Source: Thermaurantimonas aggregans (GTDB lineage Bacteria; Bacteroidota; Bacteroidia; Flavobacteriales; Schleiferiaceae). From it: a stretch of DNA of 64,000 nucleotides. The stretch lies in assembly GCF_003851885.1 (NCBI RefSeq), contig NZ_BHZE01000011.1, forward strand, positions 1 to 64,000, in the 5' to 3' direction. Of the stretch, positions 1 to 64,000 are shown piece after piece (position 1 is the first letter of the stretch; each line of letters starts with the position of its first letter). The notes under the pieces were generated by a model. That model had not been told where the DNA came from. It ran no database searches and saw only the letters and a program-made list of their open reading frames with translations. Both the position numbers and the translations under genes were made by a program.

Positions 1-94
1 CACTTCAAAAATCAATTTTTTGAAATATCACTACCAAAAACCTGCTTTAAGTCTAATTCATTTTTTGTAACATTAAATACCATTTAAAAACTGA

Positions 95-126
95 TAAAAA
101 AAAGCTGCCCTCTTTTAGGACAGCTT
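95..126 (-). terminator. Rho-independent terminator of the heme-uptake operon
   Basis: Read on the minus strand, AAGCTGTCCT and AGGGCAGCTT form a stem with one mismatch around a short A-rich loop, followed by a run of eight T. It lies about 30 bases after the stop of the HmuY-like gene and would end the operon that starts near 4230. Confidence 0.8.
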
Positions 127-154
127 CCCTGTATTTTAAAACCGTATTAAGTCT

Positions 155-769
155 CTAAAACTTACCACTTCCATCGGGCTGATACACATATCTAAATGTA
201 TAAAACCTCGACTGGCTCTCCTGGGTCGGCCGAGCAGGGGCATCCTTGTAATAGCTCAGAATTTCGAACTTGGCATATCGGCCATTGTGTGTGCGCACCA
301 CAAATATGCGCCCTGGTATCGGAAATACTAAGTGTGTATTGATATCGTAGTTGTACCATCCCTGGCCACTACCGGTAGGTATCGCATAGGTGCCCGGGCC
401 GTCTTGTCTGAAGGTGGACTCTGCCGGAGCCTGTTTTACTTCTTCCAGCAGACCGTTTACCATACTTACAGCTGCCACGCCTGTACGATCGGGTTCATCA
501 TTGATCCCGATGCGGGCCCCACCGTTTACAATTATGGTCAGTCCCCTGAAGGCAATATCCCAGTGGTCATCGTCTACCACAGTGCCCTTCTCAAAGCTGA
601 ATTTCGTAAAAGGCCCTCCTACAGGCTGTCCCATACCACCGGTCTGGGGTGCAGGAATGTTGGTTGCCGTGCGTATTTCAAGGTTTGAAGTGTCGGAAGT
701 GTTTGACTGTTCCTTGTTGCAAGCGACGAATAGAAACGCGATAGTTGCTAGAATTGATGGAGTTCTCAT
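155..769 (-). CDS. HmuY-like heme-binding lipoprotein
   Basis: A 204-residue protein with a short hydrophobic signal ending in the lipobox FVAC, so Cys17 is the likely lipidated residue and the protein should sit on the outer membrane surface. The middle has the HmuY-type pattern KFSFEKG...DDDHWDIAFRG followed by a VNGGAR stretch. Proteins of the HmuY family capture heme and hand it to a partner TonB-dependent receptor; such a receptor lies two genes upstream in the same operon. The gene starts 22 bases after the DoxX-like gene and is followed by a strong terminator, so it is the last gene of the unit. The family call is good; heme as the ligand is inferred from family and context. Confidence 0.8.
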   Translation of the reverse strand: MRTPSILATIAFLFVACNKEQSNTSDTSNLEIRTATNIPAPQTGGMGQPVGGPFTKFSFEKGTVVDDDHWDIAFRGLTIIVNGGARIGINDEPDRTGVAAVSMVNGLLEEVKQAPAESTFRQDGPGTYAIPTGSGQGWYNYDINTHLVFPIPGRIFVVRTHNGRYAKFEILSYYKDAPARPTQESQSRFYTFRYVYQPDGSGKF

Positions 770-791
770 TTTGATAGAAATTGAATGTTAA

Positions 792-1241
792 TTATATAAT
801 CTTTGGTTTAGAGAGAATGCCTTTCCAATCAGGATAGTGATAGGCAAGCAGCCCTGTATTGGTCAGAAACATTACAGCTGTATAGATCAATTCGCCCACA
901 TCGTGCGGCTCCAGAAATATGTGAAACAGTAAAATTTGAAGTGTAATCGGTACTGAAATCACCAGTCCGACGATCCGGTAAAACTGTGTAACAAGGAGCA
1001 GTCCGGCTAGGAGCTCGCTGATACCCAGAAACTGCCAGAAGTATCCGGTCTGTTTCATGCCAAAGATGTAATTTCGGATCTTCAGCACATGGTCCGGGAT
1101 TTGGTCCCATTCGCCGTTTTTGATGTTTTCGATGTGATGTCTTGGACCTACGGGCTGGCTTTTGAATTTTTTGATGCCACCATTGATTAGAATGATGCCC
1201 AATGCAAGCGATAAGATGGAAATGAATAGTCGGATGTTCAT
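792..1241 (-). CDS. DoxX-like small integral membrane protein
   Basis: About 149 residues with four predicted membrane segments (roughly residues 5-20, 68-84, 90-110 and 116-133) and a DoxX-like layout. The start is taken as the ATG at 1241, which shares one base with the TGA stop of the receptor gene upstream (TGATG), a sign of translational coupling; a GTG one codon earlier is possible. DoxX-family proteins have no single agreed function; some act in redox or thiosulfate metabolism. Here it sits between a TonB-dependent receptor and a HmuY-like lipoprotein, so a role linked to heme or iron uptake is plausible but only inferred. Confidence 0.65.
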   Translation of the reverse strand: MNIRLFISILSLALGIILINGGIKKFKSQPVGPRHHIENIKNGEWDQIPDHVLKIRNYIFGMKQTGYFWQFLGISELLAGLLLVTQFYRIVGLVISVPITLQILLFHIFLEPHDVGELIYTAVMFLTNTGLLAYHYPDWKGILSKPKII

Positions 1242-3316
1242 CACAATTGAAATTGAAGTTTAGTAAAGAGTTGACGTCCTGGTTGATTGGTCAAAAAAAC
1301 TGGATCTATGTAGTTAAAGAGGTTCAGCGCGCCATATTGCAGCTGAATGTTTTTGGTCAATGAATGATTGACTGAAAGATTAACAAGCCATACAGGCTTT
1401 GAAAAGGTGTCATACCGGTCGAGTATTTCATTTTGATTGGTGTCAAACAGTCCGAAAGGACTGCGGTAGAATATTCTGATAAACAATTGCGTGTGGTCAG
1501 CTGGCGTATATTGAATCTTGGCATTAGCCATGTGACGGGAGCGGTTGAAGAGGCCGTGGTAATCGCCGGTACTGAGACGTATGGTTTGTAGAGATTCGGG
1601 GTTACGGGCAAAGAACTTACCCTCCCGCAGCTGACCGATGACCTCCAGATCGCCGGTGTAGAGCAGCTGATATCCTGCCTGTACGCGCCACTCAGGACTG
1701 ATGATGTAGCTGCCATTCCACTCCAGTCCGGCAGTATATACGCGATCCACGTTCAGATAGGTAAATACATTTTGGCCGTTGACTTTAGTGGCGACGGCTC
1801 GCACATCGATCAGGTCACGTATCAGGTTGCCGAAAAAATTTATATCCGTAGAAAAAGCCTTATGCGTGTAGTGGAAGCTGAGATTGGAATTTACAGAACT
1901 CTCTGGTCGAAGCGGATCTCCAAAATCGCTGTGCCGGATGGCTAGAATCTGTCCGGCCTGTTGCAGTTCCTTAAGCCTTCGCTCCACTACATTGTACCCA
2001 AAGACCGAATAGCCTACTGCGGGCAAGGTAAAGTCGAAATACAGCTGCCGCAGGTCCGGAGCTTTATATCCATAGCCCATAGACGACTTCACCGTAAATC
2101 GGTCTGAAAATCGGTAATTTATGCCCAGTTTTGGGGAGAATTGGGATCTGAACTGGTGATGATGGTCGTATCGGTAGCCCGCTACCAGACTGAATCGACC
2201 TGTGTACCATTCGAGCTGTTGAAAGATGTATTCACTTCGTAAATAAGCCGGCTCTCCAAAAAGGCTTCTGTTTAGTACTTCTGAGGTAAGACCTGCTCCA
2301 TTGGTGACCAATGCATTTTTCACTCGTAGCACATACCGGACTTCTGGCCTGAGAAACCACTGGTTGTACACATTGCGCTCAAACATGGGGTCGCCAAATT
2401 CCGGAAGGAGTTCCTCGGCCCATGAATGGGTGGCATACGCATCGAATACTAAGAATGAGCGATTGCTAAAAGTGTGCTCGGCAATCAGCGCTATGTTTTG
2501 ATCGCTGAGTGTGGACGTGCCTTCAAAAATTTTTTCGACAGCACTGTTCAGAAGTTTGTATTGCTGCCTCTGCTCAAAGAGTCGGTAATCAATGCGTACA
2601 CGTGACTTATCTGAGTGGCGGTATCCGTAGCGAAGCTGTGTCGTAATGTTGCCAAACGGCTCCACTGTGTTGAACACTTCGCTTTCTGACAGATTGAATC
2701 CATCTGATTTGAAGTAGTTTACAAACACTGATGCGTCATGTTTACCATGGGTGCCTGATACGCCTGCCGACAAATCATGTGTGCCGAAGGAAGCAATTCG
2801 ATAGGCTGCATTTCCGCTGATACCCGGCTTGTTATCAGGTTTTTTGGTAATGATATTGATCACACCCGCCAATGCCTCACTGCCATATAGGGCTGAAGAC
2901 GCACCTTTGATGATTTCGATGCGTTCGATATTCTGTATCATAAAACGCGATAGGTCAATTACTCCCGAACGCCGTCCAAATACAGGCTGACCGTCGATCA
3001 ATATCAGTGTGTAATCGGCTTCCATACCCTGCAGTTGTACTCCTTCCACACCTCCAAATGACGGTACGGTAATCAGTCCGGTCATTTCTTGCAGTATCTC
3101 GTTGAGCCTTGATACTCCTATTTGCTCGATATGTTCCCGGGTGATGATTTCGATGGGAACGACCACATCCGATTTCTTCACGGCATTGCGAGTGGCTGTC
3201 ACTACTACATCGTCGAGATATACATCAATGCTATCGGGCGGTGTCTGGCTTACGACAGCCCAATTCACAGTCAAACTGAATAGAAAAATAAACTCTATGC
3301 GTCGCACACAGCTCAT
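1241..3316 (-). CDS. TonB-dependent outer membrane receptor (heme type likely)
   Basis: A 691-residue receptor. It has an N-terminal signal peptide (residues 1 to about 24), then DDVVVTATRN resembling a TonB box, a plug domain at about 50-160 with LILIDGQPVFGRRSG and IERIEIIKGASSALYGSEALAGVINIITKK, and a beta barrel to the C-terminal aromatic-rich LQFQL end. There is no N-terminal carboxypeptidase-like domain, unlike the receptor at 53.2-55.6 kb. Four bases (ATGA) overlap the upstream DUF6607-like gene, and the DoxX-like gene is coupled downstream. With an HmuY-like lipoprotein in the same operon it is probably the HmuR-type partner that imports heme, energised by TonB. The receptor family is certain; the substrate is inference. 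Confidence 0.9.
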   Translation of the reverse strand: MSCVRRIEFIFLFSLTVNWAVVSQTPPDSIDVYLDDVVVTATRNAVKKSDVVVPIEIITREHIEQIGVSRLNEILQEMTGLITVPSFGGVEGVQLQGMEADYTLILIDGQPVFGRRSGVIDLSRFMIQNIERIEIIKGASSALYGSEALAGVINIITKKPDNKPGISGNAAYRIASFGTHDLSAGVSGTHGKHDASVFVNYFKSDGFNLSESEVFNTVEPFGNITTQLRYGYRHSDKSRVRIDYRLFEQRQQYKLLNSAVEKIFEGTSTLSDQNIALIAEHTFSNRSFLVFDAYATHSWAEELLPEFGDPMFERNVYNQWFLRPEVRYVLRVKNALVTNGAGLTSEVLNRSLFGEPAYLRSEYIFQQLEWYTGRFSLVAGYRYDHHHQFRSQFSPKLGINYRFSDRFTVKSSMGYGYKAPDLRQLYFDFTLPAVGYSVFGYNVVERRLKELQQAGQILAIRHSDFGDPLRPESSVNSNLSFHYTHKAFSTDINFFGNLIRDLIDVRAVATKVNGQNVFTYLNVDRVYTAGLEWNGSYIISPEWRVQAGYQLLYTGDLEVIGQLREGKFFARNPESLQTIRLSTGDYHGLFNRSRHMANAKIQYTPADHTQLFIRIFYRSPFGLFDTNQNEILDRYDTFSKPVWLVNLSVNHSLTKNIQLQYGALNLFNYIDPVFLTNQPGRQLFTKLQFQL

Positions 3317-4203
3317 TCACCCAAAAATTGAAGAATGGCAGAACGGACTTCGCTCTGAGGTGAGGTGGGGTCGAGGGCGTTGATGGTCACAAATGATGGC
3401 TTACCTTCACTGTCGCGTTTCAGAATTACCAATTCACGGCGACGAAGCTCCTCATCCCAAATGAAGCGTACTGTATTCCAATACTGTTGGTTGGATGCCC
3501 ACCATTTTTGTGCAGCAAAGCATCTACTGTCATCGACTTTGCGGTAGATATTCACTCCTTTTTCCTCTGCAATGAGTTGATTCACATTATTTTGGCGTGC
3601 GATTTTTTTATTGTCCTGTAAGTGAACCCAGCCATCAGGAGTGATTTCATGCCTGTTATTTCTTTTCAAAATATTGTAATCACTTCTTTTTGTGAACTCA
3701 CGCCGGGGCAGGGGAGAGTTTGCAGCACTTTCCCAGTACGTTTTTCCGTCCACAAATACCCATGTGCCGTAGCCTTCATATCGGGGGCTGTCATCTACCT
3801 GAAAGACGCGTTGCGTCCATGTGCCTTTTGCATTTTTGGGTGTGATGCGCAGCTTTTGCCAGGTGTCATTTCCGATGTAGTCGAGCAACTCTGTGTTTTG
3901 ATATAGCCAGTCTTGTCTCCAGTGTTTTACTATGGTAGTATCATCCATTATGAGCAGATGCTGAAGAACAATTTTGCCGGGCTTGTCTTCCACGGCCACT
4001 ACCCACTCCAGACCCTTCTCTTTATATACACCGGAAGATTGGTATCCTTCGTGCTCGCTGTGAACAAATGTTTCTGCAAAGAGAAATTCCACTTCATAGC
4101 AGCCGCACATAGCTTTGATAGCAGAGCGCTCACGGGCTTTCTGAGCTATGAGCGCCGAGTGAGCCATTGCGAAGATTATACTGATGAAGGCAAACTTTTT
4201 CAT
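3313..4203 (-). CDS. DUF6607-like secreted protein, first gene of the heme operon
   Basis: A 296-residue protein with a signal peptide (cleavage probably after LIAQ, about residue 20). The mature part begins with a Cys-rich CGCYEVEF element and has many aromatic residues (GTWVFVDGKTYWES and similar). I recognise this as the DUF6607 group found in Bacteroidota; its function is unknown to me. It is the first gene behind the operon promoter at 4236-4268 and overlaps the TonB-dependent receptor by four bases, so its product is probably needed with the receptor, for example in the periplasm. No catalytic motif stands out. Confidence 0.7.
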   Translation of the reverse strand: MKKFAFISIIFAMAHSALIAQKARERSAIKAMCGCYEVEFLFAETFVHSEHEGYQSSGVYKEKGLEWVVAVEDKPGKIVLQHLLIMDDTTIVKHWRQDWLYQNTELLDYIGNDTWQKLRITPKNAKGTWTQRVFQVDDSPRYEGYGTWVFVDGKTYWESAANSPLPRREFTKRSDYNILKRNNRHEITPDGWVHLQDNKKIARQNNVNQLIAEEKGVNIYRKVDDSRCFAAQKWWASNQQYWNTVRFIWDEELRRRELVILKRDSEGKPSFVTINALDPTSPQSEVRSAILQFLGE

Positions 4204-4208
4204 TTTAT

Positions 4209-4265
4209 ATTTATTTAGACTAATTATAAACAGCGCAAAAATATTTATTTGGAATAATTCTAAAC
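4209..4265 (-). promoter_or_regulatory. Two direct copies of a palindromic operator over the heme promoter
   Basis: Two 23-bp stretches, 4209-4231 and 4243-4265, match at 20 of 23 positions and lie 34 bp apart in the same orientation. Each has a 17-bp near-palindrome: TTTAGACTAATTATAAA (4214-4230) and TTTGGAATAATTCTAAA (4248-4264). The ideal form would be TTTAGAAT-A-ATTCTAAA. The second copy fills the space between the -33 and -7 boxes, and the first lies just past the -7 box at the expected transcription start. This is a repressor layout; a metal sensor of the Fur or DtxR type is the natural guess given the genes controlled. Confidence 0.65.
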
Positions 4266-4268
4266 AAA
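4236..4268 (-). promoter_or_regulatory. Bacteroidota-type promoter of the heme-uptake operon
   Basis: On the minus strand TTTG (4268-4265), a 21-base spacer and TATTTTTG (4243-4236) match the -33/-7 consensus TTTG...TAnnTTTG of Bacteroidota housekeeping promoters. The first gene starts at 4203, about 33 bases after the -7 box. The promoter is overlaid by two operator-like palindromes. Confidence 0.75.
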
Positions 4269-4449
4269 CTCCCTTTTATAAGAAAATGTTAAAGCGAAGC
4301 ATATTGTAAAATGCTCAAAATCAAGTATTCGATTTTTGTGCAAATGCCTGTCTGAAAAGTAAAATCAGCCTGGCTATGCTTCATAAAGTACAATGAGCTG
4401 AAGGTGAAATAAGCAGATGCGATAAATCGTACGGAGAGAGCGGTCTATG

Positions 4450-4457
4450 TACCTTTG
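4450..4457 (+). promoter_or_regulatory. -7 promoter box of fbp
   Basis: TACCTTTG is an exact match to TAnnTTTG. It lies 25 bases before the ATG at 4483, and also downstream of the in-frame ATG at 4447, which therefore would not be in the transcript. No clear -33 TTG is seen at the right distance. Confidence 0.5.
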
Positions 4458-4482
4458 TCAAGAAATCAACAGACCTCTATAT

Positions 4483-5493
4483 ATGTCACGACCTGTTACC
4501 CTTGGTGAGTTTATTATTGAAAAGCAGAAAGATTTTCCATATGCGTCCGGAGAACTTTCACAGCTGCTTAGCTCAATTAGACTGGCATCAAAAATTGTAA
4601 ACCGTGAAATCAATAGAGCTGGTTTAGCAGACATTCTGGGATCCGTAGGCCAGCAAAATATTCAGGGCGAAACCCAAATGAAACTGGATGTCTATGCCAA
4701 TGAAGTTTTTATCAACGCCCTGAAAGCCAGAGGTTTGGTGTGTGGTTTGGCATCAGAAGAGAACGATGACTTCATCGCATTCGACGAAGAGCTTCACAAA
4801 GACAGCAAATACGTGGTACTTATCGATCCACTTGACGGTTCATCAAACATCGACGTAAATGTATCGGTTGGGACCATCTTTTCTATTTATCGACGCCTTT
4901 CTGCACCAGGTACTAAGGTGACATTAGAAGATTTTTTACAGCCAGGTCACAAACAAGTAGCAGCAGGTTATGTGGTCTACGGAAGTTCTACAATGCTGGT
5001 ATATACCACAGGCCATGGGGTTAACGGATTTACGCTTGATCCATCCCTTGGGGTTTTTTTGCTGTCGCACGAAAACATTAAGATGCCAAAATCCGGAACG
5101 ATTTACTCCATCAATGAGGGTAATTACGTAAAATTTCCGGAAGGAGTGAAAAAGTACATCAAATATTGCCAGGAGAGCGACCCAGCGACCAAGCGTCCAT
5201 ACACAAGCCGATACATTGGCTCATTGGTAAGCGATTTTCACCGAAATATGCTCAAAGGGGGTATTTATATTTATCCTCAGGGGACAAATGCTCCTAACGG
5301 CAAACTTCGCCTTTTGTATGAGTGCAATCCCCTTGCATTCATCGCTGAGCAGGCAGGAGGGTTAGCTACTGACGGATACAGCAGAATACTCGACATCCAG
5401 CCCACCGAGCTTCACCAGCGCGTTCCTTACTTTGTAGGAAGCGCCGACATGGTCGCCAAAGCCATGGAATTTATGAACATGTACAAGGACTAA
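4483..5493 (+). CDS. fbp: Fructose-1,6-bisphosphatase, class I
   Basis: A 336-residue protein that should hydrolyse fructose 1,6-bisphosphate to fructose 6-phosphate, the committed step of gluconeogenesis, in the cytoplasm. The metal and phosphate site DPLDGSSN (about residues 115-122) and the upstream acidic ASEEND (about 90-95) are intact; [25 protein letters not shown] near the C terminus fits class I enzymes, whose usual length is about 330-340. The frame is open from an ATG at 4447, but the start at 4483 ([11 protein letters not shown]) is chosen because it fits family length and lies after the -7 box at 4450-4457. menB follows 29 bases downstream, probably in the same transcript. Confidence 0.95.
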
Positions 5494-5522
5494 ACGTATA
5501 AAAATAAAAAATCACTGACACC

Positions 5523-6341
5523 TTGAAAAGAGATTGGAAAACAATTAAAGAGTACGACGAAATCCTATTTGACTTCTACAACGGTATAGCACGCATCACC
5601 ATCAATCGCCCGCGTTATCGAAACGCCTTCACCCCAAAAACCGTGAAGGAAATGATCGATGCCATGCACATATGCCGCGAAAATCCCGATATCTACGTAG
5701 TAGTATTTACTGGTGCCGGCGATAAGGCTTTTTGTGCCGGTGGCGATCAAAATGTAAAAGGAATCGGCGGCTATGTGGATGAACATGGGGTGCCACGCCT
5801 CAATGTCCTTGATCTGCAAAAACTCATTCGAAGCATTCCGAAACCTGTGATTGCAATGGTAAATGGCTACGCCATTGGGGGTGGTCACGTACTACACGTG
5901 GTGTGCGACCTTACCATTGCCAGCGAAAATGCTATTTTCGGACAAACAGGACCAAAAGTAGGCAGCTTCGACGGTGGATTTGGTTCATCTTATCTTGCTC
6001 GTATCGTAGGCCAGAAAAAAGCCCGTGAGATCTGGTACCTCTGTCGTCAATATTCAGCTAAAGAGGCCCTTGAAATGGGACTTGTTAACTGTGTAGTGCC
6101 GCACGATCAGCTGGAAGATGAAACTGTAAAGTGGTGCGAAGAAATCATGGAAAAAAGCCCGATTGCCCTGCGGATGATCAAGGCCGGACTAAATGCCGAA
6201 CTGGATGGCCAAGCGGGTATTCAAGAGCTTGCAGGCAACGCTACGCTGCTTTACTATTTTACAGAAGAATCCCAAGAAGGTCGCAGAGCTTTTCTCGAAA
6301 AGCGGAAACCCGATTTTAAGAAGTTTCCAAAGTTTCCGTAG
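5523..6341 (+). CDS. menB: 1,4-dihydroxy-2-naphthoyl-CoA synthase
   Basis: A 272-residue crotonase-fold enzyme that closes the naphthoquinone ring in menaquinone synthesis, acting on o-succinylbenzoyl-CoA. Diagnostic MenB features are [12 protein letters not shown], the oxyanion-hole region [17 protein letters not shown], and [21 protein letters not shown] followed by ARE-W-LCRQY. Length is typical. The start is a TTG ([14 protein letters not shown]); no ATG lies close, and Met31-type alternatives would lose conserved N-terminal residues. The other menaquinone genes are not in this window. The 3' end overlaps the convergent histidine kinase gene by 26 bases, with no terminator visible between them. 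Confidence 0.95.
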
Positions 6342-8484
6342 GTGATGAGGACTTTTCTATTTTATTTGAAAAACCACATGGCAATATAATTACAAATGTG
6401 CTGCCTTTGCCTTCTTCAGAAAAGATATAAAAACGACCATCATGTTCCATTACAATTTGTTTACAAAGTTTTAATCCAATTCCGTATGAAATTTCACCAT
6501 CAGTACCTGGTCGGCCTTTAGGCATTTCATCTGATAATATTTTTTCTATATCAGTTGAAGGTATGCCTATACCACTGTCAGTAACTTTAATGGTCACCTC
6601 ACTACCAGTAAGAGAAATGCTTATTTTGACAACACTTCCTCTTTTACTAAATTTGATTGCATTGTTTAAAAGATTATTAAATAAACTCCAAATTTTGTAA
6701 AAGTCAACATAACAATAACAAGTGTTCTCATATTCTCTTTTTAATAGTATATTTTTTTGTAAGGCCATCAAGCTGTTAGCCTGTATGGATTTGTCTGCAA
6801 TAATGTTAATACATTGCAATTCTTTTTTAGTAATTCCTTTAGAAGAATTTAGAAGATAGTTGATATAATCAAGTGAAATGGAAGTTTGTTTTTCGATTAA
6901 TTCCAAATATTCACGTATTACTTCTGATTTTGCATCTGCACTAGCAATTTCCGCTAAACCTTTAATACTTAAAAGAGGATTTCGCAGGTCATGTGCTAAA
7001 TGTTTTATAAGAAACTTATTATATTGTTGAGAATCTTTTAATTGATTAATAGTTTCTGTTAGTTCTGAATTTTTCTTTTTTAATTCTGAACTAAGAAATC
7101 GCTCGTGATTTAAAAGTATCTTATTTTTTTTGATTTGTCTGTAAAGCATGTAAAGCATAATTAATAATATCACAGAAAATAAACTGATGAAAATAATTTT
7201 AAACTTGTCTTTTTGGATTTTTTTTAAATACTTTTCTTGAGATATTACATTTAATAAATTTAAATATTCTCTGGTTGCATTTATTTTGTTTGATAATAAA
7301 ATTACAGAAGAAATACTGTCAATAATTGATTTAGATAAAAGTTTGGATTTGTATGCACATTCGTAATCATTTAACTTTGCACAAATTTGTGATTTAATAT
7401 CATAAAACTCTGCTGACAATTTATCTTTATAATTATATGAGTAGATTTCAATGCTATCAATAATTTTTTGAGCTTTTTCTCTCTTATTTTGTTTTAAATA
7501 TGAAAGTGCTAACAAAACTCCTGATCTGAAACGAATTTTCTGATAATAATTAGAATTTGAATAATTTGAATTTATTAAATAAAGGAGACTATCAGCTTTT
7601 TTATAATTTTCCTTTTGTAGATAATATTTTGCATAAATGTATTGTAAATCTGTTTTAAACATTTCGATATATTGTCGACTTTCCGGATCTAAAGTCAGAA
7701 TTGAGTCAATTAGCGAAAAAGCTCTATTAATGGGTACGTTTGCACTGTCATAAAAATGAATCTGAATATAATTATTTGCAAGTAATTTTTGAGCGTGAAA
7801 TAGTAAGAATAATGATTTATAAATTTCTAAATCTTCAGTTGGACTATACGTTTGTAAAATTCTGATCACTTCATTCAAAAAATCTTTTGACTCTAAATAA
7901 GATTCCTTGTTGTATAAAATATTAGCTAATTGAAATAACCGAGCTGCATGTTCATATTCGTTATATGTATTTTCCTGCCTTGTATGGTAAAGGATTTCGA
8001 TAAGATATGAAGTAGCTTCATCAAACTTTAGTAGCTTGTTTGCTACCATTGAAGCATTATTAAGTGCTATTTCATAGTATTTTGGATATTCATTACAATA
8101 TTTACGAATAATATTTAGCGCAAGATCGAAATACTTTTCGGATGAAGCATATTCTCCTCTCCAGTAGAGATGGTGTCCGTAAGCTTTGTATTTAATACTT
8201 TGAATTATTTCATGATTTTTATAGGATAGTAGTACACTGTCTAAGTATCTTGTTAATCGAATAGAATCAGTATAATAGTCTGATGAAAAAAGGTTCTCAA
8301 AAAGATTAACAATCTCGTCATCTGTAAGATTTATCTTTCGATTATGGCTGTAATTTGGCCCACATGAAAAGAAATTAATGGTAAAAAGGTATAAATAGAT
8401 TATCTTGGTGTAATGGAATGAAAATTTTTTTCTTTGTAAATTTGTAATATTGTTTTTATATAACAAATGAAATATCTTTTTCAT
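6316..8484 (-). CDS. TPR-containing sensor histidine kinase
   Basis: About 722 residues from the ATG at 8484; an earlier ATG at 8526 is possible but would leave only 19 bases to the divergent porin gene. In the 736-residue numbering: a hydrophobic N-terminal stretch ending in FFSCG (Cys55, possible lipobox), TPR-like helical repeats at about 100-400, one membrane helix at about 443-463, a coiled coil, the dimerisation box with His512 ([10 protein letters not shown]), and the ATPase domain with NLLNNAIKF (N box), DSGIGIP (G1) and SYGIGLKL (G2). It should sense a signal through the TPR region and autophosphorylate, but no response regulator lies nearby. The gene is strikingly AT-rich compared with its neighbours, rich in AAT, ATA and TTA codons, which may mean horizontal transfer. 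Confidence 0.88.
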
Positions 8485-8545
8485 CAAAATATAAACTATA
8501 ACAAATAAACAAAAATTCCTGAACATAGAAATTTTTTTTTATTGA

Positions 8546-9739
8546 GTGGGTAGAAATTTTTTTTTAAAAATAAAATTTATAGTTACGATTGCAACTATAA
8601 TGTCCATGCTGAAAGTATTTGCTCAAAATGAAACAGACGAGCGTGCTTTAGTGAGAATTCAGGACGGAATAAGCCTACAAAGAGACACTCTTTTTCTCTT
8701 AAATCTTCGTTTAAGAATTCAAAATCGCTTTGGAATACTCTTAAACGATGTGACCAATACTCCAGAATTTGATGCCAGAGTTCGCAGGCTTAGGCTGCGT
8801 TTGGATGGTTACGTCTTGAGTCCAAAAGTACAATACTACGTTCAGTTGTCTTTTTCTCAGGCCGATCAAGAGCTCGACCGCAGCAATACACCTCAAATCA
8901 TTCGCGATGCCATTTTGTACTATGTGTTCTCAGATAAATTCTACATGGGATTCGGACAATCAAAGCTGCCCGGGAATCGCCAACGGGTTATTTCATCTGG
9001 TAGCTTACAATTTGTCGATCGATCTTTAGCCAATGCCACTTTTAATCTCGACCGCGACTTTGGATTTTTTTTCTATTACGATACGGATATTGGAATTCAA
9101 AAAATCAATGTAAAAACAGCCATTACCACGGGCGAAGGCCGTAATGCACAAATCACATCAGCAGGGCTGTGCTATACAGGTAGGGTAGAGTGGTTGCCCT
9201 TCGGCAAATTTGTAAATGCAGGTGATTTTACTGAAGGCGATTTAGAAATTGAAAAAACCTTCAAACTTTCTCTGGCTGCTGGTTATTCCTTTAACCAAAA
9301 CACCAGCCGCACCGGCGGCCAGATTGGAGGGCAACTCTTCGAGCGCAGAGATTTTTCGACCTTCATAGCCGATGGTATTGCTAAATTCAATGGGTGGGCT
9401 TTTCAGGCCGAATACTTTCGTCGGCACACTATTAACCCAATTACGCAAAACTCCGATGGTCAAATCGCCTTTGTGTACAATGGAATTGGCTATGCCGCTC
9501 AGTTGAGCAAATTCTTTCAGCCGGGCTGGGAAGTGGCATTGCGCCTAGCTTCTACAGTTCCTGATGACGATATTAAAGCCGTAGCTACGCGTTTTGATGA
9601 ATATCTAACCGGAGTATCTCGATATCTGCGAGGCCATCGCATCAAAGCACAATTAAATGGCGGGTATATCGATCATTTTCAGCCTTCTGGCCGACGAAGA
9701 GATGCATTGCTTACTTTTCAAGTGGAATTTGGTTTTTAG
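8546..9739 (+). CDS. OprP/OprO-type outer membrane porin
   Basis: A 397-residue beta-barrel protein. A GTG start gives a sound signal peptide (KIKFIVTIATIMSMLKVFA, cleavage before QNETD); starting at the ATG at 8600 would destroy it. The body matches the phosphate-selective porin O/P group: EFDARVRRLRLRLDGYVLSPKVQYYVQLSF, DAILYYVFSDKFYMGFGQSKLPGNRQR, and a C-terminal phenylalanine (VEFGF) as in barrel proteins. Phosphate or other anion selectivity cannot be read from the sequence. It is divergent from the histidine kinase, which could regulate it, and hemW follows after 12 bases. Confidence 0.85.
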   Translation: MGRNFFLKIKFIVTIATIMSMLKVFAQNETDERALVRIQDGISLQRDTLFLLNLRLRIQNRFGILLNDVTNTPEFDARVRRLRLRLDGYVLSPKVQYYVQLSFSQADQELDRSNTPQIIRDAILYYVFSDKFYMGFGQSKLPGNRQRVISSGSLQFVDRSLANATFNLDRDFGFFFYYDTDIGIQKINVKTAITTGEGRNAQITSAGLCYTGRVEWLPFGKFVNAGDFTEGDLEIEKTFKLSLAAGYSFNQNTSRTGGQIGGQLFERRDFSTFIADGIAKFNGWAFQAEYFRRHTINPITQNSDGQIAFVYNGIGYAAQLSKFFQPGWEVALRLASTVPDDDIKAVATRFDEYLTGVSRYLRGHRIKAQLNGGYIDHFQPSGRRRDALLTFQVEFGF

Positions 9740-9751
9740 ACGCTTTGCACA

Positions 9752-10873
9752 ATGCCTGGTTTATACGTTCATATACCTTTCTGTCACAAGGCTTGCTACT
9801 ATTGCAACTTTCATTTTTCTACCAATCTTAAATCCTTACGCAGTACACTGAGTGCTATTCGAAAGGAAGCCGAGCTACAGGCTGAAAAATTTCGAGATAT
9901 TACATTCAATACTTTATACTTTGGTGGGGGTACACCTTCGCTTTTAGATCTGGATTATTTGTCGGAATTGATTTCCGTAATTTGGAGTGAATACAAGCTG
10001 CACTCCATTGAGAGCACTTTAGAGGCTAATCCTGAAGACATTACCTCAAAAAAGCTCGAAGGCTGGCTTAAGTTGGGTTTTGACAGACTGAGTATTGGCA
10101 TTCAAACTTTTGATGATGCGCAACTGAAAACCTTCAACCGCAACCACACGTCCTCTCAAGCCAGGCAATGCATTGATGTAGCAAAAAAAACCGGATTTAA
10201 GCACTTCAATTTGGATTTGATTTTTGGTTTTCCAGGTCAAACGCTACAGCAGTGGGACGACGACCTTCAGAAAATGCTTGAAATTGGTCCTGAGCACATC
10301 AGTGTGTATGCACTCACACGCGAAGAAGGTACAGCTTACAATCATTTATACAAAAAGGGAATGTTCAAAGATGTTGATGAAACCCTGGTTTCAGATATGT
10401 TTTATCTGGCGCGCGAGCGTCTTACTCAAGCGGGGTATCTGCACTACGAAGTATCCAACTACGCTCTACCCGGACATGAAGCAAGACACAATAGCAATTA
10501 TTGGACAGGTGATTTTTACTTAGGCTTGGGACCTTCGGCACACAGTTATATACACAACACGCGATGGTGGAATTTTTCAAACAATGCTCTGTACGAAAAA
10601 GCCCTTTTTACAAAACAAAAATGGTATGAAGAAGAAACATTGACAAATAAAAATCGCTTCAACGAAATTATTATTACGGGAATTCGAACATCCAAAGGTA
10701 TTTCTATTGAAAAATGCAAAAATATTCTAGATTTTGATGAATTTTCTGATTGGTATATGAAAGTGGAGAGTTTAATAAAAAAAGGAATATTTAAACTCGA
10801 AGACGATCGTATAATTTTACATCCTGATTACTTATTCATTTCTGATACATTCGCTGTGCAACTTCTTATTTAA
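9752..10873 (+). CDS. hemW: Radical SAM heme chaperone / coproporphyrinogen oxidase-like protein
   Basis: A 373-residue radical SAM protein. The [4Fe-4S] ligands are Cys11, Cys15 and Cys18 in HIPFCHKACYYCNF, followed by LYFGGGTPSLL and the HemW-type RLSIGIQTFDDAQLKTFNRNH. HemW proteins were long annotated as oxygen-independent coproporphyrinogen III oxidases but several bind and insert heme instead. Shorter than true HemN (about 450), which favours HemW. It lies 12 bases after the porin gene and its last four bases overlap the convergent O-antigen-ligase-like gene. Confidence 0.9.
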   Translation: MPGLYVHIPFCHKACYYCNFHFSTNLKSLRSTLSAIRKEAELQAEKFRDITFNTLYFGGGTPSLLDLDYLSELISVIWSEYKLHSIESTLEANPEDITSKKLEGWLKLGFDRLSIGIQTFDDAQLKTFNRNHTSSQARQCIDVAKKTGFKHFNLDLIFGFPGQTLQQWDDDLQKMLEIGPEHISVYALTREEGTAYNHLYKKGMFKDVDETLVSDMFYLARERLTQAGYLHYEVSNYALPGHEARHNSNYWTGDFYLGLGPSAHSYIHNTRWWNFSNNALYEKALFTKQKWYEEETLTNKNRFNEIIITGIRTSKGISIEKCKNILDFDEFSDWYMKVESLIKKGIFKLEDDRIILHPDYLFISDTFAVQLLI

Positions 10874-12108
10874 AAAGAAAAATTAAACTTAGATTTTTTT
10901 GAAAACAATGCTAAATAAGGCATAAAGAAAGAGAACAGAAACACACCCGCTTGTCGCTGGAGAATCGACTCGGTAAACATTGAAAATACAAAGATCAATA
11001 CGATGTATTTAGAGGCAGGATGAGCTGAAAAAAACATTACAATTGCCAATGCGCCAATGAGGCTTATAATTCCTATACCACGCTCTGCTATTGCTTGTAA
11101 AAATTGATTGTGGTAATTGTATGAGCCATCGCGTAGGTAATACACTTTTTCACCGTCCCAAAACTCTGCATCCACATGCTCGAGTTTGGCCATTAGCAAC
11201 GAATCAGCAATTCCTGGTTTAAATCCTGTTATGGGAAGGTTTCTACAGACACTTTTGGCTTCTTTCCAAATGAAAACTCGGTGGTTTGTCTGTTTGTCGT
11301 TTTTTTTAGCTTTAATGCTTCTAAACTCGTCGATCGTTTCTTGAATACGGCGATGTACTTCTGATGAGAAAAGTGCGCTAAAAGATATTGCAATTATGCT
11401 GATTATTAAATAAAAAAATTTTTTTTTGTTAAGTGAGTTTTTGATTGAATCAAGAGTATATGCGATCAGAAGTATAGAAAGTATTACCCATTGCATTCTT
11501 GCAGCAAGCAAAACAACAGAAGATATCAGAATAGTCGCTAAAAAAAAAGAAAATACTTTGTTTTTAAAAGTTTTTCCAAAAAAAAGAAAGGCCAGTGAAG
11601 TGTTGTAATACATTCCTAAATAATGCACTGGTAAAAAATAAAAAGGTGATCTTTTGGAATATTCTAAGGGTATTTTTTGTAATTCAATTTGAAGAAAATA
11701 GACTAAAAAAATAACAGCTGATATAGCAGTAGATGCAACAAAGATTTTTTCTAAAAGTCTAAAAAATGAAGCTTCAAATTCTTTATAATACAACACAAAT
11801 GGAATCCCCCAAAAGAGCATGGAAATCTGAACAGATAAAATTTCAGAGGTCCGTTTTGATTTCGAAAAGAAATCAATACCCAGTAAATAATAAACAACTA
11901 AAAATGCAACAACCCATGAAGCTTGTTTGTCAAATGCAATCAAATGACGGTGAAAAGGAAACATCATAAGCCAACCGATACCAGCTATCATGATGCCAAG
12001 GGATGCCGGAAGAAAAGTGGGCTGTAACGGCAAAAGAGCGGTAAAGTAGCACAAACCAATCTGAATCAAATATTTGCTCGTGCTATACCACCCGTTTCTG
12101 AAAGACAT
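10870..12108 (-). CDS. O-antigen ligase / polymerase-like membrane protein
   Basis: A 412-residue polytopic protein with about ten to twelve membrane helices and a large loop at about 240-340, the layout of the Wzy/WaaL family. The loop contains the pattern NHRVFIWKEA...LPITGFKPG followed by YNYHNQFLQAIAERGI, which matches the conserved His-containing loop of O-antigen ligases. It would join or polymerise a lipid-linked glycan at the outer face of the inner membrane. The start codon touches the stop of the S41 protease gene (one shared base), so it is the last gene of the tRNA-rnpA transcript. Ligase versus polymerase cannot be decided. Confidence 0.8.
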   Translation of the reverse strand: MSFRNGWYSTSKYLIQIGLCYFTALLPLQPTFLPASLGIMIAGIGWLMMFPFHRHLIAFDKQASWVVAFLVVYYLLGIDFFSKSKRTSEILSVQISMLFWGIPFVLYYKEFEASFFRLLEKIFVASTAISAVIFLVYFLQIELQKIPLEYSKRSPFYFLPVHYLGMYYNTSLAFLFFGKTFKNKVFSFFLATILISSVVLLAARMQWVILSILLIAYTLDSIKNSLNKKKFFYLIISIIAISFSALFSSEVHRRIQETIDEFRSIKAKKNDKQTNHRVFIWKEAKSVCRNLPITGFKPGIADSLLMAKLEHVDAEFWDGEKVYYLRDGSYNYHNQFLQAIAERGIGIISLIGALAIVMFFSAHPASKYIVLIFVFSMFTESILQRQAGVFLFSFFMPYLALFSKKSKFNFSF

Positions 12109-13739
12109 CAGAGTTTTAATATTTTTCTATATTGTTCTGGATTTGATAGTACTTTGATGGCTTCAGCTACTTCGTTATCAGCTGTGAGTGCTTTTTGAAT
12201 GCGGCCTTCTTGATAGGCTACGCGCGACACAATTTCTTCCTCTAAATAGCTCTTTATTTCCGCCTTGTTGTTTTCGATATCGTCTTCTTTTGAGTGCTGG
12301 AAGCGTTTTTTCAGCTTGAGTAGTTCGCTTTCAATTTCGCTGAAGTATTGTTCGTCCTTGGTGGTTTCCATGATTTCCTGAAGGAGTTTTTCAGTTCTGG
12401 TTTGGTAGCTGAGCTCTTTGTCTTTAAGCCAAAGTTTGAAAGCATTCCAATCGCTCTCTGACAGTTGAAACTTTACATCGATGTTGTTTTTGCCTTTTTT
12501 TGCCACATATTCGGTAGCCCAGTCGAAGATTAAATTGTTTTGAATTAATGCGGTAAGTACGGGGCTGTACTTGCGAGGTTCAGTTACGATATCGGGGTCA
12601 ATGCCACCACCGTCGTACACTATGCGGCCATTGCGAGTAGTGAAGCTTCGACGCAGCGAATCGGGGATGGATGAGACAGAGCCATCCTCATTTCTTTGAG
12701 AGTAATTAATGGCTTGAATACAACGACCTGAAGGGGTGTAATACTTACTTACGGTCACCTTTAGCTGTGCTCCATAGGAGAGTTTACGTGTTTGTTGTAC
12801 TAAACCCTTTCCAAAAGAACGCTGTCCAATGATGACACCTCTGTCGAGGTCTTGAATAGCCCCTGATACGATCTCTGATGCAGAGGCTGAACCTCTGTTG
12901 ATCAGTACTACTATGGGCAAATCAGTGGTTACGGGATTATCAAGGGTTTTATACGAGCGCTCCCATTCTTTTATTTTCCCACGAGTACTTACGATTTCCT
13001 GGCCTTTTGGGATAAAAATGTTTGAAACATTTACTGCTTCGCTGAGCAGACCTCCCGGATTGCCTCTTAAGTCGAGAATTAAGCCTTTTAGATCGGCATT
13101 TTTCTGAAGGTCAGCGAGTGCTTCTTTAATCTCTTTTGAAGCCTTGTCAGTAAAGTTTGTTAGGTTAATATATCCTATGCCGGGCGCCACATAGCCACAG
13201 TAGGGTACGGATTTTAGTTGAATTTCTTCGCGTACAATTTTTAAATCCAAAGTTTGGTCATCGCGCTTGACTTTGAGCATAAAACTTGTGCCAGGGCTTC
13301 CTTTTAATAAGGCGCTCACTTCGCTGTCGCTGAATCCTTTGAGGGATTTGCCGTCTATGGCTAGCAGGAGGTCGCCGGGGCGTACACCGGCTTTGTCGGC
13401 AGGTGCATCTTTGTACACACTCACTACCATCACATAGTCATCGCGCTTTCTGATGCTTGCTCCAATACCGCCGTATTGGCCGGTTGTCTGTATTCGGAAG
13501 TTTTCGATTTCTGATTCTTTGATGTAAGTAGTATAAGGATCTAAAGAACTCAGCATGGAATTGATGGCTTTGTCCATCAACTTTGCCGGATCGGTCTCAT
13601 CTACATAATATAGGTTAATTTCCTTAAAAATATGGGAGAAAATGTCCAGCTGCTTGTGGATCTCAAAGTAGTTGAGCGAAGTAGCTGAGATAAGTAGCAG
13701 TGCGACAAGTGCTATTTTTACGCTGAAAGATTTTTTCAT
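12108..13739 (-). CDS. S41 family C-terminal processing peptidase with PDZ domain
   Basis: A 543-residue periplasmic or membrane-anchored serine protease. It has an N-terminal signal/anchor (about residues 1-22), a PDZ domain (about 85-165, with GDLLLAIDGKSLKG), and the S41 core with the Ser-Lys dyad: the nucleophile in NRGSASASEI and the lysine in GQRSFGKGLVQQ. A charged C-terminal extension of about 150 residues is typical of Bacteroidota CTPs. It degrades or matures envelope proteins from their C termini. Its start overlaps the rnpA stop by four bases (ATGA), so the two are translationally coupled. Confidence 0.92.
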   Translation of the reverse strand: MKKSFSVKIALVALLLISATSLNYFEIHKQLDIFSHIFKEINLYYVDETDPAKLMDKAINSMLSSLDPYTTYIKESEIENFRIQTTGQYGGIGASIRKRDDYVMVVSVYKDAPADKAGVRPGDLLLAIDGKSLKGFSDSEVSALLKGSPGTSFMLKVKRDDQTLDLKIVREEIQLKSVPYCGYVAPGIGYINLTNFTDKASKEIKEALADLQKNADLKGLILDLRGNPGGLLSEAVNVSNIFIPKGQEIVSTRGKIKEWERSYKTLDNPVTTDLPIVVLINRGSASASEIVSGAIQDLDRGVIIGQRSFGKGLVQQTRKLSYGAQLKVTVSKYYTPSGRCIQAINYSQRNEDGSVSSIPDSLRRSFTTRNGRIVYDGGGIDPDIVTEPRKYSPVLTALIQNNLIFDWATEYVAKKGKNNIDVKFQLSESDWNAFKLWLKDKELSYQTRTEKLLQEIMETTKDEQYFSEIESELLKLKKRFQHSKEDDIENNKAEIKSYLEEEIVSRVAYQEGRIQKALTADNEVAEAIKVLSNPEQYRKILKL

Positions 13740-14104
13740 ATCTGTGTTTCTTCGATTTTTGAAGGTAATTCTTGAACCATTTTTTTAAAAGCCTCGTCAA
13801 TTTCAGCCCACAGGGGCATCTTTTTTCCAATGTAAATAAACAACACAGCAATATTCTTATTGTGCAAGTCCAGGAGATTTTTGTGTAAGCGATAGCCCTC
13901 GCGCAAGAGACGCTTGATGCGGTTGCGGTCATGAGCTTTTTTGAAAGCCCTTCGAGGGGCAATAAAGGCTACACCGAACGGTTGATTTTCAAGCCAAAGA
14001 ATTTTGATTGGAAAGAAAACTGCAGACTTGCCGTCAGCAAAGAGCGCATCAAAAACCGCCTTTTTTTTGAGGATTTGAGATTTGGGAAGCCTGAAATCGG
14101 CCAC
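13736..14104 (-). CDS. rnpA: Ribonuclease P protein component
   Basis: About 122 residues. The start is uncertain: the frame is open into the tRNA-Leu gene, so the first candidates outside the tRNA are TTG at 14128 and GTG at 14104; the GTG gives the usual family length and begins (M)ADFRLPKSQILKKK. The family signature is in the region FIAPRRAFKKAHDRNRIKRLLRE, the arginine-rich RNR helix that binds RNase P RNA and pre-tRNA leaders. The protein joins RNase P RNA to trim tRNA 5' ends. Only about 27 bases separate it from the tRNA-Leu 3' end, so it must be made from the same transcript as the tRNAs. rpmH, the usual neighbour in other phyla, is absent. Confidence 0.9.
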   Translation of the reverse strand: MADFRLPKSQILKKKAVFDALFADGKSAVFFPIKILWLENQPFGVAFIAPRRAFKKAHDRNRIKRLLREGYRLHKNLLDLHNKNIAVLFIYIGKKMPLWAEIDEAFKKMVQELPSKIEETQI

Positions 14105-14130
14105 GGAGTTGAAAGTCGAATCTACCAAAG

Positions 14131-14216
14131 TACCCGGGGCGGGACTTGAACCCGCACCCACATTTCTGCGGACAGGATTTTAAGTCCTGCGTGTCTACCG
14201 ATTCCACCACCCGGGC
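14131..14216 (-). tRNA. tRNA-Leu (anticodon TAA)
   Basis: An 86-base cloverleaf. The acceptor stem pairs GCCCGGG with CCCGGGT, the anticodon stem CAGGA/TCCTG holds loop CTTAAAA with anticodon TAA, there is a long variable arm as expected for leucine tRNAs, and the T arm is GCGGG-TTCAAGT-CCCGC. CCA is not encoded. It lies between tRNA-Gly and rnpA in the same orientation. Confidence 0.95.
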
Positions 14217-14221
14217 CAAAT

Positions 14222-14246
14222 GAAAAACCCTCCGATGAACGGAGGG
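14222..14246 (-). terminator. Hairpin terminator between tRNA-Gly and tRNA-Leu
   Basis: On the minus strand CCCTCCG and CGGAGGG form a perfect 7-bp stem around TTCAT, followed by five T. It lies 9 bases after tRNA-Gly and 6 before tRNA-Leu. Since no promoter is seen between the tRNAs, it should be a partial terminator or a processing element. Confidence 0.65.
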
Positions 14247-14254
14247 AAGCTCAG

Positions 14255-14327
<73 letters not shown>

Positions 14328-14337
14328 AAGCGGGCTG

Positions 14338-14369
14338 CAAAGATATACACGCCTTATTGGTTTGCACAA
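14338..14369 (-). promoter_or_regulatory. Promoter of the tRNA-Gly/tRNA-Leu/rnpA unit
   Basis: On the minus strand TTG (14369-14367), a 21-base spacer and TATCTTTG (14345-14338), an exact TAnnTTTG match. The -7 box ends 11 bases before the mature 5' end of tRNA-Gly, leaving room for only a very short leader. Confidence 0.7.
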
Positions 14370-14457
14370 GGGGGCATGTGAATTTTTCAACCCAATTTTA
14401 AAATTTCTTTTGATTTGAAATAAAATGCCTGTTTTTCAGCATTACATTTTTTAATTT

Positions 14458-15710
14458 TCAACGAACTACCTCTGCTATTCGGTACATTTCTACTTCACAT
14501 CCTTTGTTGTTTCTGAAAAAGTAGCGCAGTGTGATGCGAAGTCTTTCTTGACAAGCTCCTGATTGCTTTTCTGGCACCCCTCTGAACTGAAGAAAATGTT
14601 CAAAACTGGTATTAGTCTGTTGTTTCGGGCTGTTGGTGGTAAATTGAATGGAATTAGCCACAGGCGTATTTACCACCGTAGGCGTATTTGATACTTTTAC
14701 GCAGGCATTTGTCATACCGGCAGGCTGTATGATAGGTGGATTCTGCATCAAGCTCTGCCAAGGGGTAGGATTGGCATTAGGACATTCAGTTCTTCGCTCA
14801 AAGTTTATCAAGGAAATGGTGAGTTGTGTAAAAAAGGTTTCACTCAGCGGAGAAGTAGTAGCTATGCCTGATAGTACAAATCCGGGAACCTGTGGAATGG
14901 TGGGATTTGAGAAGGTTATGTTAACCTTGTTACAGCGATTGCTGCTGTCGCAGAGCGATGGGTAGGGCCTAATGTCTTGACGGCTGACGCAAAGGATTTG
15001 TCCATTAGCAATTATTAAATCAAAGGTGAATTGTGGAGTGCCATTCGCTGGGGCGAGCTGAATGTCGTATTCGAAATTAAGAGTGCCTCCTGTCAGATTG
15101 CCGACTGAAAATGTGAGTTGGTAGGAATGGTTGAGCGTGCCACTTGTAGAAGGGGCAGAGAAGATTGCTCTAGCAGCAGTGATCACTAAAATGCCGTTTA
15201 CGCCATTTCCACTTATTCCATCGAGAGCGTGCGACATGCGAAGCTTGGCGCCTGATGGCACGTCATGGCATTGTTACGCAAGCGGATGCATTCAGGTATT
15301 GGTTGTGGAAAAGATACAGACAGCGTGCTTGCACATCCTCTTATACCTCCTGAAAAAGAGGTACTAATCGGAGTGTTTACCGGAATAGGCGAAGTTGCCA
15401 CTACTTTAATAGACTGCTGATGCGTGCACGCTCCTAGGTTTATCGGTGTGGCCAAAGGCGATGAAGTGATATTGGCTCCGTTTAGATTCAATGCTAAATG
15501 CAGATCGATCCATGAACAGGTTGATTGGTGGTTAGCGTAAAATTAATCGTGTACTCAAGGGAGTTACCAGGCACAGGAGTGACAGATTCTACAGCAAATT
15601 AACAGCTCAGTTGAACCTTTACATTCATTGTTAATGTTGTAACGACTAGAAATACAATAGTTGAAGTTGTTCTCTAAGGTTGTGAATATTTGTATCGCTA
15701 AGATTTTCAT
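14458..15710 (-). pseudogene. Decayed gene for a secreted protein of unknown function
   Basis: Protein-like sequence runs across at least three reading-frame segments on the minus strand. Frame A (about 15628-15490) reads NVKVQLSC, an in-frame TAA, then FAVESVTPVPGNSLEYTINF and onward to a TAG; frame B (about 15535-15213) continues with CSWIDLHLALNLNGANIT...; frame C (15261-14458) reads PSGAKLRMSHALDGISGNG... to a final 200-residue beta-rich, Cys-containing region ending VEMYRIAEVVR. So two frameshifts and one stop interrupt it. A possible original start is the ATG at 15710 or 15628. The repeated Thr/Asn-rich beta pattern suggests a secreted surface protein with Ig-like or DUF11-like repeats. 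I do not recognise the family. The last 804 bases alone form an open frame that could be mistaken for an intact gene. Confidence 0.65.
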
Positions 15711-15834
15711 GTTAGGTATTGTGATGTAAGTTGTATTTAAAAATAGTTCAAAATTGTAAATGAATACATGTTTTTTTTTAAGCCATAAATCTACTTAATC
15801 AATAGCAACTTAAAATATTAATTTGATTATTAGG

Positions 15835-15842
15835 TAGTTTTG
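15835..15842 (+). promoter_or_regulatory. -7 promoter box of the ABC exporter
   Basis: TAGTTTTG matches TAnnTTTG exactly and ends 21 bases before the ATG at 15864. A matching -33 TTG is not evident. Confidence 0.4.
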
Positions 15843-15863
15843 TCCCTAGCGTTAAGAGTACAA

Positions 15864-16598
15864 ATGATTAAACTCATCAATGTTACCAAATCCTTTAAAA
15901 AAGGGGAATTTGCCATTAAAGATCTCAACTTTACGCTTGAAGCAGGACAAACTGCCGGGCTGATCGGCCCAAATGGAGCCGGTAAGAGCACTACTATCAA
16001 GTGTATTGCCGGCCTTCTAAGGCTTGACTCTGGGCAAATAACAATTGCTGGCTACCCACATACATCTATAGATGCAAAGCGCAGAATGGCCTATGTTCCC
16101 GAAATGCCAGAACCTTATCCGTTGCTCACGGCATGGGAACACATGCAGTTTGTGGCTCAAGCCTACGGAATACGCAACTGGAAACCGAGGGCTGAGGAGC
16201 TCTTCGAGCGGTTTGAAATGGTTGACAATCGCAACAAGCTCGGCCGGGAACTCTCTAAAGGCATGCGGCAAAAGGTGAGTATATGTGCGGCATTCTTGCA
16301 CGATCCTGATTTTATCATGCTCGATGAACCGCTTGTAGGCCTTGATCCGAAAGCTATACGTGAGGTAAAGAACTTGATCGAGGAAGAAAAGACTAATGGC
16401 AAAACCTTATTGATTTCTACTCATATACTCGATACCGTTGAGCGTTTTGCTGATCGACTTCTCATTATGCGCACGGGAGAGTTGATTTGGAACGATTCGC
16501 CCCTTGCATTGCGGCAGCAATTTGGTGCTGAAGTTCAAACATTGGAAGATATTTTTTTCACTCTTACTCAAAAGTCAGCTGACGATGCACGGGTTTAA
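15864..16598 (+). CDS. ABC transporter ATP-binding protein
   Basis: A 244-residue ATPase. It has Walker A GPNGAGKST, Q-loop region, the signature ELSKGMRQKV (a variant of LSGGQ), Walker B FIMLDEP, and the H-loop LISTHIL. The start at 15864 (MIKLINVTKSF) follows the -7 box; an upstream in-frame TTG at 15840 lies inside that box. It is the cytoplasmic engine of a two-gene exporter with the membrane protein that begins within its last 14 bases. The substrate is unknown; single-ATPase exporters of this layout often move lipids, peptides or ions. Confidence 0.92.
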   Translation: MIKLINVTKSFKKGEFAIKDLNFTLEAGQTAGLIGPNGAGKSTTIKCIAGLLRLDSGQITIAGYPHTSIDAKRRMAYVPEMPEPYPLLTAWEHMQFVAQAYGIRNWKPRAEELFERFEMVDNRNKLGRELSKGMRQKVSICAAFLHDPDFIMLDEPLVGLDPKAIREVKNLIEEEKTNGKTLLISTHILDTVERFADRLLIMRTGELIWNDSPLALRQQFGAEVQTLEDIFFTLTQKSADDARV

Positions 16599-18234
16599 AA
16601 CTCTTTTATTTAAAGATCTTCTGACGTTAAAAAACATTTTCTTTTTGGCGCTTCGCAAGCCGTGGAGGTGGCTTTTCACCCTTGCTTTTATAACGTTTTT
16701 TATTTATCAACGCTTCTCAATTGCTACTGGCGAAGTAGATGTATATCCTCATGTTGATGATTTTTCTCTGCCTTCAATTGATGAACAGGATAAAATACAG
16801 GTGTTTTTTGCAGCTTTTATTGGTTTGATTATATCCGCTGTTTTTATTTTCATTCTAACCCGAGCAGTAAAACGAAATACCTCATTTTTTACCAACGCTG
16901 ATGTACATTTTCTGTTTTCTGGACCTTTTAATCCACGACTCTTGCTCATGTATCAATTGATAAAAAGTCTTTTTCCGGCCTTTTTTTCTTCACTATTTTT
17001 ACTATTGTACTTTTTTCTTTTTATTAGTCCAGAGAGCTATTTCGTTTCTGTACAGCAGGTGTTGCTTCTGGCAATTCCGATGACACTTTTTATCTTTAGT
17101 ATAAAACCTTTGAAATTTTTGATTTTTAGTTATGTGACGAGGGGTAATGCTGAAGTACGTGTCAAAAATGTTCTTTTCGTGCGAAATTTTTTTGTGGTAG
17201 CCGTTCTTCTTGCCTTCGCTTTTTCTTTTAATGAAGGTAGTCTTATTCATGTTTTAGAAGCCGTTTTTAATGAAGGTACATTTCAATTTGTGCCTGTTGT
17301 GGGCTGGTTTCACACTTTTATTATGGGCTTAATGGCTGGTAAGCTGGTAGGGTGGGCGAGTATTTTGATTGGAATATATCTTATCGCTTTGCCTCTTGGA
17401 GTGTATTGGTTAGGCGATCAATACTATGAAGACATTCTTGCATCTACCGAGCTAAAAACACGTGCTGAGCAGTTTCGTTCTGGTGAAGTTCAAATGAGCG
17501 ATGAAGTAGAATACAGTTGGGCCATCAATACGAAAAAAATTCGAGAGCATCGCAACTTTGGAAAAGGGGCTATAGCACTATTTTGGAAAAACTGGGTAAT
17601 GTCGTACCGCCAAACGGGTATTCCTGTTTTAGATGCTACATCTTTTTTCGCTGGAATTCTCGGGTTACTATTGGGTATGGTTATTCACTTTGGCTGGGTT
17701 GGCATTGAGGATTTCAGTGGTTTAATTGTTTTAAGTTTTTTGTTTTTAGCTTTTTTGTCGTACAGTGCAGGGCATATGCGCGTACGCATAGGCGATTTGA
17801 CGCGTCCTCAATTTATACTGATTCCTGATACAGTTTCTCGTAAATTGTTTTATTTTCTACTGCTTGATCTTTTACAGGTGGGGGCATACACCCTTTTGTT
17901 TTATATCCCAATTGTGATTTCCTATGGGGCGCATTTTGATCTAATTCCTGCAACGGTTATTGCTGCAATTGCTTTTTATCTTTTGGGTTTTTTATTTCAG
18001 CTAAATGTCCGATTGAGAAGTACCAATGTAATTGATCGTTACATCTTTTTGCCTTTGGCATATTTAGGTTTAATACTCTTTGGTCTATTGCCTTCATTAT
18101 ATCTCTCGATTGCTTCTTTTGGATTTTTTAAGTCATATGGAGCCGCTTTTATGGCTGTTGCCATTGTTATCGGTATGTGGGGCATTTTACTGTACATTTT
18201 TGCAATAGAGCAAATTGATCAGTTAGAATATTGA
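16585..18234 (+). CDS. ABC exporter membrane protein
   Basis: A 549-residue integral membrane protein with about ten to twelve hydrophobic segments in two halves separated by a soluble loop (about residues 260-340). The start ATG at 16585 (MHGFKTLLFKDLL) overlaps the ATPase gene by 14 bases, so the two are coupled. The charged region just after the first helices (RAVKRNTSFFTNADVHFLFSGPF) fits the putative ABC-exporter group seen next to such ATPases. I see no ligand-binding domain and cannot name the substrate. Confidence 0.8.
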   Translation: MHGFKTLLFKDLLTLKNIFFLALRKPWRWLFTLAFITFFIYQRFSIATGEVDVYPHVDDFSLPSIDEQDKIQVFFAAFIGLIISAVFIFILTRAVKRNTSFFTNADVHFLFSGPFNPRLLLMYQLIKSLFPAFFSSLFLLLYFFLFISPESYFVSVQQVLLLAIPMTLFIFSIKPLKFLIFSYVTRGNAEVRVKNVLFVRNFFVVAVLLAFAFSFNEGSLIHVLEAVFNEGTFQFVPVVGWFHTFIMGLMAGKLVGWASILIGIYLIALPLGVYWLGDQYYEDILASTELKTRAEQFRSGEVQMSDEVEYSWAINTKKIREHRNFGKGAIALFWKNWVMSYRQTGIPVLDATSFFAGILGLLLGMVIHFGWVGIEDFSGLIVLSFLFLAFLSYSAGHMRVRIGDLTRPQFILIPDTVSRKLFYFLLLDLLQVGAYTLLFYIPIVISYGAHFDLIPATVIAAIAFYLLGFLFQLNVRLRSTNVIDRYIFLPLAYLGLILFGLLPSLYLSIASFGFFKSYGAAFMAVAIVIGMWGILLYIFAIEQIDQLEY

Positions 18235-18409
18235 TTTATTGAAATTTCTTTGTTTTTCGTTGCTCCATTCAATGCTCGAGGCAATGTATTTTTCTTCGTC
18301 ATTTAGTGCTGATTTCTAGAAATAGAATTTTGAATTGCGGTCAATAATTTTAAAAATTTTCAACAATTTAGGTGATTAACAAAAGTTCCGAAAAATAAAG
18401 ACTACAGCA

Positions 18410-18454
18410 TACTAAAAAGAAAAACCGGCATGTGCTTAGGTGCAACATGCCGGT
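18410..18454 (-). terminator. Rho-independent terminator of the cbb3 oxidase operon
   Basis: ACCGGCATGT (18424-18433) and ACATGCCGGT (18445-18454) form a perfect 10-bp stem with an 11-base loop. On the minus strand it is followed by TTTTTCTTTTT. It starts 33 bases after the ccoP stop. Confidence 0.9.
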
Positions 18455-18486
18455 CATCTACCTGCTATGAAAAAAAACCCTACTTT

Positions 18487-19428
18487 TTACTGTGCTGACT
18501 GATTAGCTTGGTCGGTGGATGGTGTTTCAGTCTCTTCGTATAATGTTCCTTGTGGTTCTTTTGGATTGGCGGGTGTGGTTCCTCTGAGCGATTTTACATA
18601 GCTTGCCACATCCTGCATTTGAGCGGGTGACAGCATGTCTTTCCAAGCGAGCATACCTTTTTCCAGTACACCGTATTTGATTACTTTGAAAATATCCTGT
18701 ATGCTACCGCCATGGATGTAGTAATCGTCTGTAAGATTCGGACCTACCAATCCACCGCCATCGGAGGCATGGCATGAGGCGCAGTTTTGTTCGAAGATCT
18801 TCTTACCAGCTGCCAAGTTGGCCTCAGCAGTAAGGAATTGTACGTTGTTTTCGTCGATGAGGTTGGCAGCAGTTTTTAGGTACTCTTCTTTCTGTTTCTC
18901 AGCTAAGGCAAGTTCTCTCTCGAGCTCTTCGACACTTGATGGGCCAGTGCCAAGTACGTGGAAATGGATCAGATAAATAACAGAGTAAATGATGGTAAAG
19001 TAGAAGCCCCATACCCACCAGGGTGGCAAAGAGTTATCAAGCTCCTTGATGCCGTCGTAGTCGTGATCGAGCATTATGTCGGCCTCTTTTTCGATAGGCT
19101 TAGCCTTAGTAAGCGCATGCATAATGCGCTGATAGAGGGAGGGTTTTACAGCTTCTTCAGCTTCTTCTGTTTCAGCTGCCACTGTCGGAGCTGCAGATGC
19201 TGCCACAGCCTTCTTCTGAGCTACCATCAGTTCTTTGATGGCGTTAAATGCGTTATTGACAGTGACGAGCGTAACAATCAGAAGAACAAAGGTGATGAAA
19301 AACATCCAGAAGAAGACATCGTTGAGAAGCCCATACCAGTCGAAGCCTGAAGAAGCAGCCGGCTGCTGGTCTTGAGCCATTAAGGCCACACCGGCTAAAG
19401 AAAATAGGAGGGTTGATACTTTTTTCAT
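18487..19428 (-). CDS. ccoP: cbb3-type cytochrome c oxidase subunit III
   Basis: A 313-residue membrane-anchored cytochrome c. It starts with a signal-like segment, has a hydrophobic helix at about 35-55, the CcoP N-terminal domain with HDYDGIKELDNSLPPWWVWGFYF leading into a second helix, and a single C-terminal cytochrome c domain with the heme site CASCH and a distal Met in KGMLAW. Proteobacterial CcoP has two such heme sites; only one CxxCH is present here. The ATG at 19428 lies four bases after the ccoQ stop; an upstream ATG at 19464 would overlap ccoQ by 32 bases. It passes electrons from donor cytochromes to the catalytic CcoNO subunit. Confidence 0.92.
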   Translation of the reverse strand: MKKVSTLLFSLAGVALMAQDQQPAASSGFDWYGLLNDVFFWMFFITFVLLIVTLVTVNNAFNAIKELMVAQKKAVAASAAPTVAAETEEAEEAVKPSLYQRIMHALTKAKPIEKEADIMLDHDYDGIKELDNSLPPWWVWGFYFTIIYSVIYLIHFHVLGTGPSSVEELERELALAEKQKEEYLKTAANLIDENNVQFLTAEANLAAGKKIFEQNCASCHASDGGGLVGPNLTDDYYIHGGSIQDIFKVIKYGVLEKGMLAWKDMLSPAQMQDVASYVKSLRGTTPANPKEPQGTLYEETETPSTDQANQSAQ

Positions 19429-19432
19429 ACGA

Positions 19433-19624
19433 TTAGTTTTGAGGGTTTGAATTTGGGTCATCATTCAGAGGCATCTGGCTGAGCTGTTTCATGGTGTTTT
19501 TATCGGCCAGGAAGGTTTTGATCAGTATGGCGATAAAAACCGACCCAAACAGTATTAAAGAGATGATAGGATAGATATCCACATTATCGATGGTGGCCAG
19601 ATGATGTTTTACAAACTTGAGCAT
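19433..19624 (-). CDS. ccoQ: cbb3 oxidase small subunit CcoQ/FixQ
   Basis: A 63-residue protein with one membrane helix (about residues 17-38) and a polar C-terminal tail, in the position between ccoNO and ccoP where CcoQ is expected. CcoQ stabilises the assembled oxidase. The sequence itself is too short for a motif-based call, so the identification rests on size, topology and gene order. It starts six bases after the ccoNO stop. Confidence 0.85.
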   Translation of the reverse strand: MLKFVKHHLATIDNVDIYPIISLILFGSVFIAILIKTFLADKNTMKQLSQMPLNDDPNSNPQN

Positions 19625-19630
19625 GGCTAC

Positions 19631-21775
19631 TTATTTTTGAGCTGTTTGGTTTTTCACCTTAATATCAGTACCCAGACGCTGTAGATAAGCTATGAGCGCG
19701 ATGATTTCTTCGTTGGGTTTTACGCTGATGTTGGGGTCTTTATTCAACTCGTCAGCGATCATTTGGGCTTGAACCTCCAGATCGATCAAAGCATTGTCAA
19801 TTTGCTCTTGTGTATAGGGCACGCCCAATTTGGCGAGTTGCTTCATTTTCTTTTGGGTGTAAGCTGTATTAAGGGTTGCGTCATTCTTATCGGTAGTGAA
19901 GAGCCATGGATAGCGCGGCATGATGGAGCCTGGGCTCATGGAGGTAGGATCCCACATGTGGTTGTAGTGCCAGCTGTGCGGATACTTACCACCCACGCGG
20001 TGTAAGTCGGGTCCGGTGCGCTTGCTGCCCCACAAGAAGGGGAAGTCATACACATACTCACCAGCTTTAGAGTACTCTCCATATCGGGCTATCTCACTGC
20101 GGAACGGACGTACGAGCTGAGAGTGGCATGCATTGCAACCCTCGCGGATGTAGATGTCGCGACCTTCGAGTTCCAGAGGTGTATAGGGCTTTACAGAGGC
20201 AATTTTTGGAATATTGCTGTCCACCATTAAAGTTGGTACGATTTCAACAACTCCACCAATCAGAACAGCAATGAAAACCAGTACAGTGAAGAGAACGGGC
20301 TTTCTTTCGAGAGCACGGTGGAAGGATTCATGACCATGTGCACCATGCGCAGCCAATGCTGGTGCTTCAGCTGGTTCTTCAGCCAAAAGCTTACCCTTCA
20401 GCATTGTTTTGGCAAGGTTGTAGGTCATCATAATGATACCGGTCACATACAGCAGTCCACCGAAGGCACGTAGGGCGTACATTGGGATGATTTGTGTCAC
20501 TGTTTCGAGGAAGTTGCCATACACCAATGTACCATCGGGGTTAAACTGCTTCCACATCAAGCTCTGAGTAAATCCGCTGATGTACATCGGCAGTGCCCAG
20601 AAGAGGATACCGATGGTACCTATCCAGAAATGGATATTAGCTAACTTATCAGAGTAAAGCTTTGTCTGATAGAGTCTTGGAGTAAGCCAGTAAAACATTC
20701 CAAAAGCTAAGAACCCATTCCAGCCCAGAGCACCAATGTGAACGTGGGCAGGCACCCAGTCAGTGAAGTGTGCTATGGCATTTACGCTCTTAGTTGAGAG
20801 CATTGGACCTTCGAAGGTAGCCATACCATAAGCTGTAACGGCTACAACGAAGAACTTCAGTACAGCACTTTCACGCACCTTGTCCCAAGCTCCGCGCAAG
20901 GTGAGCAGACCGTTGATCATACCACCCCAAGATGGTGCGATCAGCATCACTGAGAATACAGTACCCAGTGACTGAGCCCAGTCAGGCAAAGCGGAGTAGA
21001 GCAGGTGGTGCGGACCAGCCCAGATATATATGAAAATAAGCGCCCAGAAATGTATGATTGAGAGTTTATAAGAATACACCGGGCGATTTGCTGCTTTTGG
21101 CAGATAATAATACATCAAACCCAAAATCGGTGTAGTAAGGAAAAACGCCACAGCATTGTGACCATACCACCACTGTACCAATGCGTCTTGTACGCCAGAG
21201 TAAATAGAATAGCTCTTCAGTGCATGAACAGGAATTTCAAGATTATTAAAAATGTGTAATAGTGCTACAGTTACGAAAGTGGCGATGTAAAACCAAATAG
21301 CAACGTAAAGGTGGCGTTCTCTGCGGATCAGGATGGTCCAAATCATATTAACACCAAAGGCTACCCACACGATGGCAATGGCTATGTCGATGGGCCATTC
21401 CAGCTCAGCGTATTCCTTGCTCGATGTGTAACCAAGCGGCAGGGTGATGGCAGCAGCTAAAATGATTAATTGCCAGCCCCAAAAATGAAAACGGCTGAGA
21501 AAATCGCTTGCCATGCGTGTTTTGAGCAATCGCTGAAGCGAATAATAAATACCAGCAAACATCGCATTGCCCACAAAAGCGAAGATCACAGCATTTGTGT
21601 GCAATGCCCTGATGCGGCCGAAGGTAAGGAACGATGTGTCAAAATTTAGCGCAGGGAAAACTAGTTGAAGCGCCACTGTTAGGCCCACCAGCATTCCAAT
21701 GATTCCAAACACAATGGCCGCAAGCATGAAGTCCTTGACCGTCCGGTTGTCGTAGTTAAACTTCTCCATTTCCAT
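19631..21775 (-). CDS. ccoN: Fused cbb3 oxidase subunits I and II (CcoN-CcoO)
   Basis: A 714-residue fusion. Residues 1 to about 470 are the heme-copper catalytic subunit with about twelve helices; candidate heme and CuB ligands are His in RALHTNAV, WYGHNAVAFF, GPHHLLYS and VPAHVHIGALG. After a His/Ala-rich linker (AHGAHGHESFH) and another helix comes the CcoO part with one heme c site CNACH near residue 547-551, then QLVRPFRSEIARYGEYSKAGE and a distal Met near SMSPGSIMPRYPW. This fusion is usual in Bacteroidota, while proteobacteria have two genes. It reduces O2 with high affinity and pumps protons. Gene order is ccoS-ccoNO-ccoQ-ccoP; ccoG, ccoH and ccoI are absent from the window. Confidence 0.95.
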   Translation of the reverse strand: MEMEKFNYDNRTVKDFMLAAIVFGIIGMLVGLTVALQLVFPALNFDTSFLTFGRIRALHTNAVIFAFVGNAMFAGIYYSLQRLLKTRMASDFLSRFHFWGWQLIILAAAITLPLGYTSSKEYAELEWPIDIAIAIVWVAFGVNMIWTILIRRERHLYVAIWFYIATFVTVALLHIFNNLEIPVHALKSYSIYSGVQDALVQWWYGHNAVAFFLTTPILGLMYYYLPKAANRPVYSYKLSIIHFWALIFIYIWAGPHHLLYSALPDWAQSLGTVFSVMLIAPSWGGMINGLLTLRGAWDKVRESAVLKFFVVAVTAYGMATFEGPMLSTKSVNAIAHFTDWVPAHVHIGALGWNGFLAFGMFYWLTPRLYQTKLYSDKLANIHFWIGTIGILFWALPMYISGFTQSLMWKQFNPDGTLVYGNFLETVTQIIPMYALRAFGGLLYVTGIIMMTYNLAKTMLKGKLLAEEPAEAPALAAHGAHGHESFHRALERKPVLFTVLVFIAVLIGGVVEIVPTLMVDSNIPKIASVKPYTPLELEGRDIYIREGCNACHSQLVRPFRSEIARYGEYSKAGEYVYDFPFLWGSKRTGPDLHRVGGKYPHSWHYNHMWDPTSMSPGSIMPRYPWLFTTDKNDATLNTAYTQKKMKQLAKLGVPYTQEQIDNALIDLEVQAQMIADELNKDPNISVKPNEEIIALIAYLQRLGTDIKVKNQTAQK

Positions 21776-21798
21776 AGTCTAGAGGGTATTAGTTGTTG

Positions 21799-21987
21799 TT
21801 ATTTTTGGGGTTGTTTGTTTTCATGTTCAGCTGTTTCTGGTGTTCTCACTTCATTGTCAAAAAGCATCCGAATGGCAGGGGTTACGTCGTCGTCGTACTG
21901 ACCCGAGTTTACACTCCATACAAAGGCGATGAGAAAGCCTGAGGCGATTATTACGCTGATAAAAATTAACAGGTAGATGATTTCCAT
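21799..21987 (-). CDS. ccoS: cbb3 oxidase maturation protein CcoS
   Basis: A 62-residue protein with one N-terminal membrane helix (MEIIYLLIFISVIIASGFLIAFVW) followed by the CcoS-type sequence SVNSGQYDDDVTPAIRMLFD. CcoS is needed for heme and copper insertion into the catalytic subunit. The start ATG at 21987 is preferred over one at 22011, which adds eight residues before the helix. It is the first gene of the oxidase operon and ends 23 bases before ccoNO. Confidence 0.92.
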   Translation of the reverse strand: MEIIYLLIFISVIIASGFLIAFVWSVNSGQYDDDVTPAIRMLFDNEVRTPETAEHENKQPQK

Positions 21988-22007
21988 AAGATCTTCAGGA
22001 TTTGATA

Positions 22008-22073
22008 GCAAAAGTGGAAGTCGCTTTTATTTCTATGTATGACTGCCCTCAAGTCATTTAGTGATTTTTGTCA
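22008..22073 (-). promoter_or_regulatory. Likely control region of the cbb3 operon with two dyads
   Basis: On the minus strand CACTTTTG (22015-22008) is one mismatch from TAnnTTTG. Upstream lie TGACT-N7-AGTCA (22040-22056) and TGA-N6-TCA (22062-22073). The second has the half-site spacing of CRP/FNR-family sites. An oxygen-responsive activator would make sense for this operon, but the match is weak. Confidence 0.35.
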
Positions 22074-22128
22074 TACAAAAGGACTTCGTCAATAAGCCAG
22101 AGTGTAAGGCACGTTAATTGAATAGTGA

Positions 22129-23028
22129 ATGGCAATGAAAAAGATTAATACAATTCTTTGGATTACTATTTATATCAAATTTTTGATTTCTAGCCTCCCA
22201 GCACAAGTTGTTACTAGCGAAGAATCTGATTTAGACCAGCTTGAAGACCGCATCATCGACAGTACGTACATTGCAGAATACGAAACTTTTCAGGGAAAAC
22301 CGAAGGTGTTGCACGCCGAACCTCTCTTTATCGACTTAATTCGCGACCTAGGTGCACGAAAAGGGGAGGCTGAATGGAATGTGGGATTGGGTCTTTTTAA
22401 TAAAAAAAATTATGATGAAATTCTCTTTTTTGTTGAATATGAATGGGCTGTGATCGATCGTCTGGGTCTTGAAATCGAAATTCCGGTAAACTTTTTCAGT
22501 CCTCATTTGGGGGCAAATCCGAATGAAAGGCCGCAGAACCAAATCGAGAGCATAAAACTAGCAGCTCAATGGACTTTTTATGTTAACACTCACACCGCTA
22601 CCTCTCTTGCTCTTGGTTACTTAAACGAGACATTCTTCTCGCCTTTAAATACCCTCAAAAGACGCGTCTTTGCTGAAAATAAATACAATCCTTTTTTGAT
22701 CGCAGCTAAACGATGGGGCAACAACTGGCATTCACTAGTCTATGCCGGGCCTCAGATTTTTCACTCGTTTAATGGGCTTCCATCCCACTCTCAAATTGAA
22801 TGGAATTCTAATGTTCACTACATGTTGCCAGGTACGCGCAATTTCATCGGCCTTGAAGTAAATAAATATTTAACGCGAAACGATTTTTTTGCAGTCTTTA
22901 GGCCTCAAATGCGCCTTCAGATCAAAGACAATTTTCTTATAGGTATTGTAACCGGAATTCCTATTTCGTACACCTATCAAAACCTCAGTACATTTTTCCG
23001 AATTATTTGGGAACCAAGCCATATCTGA
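22129..23028 (+). CDS. HAEPLYID-type protein of unknown function
   Basis: A 299-residue secreted protein with an N-terminal signal peptide (cleavage probably after SLPAQ). It carries the conserved motif HAEPLFIDLIRDLGARKGEAEWNVG at about residues 64-88, after which this Bacteroidota family is named. The rest alternates short amphipathic strands (LFFVEYEWAVIDRLGLEIEIPV, LAAQWTFYV, ATSLALGYL), consistent with a small outer-membrane barrel. The second in-frame ATG (MKK) is an equally good start. It is divergent from the cbb3 operon across about 140 bases and has no obvious partner. Its molecular role is unknown to me. Confidence 0.75.
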   Translation: MAMKKINTILWITIYIKFLISSLPAQVVTSEESDLDQLEDRIIDSTYIAEYETFQGKPKVLHAEPLFIDLIRDLGARKGEAEWNVGLGLFNKKNYDEILFFVEYEWAVIDRLGLEIEIPVNFFSPHLGANPNERPQNQIESIKLAAQWTFYVNTHTATSLALGYLNETFFSPLNTLKRRVFAENKYNPFLIAAKRWGNNWHSLVYAGPQIFHSFNGLPSHSQIEWNSNVHYMLPGTRNFIGLEVNKYLTRNDFFAVFRPQMRLQIKDNFLIGIVTGIPISYTYQNLSTFFRIIWEPSHI

Positions 23029-23087
23029 AAATTATTGAATTTGAACGGATTCTCACGGTACAAAAGCACACTAATTCTTTTAATTTT

Positions 23088-23630
23088 TCATTTAACCAAT
23101 ATTTTGCAATGATCCACGATTTCACTCATATAATCAGCTATAAAACTCAACTTTTTTTCTATGGAAAGAAATCCAGGAATCTTAGGGTCAACCACTATTT
23201 TTTTAACTATGCTATAATTTTCAGATAATCGAATAAGTTCTTCACCACCGTAGATTAAATCCTCAAAAACTTTTTGAGCATATAGCTGAACGCCGGGGTT
23301 GGAAATACTGACTGGAATAAATTTTTTATACAAAATTTCTTTCTGTTTTTTTCTTTGTAAGTAGGCATACGAAAGGGTATCTAATGGTATTCTCAAGAAG
23401 TTCGGCAGCAAGATACCTTTCGAGGAATTTTCAACCGATTTCATCACTTCCATCTGATGGTAAAGAATCAGATTAACGTGTTCAATGTACTCTAAGGAAT
23501 TCCAGCCTCTTTGATCCTTATTTTTTAATTGATCCTCTTCGTGATAATAAAAAAAATTTTGTGCTGAGATTAGGCACTTTTGTATGCTTTTTATTGCCCC
23601 TTGTACTTCTGCATTACTCACTTTATTCAT
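23088..23630 (-). CDS. DinB-like four-helix protein (tentative)
   Basis: A 180-residue, mostly helical protein. The N-terminal half has the pattern WNSLEYIEHVN, like the W-S-x-x-E-H-x-x-H-L region of DinB/YfiT proteins, which hold a metal between histidines; the C-terminal end carries FIADYMSEIVDHC. If this is the family, some expected metal-ligand histidines are replaced. It overlaps the sulfotransferase gene by eight bases, so it is cotranscribed with it and is the last gene of the cluster. Function in the cluster is unknown. Confidence 0.5.
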   Translation of the reverse strand: MNKVSNAEVQGAIKSIQKCLISAQNFFYYHEEDQLKNKDQRGWNSLEYIEHVNLILYHQMEVMKSVENSSKGILLPNFLRIPLDTLSYAYLQRKKQKEILYKKFIPVSISNPGVQLYAQKVFEDLIYGGEELIRLSENYSIVKKIVVDPKIPGFLSIEKKLSFIADYMSEIVDHCKILVK

Positions 23631-24381
23631 TGTAAAATTTTTTCATCCAAATATTTTGTCTTACATCTTTAGGATAACATTCATTCTGCTCACTTGGTTT
23701 TAATGCCAAATGATCGATGTGTTTTTTTAAAGAGACCTTCAAAAAATTTTCTAATCGGCTTATTTCCTCTTGATTTTTTTGAATCAAATCTTCGTACTTT
23801 ATGTGGTGAATATTCGAATATGTGTACGAAAGTGCTTGTGTGATGTAGGTGTTCCAAAGGCTAAATCCTGCAATAGGTTCGTCAAATTCAGCTTTATAAA
23901 CTTCACCAGATTTTTGATTTCGCTTTTGTAGGGAGAGTGCAACATCCCATCCGTTACGAATAAGGTGTATCACCTTCGCTTGTGGAAACTGATTTAACCA
24001 GTAGGGGAGAGTGAAGGTGTTTCGAGGGTCTTTCCAGCCCCAGCGCCTATTAATCAGCTTGTAAAAGATGTATTTGCCGTTGCCTTTCAGATCAAAATGA
24101 ATTTTAAAAAGTTCTTCAGAAGACCATTTATCAAAATGTTCAAAAGCAGGTACAACAGGCTTGTTCCAGTCGCCACCGGACTGCCACATTGCGCGCTGAT
24201 TGATGCTCAAAAAGTGAAATGCCTCAAAATTGTGATCGCGCTTCACCCCCATATGAATACCAGCTCTGTGTAAGACCTCAGCCAAAAAGGACGTACCCGA
24301 TCTATGCATGCCCATAATGATGACCGGCCTGTATAACTCAGGATGGAGAGGATCGAGCAATTGGGCAATGTGTCTTAACAT
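23623..24381 (-). CDS. PAPS-dependent sulfotransferase family protein
   Basis: A 252-residue cytoplasmic protein. The 5'-phosphosulfate loop MGMHRSGTSFLAEVL (about residues 23-37) and the 3'-phosphate motif LIRNGWDVALSLQKR (about 137-151) are clear, and a TRP-like WGWKDPRNT region lies between. Such enzymes transfer sulfate from PAPS to a hydroxyl of a glycan or small molecule. The gene ends eight bases into the DinB-like gene and begins 12 bases after the MBOAT gene, so it belongs to the same transcript. The acceptor is unknown; PAPS-making genes are not in the window. Confidence 0.88.
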   Translation of the reverse strand: MLRHIAQLLDPLHPELYRPVIIMGMHRSGTSFLAEVLHRAGIHMGVKRDHNFEAFHFLSINQRAMWQSGGDWNKPVVPAFEHFDKWSSEELFKIHFDLKGNGKYIFYKLINRRWGWKDPRNTFTLPYWLNQFPQAKVIHLIRNGWDVALSLQKRNQKSGEVYKAEFDEPIAGFSLWNTYITQALSYTYSNIHHIKYEDLIQKNQEEISRLENFLKVSLKKHIDHLALKPSEQNECYPKDVRQNIWMKKFYNE

Positions 24382-24393
24382 GAAGAGCGGCAG

Positions 24394-26052
24394 CTAAAAA
24401 GCAAAGTAAATAAATGGCGTGAGGTCAGCTGAAACTGCTTGATAAACAAGAAATACCGCAAGCACAAAACTGCTCAGCTGCACGGGTCTGGGAGCCTGAC
24501 AGAACCACTTGCGGTAAGAAATCTTCCAACGCTCTGGCAACCAATGCAATACAAATCCGATACCCATAAGCCAAAAAACACTGGAGTAGCCAGAAAGCAC
24601 CTGTGGAGCCACTGACCAATCAAAGTGATATGCTATCTGACGCAGCATGGCGATGGCTTTTTCCCAGTCTTCACCTCTGAACCAAGTGCGCGTAAAGGTG
24701 ATGAAATTAAAGGTAATAAAAATTCCCAGAAATTTCACCAAAGGATGGTTCGGGTTTTTCCAAGGTCGAATTTTTTTCCATTGTTTAAAAATTACCAAAC
24801 CTAATCCATTAAGCCCCCCCCACGTCACAAAATTCCAACTGGCGCCATGCCACAAGCCGCCAAGCAGCATGGTCATCATCAGGTTAATGTTGGTATCCAC
24901 TTCTTTTTTGAAAGGTGGATACAATTTTCCAATGAGCCAAACCAGTAGCGCGAGGGCAGCAAAACCAACAAAAATCCAAAGACTTTTTGCTAAAAAACTG
25001 ATAAAGACCAATATACTAAACATTGAAAAGTAACTGAAAAACGACCCTGTGCGATTGCCGCCCATCGGAATGTACAAGTAATCTTTCAGCCAACTCGATA
25101 AGCTCATGTGCCATCGCTTCCAAAACTCACCGACATTTTTGGACTTGTATGGAGACCAGAAATTTTGCGGCAAGTAAAAGCCCATCAATAGTGCCACACC
25201 AATTGCAATATCGGTATAACCCGAAAAGTCAGCATACACCTGTAATGTATATCCATAAAGTGCCAATAAATTCTCAAAACCGCCCCAACGCTCCGGATCA
25301 GCAAATACCCGATCAATGAAATTAACAGCTATATAATCGGCCAACACAATTTTTTTCACCAATCCGTTGATGATCCAAAAGATTCCCAATCCAAACTCTT
25401 CGCGAGTGATGGTGTAGGGCTTGTAGAGCTGAGGGATGAACTCTGAAGCCCGCACAATAGGGCCTGCCACCAGCTGTGGAAAGAAGCTTACATAGAAGCC
25501 AAAATCTAATAAATTTTTTACCGGTCTGATTTGATTGCGATATATATCTACGGAGTAACTAATCGTCTGAAACGTGTAAAAAGAAATACCTACCGGAAGT
25601 AAAATTTTATCTACCCTAAAGCCTGTGCCAAAGATGGAATTACTAAATTGAGCAAAGTGATTAATAACCTCATATTTAGTATTGAATAAGGCGTTGAAAT
25701 TTTCCGTAAAAAAGTAGGCGTATTTAAAATAAGCTAATACCGAAAGATTCAAGAAAACACTTAAACCTACCCATACTTTCTTAAGCGTTGGATGCTTAGT
25801 TTCATAAATTTTTTTGCCGATAAAAAAATCTGAAATAGTAGAAAAAAGCAGGATGAGAATACTGAGCCCTGAAGACTTGTAATAAAAGAATAAGGAAACA
25901 AAAAACAAATATGCGTTTCGCAATAATCGCTTTGGATAAACAATCGAATAAAATCCTAAAACTACTAAATAAAATCCCCAAAAAAAGAACCTTGAAAAGA
26001 TGAGTGGTTGATCGGGTTTGTAAGTAAAAATATCAATGAACCAACTCCACAT
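24394..26052 (-). CDS. MBOAT-family O-acyltransferase (AlgI/DltB-like)
   Basis: A 552-residue membrane protein with about ten to twelve helices. It contains LLPVGISFYTFQTISY, VSFFPQLVAGPIVRA and FWKRWHMSLSSWLKDYLY, the core of AlgI-type MBOATs, and the putative catalytic His in MTMLLGGLWHGASWNFV. These enzymes move an acyl (often acetyl) group across the inner membrane for transfer to an exported glycan. Its 5' end overlaps the SGNH gene upstream by 20 bases. With two SGNH proteins next to it, it resembles the AlgI-AlgJ/X or PatA-PatB pairings. Confidence 0.93.
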   Translation of the reverse strand: MWSWFIDIFTYKPDQPLIFSRFFFWGFYLVVLGFYSIVYPKRLLRNAYLFFVSLFFYYKSSGLSILILLFSTISDFFIGKKIYETKHPTLKKVWVGLSVFLNLSVLAYFKYAYFFTENFNALFNTKYEVINHFAQFSNSIFGTGFRVDKILLPVGISFYTFQTISYSVDIYRNQIRPVKNLLDFGFYVSFFPQLVAGPIVRASEFIPQLYKPYTITREEFGLGIFWIINGLVKKIVLADYIAVNFIDRVFADPERWGGFENLLALYGYTLQVYADFSGYTDIAIGVALLMGFYLPQNFWSPYKSKNVGEFWKRWHMSLSSWLKDYLYIPMGGNRTGSFFSYFSMFSILVFISFLAKSLWIFVGFAALALLVWLIGKLYPPFKKEVDTNINLMMTMLLGGLWHGASWNFVTWGGLNGLGLVIFKQWKKIRPWKNPNHPLVKFLGIFITFNFITFTRTWFRGEDWEKAIAMLRQIAYHFDWSVAPQVLSGYSSVFWLMGIGFVLHWLPERWKISYRKWFCQAPRPVQLSSFVLAVFLVYQAVSADLTPFIYFAF

Positions 26053-27352
26053 TTTTCAGTGTATTAAAAGATGTAGAACGATGTAAATGATTGGCAATTC
26101 TATTGATTATAGCTGCACTGATAGCATGGCCAAGAAGTTCATATCCCTTAGGAGTAAAGTGCACTAAATCAGCTGACATCATACCAGCTTGTCGCCAACG
26201 TTTCGATGAGCCCAGCCCACCCATGATTTCAAATACATCGATCACTCCAGCTTTGTATTTTGTGGCCAATTCATACACAGCTTCTCGAGCTAAAAGGGCG
26301 TTTTTGTTTGGATATTTTTTCTGATAATAACTGTCGGTATTTGTGAGAAAAATAAAAAAAACATCTCTATTCCCTTTTTTAAAAATGTCCATTAGCTTTT
26401 CGTAATTTGATTTAAATTGCTCTTTATCGAATTTTCCGAAAGGTACATTTGCATCGTTAATGCCAATTCCAAAAATTACAACATCAGCTCTTAAGAGGCG
26501 AACCTGACGAGCAAAATCAGGCTCTCGCAAATAGGAAGAGGTGTTGGCTCCATTCACACCAATGGCGTGATAAACTAAAGAAGGTTTATCCAAAAAAAAC
26601 TGAATGCCTTGTAATACAAATTTTTGTGCAGAATCGACATAACTTCTTAAAGCAAATTGGTTTGAAGTTGTGGCATTTTCGAGCACAAATTCCGTATATC
26701 CAACAGTTGGATTTTCCCAGGTGATTATCACATCTTCTTGTCCTGTCCATACCGGTTTCATGTACTGTGGTCCGAAAGGGTGATAGATTCTAACACGGTC
26801 GAAAAAGTATTCTCTGCTGTTAAGCGGAAAAAGTTGGACAGAAAATGTCGCCTCAGGATCGTATGTAGTGGCCGTAATACCGCATAAACCAAATTCAGCA
26901 AAGTGCCCAGGCACCGACGATCTATGGCCATGCCATTCGCCTGTAAAGGTTGTTTTGAAGTCAGCCGGATTATTGGTTTCAGCCATTTTGTACGGAAAAA
27001 TTAAACCTCTCTCTCCGAAAAATTGTGGATGAAGGTGTACTAAGTTGTTTCTAATGGTGTTTGGAAGAGTGCCTCCTTGTACATGTGAGCCGCCAATGTG
27101 AACCAGATTAATTTTTCCAACTTTTCCAAGGCTGAGCTTCTCAAGTTTTTGAACAAAAACATTGAATGAAATATTACCGCCCGGAAGGTGCAGATGTATT
27201 TTTTCCGCTTCGATGAGGGAACTTCTATGCAGTTGGCCATACATTTCGGTGATCGGTTGTGTAAGCACTAACTCTGGCCAGATGATGGCAATGATTATCA
27301 ACCAATAACTAAGGTGAAGCCGTGGCTTGTGTTTTTTCTTGATTTTTCTCAT
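26033..27352 (-). CDS. Membrane-anchored SGNH/GDSL-like hydrolase or acetyltransferase
   Basis: About 439 residues from the ATG at 27352; an earlier ATG at 27406 overlaps the upstream gene by 98 bases. A basic N terminus precedes one hydrophobic helix (LSYWLIIIAIIWPELVL), so the rest faces the periplasm. The SGNH blocks are present: nucleophile in HIGGSHVQGG, the Asn block in FGIGINDANV, and the Asp-His pair in SADLVHFTPKG. The region between carries an inserted beta-rich domain. It likely takes the acyl group delivered by the MBOAT protein and puts it on a glycan, or removes it. Confidence 0.85.
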   Translation of the reverse strand: MRKIKKKHKPRLHLSYWLIIIAIIWPELVLTQPITEMYGQLHRSSLIEAEKIHLHLPGGNISFNVFVQKLEKLSLGKVGKINLVHIGGSHVQGGTLPNTIRNNLVHLHPQFFGERGLIFPYKMAETNNPADFKTTFTGEWHGHRSSVPGHFAEFGLCGITATTYDPEATFSVQLFPLNSREYFFDRVRIYHPFGPQYMKPVWTGQEDVIITWENPTVGYTEFVLENATTSNQFALRSYVDSAQKFVLQGIQFFLDKPSLVYHAIGVNGANTSSYLREPDFARQVRLLRADVVIFGIGINDANVPFGKFDKEQFKSNYEKLMDIFKKGNRDVFFIFLTNTDSYYQKKYPNKNALLAREAVYELATKYKAGVIDVFEIMGGLGSSKRWRQAGMMSADLVHFTPKGYELLGHAISAAIINRIANHLHRSTSFNTLKNVELVH

Positions 27353-28775
27353 GAGCGGGGTGATGCTTTGAGAGATAGGCTTTTTTGTCTTTTTCAAGTT
27401 CTTCAAACAGGCGTTCTGCAGCTAATCGAGCCCCCGCCGGTGTAAAGTGTATGTAATCTGTTGTTGCCAATGGAGGCTTTGCCTGAACCCATTCTACCAT
27501 GCTGCCTTCACCGCCCATAGCTTCAAGCAAATCGTAATATGCTGCACCTGCCAGGGTAACATAGTGCAGAAGTGAGTCTCTAAAGTCTGAAAGCAAAGGA
27601 TGAGTCACAAATTGGTCTTTTACCTTAATAGCCATATCACTCGGACCAATGAACAAAACAGGAGCATTACCCGAGAGCTTTTTCAGGAATTGAACTTGTC
27701 GGGCAATGTTTTGTGCAGCTTTACCGGCATGTTCGCTGTCGCGCAAATAGGGCAAAGCGTTGCCCCCAAATTGCATAATGATGAGGCCAGTATTTTCTCG
27801 CTGCATGAAGCGACTTATCTGAGAGGCGTCACACCGGCTAAACGTAGTGCCATCGGCCCCACGCATGGGCACATTGTCGAGTACTAAACCCACTTCCTGC
27901 TCCAGACTAAGGCTATACACATCAGGACTGTGCTGTGCAGAAAATTCCATTCGGATGTGACTGCCTGATGACTGGAGTTTTATCGTGACCAAGGTATCTT
28001 TTTCAGGAAGAGCTGGGATTTTTACTTTTTTCAGCACTGATCCATTTTCCAGAACTGTTAAATCGAAGGGCCAGTGATTGTTCCCGAGCAGGATTTTTAG
28101 TAGAGAGTAGTTGCGAGACCTTAAAAAGCCTTTTTTAGAGGCACTCACCTCTATCCATGCGGTTACTGCTTCCCTGCATTCAGAGGTATCAATGGGTGTA
28201 AAGCGTGCAAAACTCAAATAGGGGCCAAATCTACGATGGAGTATGTCGGGACTTTGCGTACCATAAGCCGTGTAGCGCACCCAGTTAGGGCTATTCTGAT
28301 GCTCGGCTGATAAATGTGGAATCCAAGCATTAGCTGGTAAATAACCCATTCCTCCGCCACCATGCATTGCTTGCCAGCGCTCGCGCAGGTACGAAGTGAT
28401 TCTATCGTTTTCTATTTGTGAGTCTCCAAAGTGAAAAATCCGAATTTTTTTGCCTTTATTGTCTTTTAAAGCATCGTAAAATGGAGCTAAGGGACTGATT
28501 TCGCCGAGGTAGTTCAGAATTTTTCTCTTTTTGGAAACACTGGAATCGGGCAGCTCTTGCTCCAGAAGCAATAATGAGTCGGATATATGAGATGTAAGAA
28601 CAACGTTTGCTTTCTTAGATTTTTGAGGTAAAAAATCAGACACTTGTGCAAAGTGTACTTTGATTCCAAATATCTTAAAACCCTCGGCCGGAACGAGAAT
28701 CATGAGCAGAAACAGTACAAAACCTGCAGTTAAAAAAAAGAAAAAAACGTCTTTTGGTTTTACATCAGCGCTCAT
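27309..28775 (-). CDS. Second membrane-anchored SGNH/GDSL-like protein
   Basis: A 488-residue protein with an N-terminal helix (about residues 10-29) and periplasmic remainder. The SGNH blocks are RIFHFGDSQIEND (Ser), IMQFGGNAL (Asn block) and TTDYIHFTPAG (Asp-His), with an inserted carbohydrate-binding-like beta domain at about 190-310. It starts the cluster. It is only distantly similar to the SGNH protein that follows, with shared architecture, so the two look like an old duplication with divided roles (for example transferase and esterase). A Lys/Glu-rich tail of about 25 residues closes the protein. Confidence 0.85.
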   Translation of the reverse strand: MSADVKPKDVFFFFLTAGFVLFLLMILVPAEGFKIFGIKVHFAQVSDFLPQKSKKANVVLTSHISDSLLLLEQELPDSSVSKKRKILNYLGEISPLAPFYDALKDNKGKKIRIFHFGDSQIENDRITSYLRERWQAMHGGGGMGYLPANAWIPHLSAEHQNSPNWVRYTAYGTQSPDILHRRFGPYLSFARFTPIDTSECREAVTAWIEVSASKKGFLRSRNYSLLKILLGNNHWPFDLTVLENGSVLKKVKIPALPEKDTLVTIKLQSSGSHIRMEFSAQHSPDVYSLSLEQEVGLVLDNVPMRGADGTTFSRCDASQISRFMQRENTGLIIMQFGGNALPYLRDSEHAGKAAQNIARQVQFLKKLSGNAPVLFIGPSDMAIKVKDQFVTHPLLSDFRDSLLHYVTLAGAAYYDLLEAMGGEGSMVEWVQAKPPLATTDYIHFTPAGARLAAERLFEELEKDKKAYLSKHHPAHEKNQEKTQATASP

Positions 28776-29030
28776 CGTGAGTAGAGCTGCAAAATACGAT
28801 TTAGTAAAGTTATAGGTATGTTTGGTAAAAAATTTTTACAAACCAATTTTTAAGACAGGTTCGAACTTTTAATGTTAATGAATGCACTAATATCCTTTTT
28901 CGAGGAATTATAATCAGCTGATAAATGGATTTTGCCATTATCATTTCAGTATGCTACGCTCATATTCTAAGCTCAAAAGTGCATGATGGACTTTTAGTGT
29001 ATTTTGCATCGATTTTTAGCCGTACTTTCA

Positions 29031-29780
29031 ATGAAGTTTTTTCACCTGCCACACCTTACTAAGAGCATATTTTTATTCTTCAGGCTTCACAAATTTTTTT
29101 CGTTATTAAAAAATCCTTTTTTGTGGACAGCCTACATGGTTGATGTCGGGCGATTCGCCTACGCCCACCGCAAAACCGATTTTAACGACTTCTTCAATCC
29201 CTACCGAAAATACGAGGCTCGATATCTGTTGTACAACTATATTATTGACAGGGAGAGGCTTGATAAACAAAAAGTAGCATATCTTGAATTTGGAGTATCT
29301 AAGGGTTTTAGTTTGAAGCATTGGAGCGAGCGTTTGAAAAACGAGCAAAGTCGATTGTTCGGATTTGATACATTCAAAGGCTTACCGGAAGCTTGGGGCA
29401 GCTACAAAATGGGCGATATGAGCGCAGGTATGCAGGAAATCTCAACGGAAGATGCGAGGGTGCATCTCATAAAAGGCCTGTTTCAGGAAACCTTAACGAG
29501 TTGGCTCGGTCAACACGACATCTCGAAATATGATCGGAGGGTGATACATCTCGATGCCGACTTGTACTCTTCAACCTTGTATGTACTTACAGTAATTTTT
29601 CCTTTTTTAAAGATAGGTGATATTATTTTCTTTGATGAGTTTAATGTTCCTCTACACGAGTTCAAGGCTTTTGACGATTTTTGAAAGGCTTATTACACAG
29701 AATTTGAACTACTTGGAACTGTAAACAACTATTTTCAAGTAGCCATGAAATACAAGGGACAAAAACTTCCCGAGATTTGA
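29031..29780 (+). pseudogene. TylF/MycF-like methyltransferase gene interrupted by an in-frame TGA
   Basis: From the ATG at 29031 the frame reads 217 codons to a TGA at 29682-29684, then continues in frame for 31 further codons (KAYYTEFELLGTVNNYFQVA...KLPEI) to a second TGA at 29778-29780. Both parts look like one class I SAM-dependent methyltransferase of the TylF type: LEFGVSKGFSLKHW is the SAM-binding loop, LFGFDTFKGLPE follows, and VIHLDADLYSS then IIFFDEFNVPLHEFKAF form the metal and active-site end. The lost part would be the last helix and strand. A terminator directly follows the second stop. So the gene carries a nonsense mutation or a sequencing error. A TTG at 29004 is an alternative start. 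The native substrate is unknown, perhaps a sugar of the nearby glycan locus. Confidence 0.75.
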
Positions 29781-29831
29781 GAATGTAAGATGTATTCCAA
29801 TCGAAAGAGTATTGAAGGTCCCTAAAAAACA

Positions 29832-29871
29832 AAAATCCTTGTCAAGAAACAGGCTTGACAAGGGTTTTTTT
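29832..29871. terminator. Bidirectional terminator
   Basis: CCTTGTCAAG (29837-29846) and CTTGACAAGG (29854-29863) form a perfect 10-bp stem with a 7-base loop. A run of seven T follows on the plus strand, and A-rich sequence precedes it so the minus strand also ends in T. It separates the convergent methyltransferase and HMG-CoA reductase genes. Confidence 0.9.
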
Positions 29872-29891
29872 GCGAAAAACTTTATTTGAGC

Positions 29892-31250
29892 TTATTTTTT
29901 GTGAATGTGTGCATAGGTATCGGCTGGGATGCCTCTCAATTCACAGAATTTGCGCACGGTTTCGGCGTAGGTTACTACCTTGTCTTTGTAGTAGTTTATG
30001 AAGAAGTTCTTTTCTTCTTCGGTGGCTTCCAGTTGATTGAGAATGTTGAGCAAGTGCATCTTCATATGGCCTTTTTGAATGCCAGACGTAACCAAAGCGC
30101 GAAGCGCGGCAAAGTTCTGGGCAAGGCCTGAGGCAGCTACGATGCCCATGAGTTCGGTGGCTGATGGTTTGCCGAGCAGTGCCAGCGAGAAGCGCACCAT
30201 CGGATGTAGTGAGGTAAGTCCGCCTACAACGCCGAGCGCAAGAGGAAGCTCTATCCAAAAGCGGAAAGTGCCGTCTGAAATGTCGCAGTGTGTGAGCGAA
30301 CGATATTGCCCGTCGCGGGCAGCATAGGTGTGACCTGCAGCTTCTACGGCTCTGAAGTCGTTGCCAGTAGCGATTACTACGGCATCGATGCCGTTGAATA
30401 TGCCTTTGTTGTGCGTAGTGGCGCGGTATGGCTCGATCTCGGCGATGCGCACAGCGCGATAAAACTTTTCAGCAAACTCTCGTGGACTGATTTCGTCGTC
30501 GGCATTGAGCTGGTCGATGGCGCACATTACTTCAGCGCGCACGATGCACTCAGGTGTGTAGTTCGAAAGGATGCGCATCACCACTTGAATCTGCTTTTCT
30601 GACTCGGTAAACTCGTCAGATTCAGCCATCAGGATCGTGAGGGTTTTGGCCATCTGTTCGAGGCAAGAATTGATGAAGTTAGCCCCCATGGAGTCACAGG
30701 TTTCAAAGCGCGCCTCGAGTTGATAGTACCCGTCGAGTTTATCGGTTTTATTTTTTAACTCAATGCTCAAGATGCCTCCACCACGGGCCTGCATATTGGC
30801 AGTGATGTGATGTGTGTCTTCGTAAAATTTTTGTTTGTTTTTTTCGATAAAACGAGCCAACTTCTCCCCATCGCCAAAGTACATAAAGTGTACATGACCA
30901 ATTTTTACTGTAGAAATTACTGTAGCCGTAAAGCCACCGCGTTCAAGCCAGAAGTTGGCTGATTTAGCTGCTGCAGCGACCACCGAGCTTTCTTCAATGG
31001 CCATTGGCAATGCGTAGATTCGGCCGTTGATAAGAAAGTTAGGAGCGATGCCAAGGGGTAAATAGTAATTAGTAATAGTGTTTTCGATAAATTCGTCGTG
31101 GAGTTTCTGCACTTTGGGATCAGGGTGGAGATAACTGTTCAGAAAGTCGATGTACGACTCGTCACCGTTCAGGTATTCGTTTAACAACCATTGAATTTTG
31201 GCTTCTTTACTGAGTTTTGAGAATCCTTTGATGGCGCTTCCTTTCGTCAT
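29892..31250 (-). CDS. mvaA: Hydroxymethylglutaryl-CoA reductase, class II
   Basis: A 452-residue enzyme making mevalonate from HMG-CoA (or the reverse), the key step of the mevalonate route to isoprenoids. All four catalytic residues can be placed: Glu in PMAIEESSVVAAAAK, Lys in HNKGIFNGIDAV, Asp in RDGQYRSL and His in GIQKGHMKMH. The ENTITNYYLPLGIAPNFLING segment matches the substrate-binding ENVIG-type region of class II enzymes. A mevalonate pathway is known in Flavobacteriia and some other Bacteroidota, in place of the DXP pathway. Other pathway genes are not in the window; dapD lies 49 bases upstream in the same direction. Confidence 0.93.
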   Translation of the reverse strand: MTKGSAIKGFSKLSKEAKIQWLLNEYLNGDESYIDFLNSYLHPDPKVQKLHDEFIENTITNYYLPLGIAPNFLINGRIYALPMAIEESSVVAAAAKSANFWLERGGFTATVISTVKIGHVHFMYFGDGEKLARFIEKNKQKFYEDTHHITANMQARGGGILSIELKNKTDKLDGYYQLEARFETCDSMGANFINSCLEQMAKTLTILMAESDEFTESEKQIQVVMRILSNYTPECIVRAEVMCAIDQLNADDEISPREFAEKFYRAVRIAEIEPYRATTHNKGIFNGIDAVVIATGNDFRAVEAAGHTYAARDGQYRSLTHCDISDGTFRFWIELPLALGVVGGLTSLHPMVRFSLALLGKPSATELMGIVAASGLAQNFAALRALVTSGIQKGHMKMHLLNILNQLEATEEEKNFFINYYKDKVVTYAETVRKFCELRGIPADTYAHIHKK

Positions 31251-31299
31251 GTTGATTTTTTGAATGATTACTTTGTAACGAATAGTGCATTAGATTGTT

Positions 31300-32115
31300 T
31301 TAAACGGCGACGTTGTATTCGCGCAATGCGTCGTTTAAAGAGGTTTTAAGATCTGTGCTTGGTTTGCGCTGTCCGATAATGAGGGCACAAGGCACGTGAT
31401 AGGTGCCAGCGGCAAATTGTTTCGGCATGCTGCCGGGTATCACCACAGAGCGCGGGGGCACATACCCGCGATATTCCACGGGTGTTGAGCCAGTTACATC
31501 GATTATTCGAGTGCTGGCAGTGAGTACTACATTGGCTCCCAGCACAGCTTCCTTACCAACACGCACCCCTTCTACTACAATACAGCGTGAGCCAATAAAG
31601 CATCCATCTTCTATGATTACCGGACTGGCCTGCACAGGCTCAAGTACGCCACCTATACCCACACCGCCCGATAGGTGTACCTCTTTCCCAATTTGGGCAC
31701 AGGAGCCTACTGTGGCCCAGGTATCTACCATAGTGCCGCTATCTACATATGCACCTATATTAACATAAGAGGGCATCATTATAACACCAGATGCTAAGTA
31801 AGCACCATATCGTGCCACAGCGTGTGGGACTACACGCACACCAAGTTCTTTGTAGTTGCGTTTTAAAGGAATTTTGTCGTGAAATTCCAATGGACCAGCT
31901 TCGATGGTTTCCATTGATCGAATGGGAAAGTAGAGAATCACGGCTTTTTTTACCCATTCATTCACTTTCCAGGTATCACCCACTGGCTCTGCTACTCTCA
32001 GCTTGCCTTTGTCGAGTAGGTTTATTACTTCTTCAATAGCGGCTAAAGTTTCTTCTGAGGTAAGTAGGGAACGATTTTCCCAGGCAGTTTCAATGATACG
32101 TTGGATATCAGTCAT
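31300..32115 (-). CDS. dapD: Tetrahydrodipicolinate N-succinyltransferase
   Basis: A 271-residue enzyme of the succinylase branch of lysine and meso-diaminopimelate synthesis: it adds succinate from succinyl-CoA to tetrahydrodipicolinate. The N-terminal helical domain is followed by left-handed beta-helix hexapeptides (MPSYVNIGAYVDSGTMVDTWATVGSCAQIGKEVHLSGGVGIGGVLEP), the signature of DapD. Length is typical (about 270). A -7 box lies 23 bases upstream. It may be cotranscribed with the HMG-CoA reductase gene after it, although the two have no shared pathway. Confidence 0.95.
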   Translation of the reverse strand: MTDIQRIIETAWENRSLLTSEETLAAIEEVINLLDKGKLRVAEPVGDTWKVNEWVKKAVILYFPIRSMETIEAGPLEFHDKIPLKRNYKELGVRVVPHAVARYGAYLASGVIMMPSYVNIGAYVDSGTMVDTWATVGSCAQIGKEVHLSGGVGIGGVLEPVQASPVIIEDGCFIGSRCIVVEGVRVGKEAVLGANVVLTASTRIIDVTGSTPVEYRGYVPPRSVVIPGSMPKQFAAGTYHVPCALIIGQRKPSTDLKTSLNDALREYNVAV

Positions 32116-32137
32116 TTATTTTCTTTAAGACAAGGCA

Positions 32138-32145
32138 CAAAAGTA
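32138..32145 (-). promoter_or_regulatory. -7 promoter box of dapD
   Basis: TACTTTTG on the minus strand, an exact TAnnTTTG match, 22 bases before the dapD ATG. No clear -33 TTG at the usual distance. Confidence 0.45.
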
Positions 32146-32286
32146 GGTTTTAGGCTCCTAATCAGACGTGAAAATGGACACCTAAAGACAAATGTTTGGT
32201 CAATCACTGTGTTTACTTTATTTAATGTGAATAATTTTTGTAGAATTCAGTGCTGAAATGTCTGTATTTTCAGGATTTTAGCTTCC

Positions 32287-33993
32287 ATGAAAATTTTAGG
32301 AGCTCTAATAGCCTGCATTAGTCTGTCTCATTGTTTTTTACTTGCTCAAAATCAGGAAGAAATCAAAATGCCTGAGAATTTCGGGCCTCCGCTCGACATT
32401 CCTCTCCAGTTGTCTGGTTCGTTTGGTGAGTTGAGGACAAACCACTTTCACGGTGGGCTCGATCTTCGTACAGGCGGGATGGAGGGAAAGAGAGTCTTGG
32501 CAGCTGCCGATGGTTATGTTGCAAGAATTAGCATAAGTCCTTATGGTTATGGAAAAGCATTATACATACAACACCCCAATGGATATATGACTGTTTATGC
32601 GCATTTGCAGCGTTTTAGCCCGATCATTGAACAGTATGTCCGACAGGAGCAGTTTAAAAGAGAGTCGTTTGAGGTAGATCTCTATCCTCAGCCATGGGTT
32701 CTTTCCGTAAAAAAAGGCGAATTGATTGCACTTTCTGGCAATACAGGAAGTTCTGGCGGTCCGCATCTTCATTTCGAGATTCGGGACCAGGGCGGTGAAA
32801 GAGCTTTAAATCCTTTGAGCTTCGGCCTTCAGGTGCCTGATAACAGACACCCCGAAATTACCCAGCTATTCATTTATGAGATAGAGGATAATTTTCTGGA
32901 GATAAAACGTAATGTCTATACCGTGCGAAAAGTAGGGGGTGGAATCTACAAGCTCGACCGAGATACCCTGCTGATTTCACCACGCACTGGTTTTGCAGTA
33001 GAGGCATTTGATTATCAAAACGATTCTCCCTTTCGAAACGGTGTTTATTCCATTGAAAAATTCATAGAAGACACGCCCGTATACAAGTTTATTGCCGAAG
33101 GCATTCGCTTCGACCAAACACGTTATTTGAACGCGCATATCGATTACGATTTGAAATACAGTGCAGGTAAAAATGTGCACAGACTCTTTGTGCTTCCAGG
33201 TAATCAGCTGGATGCGTATCCGATACTGATAAACCGAGGGCTTTTAAAAATTCCCCCTGACAGTGTAGCTAAAGTTCGCATTGTAGCAAGAGATATTGCA
33301 GGAAACGCCTCAGAACTCACTTTTTGGGCAAAGGGCACAGCCGGCGATCTGCCGGCCGTTGTACGCGACCGAACGGGCATTTTTGGTTTCAACGAAGATA
33401 TCTTGATTCGTGACGAGAGCTTTGTCTTTTTTGCCGAAACAGGCACTTTTTACCGACCGCAAAAAATCGCGTTTTCTACTGTTCCGCTTATGGCTGGAGG
33501 TATTTCAGCTGTTGTGAATTTTGGAATGGAAAGCGTACCCTTTCACAAATTTGCTACACTTAAACTCCGAGTGGATAAGAATCATCCGAATGCTTCCAAA
33601 TTTGTAATGGTGAATGTGGTGGGGAATAAACGCAGTGTCATCACTGGTACACTCGATGGGGAATGGTTTACAGCCAGAATCCGTTCGTTTGGCCGATACG
33701 CGGTTGAAGCAGATGTCAGCCCTCCGAAAATCACACCTGTAAACATCCCTACTAATGGCAACATGCAAAAAGTGCCAGTCATGCGCTTTCGAATATCGGA
33801 TGACCTGAGCGGCATTAAGAGCTATCGTATGGAAATCGATGGCAAATGGGTATTGGCTGAGTTTGACGGTAAAACTGGTTTGTTTTTTTACCCGTTTGAA
33901 CATGCTGCATCGGGCAAGAAACACGAAGTGTATGTGCGCGTGACCGACGCCGTAGGTAATACGAGCGAATACAAAACCTCAATTTTAAGATAA
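32287..33993 (+). CDS. M23 family metallopeptidase
   Basis: A 568-residue secreted protein with a signal peptide (cleavage near LLAQ). The LytM/M23 domain at about 40-185 keeps the zinc ligands: His and Asp in FHGGLDLRTGG and the HLH in GGPHLHFEIR. The remaining 380 residues form several beta-rich, Ig-like modules (RIVARDIAGNASELTFW, RISDDLSGIKSYRMEIDGKWVLAEFD). It should cut peptide cross-links in peptidoglycan or another Gly-rich substrate in the periplasm. The M28 peptidase gene follows closely, so the two are likely coexpressed. Confidence 0.9.
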   Translation: MKILGALIACISLSHCFLLAQNQEEIKMPENFGPPLDIPLQLSGSFGELRTNHFHGGLDLRTGGMEGKRVLAAADGYVARISISPYGYGKALYIQHPNGYMTVYAHLQRFSPIIEQYVRQEQFKRESFEVDLYPQPWVLSVKKGELIALSGNTGSSGGPHLHFEIRDQGGERALNPLSFGLQVPDNRHPEITQLFIYEIEDNFLEIKRNVYTVRKVGGGIYKLDRDTLLISPRTGFAVEAFDYQNDSPFRNGVYSIEKFIEDTPVYKFIAEGIRFDQTRYLNAHIDYDLKYSAGKNVHRLFVLPGNQLDAYPILINRGLLKIPPDSVAKVRIVARDIAGNASELTFWAKGTAGDLPAVVRDRTGIFGFNEDILIRDESFVFFAETGTFYRPQKIAFSTVPLMAGGISAVVNFGMESVPFHKFATLKLRVDKNHPNASKFVMVNVVGNKRSVITGTLDGEWFTARIRSFGRYAVEADVSPPKITPVNIPTNGNMQKVPVMRFRISDDLSGIKSYRMEIDGKWVLAEFDGKTGLFFYPFEHAASGKKHEVYVRVTDAVGNTSEYKTSILR

Positions 33994-34012
33994 AATCTTG
34001 AGCAAGAAAAAA

Positions 34013-35380
34013 ATGATGAAAAGATTATTGATTGTTGTCTTAGCTTCTTCTGTGTCTATGGTCAAAGCTCAAAGCGATGAATTGGCTGAGGATTTTAAGA
34101 AACTCTTTTATCACGCACTAACCACTGAGCAAAGCTATCAATGGCTCAGAAGCTTGTGTAAGGATGTAGGCCCCCGTATGGCAGGTTCGCCAGGCGATCG
34201 CAAGGCCGTGGAGTGGAGCGTGGCATTGATGAAAAAGCTGGGTTTTGACACCGTCTATACTTTGCCTGTTGATGTACGTCATTGGGAGCGAGGCAGAGAG
34301 TCAGCTATTGTGAGATTAGGTGGTAAAAAAATCCAATTAAATGTAACTGCCCTTGGTGGTTCCGTATCTACAGGAAAAAGACCACTTCGCGCAGAGGTAG
34401 TTGAGGTTCGCGACTTTGACCATCTGAAAGAACTAGGAGAGCGCGTACATGGTAAGATCGTCTTTTACAACTACCGCATGCGCAAAGATTATATATCTAC
34501 TGGTGCGGGTTATGGCGATGCAGTGAAATACCGTTGGTCAGGCGCTGTAGAGGCTTCGAAATACGGAGCTGTAGCTGTACTTATTCGTTCAGTCACAACT
34601 CGCGCCGACGATTATACTCACACAGGCGTGATGACTTATGAGGGAGCTGAAGTCAAAATTCCGGCCGGTGCCTTGAGTTATCTCGCGGCTGATCAATTGG
34701 AACAAATCCTTCGTCAACATCAGAATGTTTTAATGGACTTAACTCTCGAGAGCTTCGATCGAGGCCGTACTACCTCCTACAATGTGATAGGTGAAATGTA
34801 TGGCACTGAGCGCCCGAATGAGGTATTGATTGCTGGTGGCCACCTCGATTCATGGGATCCGGGTGAGGGAGCTCACGACGACGGAGCTGGTGTAGTGCAC
34901 AGCATAGCTGCAGCTGCCTACTTGCGCCAGCTCGGCATACCTACCCGGCACACTGTACGCGTAGTATTATTTGCCAACGAAGAATTTGGCCTCGACGGCG
35001 CTAAGCAGTATGCCGAATGGGTAAAAAATAATGACACCAAAACAATTCGCCTTGCCGTAGAAAGTGACGGAGGAGGACTTTCACCAAGAGGTTTTACACT
35101 CGACGCTCCTGATTCGATTGTTCAGAAAGTGCGCAGCTACAGAGAGTTCTTTTACCCTTATGGAATGTATGAAATGGGCAAAGGAGGTTCAGGTGCCGAT
35201 GTAAATCAGTTAAAATCGACCGGAGCGGTTTTAGCTGGTTTACGCGTTGACGGCCATCGTTATTTCGATTTACACCACACCAGTCGCGATGTGTTTGAAG
35301 AAGTCAATCCTCGTGAGCTCGAAATGGGATCAGCAGCTATGGCTGCATTCCTGCTCTTGTTTGATCAACTTATTTTTTAA
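34013..35380 (+). CDS. M28 family metallopeptidase (carboxypeptidase Q-like)
   Basis: A 455-residue secreted aminopeptidase/carboxypeptidase. After a signal peptide (MMKRLLIVVLASSVSMVKAQ) comes an inserted PA-type domain (about 110-240) within the M28 fold. Zinc ligands and catalytic residues: His and Asp in GGHLDSWDPGEGAHDDGAG, Glu-Glu in FANEEFGLDG, Asp in VESDGGG, and His in DLHHTSRD. The start is taken at the first of two adjacent ATGs; an upstream TTG at 33998 is possible. It would trim peptides outside the cytoplasm. Confidence 0.92.
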   Translation: MMKRLLIVVLASSVSMVKAQSDELAEDFKKLFYHALTTEQSYQWLRSLCKDVGPRMAGSPGDRKAVEWSVALMKKLGFDTVYTLPVDVRHWERGRESAIVRLGGKKIQLNVTALGGSVSTGKRPLRAEVVEVRDFDHLKELGERVHGKIVFYNYRMRKDYISTGAGYGDAVKYRWSGAVEASKYGAVAVLIRSVTTRADDYTHTGVMTYEGAEVKIPAGALSYLAADQLEQILRQHQNVLMDLTLESFDRGRTTSYNVIGEMYGTERPNEVLIAGGHLDSWDPGEGAHDDGAGVVHSIAAAAYLRQLGIPTRHTVRVVLFANEEFGLDGAKQYAEWVKNNDTKTIRLAVESDGGGLSPRGFTLDAPDSIVQKVRSYREFFYPYGMYEMGKGGSGADVNQLKSTGAVLAGLRVDGHRYFDLHHTSRDVFEEVNPRELEMGSAAMAAFLLLFDQLIF

Positions 35381-35479
35381 CCCAAAAAGATTTTTAGAAA
35401 ACAAAAAAATGGTAACATGCACTTCACGACCAGAAGTAGGGCGTAAGCACTGCGGTGTAGATAATGCTGCATAAACTCT

Positions 35480-36226
35480 TCACCATCTGCCACCGGCGCC
35501 ACCCCCGCCAAAGCCACCACCACCGAAGCCTCCCCATCCACCTGAGCTGCCTCCCCAGCCAGAGAAGCCGCCTCCACCGCGGCCTATGGGTGGAAAAATG
35601 ACAGGACCCCCACCGCTGATGCCACCGCCACGACCAGGATTTCTCGCTACAAGGTACAATACCACGAGGATTATCAAGATGATGACCCAAGCGGGAATCT
35701 CATCTTCACCATTTTTGTGGCCAATTTTTGGAAAGTTTTCCTCGGCACCGCGTGTCTTGATGGCTTCAATGGCTAATCGGAGCCCTTCGTAAAAGCGCCC
35801 TTGATGAAAGTAGGGCTTCATGATTTGCTCTACGATGCGCTTGGCAATGGCATCAGGCAGAAATCCTTCGGCCCCGTAGCCTGTTTGGATAAAAATGGCT
35901 CTGTCTTCAAGGGCTATATAGATGAGTATACCGCTGTTCGCTTCTTTACTGCCCGGGCCCCAGGCGCGTGCTATGGCAAGCGATCGATCAAATGCGCTCT
36001 CTCCCTCCAAAGAGGGTTCGATGCATACGGCTATTTGTATGCCGGTACTGTCTTCAAAAGCTATTAGCTCTTGACTTAGACGTTGAGCTTCTCTTGGCGA
36101 AAGAAATGCTCCGGTGTAGTCATTCACCGGAGCTCTGTACTTCGGTATAGGTCTTTTACTTGCCGAAAGCGACAGTGTGCCTATTAGAAAAAGTGAAGCA
36201 ATCCAAAGCTTCCACCAGTTAATCAT
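35480..36226 (-). CDS. TPM domain protein, YgcG type
   Basis: A 248-residue membrane protein: a signal peptide (about 1-22), a TPM domain (about 30-155) with VNDYTGAFLSPREAQRLSQEL and GILIYIALEDRAIFIQTGYG, a membrane helix at about 177-192, and a C-terminal tail made almost wholly of Gly, Trp, Phe and Ser. That tail layout is the norm for this family. It overlaps the upstream TPM gene by eight bases, behind lemA. The lemA-TPM pair is common in Bacteroidota; the role is thought to lie at the membrane, perhaps in quality control or photosystem-type assembly in other organisms, but remains unclear. Confidence 0.88.
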   Translation of the reverse strand: MINWWKLWIASLFLIGTLSLSASKRPIPKYRAPVNDYTGAFLSPREAQRLSQELIAFEDSTGIQIAVCIEPSLEGESAFDRSLAIARAWGPGSKEANSGILIYIALEDRAIFIQTGYGAEGFLPDAIAKRIVEQIMKPYFHQGRFYEGLRLAIEAIKTRGAEENFPKIGHKNGEDEIPAWVIILIILVVLYLVARNPGRGGGISGGGPVIFPPIGRGGGGFSGWGGSSGGWGGFGGGGFGGGGAGGRW

Positions 36227-36653
36227 ACGAAATATGGTTTGGCAGCTCGTTCACGCTTGACTTTTTACCAGGGAAGAACTTGGCAAGAGATTCGCCCGCT
36301 TGTTTTACTCCTTTGATGATTCCATTGGCAAAGAGGCCTTTCTTAAATTCAGCAAGCATCACGTCGCGCGTTGCGTCCCAAAAGTCCTGTCCTACAAGGC
36401 GGTTGATGCCTTCATCGCCAATGATGGCGAATTCCTTTCGGGCCGGACAGATGAAAATCAAAACCCCGTTGTGCTCTTGGGTATTGTCCATGCCGAGCTC
36501 GGCAAACTTATCAACAGCTGCCAACAAGATGTCGTCGTAGTCATGTTTTGAGGTGATGTGAATGCGAATTTCTCCGCTGGTTACGCACTCTGCCTCTTCG
36601 ATGGCTTTTTCGATGCGCTCTATTTCTTCAGAGGTGAGAAAATCAGAAAGCAT
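36219..36653 (-). CDS. TPM domain protein, soluble
   Basis: A 144-residue protein consisting of a TPM domain: SGEIRIHITSKHDYDD, LGMDNTQEHNGVLIFICPARKEFAIIGDEGINR and a C-terminal helix. There is no signal peptide or membrane helix. It starts six bases after the lemA stop and ends eight bases inside the YgcG-type gene, so the three are one transcript. Probably a partner of LemA and the membrane TPM protein; no enzymatic residue is obvious. Confidence 0.88.
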   Translation of the reverse strand: MLSDFLTSEEIERIEKAIEEAECVTSGEIRIHITSKHDYDDILLAAVDKFAELGMDNTQEHNGVLIFICPARKEFAIIGDEGINRLVGQDFWDATRDVMLAEFKKGLFANGIIKGVKQAGESLAKFFPGKKSSVNELPNHISYD

Positions 36654-36659
36654 AGTTTG

Positions 36660-37259
36660 CTATTTGAAGTCAAACTGCACATTCGGAGCTTTTTCGGCAC
36701 CTGCTTCGCTTTTGAACATTGCCTTTGGCTCAAAATCAAAAAGGGAGGCCCAGAATTTGCCTGGGAAGCGCTTGACGGCCTTGTTGTAAACGGCTACTAC
36801 TTCGTTGTAGTCATTACGCGCTGTGGCGATCCGGTTTTCAGTGCCTTCGAGCTGTGCTTGTAGTTCCAGGAAGTTTTGGTTAGCCTTTAGTTCCGGATAT
36901 TGCTCTACTACTACGAGCAATCGGCTCAGTGCTGAGCGCATCTGATCTTGAGCGGCTTGAAATTCGGCGAGCTTTTCTTCCGTCAGCTCATTGGCATTCA
37001 GTTGAATACTACCCACGCGTGAGCGGGCTTCAACGATTTCGGTCAAGGTAGATTTTTCGAAGTCGGCGGCGCCTTGTACGGTTTGAACCAGATTGCCGAT
37101 GAGGTCGTATCTGCGTTGGTATTGGGTCTGAACATTGGCCCACGCCTTTTCAGCATTTTCATTGAGATCTACAAAAGTGTTGTAAGTACTACAGCCGTTA
37201 GCAGCTATCAGCAGTAGGATTACTACAATAGAGAGCAGAATAACAGTTCCTTTTTTCAT
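36660..37259 (-). CDS. LemA family protein
   Basis: A 199-residue protein with an N-terminal helix that doubles as a lipoprotein-like signal (ILLLIAANGCSTYN; Cys23 could be lipidated) and a long helical bundle. The LemA signature YNTFVDLNENAEKAWANVQTQYQRRYDLIGNLVQTVQG is present, followed by ARNDYNEVVAVYNKAVKRFPG. It is the first gene of the lemA-TPM-TPM unit. A CGAAGGTA on the plus strand (TACCTTCG on the minus, one mismatch from TAnnTTTG) at 37282-37289 may be its -7 box. Confidence 0.93.
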   Translation of the reverse strand: MKKGTVILLSIVVILLLIAANGCSTYNTFVDLNENAEKAWANVQTQYQRRYDLIGNLVQTVQGAADFEKSTLTEIVEARSRVGSIQLNANELTEEKLAEFQAAQDQMRSALSRLLVVVEQYPELKANQNFLELQAQLEGTENRIATARNDYNEVVAVYNKAVKRFPGKFWASLFDFEPKAMFKSEAGAEKAPNVQFDFK

Positions 37260-37337
37260 GACAGTTTCAAAAATTTTCTTGCGAAGGTAGGAGGCAGATT
37301 CTTTTTAGCGAGATCTGAGTCTCAAATTAAAAGCTTT

Positions 37338-38645
37338 TTAATCTTCGGTTGTGAGTTGTTCTAAGGATTGAGTTTCGCCTGCGGCTAGAGTCTGGTCTGA
37401 GCCAGGTAATGGGGCAACCGATTTGGGGTATTTATGCATCCAAGTGATTAACTGGCCGATCACAAAGGCATCGTCTGGCAGAGGTGTGAGGGTTTTTCGA
37501 AAGGCTTCGAATCTCTGTAGCTCATAATGAAGTCGATAGTATCCATAGCCGAGCGCAGTATAATTTTCAATAGCGATAACAGCAGTTTCATCTAGGGAGC
37601 GTCCCGGCAGTTTAAGCAGGAAATTTTCGCCCGGATACATGATTTTTTTTACTAAGTGTACGGCAGCCTTATGTGTGCCAGGTTTAGGAAATTTCATCAG
37701 TTTTCTGAGCAGTACATTAGCCTTATGTCTTTTTTCGAAGGCTACTACGCTCTCAGGCAAAAGATTGTCGCTGTCCTTCAGAATAAACTTTCCATTTTTC
37801 CACACGACTTGCCAACTCGACATATATAAGGCATCGACTTGCAATTCCACCGGATTTGCAAGTGACTGGGTGTAGAGTTTTAGTTTAGAAATAAGGTCAT
37901 TTCCAGTTAGTTCTGTTTGGATATCAACAACTTGGTCTTTTAGCGCGAAATCGAGTAAAAAAATATTGTTCAGCTCTGAAAAGAGATTTTTCGCAAATCC
38001 GGTTTTGAGGATCTTTCCGTTGGCATCGCGCAAGTAAAACACACCTGCTTCGGGTTGAACCAAATCGAGCAGCCGGGCCAGTTTGCCGGCATCGTGATGA
38101 CGAGTAATGTCTAGATTTAGAGGCTTAGCGCTTGATAAAATGTCTTTTTGCTGGTCTTTTTCTAAAAGTATTTTGAAGAGCTCGAGCGTTACGCGGGCAT
38201 CGCCGGCGGCACGGTGTCGCTGTGGATTATAAATGTTTAGCTCCCTGGAAATATTCTCTAATCCATAAGATTTTAAGCCTGGAATCAATTTTTGTGTCAA
38301 TTTAATGGTATCGAGCGTTTCACGGCGATATTCGTAGCCGAGGGAGGCAAATTCTTGTTCGAGCATTCGATAGTCGAATGCCACGTTGTGACCAACCAAA
38401 ACAGCTCCATCGGTAATCTGAATGATGCGCTTAGCTAGTTCGTGAAATTTGGGTGCACGCCGAAGCATGTTAGGGGTAATGCCAGTGAGCTTCTGCACGT
38501 ACGGATGTATAGCTCCATCAGTATTCACCAGGCTGATAAGTTGATCCACTACTTCGCGTCCGTCAAAACGAAAAATAGCGATTTCGATGATCTTTTCTTG
38601 TCCGCGTTTGCCGCCGGAACTTTCTATATCAAGCACTGCATACAT
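37338..38645 (-). CDS. DnaQ-like exonuclease with a degenerate GIY-YIG-like domain
   Basis: A 435-residue protein. The N-terminal 165 residues are a DEDDh 3'-5' exonuclease as in DNA polymerase III epsilon: VLDIESSGG (D, E), VGHNVAFDYRML (H/D) and HRAAGDARVT (His-Asp). From about residue 200 there is a region GVFYLRDANGKILKTGFAKNL that resembles the GIY-YIG start of UvrC/Cho-type nucleases but with KTG in place of YIG, so cleavage by this domain is doubtful. The exonuclease plus GIY-YIG fusion occurs in Bacteroidota. It probably acts in DNA repair. Confidence 0.85.
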   Translation of the reverse strand: MYAVLDIESSGGKRGQEKIIEIAIFRFDGREVVDQLISLVNTDGAIHPYVQKLTGITPNMLRRAPKFHELAKRIIQITDGAVLVGHNVAFDYRMLEQEFASLGYEYRRETLDTIKLTQKLIPGLKSYGLENISRELNIYNPQRHRAAGDARVTLELFKILLEKDQQKDILSSAKPLNLDITRHHDAGKLARLLDLVQPEAGVFYLRDANGKILKTGFAKNLFSELNNIFLLDFALKDQVVDIQTELTGNDLISKLKLYTQSLANPVELQVDALYMSSWQVVWKNGKFILKDSDNLLPESVVAFEKRHKANVLLRKLMKFPKPGTHKAAVHLVKKIMYPGENFLLKLPGRSLDETAVIAIENYTALGYGYYRLHYELQRFEAFRKTLTPLPDDAFVIGQLITWMHKYPKSVAPLPGSDQTLAAGETQSLEQLTTED

Positions 38646-38783
38646 CGCTACAAAGTAATTGACCTTTGGAACAATTCCTTAGCAAAAGAGCCTAAAAAAA
38701 TCGGATTTGAGGAATTTTATGTAGTAAAAAAGACTACATAGCCTGTAATTTCGCCCATATTTCACACACTAAATCGAATACCT

Positions 38784-39788
38784 ATGAAAATAATCGTTCC
38801 GATGGCTGGAAGAGGCACGCGCTTGCGCCCACATACACTTACTACCCCTAAACCTCTTATCCCAATTGCCGGCAAGCCGGTAGTGCAGCGATTGATGGAA
38901 GACATTGTAAAAATCTGCGGTCAGAAGGTAGAAGAAATCGCTTATGTAATCGGCGATTTTGGTAAAGAGGTAGAAAAAATGCTCGTTGATGTAGCTGAAC
39001 GCTTGGGCGCTAAAGGAAGTATTTATTATCAAGATCAGCCTTTAGGTACGGCTCATGCCATACTCTGTGCTGCGCCATCGCTGTCGGGTCCGGTGGTCAT
39101 TGCGTTTGCCGATACTCTTTTCCGCGCTGATTTCATACTCGATAGCAGCCTCGATGGAGTTATATGGACCAAGCGCGTGGAGAATCCTCGACAATTTGGT
39201 GTAGTGAAAAAGGACGAAAACGGCTTTATTACTGAATTTGTCGAAAAACCTGAACACTTCGTTTCTGATGAGGCCATTATTGGAATTTACTTCTTCAAAG
39301 ACGGTGAGTATCTGAAGCAAGAACTTCAGTATCTGATCGATAACGACATTAAAGACAAAGGCGAGTACCAGCTGACCAATGCTATGGAGAATATGAAAAA
39401 CAAGGGCTCGAAGTTTAAAACGGGCACAGTAATCGAATGGATGGACTGCGGTAACAAAAACGTGGTACTCGAAACTAATATGAAAATCCTCGACTTCGTA
39501 AAAAATGAGGAACAATTGATTAGTAGGGATGCGGTGATTGAAAACAGCACTGTTGTAGAGCCTTGCTTTATAGGTGCAGGAGCCAAAATAGTGAATTCGA
39601 AAATAGGGCCCTATGTTTCCATTGGTGAGGGTACCACTGTTGAAAATTCTGAACTCACTCAAACCATCGTAGGCCAAAATACCGTTATTAAAAATGTGAA
39701 CCTTACCAATTCGATGATTGGTAACAAGGTCTTCTTCAACGGAAATTACCGTGAGGTAAGCATAGGAGATTATAGTACATTGGAATAA
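38784..39788 (+). CDS. NDP-sugar pyrophosphorylase (glucose-1-phosphate nucleotidyltransferase-like)
   Basis: A 334-residue enzyme. The nucleotidyltransferase domain begins MKIIVPMAGRGTRLRPHTLTTPKPLIPIAGKP, with GQPLGTAHA-type loop YYQDQPLGTAHAIL and metal Asp in FADTLF. From about residue 250 a left-handed beta-helix follows (FIGAGAKIVNSKIGPYVSIGEGTTVENSEL). It would activate a sugar 1-phosphate with an NTP for glycan synthesis. It does not carry the acetyltransferase end of GlmU. It heads a run of four plus-strand genes with very short gaps. Confidence 0.9.
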   Translation: MKIIVPMAGRGTRLRPHTLTTPKPLIPIAGKPVVQRLMEDIVKICGQKVEEIAYVIGDFGKEVEKMLVDVAERLGAKGSIYYQDQPLGTAHAILCAAPSLSGPVVIAFADTLFRADFILDSSLDGVIWTKRVENPRQFGVVKKDENGFITEFVEKPEHFVSDEAIIGIYFFKDGEYLKQELQYLIDNDIKDKGEYQLTNAMENMKNKGSKFKTGTVIEWMDCGNKNVVLETNMKILDFVKNEEQLISRDAVIENSTVVEPCFIGAGAKIVNSKIGPYVSIGEGTTVENSELTQTIVGQNTVIKNVNLTNSMIGNKVFFNGNYREVSIGDYSTLE

Positions 39789-39790
39789 CT

Positions 39791-41524
39791 TTGAAAAGTT
39801 TTCATCATCACATAGTTCTCGTCTGGCTTTTGGTACTGATTTTACCAGCGCCGAAATTCGGATTTGCACAACAAACTGACGAAGGCGTCGATCTGGCTGC
39901 TGTGCATTCTGCTTCATTGCCGTTTGACAACACCTTCATGGAGGCCAATAGGGCGATGATGATAGCCAACTACACAGAAGCACTGGACTATTTAAGGCAG
40001 TGCATGGCGCTTAAACCCAACGAAGCCTCGGTACATCACCTTATGGCCAAAGCGTACAAAGAGCTGGAGCGGCCCGATGAGGCAATCTTTCATGCCGGCG
40101 AAGCAGTACGACTAAATCCTCAAAATCACTGGTACTATGTAGCTCAGGCTGAGATTTACGAAAAGTACAACTACTTCCGTCAGGCAGCAGATGCCCTAAT
40201 GTCGGCCTCCAGTCTAGTGACAAAAGGTTCGGAGGGTCTGCAGCTTCAGGCCGTTGATCTGTACATACAGGGCATGGAGTACAAAACTGCCCTGAAGGTG
40301 CTCGACCAGCTTGAGAAAAAAGTAGGCTATGACGACGACATTACCCGTCGGCGTTACAATGTGCTCATCAAGATGGGCAAGCGCAAAAAAGCTGAAAAAT
40401 TGCTTGAGCGGTTGAAAGAAGAAAAACCTGAATCAGACATGTTGCGCGGTGCGCTGCTGAATCACTACAAGTACTTCAAACAAGTCAAAAAAACAGAAAA
40501 GCTTCTGCTTGAGTGGACAGCATTCGATCCAACCAATGGAGAGGTCTGGATCGAACTTGGGAATCTGTATGCTGAAAATCAACAACCGGCTAAGGCCATA
40601 GAGGCTTACAAAAAAGCCATTAGAGCAACTAACCTCGATGCTCGAAAACGGGTTGAGATTTTGCTCTTCGTAAGCAGCCGATACACTTCGATCACTTTCG
40701 ATGAAATAAAAGAATTAAGCGTATTCATTGCCCAAAAACACCCCTATGCTCCGGAGCCCCAAGCCCTGTTAGGCGATGTGCTGGCTAAGGAAGGAAGTCG
40801 CATAGAAGCCATCCAGGCCTATCAAAGAACGCTTCGCAATGGAGGAGATAAAGAGTCTGTATATCAACAATTAATCCTCTTGCTTAGCGAGGAGGGCAGA
40901 AATGCCGAAGCCCTGACGTATGCCCAGGAGTGCATACAGAAGTATCCGGACAACTTGCTCGGCTATGCTATTGGGGCTATGTCGGCTTTTCAACTTTCAC
41001 AATACGATAAAGCTGTAGAACTTGCTGAAGCTGGTCTTCCGAAAGCCATAGGTAATAAACCTTTGAAATTTCAGCTTACCTATGTGCTGGCCGAAAGCTA
41101 TCACAAACTTGGAAACAACCCAGCCAGCGATGAATACTTTGAAAAAGCTCTTAATATTGACCCCAACAATATCTCTGCCCTGAACAACTTTGCCTACTAT
41201 CTGGCCGAAAGGGGCGAAAAATTAGACAAAGCTCTTATGCTTATTACAAGAGCTAATAAACTACAACCAGCTAACGCAACCCTGCTCGACACCTGGGCAT
41301 GGGTGCTCTACAAAAGAGGAGAGTACACTGACGCACTTGTAAAAATTCAAAAAGCCATAGAAAATGGTGGCTCTGAGGTATCAGTGATACAAGAGCACTA
41401 CGGCGATATTCTTCACAAGCTAGGTTTTTACTCGCAAGCCCTGGCAGCATATTCAGCTGCTTTAGAAACAGCTAAAGACAAAGACCACCTTCTATTAAAA
41501 ATTCGAAATACTCCTAACCGTTGA
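39791..41524 (+). CDS. Secreted TPR repeat protein
   Basis: A 577-residue protein. A TTG start two bases after the previous stop gives a proper signal peptide (VLVWLLVLILPAPKFGFAQ). The mature part is built from about twelve to fourteen TPR units, e.g. MLRQ..., EAIQAYQRTLRNGGDKESVYQQL and PASDEYFEKALNIDPNNISALNNFAYYLAERG. Such proteins are scaffolds for envelope complexes. Its last four bases (TTGA) overlap the DUF4292 gene, implying coupled translation with the lipoprotein and the EnvC-like protein. Confidence 0.85.
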   Translation: MKSFHHHIVLVWLLVLILPAPKFGFAQQTDEGVDLAAVHSASLPFDNTFMEANRAMMIANYTEALDYLRQCMALKPNEASVHHLMAKAYKELERPDEAIFHAGEAVRLNPQNHWYYVAQAEIYEKYNYFRQAADALMSASSLVTKGSEGLQLQAVDLYIQGMEYKTALKVLDQLEKKVGYDDDITRRRYNVLIKMGKRKKAEKLLERLKEEKPESDMLRGALLNHYKYFKQVKKTEKLLLEWTAFDPTNGEVWIELGNLYAENQQPAKAIEAYKKAIRATNLDARKRVEILLFVSSRYTSITFDEIKELSVFIAQKHPYAPEPQALLGDVLAKEGSRIEAIQAYQRTLRNGGDKESVYQQLILLLSEEGRNAEALTYAQECIQKYPDNLLGYAIGAMSAFQLSQYDKAVELAEAGLPKAIGNKPLKFQLTYVLAESYHKLGNNPASDEYFEKALNIDPNNISALNNFAYYLAERGEKLDKALMLITRANKLQPANATLLDTWAWVLYKRGEYTDALVKIQKAIENGGSEVSVIQEHYGDILHKLGFYSQALAAYSAALETAKDKDHLLLKIRNTPNR

Positions 41525-42285
41525 AATACTTCATCTCAGCCATATTAGCCCTATCACTTGTTGTAGGGTGCAAGAGCAAGAGAACTGTTGTCACAACTCC
41601 CTCAGCACCATCTGAGCCGTCGATAGCTGAGAGCATTTTGTCGCGTATTACTTCGCAGCCTTACCTTACACTGAGAGGCAAGGGGCAATACCAAGACAAT
41701 TCTTCAACTCAAAGCTTCAGATATGAAATACGCATACAGAACGAAGACAGGCTTTTGGTCGAAATGTCGGATCCTTTATTGGGATTGCGCATTGCCCGCC
41801 TTTACGCCGATCGAGATACAATTGTTTTCATCAATCGGGCTCAGAGACAATATGCCGCAGGAGGTCGAACGACTCTGCATCAGATTGTGGGTCTCGAAGT
41901 AGAAACCGACGATCTCATCCGACTGCTAAAAGCATTGCCCGTTCGCTGGAATGCACCTTGGGAAGGTATGCAACGCGAGCCTGATATGATTCATTTGTAC
42001 TCCATAATCCCTATCAATGCTTTCGATAAGGTAACGGGAGAATTGCACATCACAGGTTTTGATTTTAAAATACGCAAACAAATTCTCTCCAACATTCCCT
42101 ATCGCCTTACGGCAGAGTATGAATATGCTGGTGAAGACCCATTTGCTCCCAAACAGATTGCCCTACATCTGACTGCTAATGGCAATTTTCTAAAACTACA
42201 ACTCGTAAACGATCGCCTTCAGACGGATTCTTTTGACATTAAAATTCCGGAAGTTCCCAATGGATATGCTCCGGTTTCTTTCTAA
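41521..42285 (+). CDS. DUF4292 lipoprotein
   Basis: A 254-residue protein with a signal ending LVVGC (Cys17 lipobox), so it is anchored in a membrane on the periplasmic side. The rest resembles the LolA/LolB-like beta fold reported for DUF4292: LTLRGKGQYQDNSSTQSFRYEIRIQNEDRLLVEMSDPLLGLRIARLYAD and a final sheet region. The start is TTG, overlapping the TPR gene stop. Position between a TPR protein and an EnvC-like protein is a recurrent Bacteroidota arrangement. It may carry lipid or lipoprotein; no direct evidence here. Confidence 0.82.
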   Translation: MKYFISAILALSLVVGCKSKRTVVTTPSAPSEPSIAESILSRITSQPYLTLRGKGQYQDNSSTQSFRYEIRIQNEDRLLVEMSDPLLGLRIARLYADRDTIVFINRAQRQYAAGGRTTLHQIVGLEVETDDLIRLLKALPVRWNAPWEGMQREPDMIHLYSIIPINAFDKVTGELHITGFDFKIRKQILSNIPYRLTAEYEYAGEDPFAPKQIALHLTANGNFLKLQLVNDRLQTDSFDIKIPEVPNGYAPVSF

Positions 42286-43678
42286 AATCTTTCTGATCTT
42301 CTTCTGCTGGAATCTTACTGCTCAGCCCATTTCACAGCGTGAAAAACTCCAGCAGCAGCGCGCCAAGTTGATGGATGAAATCAAGCTGGCCAACTATCTG
42401 CTGCAGGAAAATAGGACCAATCGCGCTAACAGTCTGACGATAATTGAAACACTTACTCAAAAAATTCGCATCCGAGAGCAGCTCATCGACAATCTTCAAG
42501 CGGAGCTTGAATACATTCAGCGAGAAATCGAAGAGTCGAGCACTGAAATTCAACATCTGGAAGAGGAGGTCAGGCTTCAGCGCGAGCACTACGCACAAAT
42601 GATAAGAAAAGCCTACAACAGCCGCAGCCCAAACATGCGCCTACTCTTTATACTTTCGAGTCAAGACCTATGGCAGGCCATTCGGCGCATGCAGTATCTC
42701 AATCAGCTGGCAAAGGCTCGTCGTAAGCAAGTAGAACTTACTAAGCAAAAAGAGAAACAGCTTCAAGAATATCTGAATGAGCTGAATGCCAAGCGAATAA
42801 GTCAGCAGCACTTACTTGCGAATCAGACCGAAGAACGCAATCAACTTGCGGCTGAAAAGCGCATGCTCGAAGAGCTCGTACAAACTCTGAACATCCAAAG
42901 CCGTCAACTCGAGCGCCAGATCGCTGAAAAGCAACAACAAAGTCGAAACTTAGAACGTGAAATACAACGTCTCATCGCCCTGGAAATAAAACGCGCCCGC
43001 GAAGCTGCAGAGCGCAAAGCACTGGAAGAACGCGCTGCTTCTGTGGGCCTGGCTAAAAACAAAGATTACACAGCCAAAACTTCAAATGCAGAACTCGAAC
43101 GCCTGATCGCGCGAAAAAAGGCAGAACTCGAAGCTGCTGCTCGGCGTGCTTCGCAGGCTGCTTCGGCGACACCTCGTAAAGAAACACCTTCAACCACAAT
43201 ACCTGCTCAAACTTCTGCAGCTGCCGACGATGTGCTGCGCTCTACCCCCGAAGCGCGCCAGCTCGCTGCTAATTTTGCTGCTAACCGTACGCGCTTACCC
43301 TGGCCAGTAGAAAAGGGCATCATCGTACAGCGCTATGGCAAGCAGCAGCACGAGGTGGCTAAATACGTGGTAGTGGATAATCCGGGTATCAATATCGCTA
43401 CGGAGCGCGGTGCTAAGGCCCGGGCTGTATTCGATGGCGAAGTGAGCGGTGTGCTTCAATTGCCAGATGGCTCAATGGCAGTGCTCATCAAGCATGGCAA
43501 CTTCTTTACTGTGTACGCGAATATGACCAACATTCTGGTAAAAGCAGGAGATCGCGTGCGTACGAAACAGGACATCGGTACTGTATTCACCGATTTTAAA
43601 GAGGGTAAAACAATTCTGCATTTCGAAGTGTGGGAAGGTTCGCGCCATATGGATCCTCTATTATGGCTACAGCGCTAA
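42260..43678 (+). CDS. EnvC-like murein hydrolase activator
   Basis: About 472 residues: a short signal peptide, a long coiled coil (about residues 20-250 and again before the C-terminal domain) and a LytM domain at the C terminus (LPWPVEKGIIVQRYGKQ... to HMDPLLWL). The zinc ligands of active M23 enzymes are not all there: the HxxxD motif reads NPGINIA and HLH reads ILHFE. So like E. coli EnvC it likely activates an amidase and does not cut peptidoglycan itself. The ATG at 42260 overlaps the DUF4292 gene by 26 bases; a second in-frame ATG lies at 42266. Confidence 0.88.
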   Translation: MDMLRFLSKIFLIFFCWNLTAQPISQREKLQQQRAKLMDEIKLANYLLQENRTNRANSLTIIETLTQKIRIREQLIDNLQAELEYIQREIEESSTEIQHLEEEVRLQREHYAQMIRKAYNSRSPNMRLLFILSSQDLWQAIRRMQYLNQLAKARRKQVELTKQKEKQLQEYLNELNAKRISQQHLLANQTEERNQLAAEKRMLEELVQTLNIQSRQLERQIAEKQQQSRNLEREIQRLIALEIKRAREAAERKALEERAASVGLAKNKDYTAKTSNAELERLIARKKAELEAAARRASQAASATPRKETPSTTIPAQTSAAADDVLRSTPEARQLAANFAANRTRLPWPVEKGIIVQRYGKQQHEVAKYVVVDNPGINIATERGAKARAVFDGEVSGVLQLPDGSMAVLIKHGNFFTVYANMTNILVKAGDRVRTKQDIGTVFTDFKEGKTILHFEVWEGSRHMDPLLWLQR

Positions 43679-43928
43679 AAATTAAGTAATCTGATTTTAG
43701 TAGTTTTTTTTTTGCCACCTGGATTGACACTGACCGGTAAACGATGGTACTTGCTCCGAGCAATCACGTGGTTATCTAGTGTAAAACTTGATCTTTTGTG
43801 AAAAACTGAATCGGGAAGATAAAAAACAAGAAATCTTCGAAACACTTAATACCAGAAGCCGCCAAAGCCAGTTCCTTTCAATGGATAAAGGGGTAGGGAG
43901 GAATAAGTTCGTTTATAGTAAGAACAGG

Positions 43929-44918
43929 CTAAAGAATCATAGCTGAGGCAGCAAAGGCCAAACCGCCACCGGAGCCGATGAGCATGATGAGGTCGCCTGG
44001 CTTCACTTTGCCTTCGGTCACAGCATGGTGTAGAGCCGTAGGGATGGCGGCTGAACCGGTATAGCCATAGTGGTGCATGATGGTGATGGCCCGATCGTGA
44101 GGAAGGGAGAGGTTGTCCATCGTCTCGCGCAGGGAGTTGATGTTGATTTGCGTCATAAAAAACATACGGACGTCTTCTGGGGTGCGGCCAATGTGACGGA
44201 GTACCTTGTGGGTCATCATGGTCCACATTTGCGGGTTTAGCTCCTTTGGGAATTTACGGACGAATTTCAGGTAGTGGTCTCCCTCAGCAAGTATTTCAGG
44301 CGTTACAGGTTGGGCAGTGCCTCCGGCGTATATGCCCATCCAGTCGAAGTACTGCCCTTGGGTGATTTGAATGCCGTGGAGATACCCTCTGTCGGTACTC
44401 TCTTCAGCCCTTAAAACAGCGGCCCCTGCTCCATCAGCAAAGAGGGTAACGGTTTTTTTGTCTTTGGGATTCAGATAGCGGCTCATAGCATAGGCGCCAA
44501 TGACGAGCACGTATCGATACTGTGGGTCGGCAGCGATGTACTTTGATGCCGTGTCAAGGGCTGATACAAAGCCGGCACAGGCCGTATTCACATCAAAAGT
44601 GGCTGCATTCACAGCTCCAAGCTTGTACTGAACTACCGAGGCTGTAGAAGGTGAGATGTACTCGGGCGTATCGGTGGCGATGATGATGAGGTTGAGGTCT
44701 TCGGGGCTTATCCCGGCATTGCTCAGGGCCATGCGGGCAGCGTCAAGGCATAGGGTTACGGTCGATTGGGAAGGGTCGCACCAGCGCCTTTCATAGATTT
44801 CAACGTTCTGCCGAAGCCAAGTATCTACATCTTCGCCGAGGGTTTCATTGAAGTAAGAGTTTGGCAATATTCTATTGGCAAGGCCTATGCCTGTGCCTGC
44901 TAATACAGCTCTTCTCAT
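43929..44918 (-). CDS. KAS III-like (FabH-type) protein with altered catalytic triad
   Basis: A 329-residue thiolase-fold protein. The nucleophile Cys is present in NTACAGF (about residue 114). The other two members of the usual triad are changed: the His of HQAN is replaced in FMTQINI (Thr, about 256), and the Asn of GNTSAAS is replaced in YGYTGSAAIP (Tyr, about 286). Nearby His-His in MHHYGYTG might substitute. So it may make carbon-carbon or ester bonds with altered chemistry, or only transfer acyl groups. The start ATG at 44918 is four bases after the stop of the SDR gene; an in-frame start at 44942 would overlap it. Confidence 0.85.
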   Translation of the reverse strand: MRRAVLAGTGIGLANRILPNSYFNETLGEDVDTWLRQNVEIYERRWCDPSQSTVTLCLDAARMALSNAGISPEDLNLIIIATDTPEYISPSTASVVQYKLGAVNAATFDVNTACAGFVSALDTASKYIAADPQYRYVLVIGAYAMSRYLNPKDKKTVTLFADGAGAAVLRAEESTDRGYLHGIQITQGQYFDWMGIYAGGTAQPVTPEILAEGDHYLKFVRKFPKELNPQMWTMMTHKVLRHIGRTPEDVRMFFMTQININSLRETMDNLSLPHDRAITIMHHYGYTGSAAIPTALHHAVTEGKVKPGDLIMLIGSGGGLAFAASAMIL

Positions 44919-44922
44919 GAGA

Positions 44923-45663
44923 TTAAATTGTGATTCCACCATCGACGCTCAGGCAGGTACCGGTGATGAAGGAGGCTTCGTCGCTTGCGAGAAATAGGTA
45001 AGCAGATGCGATGTCTTCAGGCTTGCCGAGGCGCTGCAGAGGGGTGCGTTCGAGAAGGGCATTGATGACTTTTTCAGGTACAGTGGTAATCATTTCGGTG
45101 GCAATAAACCCCGGTGCAACAGCATTTACGCGAATTCCTTTCCGGCCGAGTTCTTTGGCCCACACTTTCGTCATGCCGATCAGGCCGCTTTTGGTGGCTA
45201 CGTAGTTGCTTTGGCCGAAGTTTCCGTACAGAGCTACGACCGATGAGGTATTGATGATGACCCCACTGCCGCGCTCTGCCATGTGTGCTGCTACAGCCCG
45301 GCCACAGTTAAAAACGCCAGTGAGGTTTACATCGATCACCTGTTGCCATTGTTCGTCGGTCATTTTCAGTAAGGTGGCATCGCGCGTAATGCCAGCGTTG
45401 TTAATGAGCACATCCACTTTGCCGACGAGCTCAAGTGTCTTGCTCAGAGCTTCTTTTACGGCCGCAGAGTTGGCAGTATTTACGGCGAGGAAGTGTGCAG
45501 GTGAAATTTTGGAAAGTTCTTCTACAGCTTTATGGCCTTTATCTTCGTTGATGTCCCATATGACCACGGTAGCGCCTTCATAGGAAAAAGCTTTGGCTGA
45601 AGTAAAGCCAATGCCAGCTGCACCACCGGTGATGATAACCGTTTTGCCTTCAAATCTTTTCAT
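44923..45663 (-). CDS. SDR family oxidoreductase (FabG-like 3-oxoacyl-ACP reductase)
   Basis: A 246-residue enzyme with the Rossmann motif TGGAAGIG, NNAG at about residue 89, catalytic Ser in NTSSVVALYG, and YVATK holding Tyr and Lys. It ends FITGTCLSVDGGI, as in FabG-type SDRs. It would reduce a 3-oxo group with NAD(P)H. It starts a two-gene unit with the KAS III-like protein, so the two probably act on the same acyl intermediate, the condensing-type protein making a 3-oxo compound and this enzyme reducing it. Confidence 0.9.
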   Translation of the reverse strand: MKRFEGKTVIITGGAAGIGFTSAKAFSYEGATVVIWDINEDKGHKAVEELSKISPAHFLAVNTANSAAVKEALSKTLELVGKVDVLINNAGITRDATLLKMTDEQWQQVIDVNLTGVFNCGRAVAAHMAERGSGVIINTSSVVALYGNFGQSNYVATKSGLIGMTKVWAKELGRKGIRVNAVAPGFIATEMITTVPEKVINALLERTPLQRLGKPEDIASAYLFLASDEASFITGTCLSVDGGITI

Positions 45664-45835
45664 AAAAAAACGGATAATTTCTTCTTAGCAAAAATCTCTT
45701 ACTAGGAGTCCTATGCCCATATTCAGAACAGGACAAGGATCATTGACATAATCAGAATTATTTTCTTAAAAAATTTTATTCATCTGAATATCAATGATCA
45801 AGATACTTAATCAGCACAATGACTTTACAGGGTTT

Positions 45836-46930
45836 TTAATCTTTTAGGAGAAACTCCTGAATCGCAGATGCGATTTTTTCGGAAGCGTCTCCCTGGCCAT
45901 AGAGATTTTTGCTAAAGTCAGGCTGGTTCGACATGCTTTTTTCAAAGGCATGTAGGATGTGCTGGGGCTGCCAACCGGCCAGTGTATTGTAGCCACCTTC
46001 CACCAGTTCGACCCACTCTGTCTCTTCACGTAGGGTGATACAGGGCTTTTTAAAGAAGAAAGCTTCTTTCTGCAGACCACCGCTGTCGGTGAGCACAATG
46101 CTGCAGTTGTGGAGCAGCATGAGCATGTCGAAGTATCCGACGGGCTCGATGATGTGAAAATCGACTGTTAAGTTTTGGTTTTCCAGCGTTTTCCGGGTGC
46201 GCGGGTGCAGGGGTACCACTACCGGTTTTTGCTTGTGAAGTTGATTCAGCCCTTCGACGATGCCTTTTAAGCGCTCTGGATTATCCGTGTTTTCCTGTCG
46301 ATGAAGGGTGGCAAGAGCAAATTTTCCAGGTTCGAGACGGAGTTTTTGAAGAATGGTTGAATGATGTTTGGCTTTTTGGAAGTAGTAAAGGGCAGCGTCG
46401 TACATCACATCACCGGTCCGCACGATTTTAATCGGGAAGTGTTCAAAGCCTTCGTTTTTAAGGTTTTGCACAGCTGCATCGGTCGGGCAAAAGAGTAGTG
46501 AAGACACCCGATCGGTGAGGACACGATTCACTTCTTCGGGCATGCGCATGTTGAAGGAGCGAAGACCTGCCTCTACATGAATCACTGGTACATGCTGTTT
46601 CACAGCCGCCAGCGCGCCAGCCAGCGTAGAATTGGTATCGCCGAAGACCATCACTGCTGACGGTTTTTCAGAAAATAGAATGTTTTCAATTCCTTCGATC
46701 ATGCGACCGGTCATAGCACCGTGGGTCAACGAATGAATTTCGAGTCTGTGAGCCGGCATAGGTATATCCATCTCGCGAAAGAAAACTTCCGACATCTTCT
46801 CATCGAAGTGCTGGCCAGTATGCACTATAATTTCTTCCAAATCGGTTCTTAGCAATGCCCGGCTCACGGCTGCAGCTTTAATAAATTGAGGTCTAGCCCC
46901 TAAAACGGTTAGGATCTTGTGATTTTTCAT
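45836..46930 (-). CDS. wecB: UDP-N-acetylglucosamine 2-epimerase (non-hydrolysing)
   Basis: A 364-residue enzyme converting UDP-GlcNAc to UDP-ManNAc for surface glycans. Conserved blocks are GARPQFIKAA, HTGQHFDEKMSEVFF, GDTNSTLAGALAA, HVEAGLRSFNMRMPEEVNR and TDSGGLQKEAFF. Length is usual for the family (about 370). Its start overlaps the glycosyltransferase stop by four bases (ATGA), so the two are coupled and probably act in one glycan pathway. Confidence 0.94.
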   Translation of the reverse strand: MKNHKILTVLGARPQFIKAAAVSRALLRTDLEEIIVHTGQHFDEKMSEVFFREMDIPMPAHRLEIHSLTHGAMTGRMIEGIENILFSEKPSAVMVFGDTNSTLAGALAAVKQHVPVIHVEAGLRSFNMRMPEEVNRVLTDRVSSLLFCPTDAAVQNLKNEGFEHFPIKIVRTGDVMYDAALYYFQKAKHHSTILQKLRLEPGKFALATLHRQENTDNPERLKGIVEGLNQLHKQKPVVVPLHPRTRKTLENQNLTVDFHIIEPVGYFDMLMLLHNCSIVLTDSGGLQKEAFFFKKPCITLREETEWVELVEGGYNTLAGWQPQHILHAFEKSMSNQPDFSKNLYGQGDASEKIASAIQEFLLKD

Positions 46931-48231
46931 GAAAGATTTTTAATGATTTCTGATATTTCTTTTGCGATATATCCACGCGAATATTTATAGATGGATTCGG
47001 TTTGTACTAAAACGCCACCTTTTTGGTATTGGTTGTAAAGGTCTGATAATACAGCTATGGCCTTCTCTGAATTATCAAAACCAACGGTTCTTCCGGCTTT
47101 GGTTTCTTCGAGCACACGGCTCATGTCGCCATCTTCCGGACCAATGCCCAGGATGTATTTGCCTGCTGCGAGATATTCGAAGAGTTTGCCGGTCATGATG
47201 CCGGCGGCATTGGGCGTGTTGTTTACAATGAGTAGATTTATTTGGGAGGATTTTTGGAATTTTATTGCCTCTTTTCTCGGAACAAAAGGAATCCATTCTA
47301 GCTGTTTTTCCAAGCCAAAATCTTTGATGCTTTCAAGAATTACTGCATCTACTTTTCCGACAAGACGTATTACCAAATCGCTTCTAAAATGGGGTATGTT
47401 CTCACACAAGTATTTTAAACTTTTCCAAAGTACTACCGGATTGCGCGAGGGGGGTAAAGTACCTACGTGTGTGAGCACAAATTTTTGATCTGTTTTAACC
47501 TCCGTTTCTTCAAATTCTTCTGGATCAAAACCATTAGTAATTACGTGAATCGGTTTGGTCGTTTTAGCCTCAAATTCCTTTTTCATATCTGTCGAAACGA
47601 CCAATACAGCATCTGCAGACCAGAGCACCTGATTTTCTAATCGACGATGTCGGGCGTCAGCCCATTTAGTAAGTTTCAGTTCGCGATAAAAGTCGATGTT
47701 GGTCCACGGGTCGCGAAAGTCTGCAATCCAATGGATACCCAGTTCTTTTTTCAATCTTAACCCAATCAAATGCATCGAGTGTGGAGGCCCGGTGGTAATT
47801 ACAGCATTCACCGGATTTTTTTTGAGATACTCTGTTAAAAAACCGATGGATGGCCGTATCCAAAACATACGGGCATCCGGAATAAAAAAATTGCCTCGAA
47901 TCCAAACGGAAAGTTCATTTAAAAAAGTCTTTTTTTTGTTCTGCCCGGCAAAGCCAAAACCCGTTTCTTTTTTTTTGTTTCCGGTGAATATTTGGTAAAG
48001 TGCGTAAGGTTCAAAAATGGGCTTTTTTATGATTTCAATTCCTTCGGGAATTTCCTTCAGCGTCGATGGATCTTCGTATTGAAGCTCGGGATTTGAGGGG
48101 GTGTAAACGATGGGTTCCCAGCCTAGATTTTTGAGGTGTTTTGTGAATTTCAGCCACCTTTGTACAGCTATTCCGCCGGAAGGTGGCCAGTAATAGGTGA
48201 TGATTAGCAGCTTGTTGTTCGAATGTTCCAA
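46927..48231 (-). CDS. Glycosyltransferase, GT-B fold
   Basis: A 434-residue enzyme. The N-terminal ITYYWPPSGGIAVQRWLKFTKHL is typical of GT4-like transferases, and FEYLAAGKYILGIGPEDG near residue 360 is the nucleotide-sugar E-x7-E region in the C-terminal half. The start is TTG; no ATG occurs near the conserved N terminus. The -7 box at 48250-48257 fits this start. It transfers a sugar to a growing glycan in the cytoplasm; donor and acceptor are unknown. UDP-ManNAc from the downstream wecB product is a candidate donor. Confidence 0.85.
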   Translation of the reverse strand: MEHSNNKLLIITYYWPPSGGIAVQRWLKFTKHLKNLGWEPIVYTPSNPELQYEDPSTLKEIPEGIEIIKKPIFEPYALYQIFTGNKKKETGFGFAGQNKKKTFLNELSVWIRGNFFIPDARMFWIRPSIGFLTEYLKKNPVNAVITTGPPHSMHLIGLRLKKELGIHWIADFRDPWTNIDFYRELKLTKWADARHRRLENQVLWSADAVLVVSTDMKKEFEAKTTKPIHVITNGFDPEEFEETEVKTDQKFVLTHVGTLPPSRNPVVLWKSLKYLCENIPHFRSDLVIRLVGKVDAVILESIKDFGLEKQLEWIPFVPRKEAIKFQKSSQINLLIVNNTPNAAGIMTGKLFEYLAAGKYILGIGPEDGDMSRVLEETKAGRTVGFDNSEKAIAVLSDLYNQYQKGGVLVQTESIYKYSRGYIAKEISEIIKNLS

Positions 48232-48249
48232 ATCCAGACCTTAGCTTGG

Positions 48250-48257
48250 CAAATGTA
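48250..48257 (-). promoter_or_regulatory. -7 promoter box of the glycosyltransferase-wecB unit
   Basis: TACATTTG on the minus strand, an exact TAnnTTTG match 18 bases before the TTG start. It lies back to back with the asnB promoter in the same 250-base gap. Confidence 0.45.
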
Positions 48258-48455
48258 AACGGCCGAGAAGTAACTCTGTTTTCTTTTTCAGCTGGCTATG
48301 TTCAACCGATTGAACTGTCATACCATTTCATCCGATGGTTTTTGAAAATTTTGATTTGTGGAGGGATCGTTGAAATTTTTCAAAAACATTAGTGGGAAAA
48401 CGTTAAATATCTTTTCGGTTTTTTAAATCAGACAATTCGATACTTCAATACAAGA

Positions 48456-48463
48456 TATGTTTG
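48456..48463 (+). promoter_or_regulatory. -7 promoter box of asnB
   Basis: TATGTTTG matches TAnnTTTG and ends 21 bases before the ATG at 48485. It overlaps the in-frame TTG at 48461, which is another reason to reject that codon as the start. Confidence 0.45.
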
Positions 48464-48484
48464 CTTTGCCAAAAAATACTTTTA

Positions 48485-50305
48485 ATGTGTGGTATTTCAG
48501 GTTTTGTGGATAAAGCGCTTCCCGAAGTAGAGGCAAGAACGGTGATTTTGCGAATGGTAAACAGCCAGTCGCACCGTGGCCCTGATGATCAGGGCATCGA
48601 AAGTCCGTCGTCGGGGGTATGGTTTGGCCACAATCGACTGGCCATCATCGATCTTTCACCCGATGGACATCAGCCCATGTCGCGGGGGCACCTGACCATC
48701 ACCTACAACGGCGAAATCTACAACTACCTCGAAATCCGCACTGAGCTCGAAAAGGCAGGTTACCGCTTCACAAGTCATTCGGATACAGAGGTTATCCTAA
48801 GGGCGTTCGAACGTTGGGGGGCTGATTGCGTGCAGCACTTTCGGGGCATGTGGGCCTTTGCTATATGGGATGCACAAAAAAACCGGCTTTTCTGCAGCCG
48901 CGATCGCTTTGGCATCAAACCCTTTCACTACATCCACAAGGGAGAGGCTTTTTACTTCGCCAGCGAAATAAAGGCGTTGAAGCACAGCAGGCTTTATTCA
49001 GGCCGGCTCAACAGCTTTCAGCTGATGCGCGATGTGCAGTTGGGTTGGTCGGTTTATTCTAATGAAACACATTATTACGAAATAAAACAACTTAGGCCAG
49101 GTGAAAATTTGATCTTCGATGGTCATTCGGTTTTCATCTATCCATATTATTGCCTTGAATGCATTCATTTAAACTCTACAAGCCAGCAGCCGGCCGAAGA
49201 ATTTAAAGCCCGGTTTTTTGATAGCATTCGCCTGCACATGCGGGCTGATGTAGAGGTAGGTAGCACTTTCAGTGGTGGGCTCGACAGTTCGGCTGTGGTC
49301 AGTGCTGTTCAACATCTTTTTTCGCCCGGGAAATTTCAGACCTTTACCGTATGGTACGACGGGGCTGACGAGCGACCCTTTGCCCAACAAGTGTGGGAGA
49401 AATTTCCGACCATTACACCGCACACCCTTCAGCCCGATCCCAATGAAATATCAGATGCTTTTGTGCGTGCCACCCGGCAGTACGACATACCGGTGTCAGG
49501 CAGTTCATACCTCTCTCAATATTTTGTGATGAAGCTTGCCCACCAGCAGGGCATCAAAGTGCTGCTTGATGGACAGGGCAGTGATGAGTATCTGATGGGT
49601 TACCACCACTCGCTCTACAGACTCTTTGCTACGTACATCCGACAGGGAAAACTTTTGACATTTATCAGAGAGCTTTTTACCTTCAGCCAAATGCAGCACT
49701 GGGGTGCACGGAAAGTGATCGACTTGTTTCTAAAGTCAATGCTCAGCACCCTCTTTACAGAACAGCAGCTGTACAGACTTGAATATCATCACTTTTATCC
49801 CAACGCCTTTGGCCGTATGCTGAAGACCAGTTTCTTTCTCAAACACATCGACGACCAGCCGCTGCGAAATTTCTCTTGGCATTTGCTGTACACGTCCATT
49901 TTGCAAACCCTTCTGCTGCACGAAGACCGCAACTCTATGGCCTTCAGCATCGAAGCTCGAGTGCCGTTTCTCGACCATCCATTGGTAGAATACACTTATT
50001 CACTGCCACCGCACTGGAAAATTCAGAAAGGCTACACCAAGTATGTCCTGCGACAAGCATTAGCCGACATCATGCCGGCGGGCATTACATGGAGAGTAGA
50101 TAAAAAAGGCTTTGTGACTCCGGGTGAAATCCTTTGGCTGCGCAATCAGCTGCGATGGCTGCTCGACGAACACCTTCACTTGCCACTCATCGAGCGTATG
50201 GTCTGGGAGCGCGAGAAAGAGAAATTTTTGAAAGGCGACAACAAAAATGCCCGTTGGGTTTGGCGGGTGGCTTCATTGAATTATTGGTATAAAAATTTGA
50301 GATAA
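48485..50305 (+). CDS. asnB: Asparagine synthase (glutamine-hydrolysing)
   Basis: A 606-residue enzyme. The start at 48485 gives Met-Cys-Gly-Ile, so Cys2 becomes the N-terminal nucleophile of the class II glutaminase after Met removal; an earlier TTG would block this. The glutaminase domain (1 to about 200) has HRGPDDQG and YNGEIYNY; the synthetase domain has the ATP loop STFSGGLDSSAV and LLDGQGSDEYLMGY, then EARVPFLDHPLVEY. It makes asparagine, or a similar amide on a glycan, from aspartate and glutamine. It sits beside a glycan gene pair, so a role in surface polysaccharide amidation is possible. Confidence 0.93.
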   Translation: MCGISGFVDKALPEVEARTVILRMVNSQSHRGPDDQGIESPSSGVWFGHNRLAIIDLSPDGHQPMSRGHLTITYNGEIYNYLEIRTELEKAGYRFTSHSDTEVILRAFERWGADCVQHFRGMWAFAIWDAQKNRLFCSRDRFGIKPFHYIHKGEAFYFASEIKALKHSRLYSGRLNSFQLMRDVQLGWSVYSNETHYYEIKQLRPGENLIFDGHSVFIYPYYCLECIHLNSTSQQPAEEFKARFFDSIRLHMRADVEVGSTFSGGLDSSAVVSAVQHLFSPGKFQTFTVWYDGADERPFAQQVWEKFPTITPHTLQPDPNEISDAFVRATRQYDIPVSGSSYLSQYFVMKLAHQQGIKVLLDGQGSDEYLMGYHHSLYRLFATYIRQGKLLTFIRELFTFSQMQHWGARKVIDLFLKSMLSTLFTEQQLYRLEYHHFYPNAFGRMLKTSFFLKHIDDQPLRNFSWHLLYTSILQTLLLHEDRNSMAFSIEARVPFLDHPLVEYTYSLPPHWKIQKGYTKYVLRQALADIMPAGITWRVDKKGFVTPGEILWLRNQLRWLLDEHLHLPLIERMVWEREKEKFLKGDNKNARWVWRVASLNYWYKNLR

Positions 50306-50369
50306 CGAATCGATTTCAATTAACGGAAAATCAAATTCGCACTGATTTTCAGCATTGGAACATTGGCCA

Positions 50370-50402
50370 TTGCAGAAGTCCTGGTCTGAGTGGGTACCTT
50401 TG
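50370..50402 (+). promoter_or_regulatory. Promoter of rlmN, giving a near-leaderless transcript
   Basis: TTG (50370-50372), a 22-base spacer and TACCTTTG (50395-50402) match the Bacteroidota consensus. Only four bases separate the -7 box from the ATG at 50407, so transcription would begin at or next to the start codon. Confidence 0.65.
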
Positions 50403-50406
50403 CAGC

Positions 50407-51483
50407 ATGAAAACGGATCTGCGCTCACTCAGTCACGAAAAGCTCGTACAATACATCACATCCTTGGGCGAAAAGCCTTTCAGAGCCAGGCAGATTGAGA
50501 CGTGGCTCTGGCAAAAGAGCTGCACTGACTTTGAGCAAATGAGCGACCTGCCAAAAGCACTGCGCGAGCGCATAGCTGCTGACTTTCAGATTCACCCAGT
50601 GAAGGTGGACCAAATTCAGCGCAGTGCTGACGGTACTATCAAAAACGCAGTTCGATTGCGCGACGGAATGGTAGTGGAAAGCGTGCTGATTCCTACAGAG
50701 AAGCGCATTACTGCCTGTATTTCGAGTCAGGTGGGGTGCAGCCTTGATTGTCGCTTTTGTGCTACTGCCCGCCTAAAGCGCATGCGCAACCTCGATGCTC
50801 AGGAAATCTACGATCAGGTGGTGGCCATCAGAGAACAGGCTGAATACTATTACGGGCGCAAATTGACCAACATCGTCTACATGGGCATGGGTGAGCCATT
50901 GCTAAACTATGCCAACGTAATGCGCTCTATTGAAAAGATCACTTCGCCTTCGGGCCTCGGCATGTCGGCCAAGCGCATTACACTAAGTACGGTAGGCATC
51001 GCCAAAATGATCAAAACCCTGGCAGACGACAATCCCGGCGTAAAATTGGCCGTTTCCCTTCACTCAGCCATCGACGAGGTCCGTTCGCGCATCATGCCCA
51101 TCAATCAGAGCAACGACCTGGCTACGCTTACAGAAGCTCTTGAATATTGGTATGCTCGTACCCGAAGCCGAATCACTTTCGAATATGTGGTTTGGAAAGG
51201 CATAAACGACCGCGATGAAGACATTCGCGCCTTGGTTAAACTGTGCAAGCGCATTCCGTCAAAGGTCAACTTGATCGAATACAACTCCATCGGTGACCCC
51301 AACTTCGAACAGGCCGATCCGGAGCGTATCGAAGCCTACAAACGCGCACTCGAAAACATCGGCGTAGTAGCCAAAATTCGCAGAAGCCGCGGAAAAGACA
51401 TCGATGCCGCCTGTGGCCAGTTAGCCAATAAAAACGACGTGGCGCCTGAGATGCCCAAAAAAGAGCTTCCAAAAACTCTTTAA
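50407..51483 (+). CDS. rlmN: 23S rRNA A2503 / tRNA A37 C2-methyltransferase
   Basis: A 358-residue radical SAM enzyme. The [4Fe-4S] ligands are Cys111, Cys115 and Cys118 in GCSLDCRFC, after a helical N-terminal domain; the second methylating Cys is in DAACGQLANK near residue 340. It methylates C2 of adenosine in rRNA and tRNA, with a known effect on translation accuracy. GMGEPLLNYANV and SLHSAIDEVRSRIMP are typical. It ends in a bidirectional terminator shared with tonB. Confidence 0.95.
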   Translation: MKTDLRSLSHEKLVQYITSLGEKPFRARQIETWLWQKSCTDFEQMSDLPKALRERIAADFQIHPVKVDQIQRSADGTIKNAVRLRDGMVVESVLIPTEKRITACISSQVGCSLDCRFCATARLKRMRNLDAQEIYDQVVAIREQAEYYYGRKLTNIVYMGMGEPLLNYANVMRSIEKITSPSGLGMSAKRITLSTVGIAKMIKTLADDNPGVKLAVSLHSAIDEVRSRIMPINQSNDLATLTEALEYWYARTRSRITFEYVVWKGINDRDEDIRALVKLCKRIPSKVNLIEYNSIGDPNFEQADPERIEAYKRALENIGVVAKIRRSRGKDIDAACGQLANKNDVAPEMPKKELPKTL

Positions 51484-51494
51484 GCATGTTAAAA

Positions 51495-51526
51495 TAAAAA
51501 AGCCGCTTGATGGGCGGCTTTTTTAA
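51495..51526. terminator. Bidirectional terminator
   Basis: AAGCCGC (51500-51506) and GCGGCTT (51514-51520) form a GC-rich stem extended by A-T pairs, with T runs on both strands. It separates the convergent rlmN and TonB genes. Confidence 0.88.
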
Positions 51527-51546
51527 TATGCTGGAATAATTCTTAA

Positions 51547-52260
51547 TTATTGCAATCTCGCGTTTACAGGAATTGTGAACGACATGCGCACAGGTTTTCC
51601 TCTCTGCTTCGCAGGTTGAATTTTGGGATTCAAATTATTCAAGCTCTTTACAGCTTCGAGTGCGGCCTGGTCGAGGTTGGGATCTACCCCGCGTGCCACG
51701 GTTACATTACTCACTGAACCATCCTTGTCAATGATAAAGCTGATATAAACTTTGCCTTGAATGCCAAGCTGACGAGCTATTTCCGGATATTTAAAATTGC
51801 GGGCTATGTGCTGCTGAATTTTCAACTGGAAGCACTGTGAACGAGCCTCTTCGTCTTTTTCTTTTTCGCAACCTGGGAAAACAGGTTTATTCTCGACGAT
51901 GGCGAAACTGAAGACTTCTTCCACTTCTTCTTCTACCACCTCAATGGGCTTAACTTCTTCTTTCTGAGAAGTTTCTGTGGATTCCATCACCAGCTCTTCC
52001 TTGAGCTCTACCTTGTCTTCCACTACGTTGATAATGTCTTGAGGTGGGGGTGGAGGTGGTGGTTTTTGCTCGCGTTGGGTGACGATTACCTCTTCTTCAT
52101 CAAGAACGGTTTCAAGCTCACCAAGGTCGGCAATCACGCGGTCATAGGTCTTCCACTCGATGGCGATGTACACGACAATGAGCGCTATAAACAAACCTGC
52201 TAGAAAGAAGGTGCTCTTTTTATTTTCCAGATCAGCGTCGGGCGATTTTTTGAGTTCCAT
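51547..52260 (-). CDS. TonB energy-transducing protein
   Basis: A 237-residue inner-membrane protein that links the proton-motive force to outer-membrane receptors. It has a membrane helix at about residues 15-34, a Pro run (KPPPPPPP) and Glu/Val-rich linker, and a C-terminal TonB domain of about 80 residues (HIARNFKYPEIARQLGIQGKVYISFIIDKDGSV). The frame is open back to an ATG at 52398, but the start at 52260 (MELKKSP) gives the normal topology with the helix near the N terminus and leaves room for the divergent gene. The cysteine pair in FPGCEKEKDEEARSQC may form a disulfide; this is common in Bacteroidota TonB. Confidence 0.92.
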   Translation of the reverse strand: MELKKSPDADLENKKSTFFLAGLFIALIVVYIAIEWKTYDRVIADLGELETVLDEEEVIVTQREQKPPPPPPPQDIINVVEDKVELKEELVMESTETSQKEEVKPIEVVEEEVEEVFSFAIVENKPVFPGCEKEKDEEARSQCFQLKIQQHIARNFKYPEIARQLGIQGKVYISFIIDKDGSVSNVTVARGVDPNLDQAALEAVKSLNNLNPKIQPAKQRGKPVRMSFTIPVNARLQ

Positions 52261-52328
52261 CGTGGGGTCGTTTATGGCGGCTAAAATAAAAAATTTTTTG
52301 TAGTAAGGTTTTGATGGATTAAAAATTA

Positions 52329-52970
52329 ATGCTTCAGACAAGCCTCCAAGACTCAACAGAAGTAGGAAAGAACAAAATCTGCGTATTTTTGAAAGCACAA
52401 AAGATTTCCTGGCTTTTGATCAATCGGTTTTCGATACGCACTTTTTCACAAAACATTACAGTCTGGTTGGGAATCCTGGCCCTTATGTTTCCTACGTTCG
52501 GGCCAATGTCAATATATCACTTTCAGAAAAGCAAAATCCGCAAAGAAGTAAAAAACCAGATTCTGGCTTCCATATCTCTATCCGAATTGACTGTTTTTCG
52601 CTCTTCGGATATTTCGCAGCACAGAGTACACTGGATTGAAGAGAATGAATTCGTGCTTAATGGTTTTTATTACGACGTTGTGAAATGGGAGCATACCGAT
52701 ACAGGCAGCATAGTTTATTGCTGGCCCGACCATGAAGAGTCACACCTTGAACAGTTGCGCTCCCAAATTGCATCATCTCTCCTTAATGCCCAAAAGCACG
52801 ACAAACCTTCAGAGTTTATTGGTTACCTGATGTTTATTAAGGGATTTTTTAAGGACGCTTTTGCAATGTGCCTTGTCAACTACCTATTTCAAGAGTCTTG
52901 TTTTCAGTTTATATTTGATTTGATTTCATCCTTCATAAGTCGGATGGACCATCCGCCAGAAACTCTTTGA
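52329..52970 (+). CDS. Small membrane-anchored protein next to a TonB-dependent receptor
   Basis: A 213-residue protein with one hydrophobic segment (about residues 44-60) and a periplasmic part. It contains YHFQKSKIRKEVKNQI and NEFVLNGFYYDVVKWEHT, which I recognise as a group of uncharacterised Bacteroidota proteins found near TonB-dependent receptor genes. The first 40 residues may not be translated (an ATG at about codon 53 is possible). A hydrophobic C-terminal half with Cys residues is unusual. The receptor follows after a gap of about 240 bases. Function is unknown. Confidence 0.65.
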   Translation: MLQTSLQDSTEVGKNKICVFLKAQKISWLLINRFSIRTFSQNITVWLGILALMFPTFGPMSIYHFQKSKIRKEVKNQILASISLSELTVFRSSDISQHRVHWIEENEFVLNGFYYDVVKWEHTDTGSIVYCWPDHEESHLEQLRSQIASSLLNAQKHDKPSEFIGYLMFIKGFFKDAFAMCLVNYLFQESCFQFIFDLISSFISRMDHPPETL

Positions 52971-53208
52971 TTTCAGCAATACTATTAATGTAGTGAATCC
53001 TGGCATCGCTGCCTTGCTGTAATCGACCTACTTTGTAAAATCTACATAATGCACACGATGCCTGGAAGACTAAGACGATGTGTCAGTTCAGATGTCCTTT
53101 GATCCCTTCGAAATCTTGCCTTTAAAATTCTTGAAGGTCTGGATTTATTACGCTGAACTTAAAACAGATTCATTCGAAATTCATAACAATTTAACTACAA
53201 TAGAAAAA

Positions 53209-55626
53209 ATGAAAAAACTTGTTTATCTCATATCCCTATGGCTTGTGGGGGCTTCACTCCTTTACGGCCAGATCCTTACCATTACCGACTTGGTGACAGG
53301 TGAACCTATTGAGCGCGCTACCATCACCAGCCGAGAACCCAGACTTTTTACTTATACCAATGCGCGAGGACAAGCAGATATCTCTGATTTTCAGACAGCA
53401 TCTGGTATAGAGATCCGTTCAATTGGCTATGAAACCCAATACCTTACCTATGATCAGTTGCGCAGACTTGATTTCAAACTACAGCTGCGTCAGACAAACG
53501 TTAATCTCGATCAGGTGACTGTTTCAGCTTCTCGCTACACTGAGGAAAGTCGAAATGTTCCTCAGCGCACCGTTAGTCTTACGCAAAAGGATGTGATGCT
53601 CTTGCAACCGCAAACAGCGGCTGACCTGCTTGGCCAAACGGGTGAGGTCTTCATACAAAAAAGCCAACAGGCTGGAGGAAGTCCTATGATACGGGGGTTT
53701 GCCACAAACCGACTGATGTACACTGTTGATGGAGTTCGTTTTAATACTGCCATCTTTCGCGGTGGGAATATTCAAAACGTCATAAATCTCGATCCTTTCG
53801 TTGTCGAGCAAGCAGAAGTAATCTTTGGTCCAGGCTCGATCATATACGGATCAGACGCCATCGGGGGAGTCATGACCTTCCACACCCAAAATCCCGAGCT
53901 CACGCTTACTGATAAGGTGCTTATCAATGGAAAAGCCCTAGCGCGCTATAGCTCGGCCAATCGAGAGAATACCGGGCATTTCACCCTCAATGTGGGTGGT
54001 CGCAGGTTTGCTTCGCTCACAGCTGTGAGCTTCTTTCGATTCGACGATCTGCGCATGGGCAGCCACGGACCTGAAGAGTATCTGCGTAACATTTATGCCA
54101 CGCGCATCGACTCTGCTGACCGCATTCTCTACAACCCCGATCCACGTGTGCAAATCCCCAGCGGTTACGACCAGTTTAACATCTTGCAAAAGTTGCGCTT
54201 CAAGCCTTCTGCCCGCTGGGACATAAAATATGGCTTTCACTATAGCGAGACATCATCCTATTCAAGATACGATCGCCTGCATCGCTACCGCAACAATGGC
54301 CTGCCTGCAAGTGCCGAATGGAACTACGGCCCTCAAATCTGGATGATGAACCACCTCAGCGCCATACACAAAGGTCAGAACACCCTATACGATCAACTTA
54401 CTCTGAGCCTAGCCACCCAGTATTTCGAAGAGAGCCGCATAGACCGCAGCTATGGGCAGAGTCGTCGTCGTACACGCATAGAGCGGGTCATGGCACATTC
54501 CTTTAATGCCGATCTACAGAGAAGTATCGGTCGCAAAGCATCGCTATACTATGGCCTAGAATACGTTTGGAATCAGGTAAACTCCACCGGCATAGATACG
54601 CGCATCAACACCGGCCTTGTAGAGCGCGCTAGCTCGCGCTATCCCAATGCCGATTGGAGTACTTACGCAGCCTACGCCAAGTACCAATACCGTACTTCTG
54701 AAAAACTCCTTATCGAGGCCGGTACGCGCTTTACCAGCTTCACTACCACGGCCGATTTTCGTCAGAATCTCGACTTTTTCCCCTTTCCTTTCGAGCAGGC
54801 TGATTTGAACTTCAGCAATCTTGTAGGCAACATAGGCCTGGCCTACACACCCGATCGCACTACTAAGATCAGCGCTGTACTAAGTACAGGCTTCCGCGCT
54901 CCAAATGTGGACGACATCGGCAAGGTCTTTGACTCCGAGCCTGGATCTGTCACCGTGCCAAACCCTGCTCTTAAAAGCGAATACGCTTACAACGGCGAGC
55001 TCTCCGTGATGAAAACCTTCGCCGATCAGCTTAAGGTAAGCCTCACAGGTTATTACACCTTCCTGCAAAATGCCCTCGTGCGTCGAAACTTCCAGCTCAA
55101 CGGTCAGGATTCCATCCTTTACGACGGGCAGCTCAGTCGGGTTCAAGCCATACAAAACGCAGCTCAAGCAACGATATGGGGCCTACAGGCACTCCTTGAG
55201 TACGACTTTGGAAACGGCCTCACAGCTTCCACTCAAGCCAATTACCAAAAAGGCGAGGAAGAAATGGACGATGGAACTTTAAGCCCCTCTCGCCATGCTG
55301 CGCCCTGGTATGGCGTCACCCGCATCACTTATCGCATTAATCGACTGAATTTTCAAGTGTATGCCATGTACAGCGGGGGGTTTACCTTCGACATGCTCAA
55401 TGTAGAAGAGCGCGGCAAGCCAGAGATTTATGCCCGCGACCCCCTCGGCCGCCCTTATTCACCCGGCTGGTACACCCTCAATGCTAAGGCCTATTACCAG
55501 CTCACTGATCAAGTCGGCCTCACCTTCGGCCTTGAAAACATTACCGACCAGCGCTATCGGCCTTACAGTTCAGGCATCGTTGCACCGGGTCGAAACTTCG
55601 TAATGGCCATTCGTGCGACGTTCTAA
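53209..55626 (+). CDS. TonB-dependent outer membrane receptor
   Basis: An 805-residue receptor. A signal peptide (MKKLVYLISLWLVGASLLYGQ), a carboxypeptidase-like regulatory domain (about 22-95: LVTGEPIERATITSREP), a TonB-box-like VDQVTVSASR-type segment, a plug domain (about 110-230: MIRGFATNRLMYTVDGVRFNTAIFRGGNIQNVI and FGPGSIIYGSDAIGGVMTFHT), and a beta barrel ending AIRATF. The plug sequence fits the hemoglobin/transferrin receptor group, so heme or siderophore iron is the likely cargo. The frame is open from 53080, but the signal peptide sets the start at 53209. It ends in a strong terminator. Confidence 0.93.
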   Translation: MKKLVYLISLWLVGASLLYGQILTITDLVTGEPIERATITSREPRLFTYTNARGQADISDFQTASGIEIRSIGYETQYLTYDQLRRLDFKLQLRQTNVNLDQVTVSASRYTEESRNVPQRTVSLTQKDVMLLQPQTAADLLGQTGEVFIQKSQQAGGSPMIRGFATNRLMYTVDGVRFNTAIFRGGNIQNVINLDPFVVEQAEVIFGPGSIIYGSDAIGGVMTFHTQNPELTLTDKVLINGKALARYSSANRENTGHFTLNVGGRRFASLTAVSFFRFDDLRMGSHGPEEYLRNIYATRIDSADRILYNPDPRVQIPSGYDQFNILQKLRFKPSARWDIKYGFHYSETSSYSRYDRLHRYRNNGLPASAEWNYGPQIWMMNHLSAIHKGQNTLYDQLTLSLATQYFEESRIDRSYGQSRRRTRIERVMAHSFNADLQRSIGRKASLYYGLEYVWNQVNSTGIDTRINTGLVERASSRYPNADWSTYAAYAKYQYRTSEKLLIEAGTRFTSFTTTADFRQNLDFFPFPFEQADLNFSNLVGNIGLAYTPDRTTKISAVLSTGFRAPNVDDIGKVFDSEPGSVTVPNPALKSEYAYNGELSVMKTFADQLKVSLTGYYTFLQNALVRRNFQLNGQDSILYDGQLSRVQAIQNAAQATIWGLQALLEYDFGNGLTASTQANYQKGEEEMDDGTLSPSRHAAPWYGVTRITYRINRLNFQVYAMYSGGFTFDMLNVEERGKPEIYARDPLGRPYSPGWYTLNAKAYYQLTDQVGLTFGLENITDQRYRPYSSGIVAPGRNFVMAIRATF

Positions 55627-55652
55627 TCCATTTCAATCTTTATTTCTCACCA

Positions 55653-55688
55653 AACCGCTCCTTCCCCAGAAGGGCGGTTTTTTTATTT
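55653..55688 (+). terminator. Rho-independent terminator of the TonB-dependent receptor
   Basis: AACCGC-T-CCTT and AAGG-G-CGGTT form a stem with one internal mismatch around CCCCAG, followed by seven T. It starts 27 bases after the receptor stop. Confidence 0.88.
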
Positions 55689-56157
55689 TATCTAACTTTA
55701 TACTGAAGCTTCTACACATACTGGGCTAATGTGTCTTTTTTACTTTCGATGGCAGATGTTTCAGGGCCGATTACTTTAACCAAATGGAAACATGGATTAA
55801 TGCGGATTTTTTTGCAGATTTACGTAAATTGATTTGTTACTCTCTCTATAAGCTACAAGCAGTTTTGGAATAGACTTTCCTTATTTTTAACGACCGATGG
55901 ATTAAGATAGCCTGAAGGGCAAATAATAATCATTAAATCGAGGAATCTTTCTTATGCTACCTTCAAATTTGTGCGACTTAACAATCGTGTTTAAAACTTA
56001 TTTTTAAAAAACATTACAGCATACCATCTTAAGACAGGAGAGTTGATAAGTACACTTGCTCAGGTAATTAAAGTTCAGAGGTTTCTAACAATAAAGATAA
56101 AAATCGCGGGCTTACTTGCGGCCTTCCAATACATGGTTTAAAAGCCAATAATAAAGT
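55689..56157 (+). other. 469-base gap without a gene
   Basis: AT-rich sequence with no open frame of useful length and no RNA fold I can name. The only structure seen is three spaced GATT units within 55794-55820, with spacings of 10 and 12 bases. recO begins at 56158; no TAnnTTTG box is clear before it. Confidence 0.5.
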
Positions 56158-56874
56158 ATGTACACTAAAGTGCGTGCCATACTCCTTTCTTCGGTTGCAG
56201 CCTCAGGTGGTGCGGTAATCATTACTTCTCTGACCGATGTGTATGGAAAGATATCTCTAATTACTAAGGGAATTCACAGTAAAAAAGCCCTTGTTAAACC
56301 GGCATATTTGATGCCCTTAAATATTCTTGATCTTCAAATTGATTTTCGGCAAAATAAAGATTTGCACTACATACGCGAAGCCAAGCCTTTTTTGATACCT
56401 TCATCGTTAGAGGCTCAACCTGTAAAGCGAGCAATCTCCTTTTTTGTGGCTGAGGTACTACAGCGCAGTCTTCACGAGCATCAGCCTTTGCCAGCTGTGT
56501 TTGAATTTGTGTTGCGATGGATCGAAGCATTTGACGAGTCAGAACATTCTACAGGACTTATTGTCCACTGGCTTTTGGCTCATCTCATTAAAGTGTTAGG
56601 CATAGAACCCAATCTTTTGCCTGGGAATCATTGGCTCGATTTGGTAGAAGGGAAGTCAGTGGCCGAAGAGCCATATCACCCCCACAAGGTGAAACCCGAG
56701 TTGGCTACGCAGCTCTATTTGCTTTTCAATAAGACAAATATGTATAATCCTGACAGTGTTGGTAAGACTACAAAAGCCGAACTACTCGATGTCTTGCTGC
56801 TGTATCTTCGCCTGCACATTCCAGAATTTGGTACGCCTAAAACATTATCTGTTTTAAAAGAACTTTTTGAATAA
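56158..56874 (+). CDS. recO: DNA repair protein RecO
   Basis: A 238-residue protein. The N-terminal OB fold has TKVRAILLSSVAASGGAVIITSLTDVYGKISLITKG, and the C-terminal helical domain follows (KRAISFFVAEVLQRSLHEHQP, EFVLRWIEAF). RecO works with RecR to load RecA on SSB-coated DNA in gap repair. The zinc-finger cysteines of some RecO proteins are missing. The CPBP protease gene begins three bases after the stop, so recO heads a four-gene run. Confidence 0.9.
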   Translation: MYTKVRAILLSSVAASGGAVIITSLTDVYGKISLITKGIHSKKALVKPAYLMPLNILDLQIDFRQNKDLHYIREAKPFLIPSSLEAQPVKRAISFFVAEVLQRSLHEHQPLPAVFEFVLRWIEAFDESEHSTGLIVHWLLAHLIKVLGIEPNLLPGNHWLDLVEGKSVAEEPYHPHKVKPELATQLYLLFNKTNMYNPDSVGKTTKAELLDVLLLYLRLHIPEFGTPKTLSVLKELFE

Positions 56875-56877
56875 ATC

Positions 56878-57804
56878 ATGCAACAGGAAGAATTTGATAA
56901 TACTATGCCGCCGGGACGACCTTTGTGGCTTGACTTACTGACGCTTACAGCCAGCGTTTTCATGGGCATCATTGCAGGCTCCATAGTAGCCTCTATCACC
57001 ATTCCATTTGTACTTCAGATACCCGTAGATCAAATCCCTGACATCTTGATGGGCAGCCTATCACATCCAAAAACGGGAGCTGTACTGCGCTACATACAGT
57101 TTTGGACGTCAGGGTTGGGATTTTTGGGTGGTGGTTGGTTTTTTCTGGCTAAAGTGGTGCGGTCGATCCATCAAATAGGTTTAGATGTGAAATCGCTGCC
57201 TAAACCGCTTTGGTTATCGCTTGCTTTGGGGTCGATGGTCATGTTGCTACCAGCTACTGAGTGGCTGCAGTGGCTCAATAATCAAATTGTGTTTCCTGAA
57301 GCACTTTCGGCCGTTGAGGCCAATCTGCGCTTTTTACAGAAGACAAATATGGATCAAATTAAGCTCATGATTGAGCCAAATAATCCCGATGTATGGCCGT
57401 ACACACTGATTACAATAGCCATTCTGCCGGCTGTAGGTGAAGAGTTGGTGTTCAGGGGAGCCTTGCAAAACTTAATGATTCGTAAGTTTGGTGTAAAACC
57501 AGGTATCGTACTAACTGCATTAACTTTTACCCTGATACACAGGCAGTTTTACAACATTCTGCCTATGTTAGCACTTTCGCTTTTGCTAGGGTATGTGTAT
57601 TACCTCACCGGTTCACTGCTTACCACCATTGCCATGCATTTGATCAACAATGCCTTGTCTCTCTTTATGGTCTATTACTTCGGTTGGACAGATGAAGTTA
57701 CCACACCGGAATTTTCTTTGCCCATCTCCCTACTAACGGCAGCATTAGGTATTTACATGCTATTTCTGTTGCAAAAACTCATTGATTCTGAACACGTCGA
57801 ATGA
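56878..57804 (+). CDS. CPBP family intramembrane protease
   Basis: A 308-residue membrane protein with about eight helices. The CPBP/Rce1 motifs are present: VGEELVFRGALQNLM (motif 1, Glu-Glu and Arg), LTFTLIHRQFYN (His, motif 2) and HLINNALSL (motif 3). These proteins cut membrane substrates or CAAX-like tails, or in some bacteria aid bacteriocin immunity. The Met start follows recO by three bases and the stop overlaps the dehydrogenase start by four (ATGA). Confidence 0.9.
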   Translation: MQQEEFDNTMPPGRPLWLDLLTLTASVFMGIIAGSIVASITIPFVLQIPVDQIPDILMGSLSHPKTGAVLRYIQFWTSGLGFLGGGWFFLAKVVRSIHQIGLDVKSLPKPLWLSLALGSMVMLLPATEWLQWLNNQIVFPEALSAVEANLRFLQKTNMDQIKLMIEPNNPDVWPYTLITIAILPAVGEELVFRGALQNLMIRKFGVKPGIVLTALTFTLIHRQFYNILPMLALSLLLGYVYYLTGSLLTTIAMHLINNALSLFMVYYFGWTDEVTTPEFSLPISLLTAALGIYMLFLLQKLIDSEHVE

Positions 57805-59159
57805 AAAAAATTCTCATTATCGGAGCAGGTCGATCTACCTTGAGCCTGATCAATTACATGCTTCAGTTGGCCGAAGCACGAGACTGGATGTTAGTAGTGG
57901 CTGATAAAGACTTGCATCTGGTAACCGAAAAGATTGCTGGCAATCCGCGTGCTCGAGCTCTGAAAATGGACGTAACTGACGAAATCAGTCGGGTTCGTGC
58001 CATTGCAGAGGCTGATTTGGTGATCAGCATGCTGCCTGCTGACATGCACGTGCCAGTGGCTATCGACTGTGTGGCCCTTCGAAAGCATCTGGTAACGGCT
58101 TCTTATGTGTCAGAAGGCATGCAAAAACTGCACGAAAGGGCAGTGGAGGCTGATGTGATTCTGATGAATGAAGTTGGCGTAGATCCCGGTATTGACCACA
58201 TCAGTGCCAAAAAAGTGATCGATGATATAGTTGATAAGGGCGGAAAAATGCTGATATTCGAGAGCTTTACCGGTGGGCTGCCTGCACCTGAGAGCGACGA
58301 CAACCCATGGCACTATAAATTCTCTTGGAATCCGCGTAATGTGGTACTTGCTGGCTCTGGTGGGGCGGTTAAGTTCATTCAAGAGGGACAGTACAAGTAC
58401 ATTCCGTACCACATGGTCTTTCGACGTACAGAATTCATTGATATTGAGGGGTATGGCCGTTTTGAAGGGTATGCTAATCGCGATAGCCTGCGCTACAGAT
58501 CTGTGTATGGATTGCACGACATCCCTACCATATACAGAGGCACCCTTCGCCGGCCAGGTTTCTGCCGGGCATGGGACATTTTTGTAAAACTCGGCATGAC
58601 CGACGACAGTTACGAAATGGAAAATGCTCACAAGCTCACCAAAAGGCAGTTTTTCAATTCCTTCTTGGCATACCATCCGACTGACTCGGTCGAACTTAAG
58701 CTCATGCACTACATGGACATCCCTCAGGATCAGAGCGATCTATTGGAAAAATTTTCTTTTCTCGGACTTTTCGACGAGGAACCTTTGCCTCTGGAGTCAG
58801 TAAGTAAACCTACCCCTGCCCGCATCCTTCAGGCCATTTTAGAAGAAAAATGGCAAATGAAACCCGGCGATCGAGACATGATTGTGATGTGGCATAAATT
58901 CGGCTACGAGCTCGACGGTCAAAAGAAGATGTGTACTTCGCATATGATCTTCAAAGGAGTTGATCATCGCAACACAGCCATGGCTCATACTGTGGGCATA
59001 CCGGTAGCCATCGCAGCGCGATTGATCTTAGAAGGTAAAATCACCAGCAGAGGGGTACAGATCCCTATTACGCCAGAGATCTACTTACCTATGCTCGAAG
59101 AGCTTAAACAGTATGGGGTACACTTTGTAGAGAAAGAAATCCCCTATAAAAATTATTGA
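57801..59159 (+). CDS. Saccharopine dehydrogenase family protein
   Basis: A 452-residue protein. The N-terminal Rossmann fold has ILIIGAGRSTLSLINYML (GxGxxx), an ADKD acidic turn for the cofactor ribose, and ISMLPADMHVPVA. The C-terminal saccharopine-dehydrogenase domain has NEVGVDPGIDHISAK and GLPAPESDDNPWHYKFSWNPRNV, which binds the amino-acid substrate. It likely forms or cleaves saccharopine or a similar N-linked amino acid with NAD(P). It overlaps CPBP by four bases and the aminotransferase begins four bases after it, so the last two may act in lysine metabolism together. Confidence 0.88.
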   Translation: MKKILIIGAGRSTLSLINYMLQLAEARDWMLVVADKDLHLVTEKIAGNPRARALKMDVTDEISRVRAIAEADLVISMLPADMHVPVAIDCVALRKHLVTASYVSEGMQKLHERAVEADVILMNEVGVDPGIDHISAKKVIDDIVDKGGKMLIFESFTGGLPAPESDDNPWHYKFSWNPRNVVLAGSGGAVKFIQEGQYKYIPYHMVFRRTEFIDIEGYGRFEGYANRDSLRYRSVYGLHDIPTIYRGTLRRPGFCRAWDIFVKLGMTDDSYEMENAHKLTKRQFFNSFLAYHPTDSVELKLMHYMDIPQDQSDLLEKFSFLGLFDEEPLPLESVSKPTPARILQAILEEKWQMKPGDRDMIVMWHKFGYELDGQKKMCTSHMIFKGVDHRNTAMAHTVGIPVAIAARLILEGKITSRGVQIPITPEIYLPMLEELKQYGVHFVEKEIPYKNY

Positions 59160-59163
59160 TCTC

Positions 59164-60378
59164 ATGTCAGATACCCGGTCAGCTGCAAGTGTTAAAAGCC
59201 TGTTTTTCAAACACCTGGGTCAAACAACACAATTCCCGGTTGCTTTACACATTGCTAAGGCTGAGGGTCACTACTTAATTGATTCTGAAGGAAAAAAATA
59301 TCTTGATCTGATCAGTGGTATATCCGTCAGCAATATAGGTCATTGTCATCCTCGTGTAGTAGAGGCCGTTCAAAAGCAAGTAGAAACCTACATGCACACG
59401 ATGGTTTATGGCGAGTACATACAAAATCCGCAAGTAGAGCTCGCACATGCCCTGCACCAGGCCACTAATCCTAGCCTCGAGATGGCCTATTTGGTGAATT
59501 CAGGGGCCGAAGCCATCGAAGGTACCATGAAATTGGCTAAGCGCTACACTGGCCGACCCGAGATCATATATTGCCGCCATTCGTACCACGGTAGCACCCA
59601 AGGAGCCTTAAGTGTAATGGGTGGAGAAGAGTTTAAACAAGCTTTTCGGCCCCTCATTCCAGGGTGTAGAATGATTGAATTCAACAATTTTGACGATTTA
59701 AAACATATAACAAAAAAAACAGCGGCTGTCATTACCGAAGTAGTACAAAGTGAGTCGGGGTATGTACCTGCTGATGTCGCTTGGCTTACAGAGATCAGAA
59801 AACGCTGTGACCAAACAGGCGCTTTGCTTGTTTTAGATGAGATTCAGACAGGTTTTGGCCGTACGGGAGCACTTTTTGGCTTTCAAAAGGTTGGAATAGT
59901 TCCCGATATTCTGGTGCTAGCTAAAGGCATGGGAGGTGGAATGCCCATTGGTGCTTTTATGGCACCTCGTAAGCTGATGATGTCGCTCACAGAGAATCCC
60001 ATTTTAGGTCATATCACTACATTTGGAGGTCATCCAGTATCAGCAGCTGCAGCCTTAGCCACCTTACAGGTCGTAACTGAAAATCGCTTATGGGAAAATG
60101 CTTTCCACATCGAAAAGACCTTTCGCTCGCTGCTTCGACATCCGATGATTCACAACATATCAGGAGTCGGAGCCATGATGGCAATTGAACTAAGTGATTT
60201 TGATACAGTTTTAAAGGTCATTGGAATTTGTATGAAAAATGGGCTGCTGATCGATTGGTTTTTGTTTAACAACCGTAGTTTAAGGGTCTCACCCCCCCTT
60301 ACACTAACGGACAATGAAATGAAGCGCGCAGCGGAAATACTGCTACATGCCCTTGATACTGTGCAGACTGCCTTATGA
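59164..60378 (+). CDS. Class III pyridoxal-phosphate aminotransferase
   Basis: A 404-residue enzyme. The PLP lysine is in LVLAKGMGGGMPIGAFM, with the LVLDEIQTGFGRTG aspartate and the VNSGAEAIEGTMKLAKRYTGR substrate region. Of the acetylornithine/ornithine/4-aminobutyrate group; the substrate cannot be set from the sequence. It is in one transcript with the saccharopine-dehydrogenase-like gene, so a lysine or ornithine omega-amino group is a good guess. No arginine-pathway neighbours are present. Confidence 0.9.
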   Translation: MSDTRSAASVKSLFFKHLGQTTQFPVALHIAKAEGHYLIDSEGKKYLDLISGISVSNIGHCHPRVVEAVQKQVETYMHTMVYGEYIQNPQVELAHALHQATNPSLEMAYLVNSGAEAIEGTMKLAKRYTGRPEIIYCRHSYHGSTQGALSVMGGEEFKQAFRPLIPGCRMIEFNNFDDLKHITKKTAAVITEVVQSESGYVPADVAWLTEIRKRCDQTGALLVLDEIQTGFGRTGALFGFQKVGIVPDILVLAKGMGGGMPIGAFMAPRKLMMSLTENPILGHITTFGGHPVSAAAALATLQVVTENRLWENAFHIEKTFRSLLRHPMIHNISGVGAMMAIELSDFDTVLKVIGICMKNGLLIDWFLFNNRSLRVSPPLTLTDNEMKRAAEILLHALDTVQTAL

Positions 60379-60420
60379 CAGAGGATAACTGCAACATTTA
60401 AAACACCTTAAGATTCAAAA

Positions 60421-60453
60421 TTTTGTCCAATCAAAGCATTGTTTATTTATTTG
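60421..60453 (+). promoter_or_regulatory. Promoter of the acpP-fabF-rnc operon
   Basis: TTTTG (60421-60425), a 20-base spacer and TTTATTTG (60446-60453). The -33 element is exact; the -7 element differs from TAnnTTTG only at its second base. The acpP ATG is 30 bases downstream. Confidence 0.55.
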
Positions 60454-60482
60454 CACCCGCTAATCACTAAATCACAGATACA

Positions 60483-60722
60483 ATGTCAGACATCGCTTCA
60501 CGTGTTAAGGCCATCATTGTGGACAAACTGGGCGTAGATGAAAACGAAGTAACCATGGAAGCCAGCTTTACCAACGACCTTGGTGCTGACTCATTGGATA
60601 CTGTAGAACTCATCATGGAATTTGAAAAAGAATTCGACATTCAGATTCCGGACGACCAGGCTGAAAACATCTCAACTGTAGGCCAAGCCATTGAATACAT
60701 TGAGAAGGCTGTAAAATCCTAA
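60483..60722 (+). CDS. acpP: Acyl carrier protein
   Basis: A 79-residue acidic protein. The phosphopantetheine Ser is Ser37 in [13 protein letters not shown]. It carries acyl chains in type II fatty acid synthesis. Length and the flanking fabF gene confirm the call. The gap to fabF is 34 bases, so they are cotranscribed. Confidence 0.97.
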
Positions 60723-60756
60723 AATTTTACTTTAACACTCTAACTTTTCTGTATTT

Positions 60757-62013
60757 ATGACACAGGCAAGGCGTGTAGTAATTACCGGTGTTGGTGCCAT
60801 TACCCCTATTGGCAATACTGCCCAGGAATATCTGGAAGGATTGAAAAACGGGAAAAGTGGCGCAGCGATGATTACATCGTTCGATACCGAAAAATTCAAA
60901 ACACGTTTTGCCTGTGAAGTAAAAAACTTCGATGTAAATCAGTTTATCGATCGCAAAGAAGCTCGTCGGATGGATCGATTTACACACTTTGCCCTAGTGT
61001 GTGCCGATGAGGCTATGAAAGACGCCGGACTCGACAAAGAGGGAAGTGTAGATCCAGACAGAGCTGGTGTTATTTGGGGTTCTGGAATTGGCGGTCTAGA
61101 CACTTTTTTAAAAGAATCACTTGATTACGCCAAGGGCGATGGCACGCCCCGTTTTAATCCGTTTTTCATCCCAAAGATGATAGCGGATATTGCTCCGGGT
61201 CACATTTCCATCAAATACGGTTTCAGAGGGCCAAATTTTTCTACCGTTTCGGCTTGTGCCTCTTCAACCAATGCTCTTATCGATGCCTATATTATGATTA
61301 AACTCGGCAAAGCCGATGTAATCATCAGTGGAGGTTCTGAAGCAGCCATCACTGAGGCAGGCATAGGAGGTTTTAACGCCATGCAAGCCCTCTCTACTCG
61401 AAACGATTCGCCCGAAACAGCCTCTCGTCCCTTTGATAAGGATAGAGATGGATTTGTAATGGGTGAGGGCGGTGCGTGCCTCATACTCGAAGAGCTGGAG
61501 CATGCCCTTGCGAGAGGTGCTAAAATTTACGCCGAAGTGGCTGGTTTTGGCCTTTCAGCCGATGCACATCACATTACTGCCCCACATCCCGATGGTCTCG
61601 GAGCAGCCAACGTGATGCGCTACGCCATTCAAGAAGCCGGTTTGAGGCTAGAAGACATCGATTATATCAACGTACACGGCACATCCACTCCATTGGGCGA
61701 CATTGCCGAAGTTAAGGCCATCCAAAAAGTTTTTGGTGAGCACGTTTACAAGCTCAACATTAGCTCTACCAAGTCGATGACGGGTCACCTATTAGGAGGT
61801 GCAGGAGCTGTAGAAGCATTAGCCACAGTGTTTGCCATCTATCACGACTTCATTCCGCCAACCATCAATCACTTCACCGACGATCCGGAACTTGATCCGA
61901 ACATCAATTTTACTTTCAACAAGGCTCAGCATCGCACAGTAAATGCAGCCATCAGCAATACTTTCGGATTCGGTGGACACAACGCAAGCATACTTCTGAA
62001 AAAGTATCGATAA
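60757..62013 (+). CDS. fabF: 3-oxoacyl-ACP synthase II
   Basis: A 418-residue condensing enzyme that extends acyl-ACP in fatty acid synthesis. The catalytic triad is intact: Cys167 in VSACASSTNAL, His in NVHGTSTPLGD, and His in SMTGHLLGGAGAVE. Length fits FabF. The last base of its stop is the first base of the rnc ATG (TAATG), so translation is coupled. This is a full contrast with the triad-altered KAS III-like protein at 43.9 kb. Confidence 0.97.
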   Translation: MTQARRVVITGVGAITPIGNTAQEYLEGLKNGKSGAAMITSFDTEKFKTRFACEVKNFDVNQFIDRKEARRMDRFTHFALVCADEAMKDAGLDKEGSVDPDRAGVIWGSGIGGLDTFLKESLDYAKGDGTPRFNPFFIPKMIADIAPGHISIKYGFRGPNFSTVSACASSTNALIDAYIMIKLGKADVIISGGSEAAITEAGIGGFNAMQALSTRNDSPETASRPFDKDRDGFVMGEGGACLILEELEHALARGAKIYAEVAGFGLSADAHHITAPHPDGLGAANVMRYAIQEAGLRLEDIDYINVHGTSTPLGDIAEVKAIQKVFGEHVYKLNISSTKSMTGHLLGGAGAVEALATVFAIYHDFIPPTINHFTDDPELDPNINFTFNKAQHRTVNAAISNTFGFGGHNASILLKKYR

Positions 62014-62744
62014 TGACTTTAAAAAACTGGATTTCAAAACTTTCCAGTTTTTCCCTTTCAGCAGATGAAAAAAGGTTTCGAAAATCGTTGAAAAAAATTA
62101 TCGGTTTTTCACCTAAAAACATCAAACATTACAAAATCGCTCTACATCACAGAAGTTTTATACAAGCAAACAAATTTGTAGAAGACTACGAAAGGCTTGA
62201 ATTTCTGGGCGATGCTATTTTAGGAGCTGTAGTGGCGGGTTATCTTTACTCCTCCTTTCCTAAACAAAAAGAAGGATTCCTCTCTGAGGTGCGTTCGAAA
62301 ATTGTGAATCGCACTCAGTTGCACTCCATTTCTCAAAAACTAGGGATCCCACAACTGATCAAACACAGAAAAGACAGTGCAAACCTGCCTAAATCCTTTT
62401 ACGGAGATGTACTTGAAGCCCTAATTGGAGCGATTTATCTCGACAGGGGGTATAAAAAAGCTGAAAAATTTATCTTAAAAAAAATCATTCAGCCTCATGT
62501 ACAGCTCGATGAAGTGGTGAATCGCATCAATAGCCATAAGGCTTTCTTACACGAATGGGCACAAAAAAATAAAAAAACATTACAATTTCGTGTGATTGAC
62601 TCATGGGGAAGCAGTCACAACATCGTTTTCGAAATCGGATGTTTTATTAATGATCAGTTGATCAGCTCTGCCACCGGTTACACCAAAAAAGCGGCTGAAG
62701 AGGAAGCTTCTAAACAAGCAATCGAAATTCTTAAACTGGCGTGA
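62013..62744 (+). CDS. rnc: Ribonuclease III
   Basis: A 243-residue double-strand-specific endonuclease. The catalytic signature ERLEFLGDAIL and the second acidic cluster FYGDVLEALIGAIYLDRG are complete, followed by a dsRNA-binding domain at the C terminus (INSHKAFLHEWAQKNKK ... GYTKKAAEEEASKQAIEIL). It matures rRNA and some mRNAs. The acpP-fabF-rnc order is normal in many bacteria. Confidence 0.96.
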   Translation: MTLKNWISKLSSFSLSADEKRFRKSLKKIIGFSPKNIKHYKIALHHRSFIQANKFVEDYERLEFLGDAILGAVVAGYLYSSFPKQKEGFLSEVRSKIVNRTQLHSISQKLGIPQLIKHRKDSANLPKSFYGDVLEALIGAIYLDRGYKKAEKFILKKIIQPHVQLDEVVNRINSHKAFLHEWAQKNKKTLQFRVIDSWGSSHNIVFEIGCFINDQLISSATGYTKKAAEEEASKQAIEILKLA

Positions 62745-63220
62745 AGAAACACATCCTTACTCTTGACGAGACTCAGCGAAGTTTTCAGTGTTTTGCCATC
62801 CAAACGCAATTGTCAGACTATGAATTGGCCTTTTGTATTAATTCTGCATTAAATATAGGATTAGAGCGCATCACCGATCACAAACTAAGCAAAGAAACAG
62901 AGGAATTCAATTTTTCTGCTTTTATGTATGACGATGAGATGCGATTGACTATTTGGTCATTGATCAGCAATGTTTCACATCCGTCCATGCGCCAAATAAA
63001 ACAAAATTTCCAAAATGTTCTTTTCGATGAACTCGAAACAAGCTTGCGCATATATCTGGTTCCCGATTTCAAAGGCATTGATTACTGGCTTATGATTGAC
63101 TGCGAAGACGTTGACCTATTAGAAGAAATCAAACTACTTCGCAATCAACATGGAATTTCCTCCATCATGAAGGTAGATATTCATAGCTTTAAACATTGGT
63201 CTAATTTGTTGCTCTATTAA
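62741..63220 (+). CDS. IPExxxVDY family protein
   Basis: A 159-residue protein of a Bacteroidota family. The family-naming motif near the C terminus reads VPDFKGIDYWLMI here. Its start is GTG, overlapping the rnc stop by four bases (GTGA). It sits between rnc and pyk, a conserved order in the phylum. Function is unknown; no domain with known chemistry is visible. The conservation of place suggests a housekeeping role. Confidence 0.85.
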   Translation: MKKHILTLDETQRSFQCFAIQTQLSDYELAFCINSALNIGLERITDHKLSKETEEFNFSAFMYDDEMRLTIWSLISNVSHPSMRQIKQNFQNVLFDELETSLRIYLVPDFKGIDYWLMIDCEDVDLLEEIKLLRNQHGISSIMKVDIHSFKHWSNLLLY

Positions 63221-63232
63221 GAGCTACCTTTG
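63205..63232 (+). promoter_or_regulatory. Possible promoter of pyk
   Basis: TTTG (63205-63208), a 16-base spacer and TACCTTTG (63225-63232). The -7 box is an exact TAnnTTTG match; the spacer is shorter than the usual 19-22. It overlaps the end of the upstream gene and lies 47 bases before the pyk ATG. Confidence 0.45.
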
Positions 63233-63279
63233 GGCATCAACTACCTATGCGTACACTATACACTTAGCAATATTCTCCT

Positions 63280-64000
63280 ATGCATTACAACAAAACCAAA
63301 ATAGTAGCTACCCTCGGGCCGGCCTCAGCCAACATCGAAACCATGTACGAAATGGTAAAAGCCGGCGTAAGTGTTTTTAGAATCAACTGTTCACACGGCA
63401 AAGCGGAAGACACCCGAAATTACATTCGCCTGGTAAAAGAACTGAACGAGCGCTACCACCTCAATGTTGCTTCACTAGCCGATCTACAAGGGCCTAAGCT
63501 GCGCATCGGTGAAGTAGAAGATGGAGTAGAACTTAAACCAGGCGATATTCTGACCTTCACCAATCACTACTGCGTAGGCAATGCACAGCGCGTGTACATG
63601 ACCTACAAGCAATTTCCGCAAGATGTAAAAGTGGGTGAAAAAGTATTGCTCGACGACGGAAAGCTTATTCTTGAAGTTATTAGCACGAATAGCATAGATG
63701 AAGTACAAGCCCGCGTAATTCAAGGCGGTCCTTTGAAGTCAAAAAAAGGTGTAAATCTGCCAAGTACCAAAATCTCATTGCCGTGCCTTACAGACAAAGA
63801 TTTGGAAGACCTCAAAGTAGCGCTCGAAGAACACGTAGACTGGATCGGGTTGTCGTTTGTGCGTAATGCAACTGATGTAATGGAATTGCGCCGAATCATC
63901 GAGCACAACAAGAGCCATGCGCGCATCGTCTCAAAAATTGAAAAACCAGAAGCTGTTGTTGACATTGACAACATCATCGATCAAACCGATGCCCTTATGG
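63280..64000 (+). CDS. pyk: Pyruvate kinase, 5' part (runs off the window)
   Basis: The first 240 codons of pyruvate kinase, which makes pyruvate and ATP from phosphoenolpyruvate. Recognised blocks are KTKIVATLGPAS, FRINCSHG, ADLQGPKLRIG, LLDDGKL, the B domain, and IVSKIEKPEAV, which holds the catalytic Lys and metal Glu. The C-terminal part, with the regulatory domain, lies beyond base 64000. The start ATG at 63280 follows the promoter at 63205-63232. Confidence 0.95.
   Translation, partial: MHYNKTKIVATLGPASANIETMYEMVKAGVSVFRINCSHGKAEDTRNYIRLVKELNERYHLNVASLADLQGPKLRIGEVEDGVELKPGDILTFTNHYCVGNAQRVYMTYKQFPQDVKVGEKVLLDDGKLILEVISTNSIDEVQARVIQGGPLKSKKGVNLPSTKISLPCLTDKDLEDLKVALEEHVDWIGLSFVRNATDVMELRRIIEHNKSHARIVSKIEKPEAVVDIDNIIDQTDALM

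Follow-up and report, generated by a model that had tools for sequence, protein, structure and literature searches.

Two predicted Fur boxes bracket the -7 element of a heme-uptake operon promoter in Thermaurantimonas aggregans

The window analysed here, a stretch of 64,000 nucleotides from Thermaurantimonas aggregans, carries an operon of four closely packed genes on the minus strand, read from a predicted promoter at 4236-4268. Its genes, in order of transcription, are as follows.

3313..4203, minus strand: RhuH-family haemophore (Pfam DUF6607), first gene; PF20311, E = 2e-100; PDB 8xjc, E = 1.1e-80
1241..3316, minus strand: TonB-dependent outer-membrane receptor, with Pfam Plug and TonB_dep_Rec_b-barrel domains and a 4-nt overlap with the upstream gene
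792..1244, minus strand: 150-aa membrane protein with weak similarity to DoxX (E = 0.0017, which falls short of the curated cut-off)
155..769, minus strand: HmuY-family haemophore; PF14064, E = 2e-11; PDB 8b6a, E = 1.6e-6

The initial annotation had read this as a heme-uptake operon, which our searches bear out and sharpen to a RhuH-family haemophore, a TonB-dependent receptor, a weakly DoxX-like protein and HmuY. Two unrelated haemophore families, RhuH and HmuY, are therefore encoded within one operon (155-4203, minus strand), and homologues of the 150-aa DoxX-like protein are present in many haem loci. The DUF6607 protein is homologous over its full length (residues 12-279) to PDB 8xjc, a 'haemophore' of Riemerella anatipestifer that we equate with RhuH on the basis of its name, its length and the position of His96. 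This heme ligand of RhuH corresponds to His94 of the T. aggregans protein, in the motif KHWRQDW, and is invariant in nine family members. Pfam DUF6607, of which our literature search found no mention, is thus identified as the RhuH haemophore family, with heme binding and haemoglobin stripping as predicted activities. The shared operon of T. aggregans contrasts with most Flavobacteriales loci, where rhuH and the receptor/HmuY unit are transcribed divergently.

Bacteroidota promoters follow the consensus TTTG-N(about 19-21)-TAnnTTTG, and by its match to this consensus the rhuH-operon promoter is assigned to 4236-4268. A scan of the region for E. coli-type promoters found none above chance, as expected for a promoter of the -33/-7 type. 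The elements of the promoter region are listed below.

4265..4268, minus strand: -33 element TTTG, read directly in the sequence, in line with the Bacteroidota promoter consensus
4248..4264, minus strand: predicted Fur box 1, TTTAGAATTATTCCAAA on the minus strand, 1 mismatch, within the -33/-7 spacer
4236..4243, minus strand: -7 element TATTTTTG (TAnnTTTG), an exact match to the consensus
4214..4230, minus strand: predicted Fur box 2, TTTATAATTAGTCTAAA on the minus strand, 2 mismatches, over the expected transcription start

Read along the minus strand, the order is TTTG (4268-4265), box 1 (4264-4248), TATTTTTG (4243-4236), box 2 (4230-4214) and ATG (4203). The 21-nt spacer between TTTG and TATTTTTG contains box 1, and box 2 begins 5 nt after the -7 element. 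The layout originally described, with one palindrome in the -33/-7 spacer and the other on the expected start, is therefore the one we find, the start being placed by the promoter consensus.

Both boxes lie in a direct repeat (4207-4232 and 4241-4266) of 26 nt with 88% identity. Its 23-nt core (4209-4231 and 4243-4265) has three differences, matching the 20 of 23 identical positions first reported, and each copy holds, as also reported, one 17-bp near-palindrome. The ideal form of both is TTTAGAAT-N-ATTCTAAA, with an odd axis of the 7-1-7 type; the 17-mer at 4214-4230, TTTAGACTAATTATAAA, has two mismatches to TTTAGAATNATTCTAAA, and the one at 4248-4264, TTTGGAATAATTCTAAA, has one. These are the only two sites in the 64 kb with at most two mismatches to TTTAGAATNATTCTAAA. 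Dinucleotide shuffles gave a mean of 0.10 such matches per 64 kb, with 1 of 100 shuffles reaching two, and the placement of the two 17-mers 34 nt apart in one intergenic region comes on top of that expectation. Box 2 agrees with the sites TTTAnAnTnAnTCTAAA upstream of orthologues.

The palindrome motif coincides exactly with the Fur box predicted in R. anatipestifer, ATTTAGAATTATTCTAAAT (PMC5609570). In that species, Fur shifts promoter fragments carrying such boxes, including that of hmuR, in electrophoretic mobility shift assays (PMC5609570), and rhuH and rhuR-rhuA share a bidirectional promoter with a Fur box, at which deletion of fur or mutation of the box raises rhuH transcription (PMC11967795). 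As the first gene of the T. aggregans operon belongs to the RhuH family, Fur control has experimental support at an orthologous gene. The two species share the palindrome, a Bacteroidota promoter with the box less than 100 bp from the start codon (at both hmuR and rhuH/rhuR-rhuA in R. anatipestifer), and an orthologous RhuH gene, first in its operon, together with a TonB heme receptor. They differ in that R. anatipestifer has a single published box in a bidirectional promoter, whereas T. aggregans has two boxes flanking the -7 element of one co-directional operon, which also encodes HmuY. A second relative is the hfp heme operon of Flavobacterium psychrophilum, hfpR-1813-hfpY, which has an iron-repressed promoter and the same order of TonB receptor, small unknown protein and HmuY-like haemophore; the accessible part of that report defines no Fur site, describes no fur mutant as obtained and, unlike what is seen in T. 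aggregans, does not describe RhuH as a member of the operon (PMC9331221). Our search of the Bacteroides and Porphyromonas literature found no matching operator, and the Fur of P. gingivalis does not bind the E. coli box (PMC6613475). In the literature searched, one paper on a single species spells out the Fur box of this group.

The initial annotation had proposed scanning the genome for the motif near iron genes. In pattern searches with the reversed pattern as control, the motif was enriched, occurring at 13 places in the T. aggregans genome versus 4 for the control, so that about 4 of the 13 are expected by the control; the asymmetric pattern TTTANANTNANTCTAAATAA was less selective and was left out of the counting. 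Promoter-positioned boxes were found at feoAB, a TonB receptor, a ferritin/Dps-type protein, hemA, a cytochrome c/citrate-transporter-like pair and sufS, the last a class-V aminotransferase named SufS from its sequence and not from a specific model. Over 60 relatives the motif occurred 559 times versus 249 for the control. Of the 57 genomes with a Fur gene, 53 showed the excess and the other four had no more matches than the control. The excess was absent from three genomes with no Fur hit (3 versus 11), a comparison that is supporting rather than decisive because the group is small and one of its members spans only 0.3 Mb.

Orthologous promoters show the same pattern. A site with at most three mismatches lies within 300 bp of the start at 61 of 80 rhuH promoters, compared with 46 of 1,600 shuffled promoters, although these 80 named loci are mutually related and the counts are therefore not independent events. 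At feoA, the best box falls 3-32 bp before the frame in most of 20 relatives; several are weak, with four mismatches, and in two genomes (G048 and G039) the match has no feoA after it. The feo loci of two Fur-less genomes had no box, their best matches having 5-6 mismatches. No box was found at feoA in G012 and G026, both of which have Fur; in these two, feoA directly abuts the gene before it.

The T. aggregans genome encodes one clear Fur (C15:31572-31934, 90 bits), among whose nearest sequence relatives of known structure Fur proteins predominate, a similarity that by itself is no proof of DNA specificity. The fur promoters checked contained no box, so autoregulation lends no help to the assignment. 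Taken with the identity to a box tested by EMSA in R. anatipestifer, the Fur-box mutant of rhuH and the recurrence of the motif, however, the evidence supports the proposal that the palindromes are the operator of an iron sensor, and we consider it very probable that both are Fur boxes controlling the heme operon. Heme uptake is therefore most likely off when iron is sufficient. When cytoplasmic Fe2+ is plentiful, iron-loaded Fur dimers would sit on both boxes, in the -33/-7 spacer and on the start, burying the -7 element and blocking RNA polymerase, so that the unit rhuH-TonB receptor-DoxX-like-hmuY would be repressed. At low iron, apo-Fur would leave and the proteins for heme scavenging and uptake would be made. 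We infer that Fur binds these two copies in T. aggregans, that both would be occupied, and that the response is probably to iron rather than to heme itself.

Doubling of the box is not confined to this promoter. At least two sites with at most four mismatches were present at 47 of the 80 rhuH promoters, usually 38-51 nt apart. Within T. aggregans, the -7 element is flanked by a box on either side at three iron-uptake promoters: rhuH, a second TonB receptor and feoAB, with start-to-start spacings of 34, 30 and 24, respectively. The upstream box of feoAB is weak (four mismatches). The promoter of the second TonB receptor (L028:1535-1581, contig 22) reads box, TACATTTG, box, and its box 1 has the same position relative to the -7 element as box 1 of rhuH. 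As the spacings have no common helical phase, side-by-side occlusion of the promoter seems likelier than a fixed Fur-Fur geometry. The doubling may tighten repression.

It is unlikely, but deserves weight, that the boxes are not a functional pair, with one serving each of two divergent promoters, now or once, or with one being a relic; this concerns the doubling and leaves Fur in place. In most related loci the boxes lie between rhuH and a divergently transcribed TonB receptor and may there act on two promoters, and the rhuH/rhuR promoter of R. anatipestifer is itself bidirectional (PMC11967795). In T. aggregans, however, the receptor is transcribed in the same direction as rhuH, and it is a fructose-bisphosphatase gene, starting about 180 bp beyond box 1, that diverges from the operon. 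Three other genomes (G003, G019 and G028) also have two boxes for one co-directional operon, and feoAB, albeit with its weak upstream box, and the second TonB receptor each have a box on either side of a single -7 element. A pair acting on one promoter is thus the reading we retain for the rhuH operon.

The iron sensor had originally been left as either Fur or DtxR. Operators of the DtxR/MntR type, sensing iron or manganese, have similar outer arms (TTTAG...CTAAA, as in TTAGGnnnnnCTAA), the genome encodes one DtxR, on contig C1, and the promoter of its own gene has TTTAGGCTCACCTAAA, with the same outer arms. The spacing between the arms differs, however, being 6 with an even axis in DtxR/MntR boxes and 7 with an odd axis in T. 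aggregans. TTTAG-N6-CTAAA occurs at 21 of 28 dtxR promoters of relatives, against N7 at 2 of 28, and this conserved element (loci L007 and L033-L061) is, from its position, probably the DtxR/MntR autoregulatory operator. Both sites in 4209-4265 lack the N6 spacing of the dtxR promoters and have N7, as do the feo boxes. The N6 pattern is not enriched in the T. aggregans genome (53 versus 95 for the control), whereas the N7 excess persists (69 versus 42) in the six genomes that have Fur and no or only a marginal DtxR hit. Genomes of this kind also keep boxes at feoA, strong in G025 and G034 and weak in G037 and G047. In addition, P. gingivalis MntR does not bind the feoB1 promoter (PMC4805248). 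Ownership by DtxR is accordingly very improbable; of the two candidates, Fur is favoured, the excess tracking its gene.

Another member of the Fur family, PerR-like or Zur-like, is likewise very improbable as owner of the sites. Palindromes of the 7-1-7 type are common to Fur, PerR and Zur, and dps, which has a box upstream, is a typical PerR target. The second family member in the genome, on contig C8, nevertheless scores just 31.6 bits and has the CxxC pairs expected of a Zur protein, most of the target genes function in iron or heme uptake, and R. anatipestifer Fur binds the same sequence (PMC5609570). Chance can be set aside almost entirely: the 17-mer consists largely of A and T and lies in an AT-rich region, but two adjacent sites against 0.10 expected, and conservation of the motif at orthologous promoters, contradict it.

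With Fur as the probable regulator, what is new here is extent and not kind: the locus is a further example of a known Fur switch, and its doubled site is found again in many relatives. We propose, tentatively and with somewhat more doubt than confidence, that Fur and DtxR of this order use the same arms, TTTAG...CTAAA, with a spacing of 7 versus 6 as the sole distinction, and that a pair of Fur boxes bracketing the -7 element is a common lock on promoters for heme and iron uptake. If so, a single base of spacing would separate the Fur box from the DtxR-type box, and paired boxes around the -7 element would switch expression more sharply or more tightly than one box does. The same box stands at rhuH and feoAB promoters in many families of the order, which offers a testable Fur regulon for genomes without genetics, and DUF6607 can be equated with the RhuH haemophore family.

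At dps (L024), cytochrome c (L025) and hemA (L027), the boxes lie well upstream of the -7 element, unlike those of the uptake genes. Boxes in this position at iron-using or iron-storing genes could reflect activation by Fur, or could be chance hits. The Fur-like box of hemA lies about 75-150 bp upstream of the -7 element (about 84 bp in relatives) and is conserved in relatives (L276-L301). Activation of hemA by Fur is nevertheless largely rejected for the relatives: in most of those of family f1 with this box, the -7 element of a divergent gene of about 300 aa lies about 12 bp beyond it, and the box therefore probably belongs to that gene.
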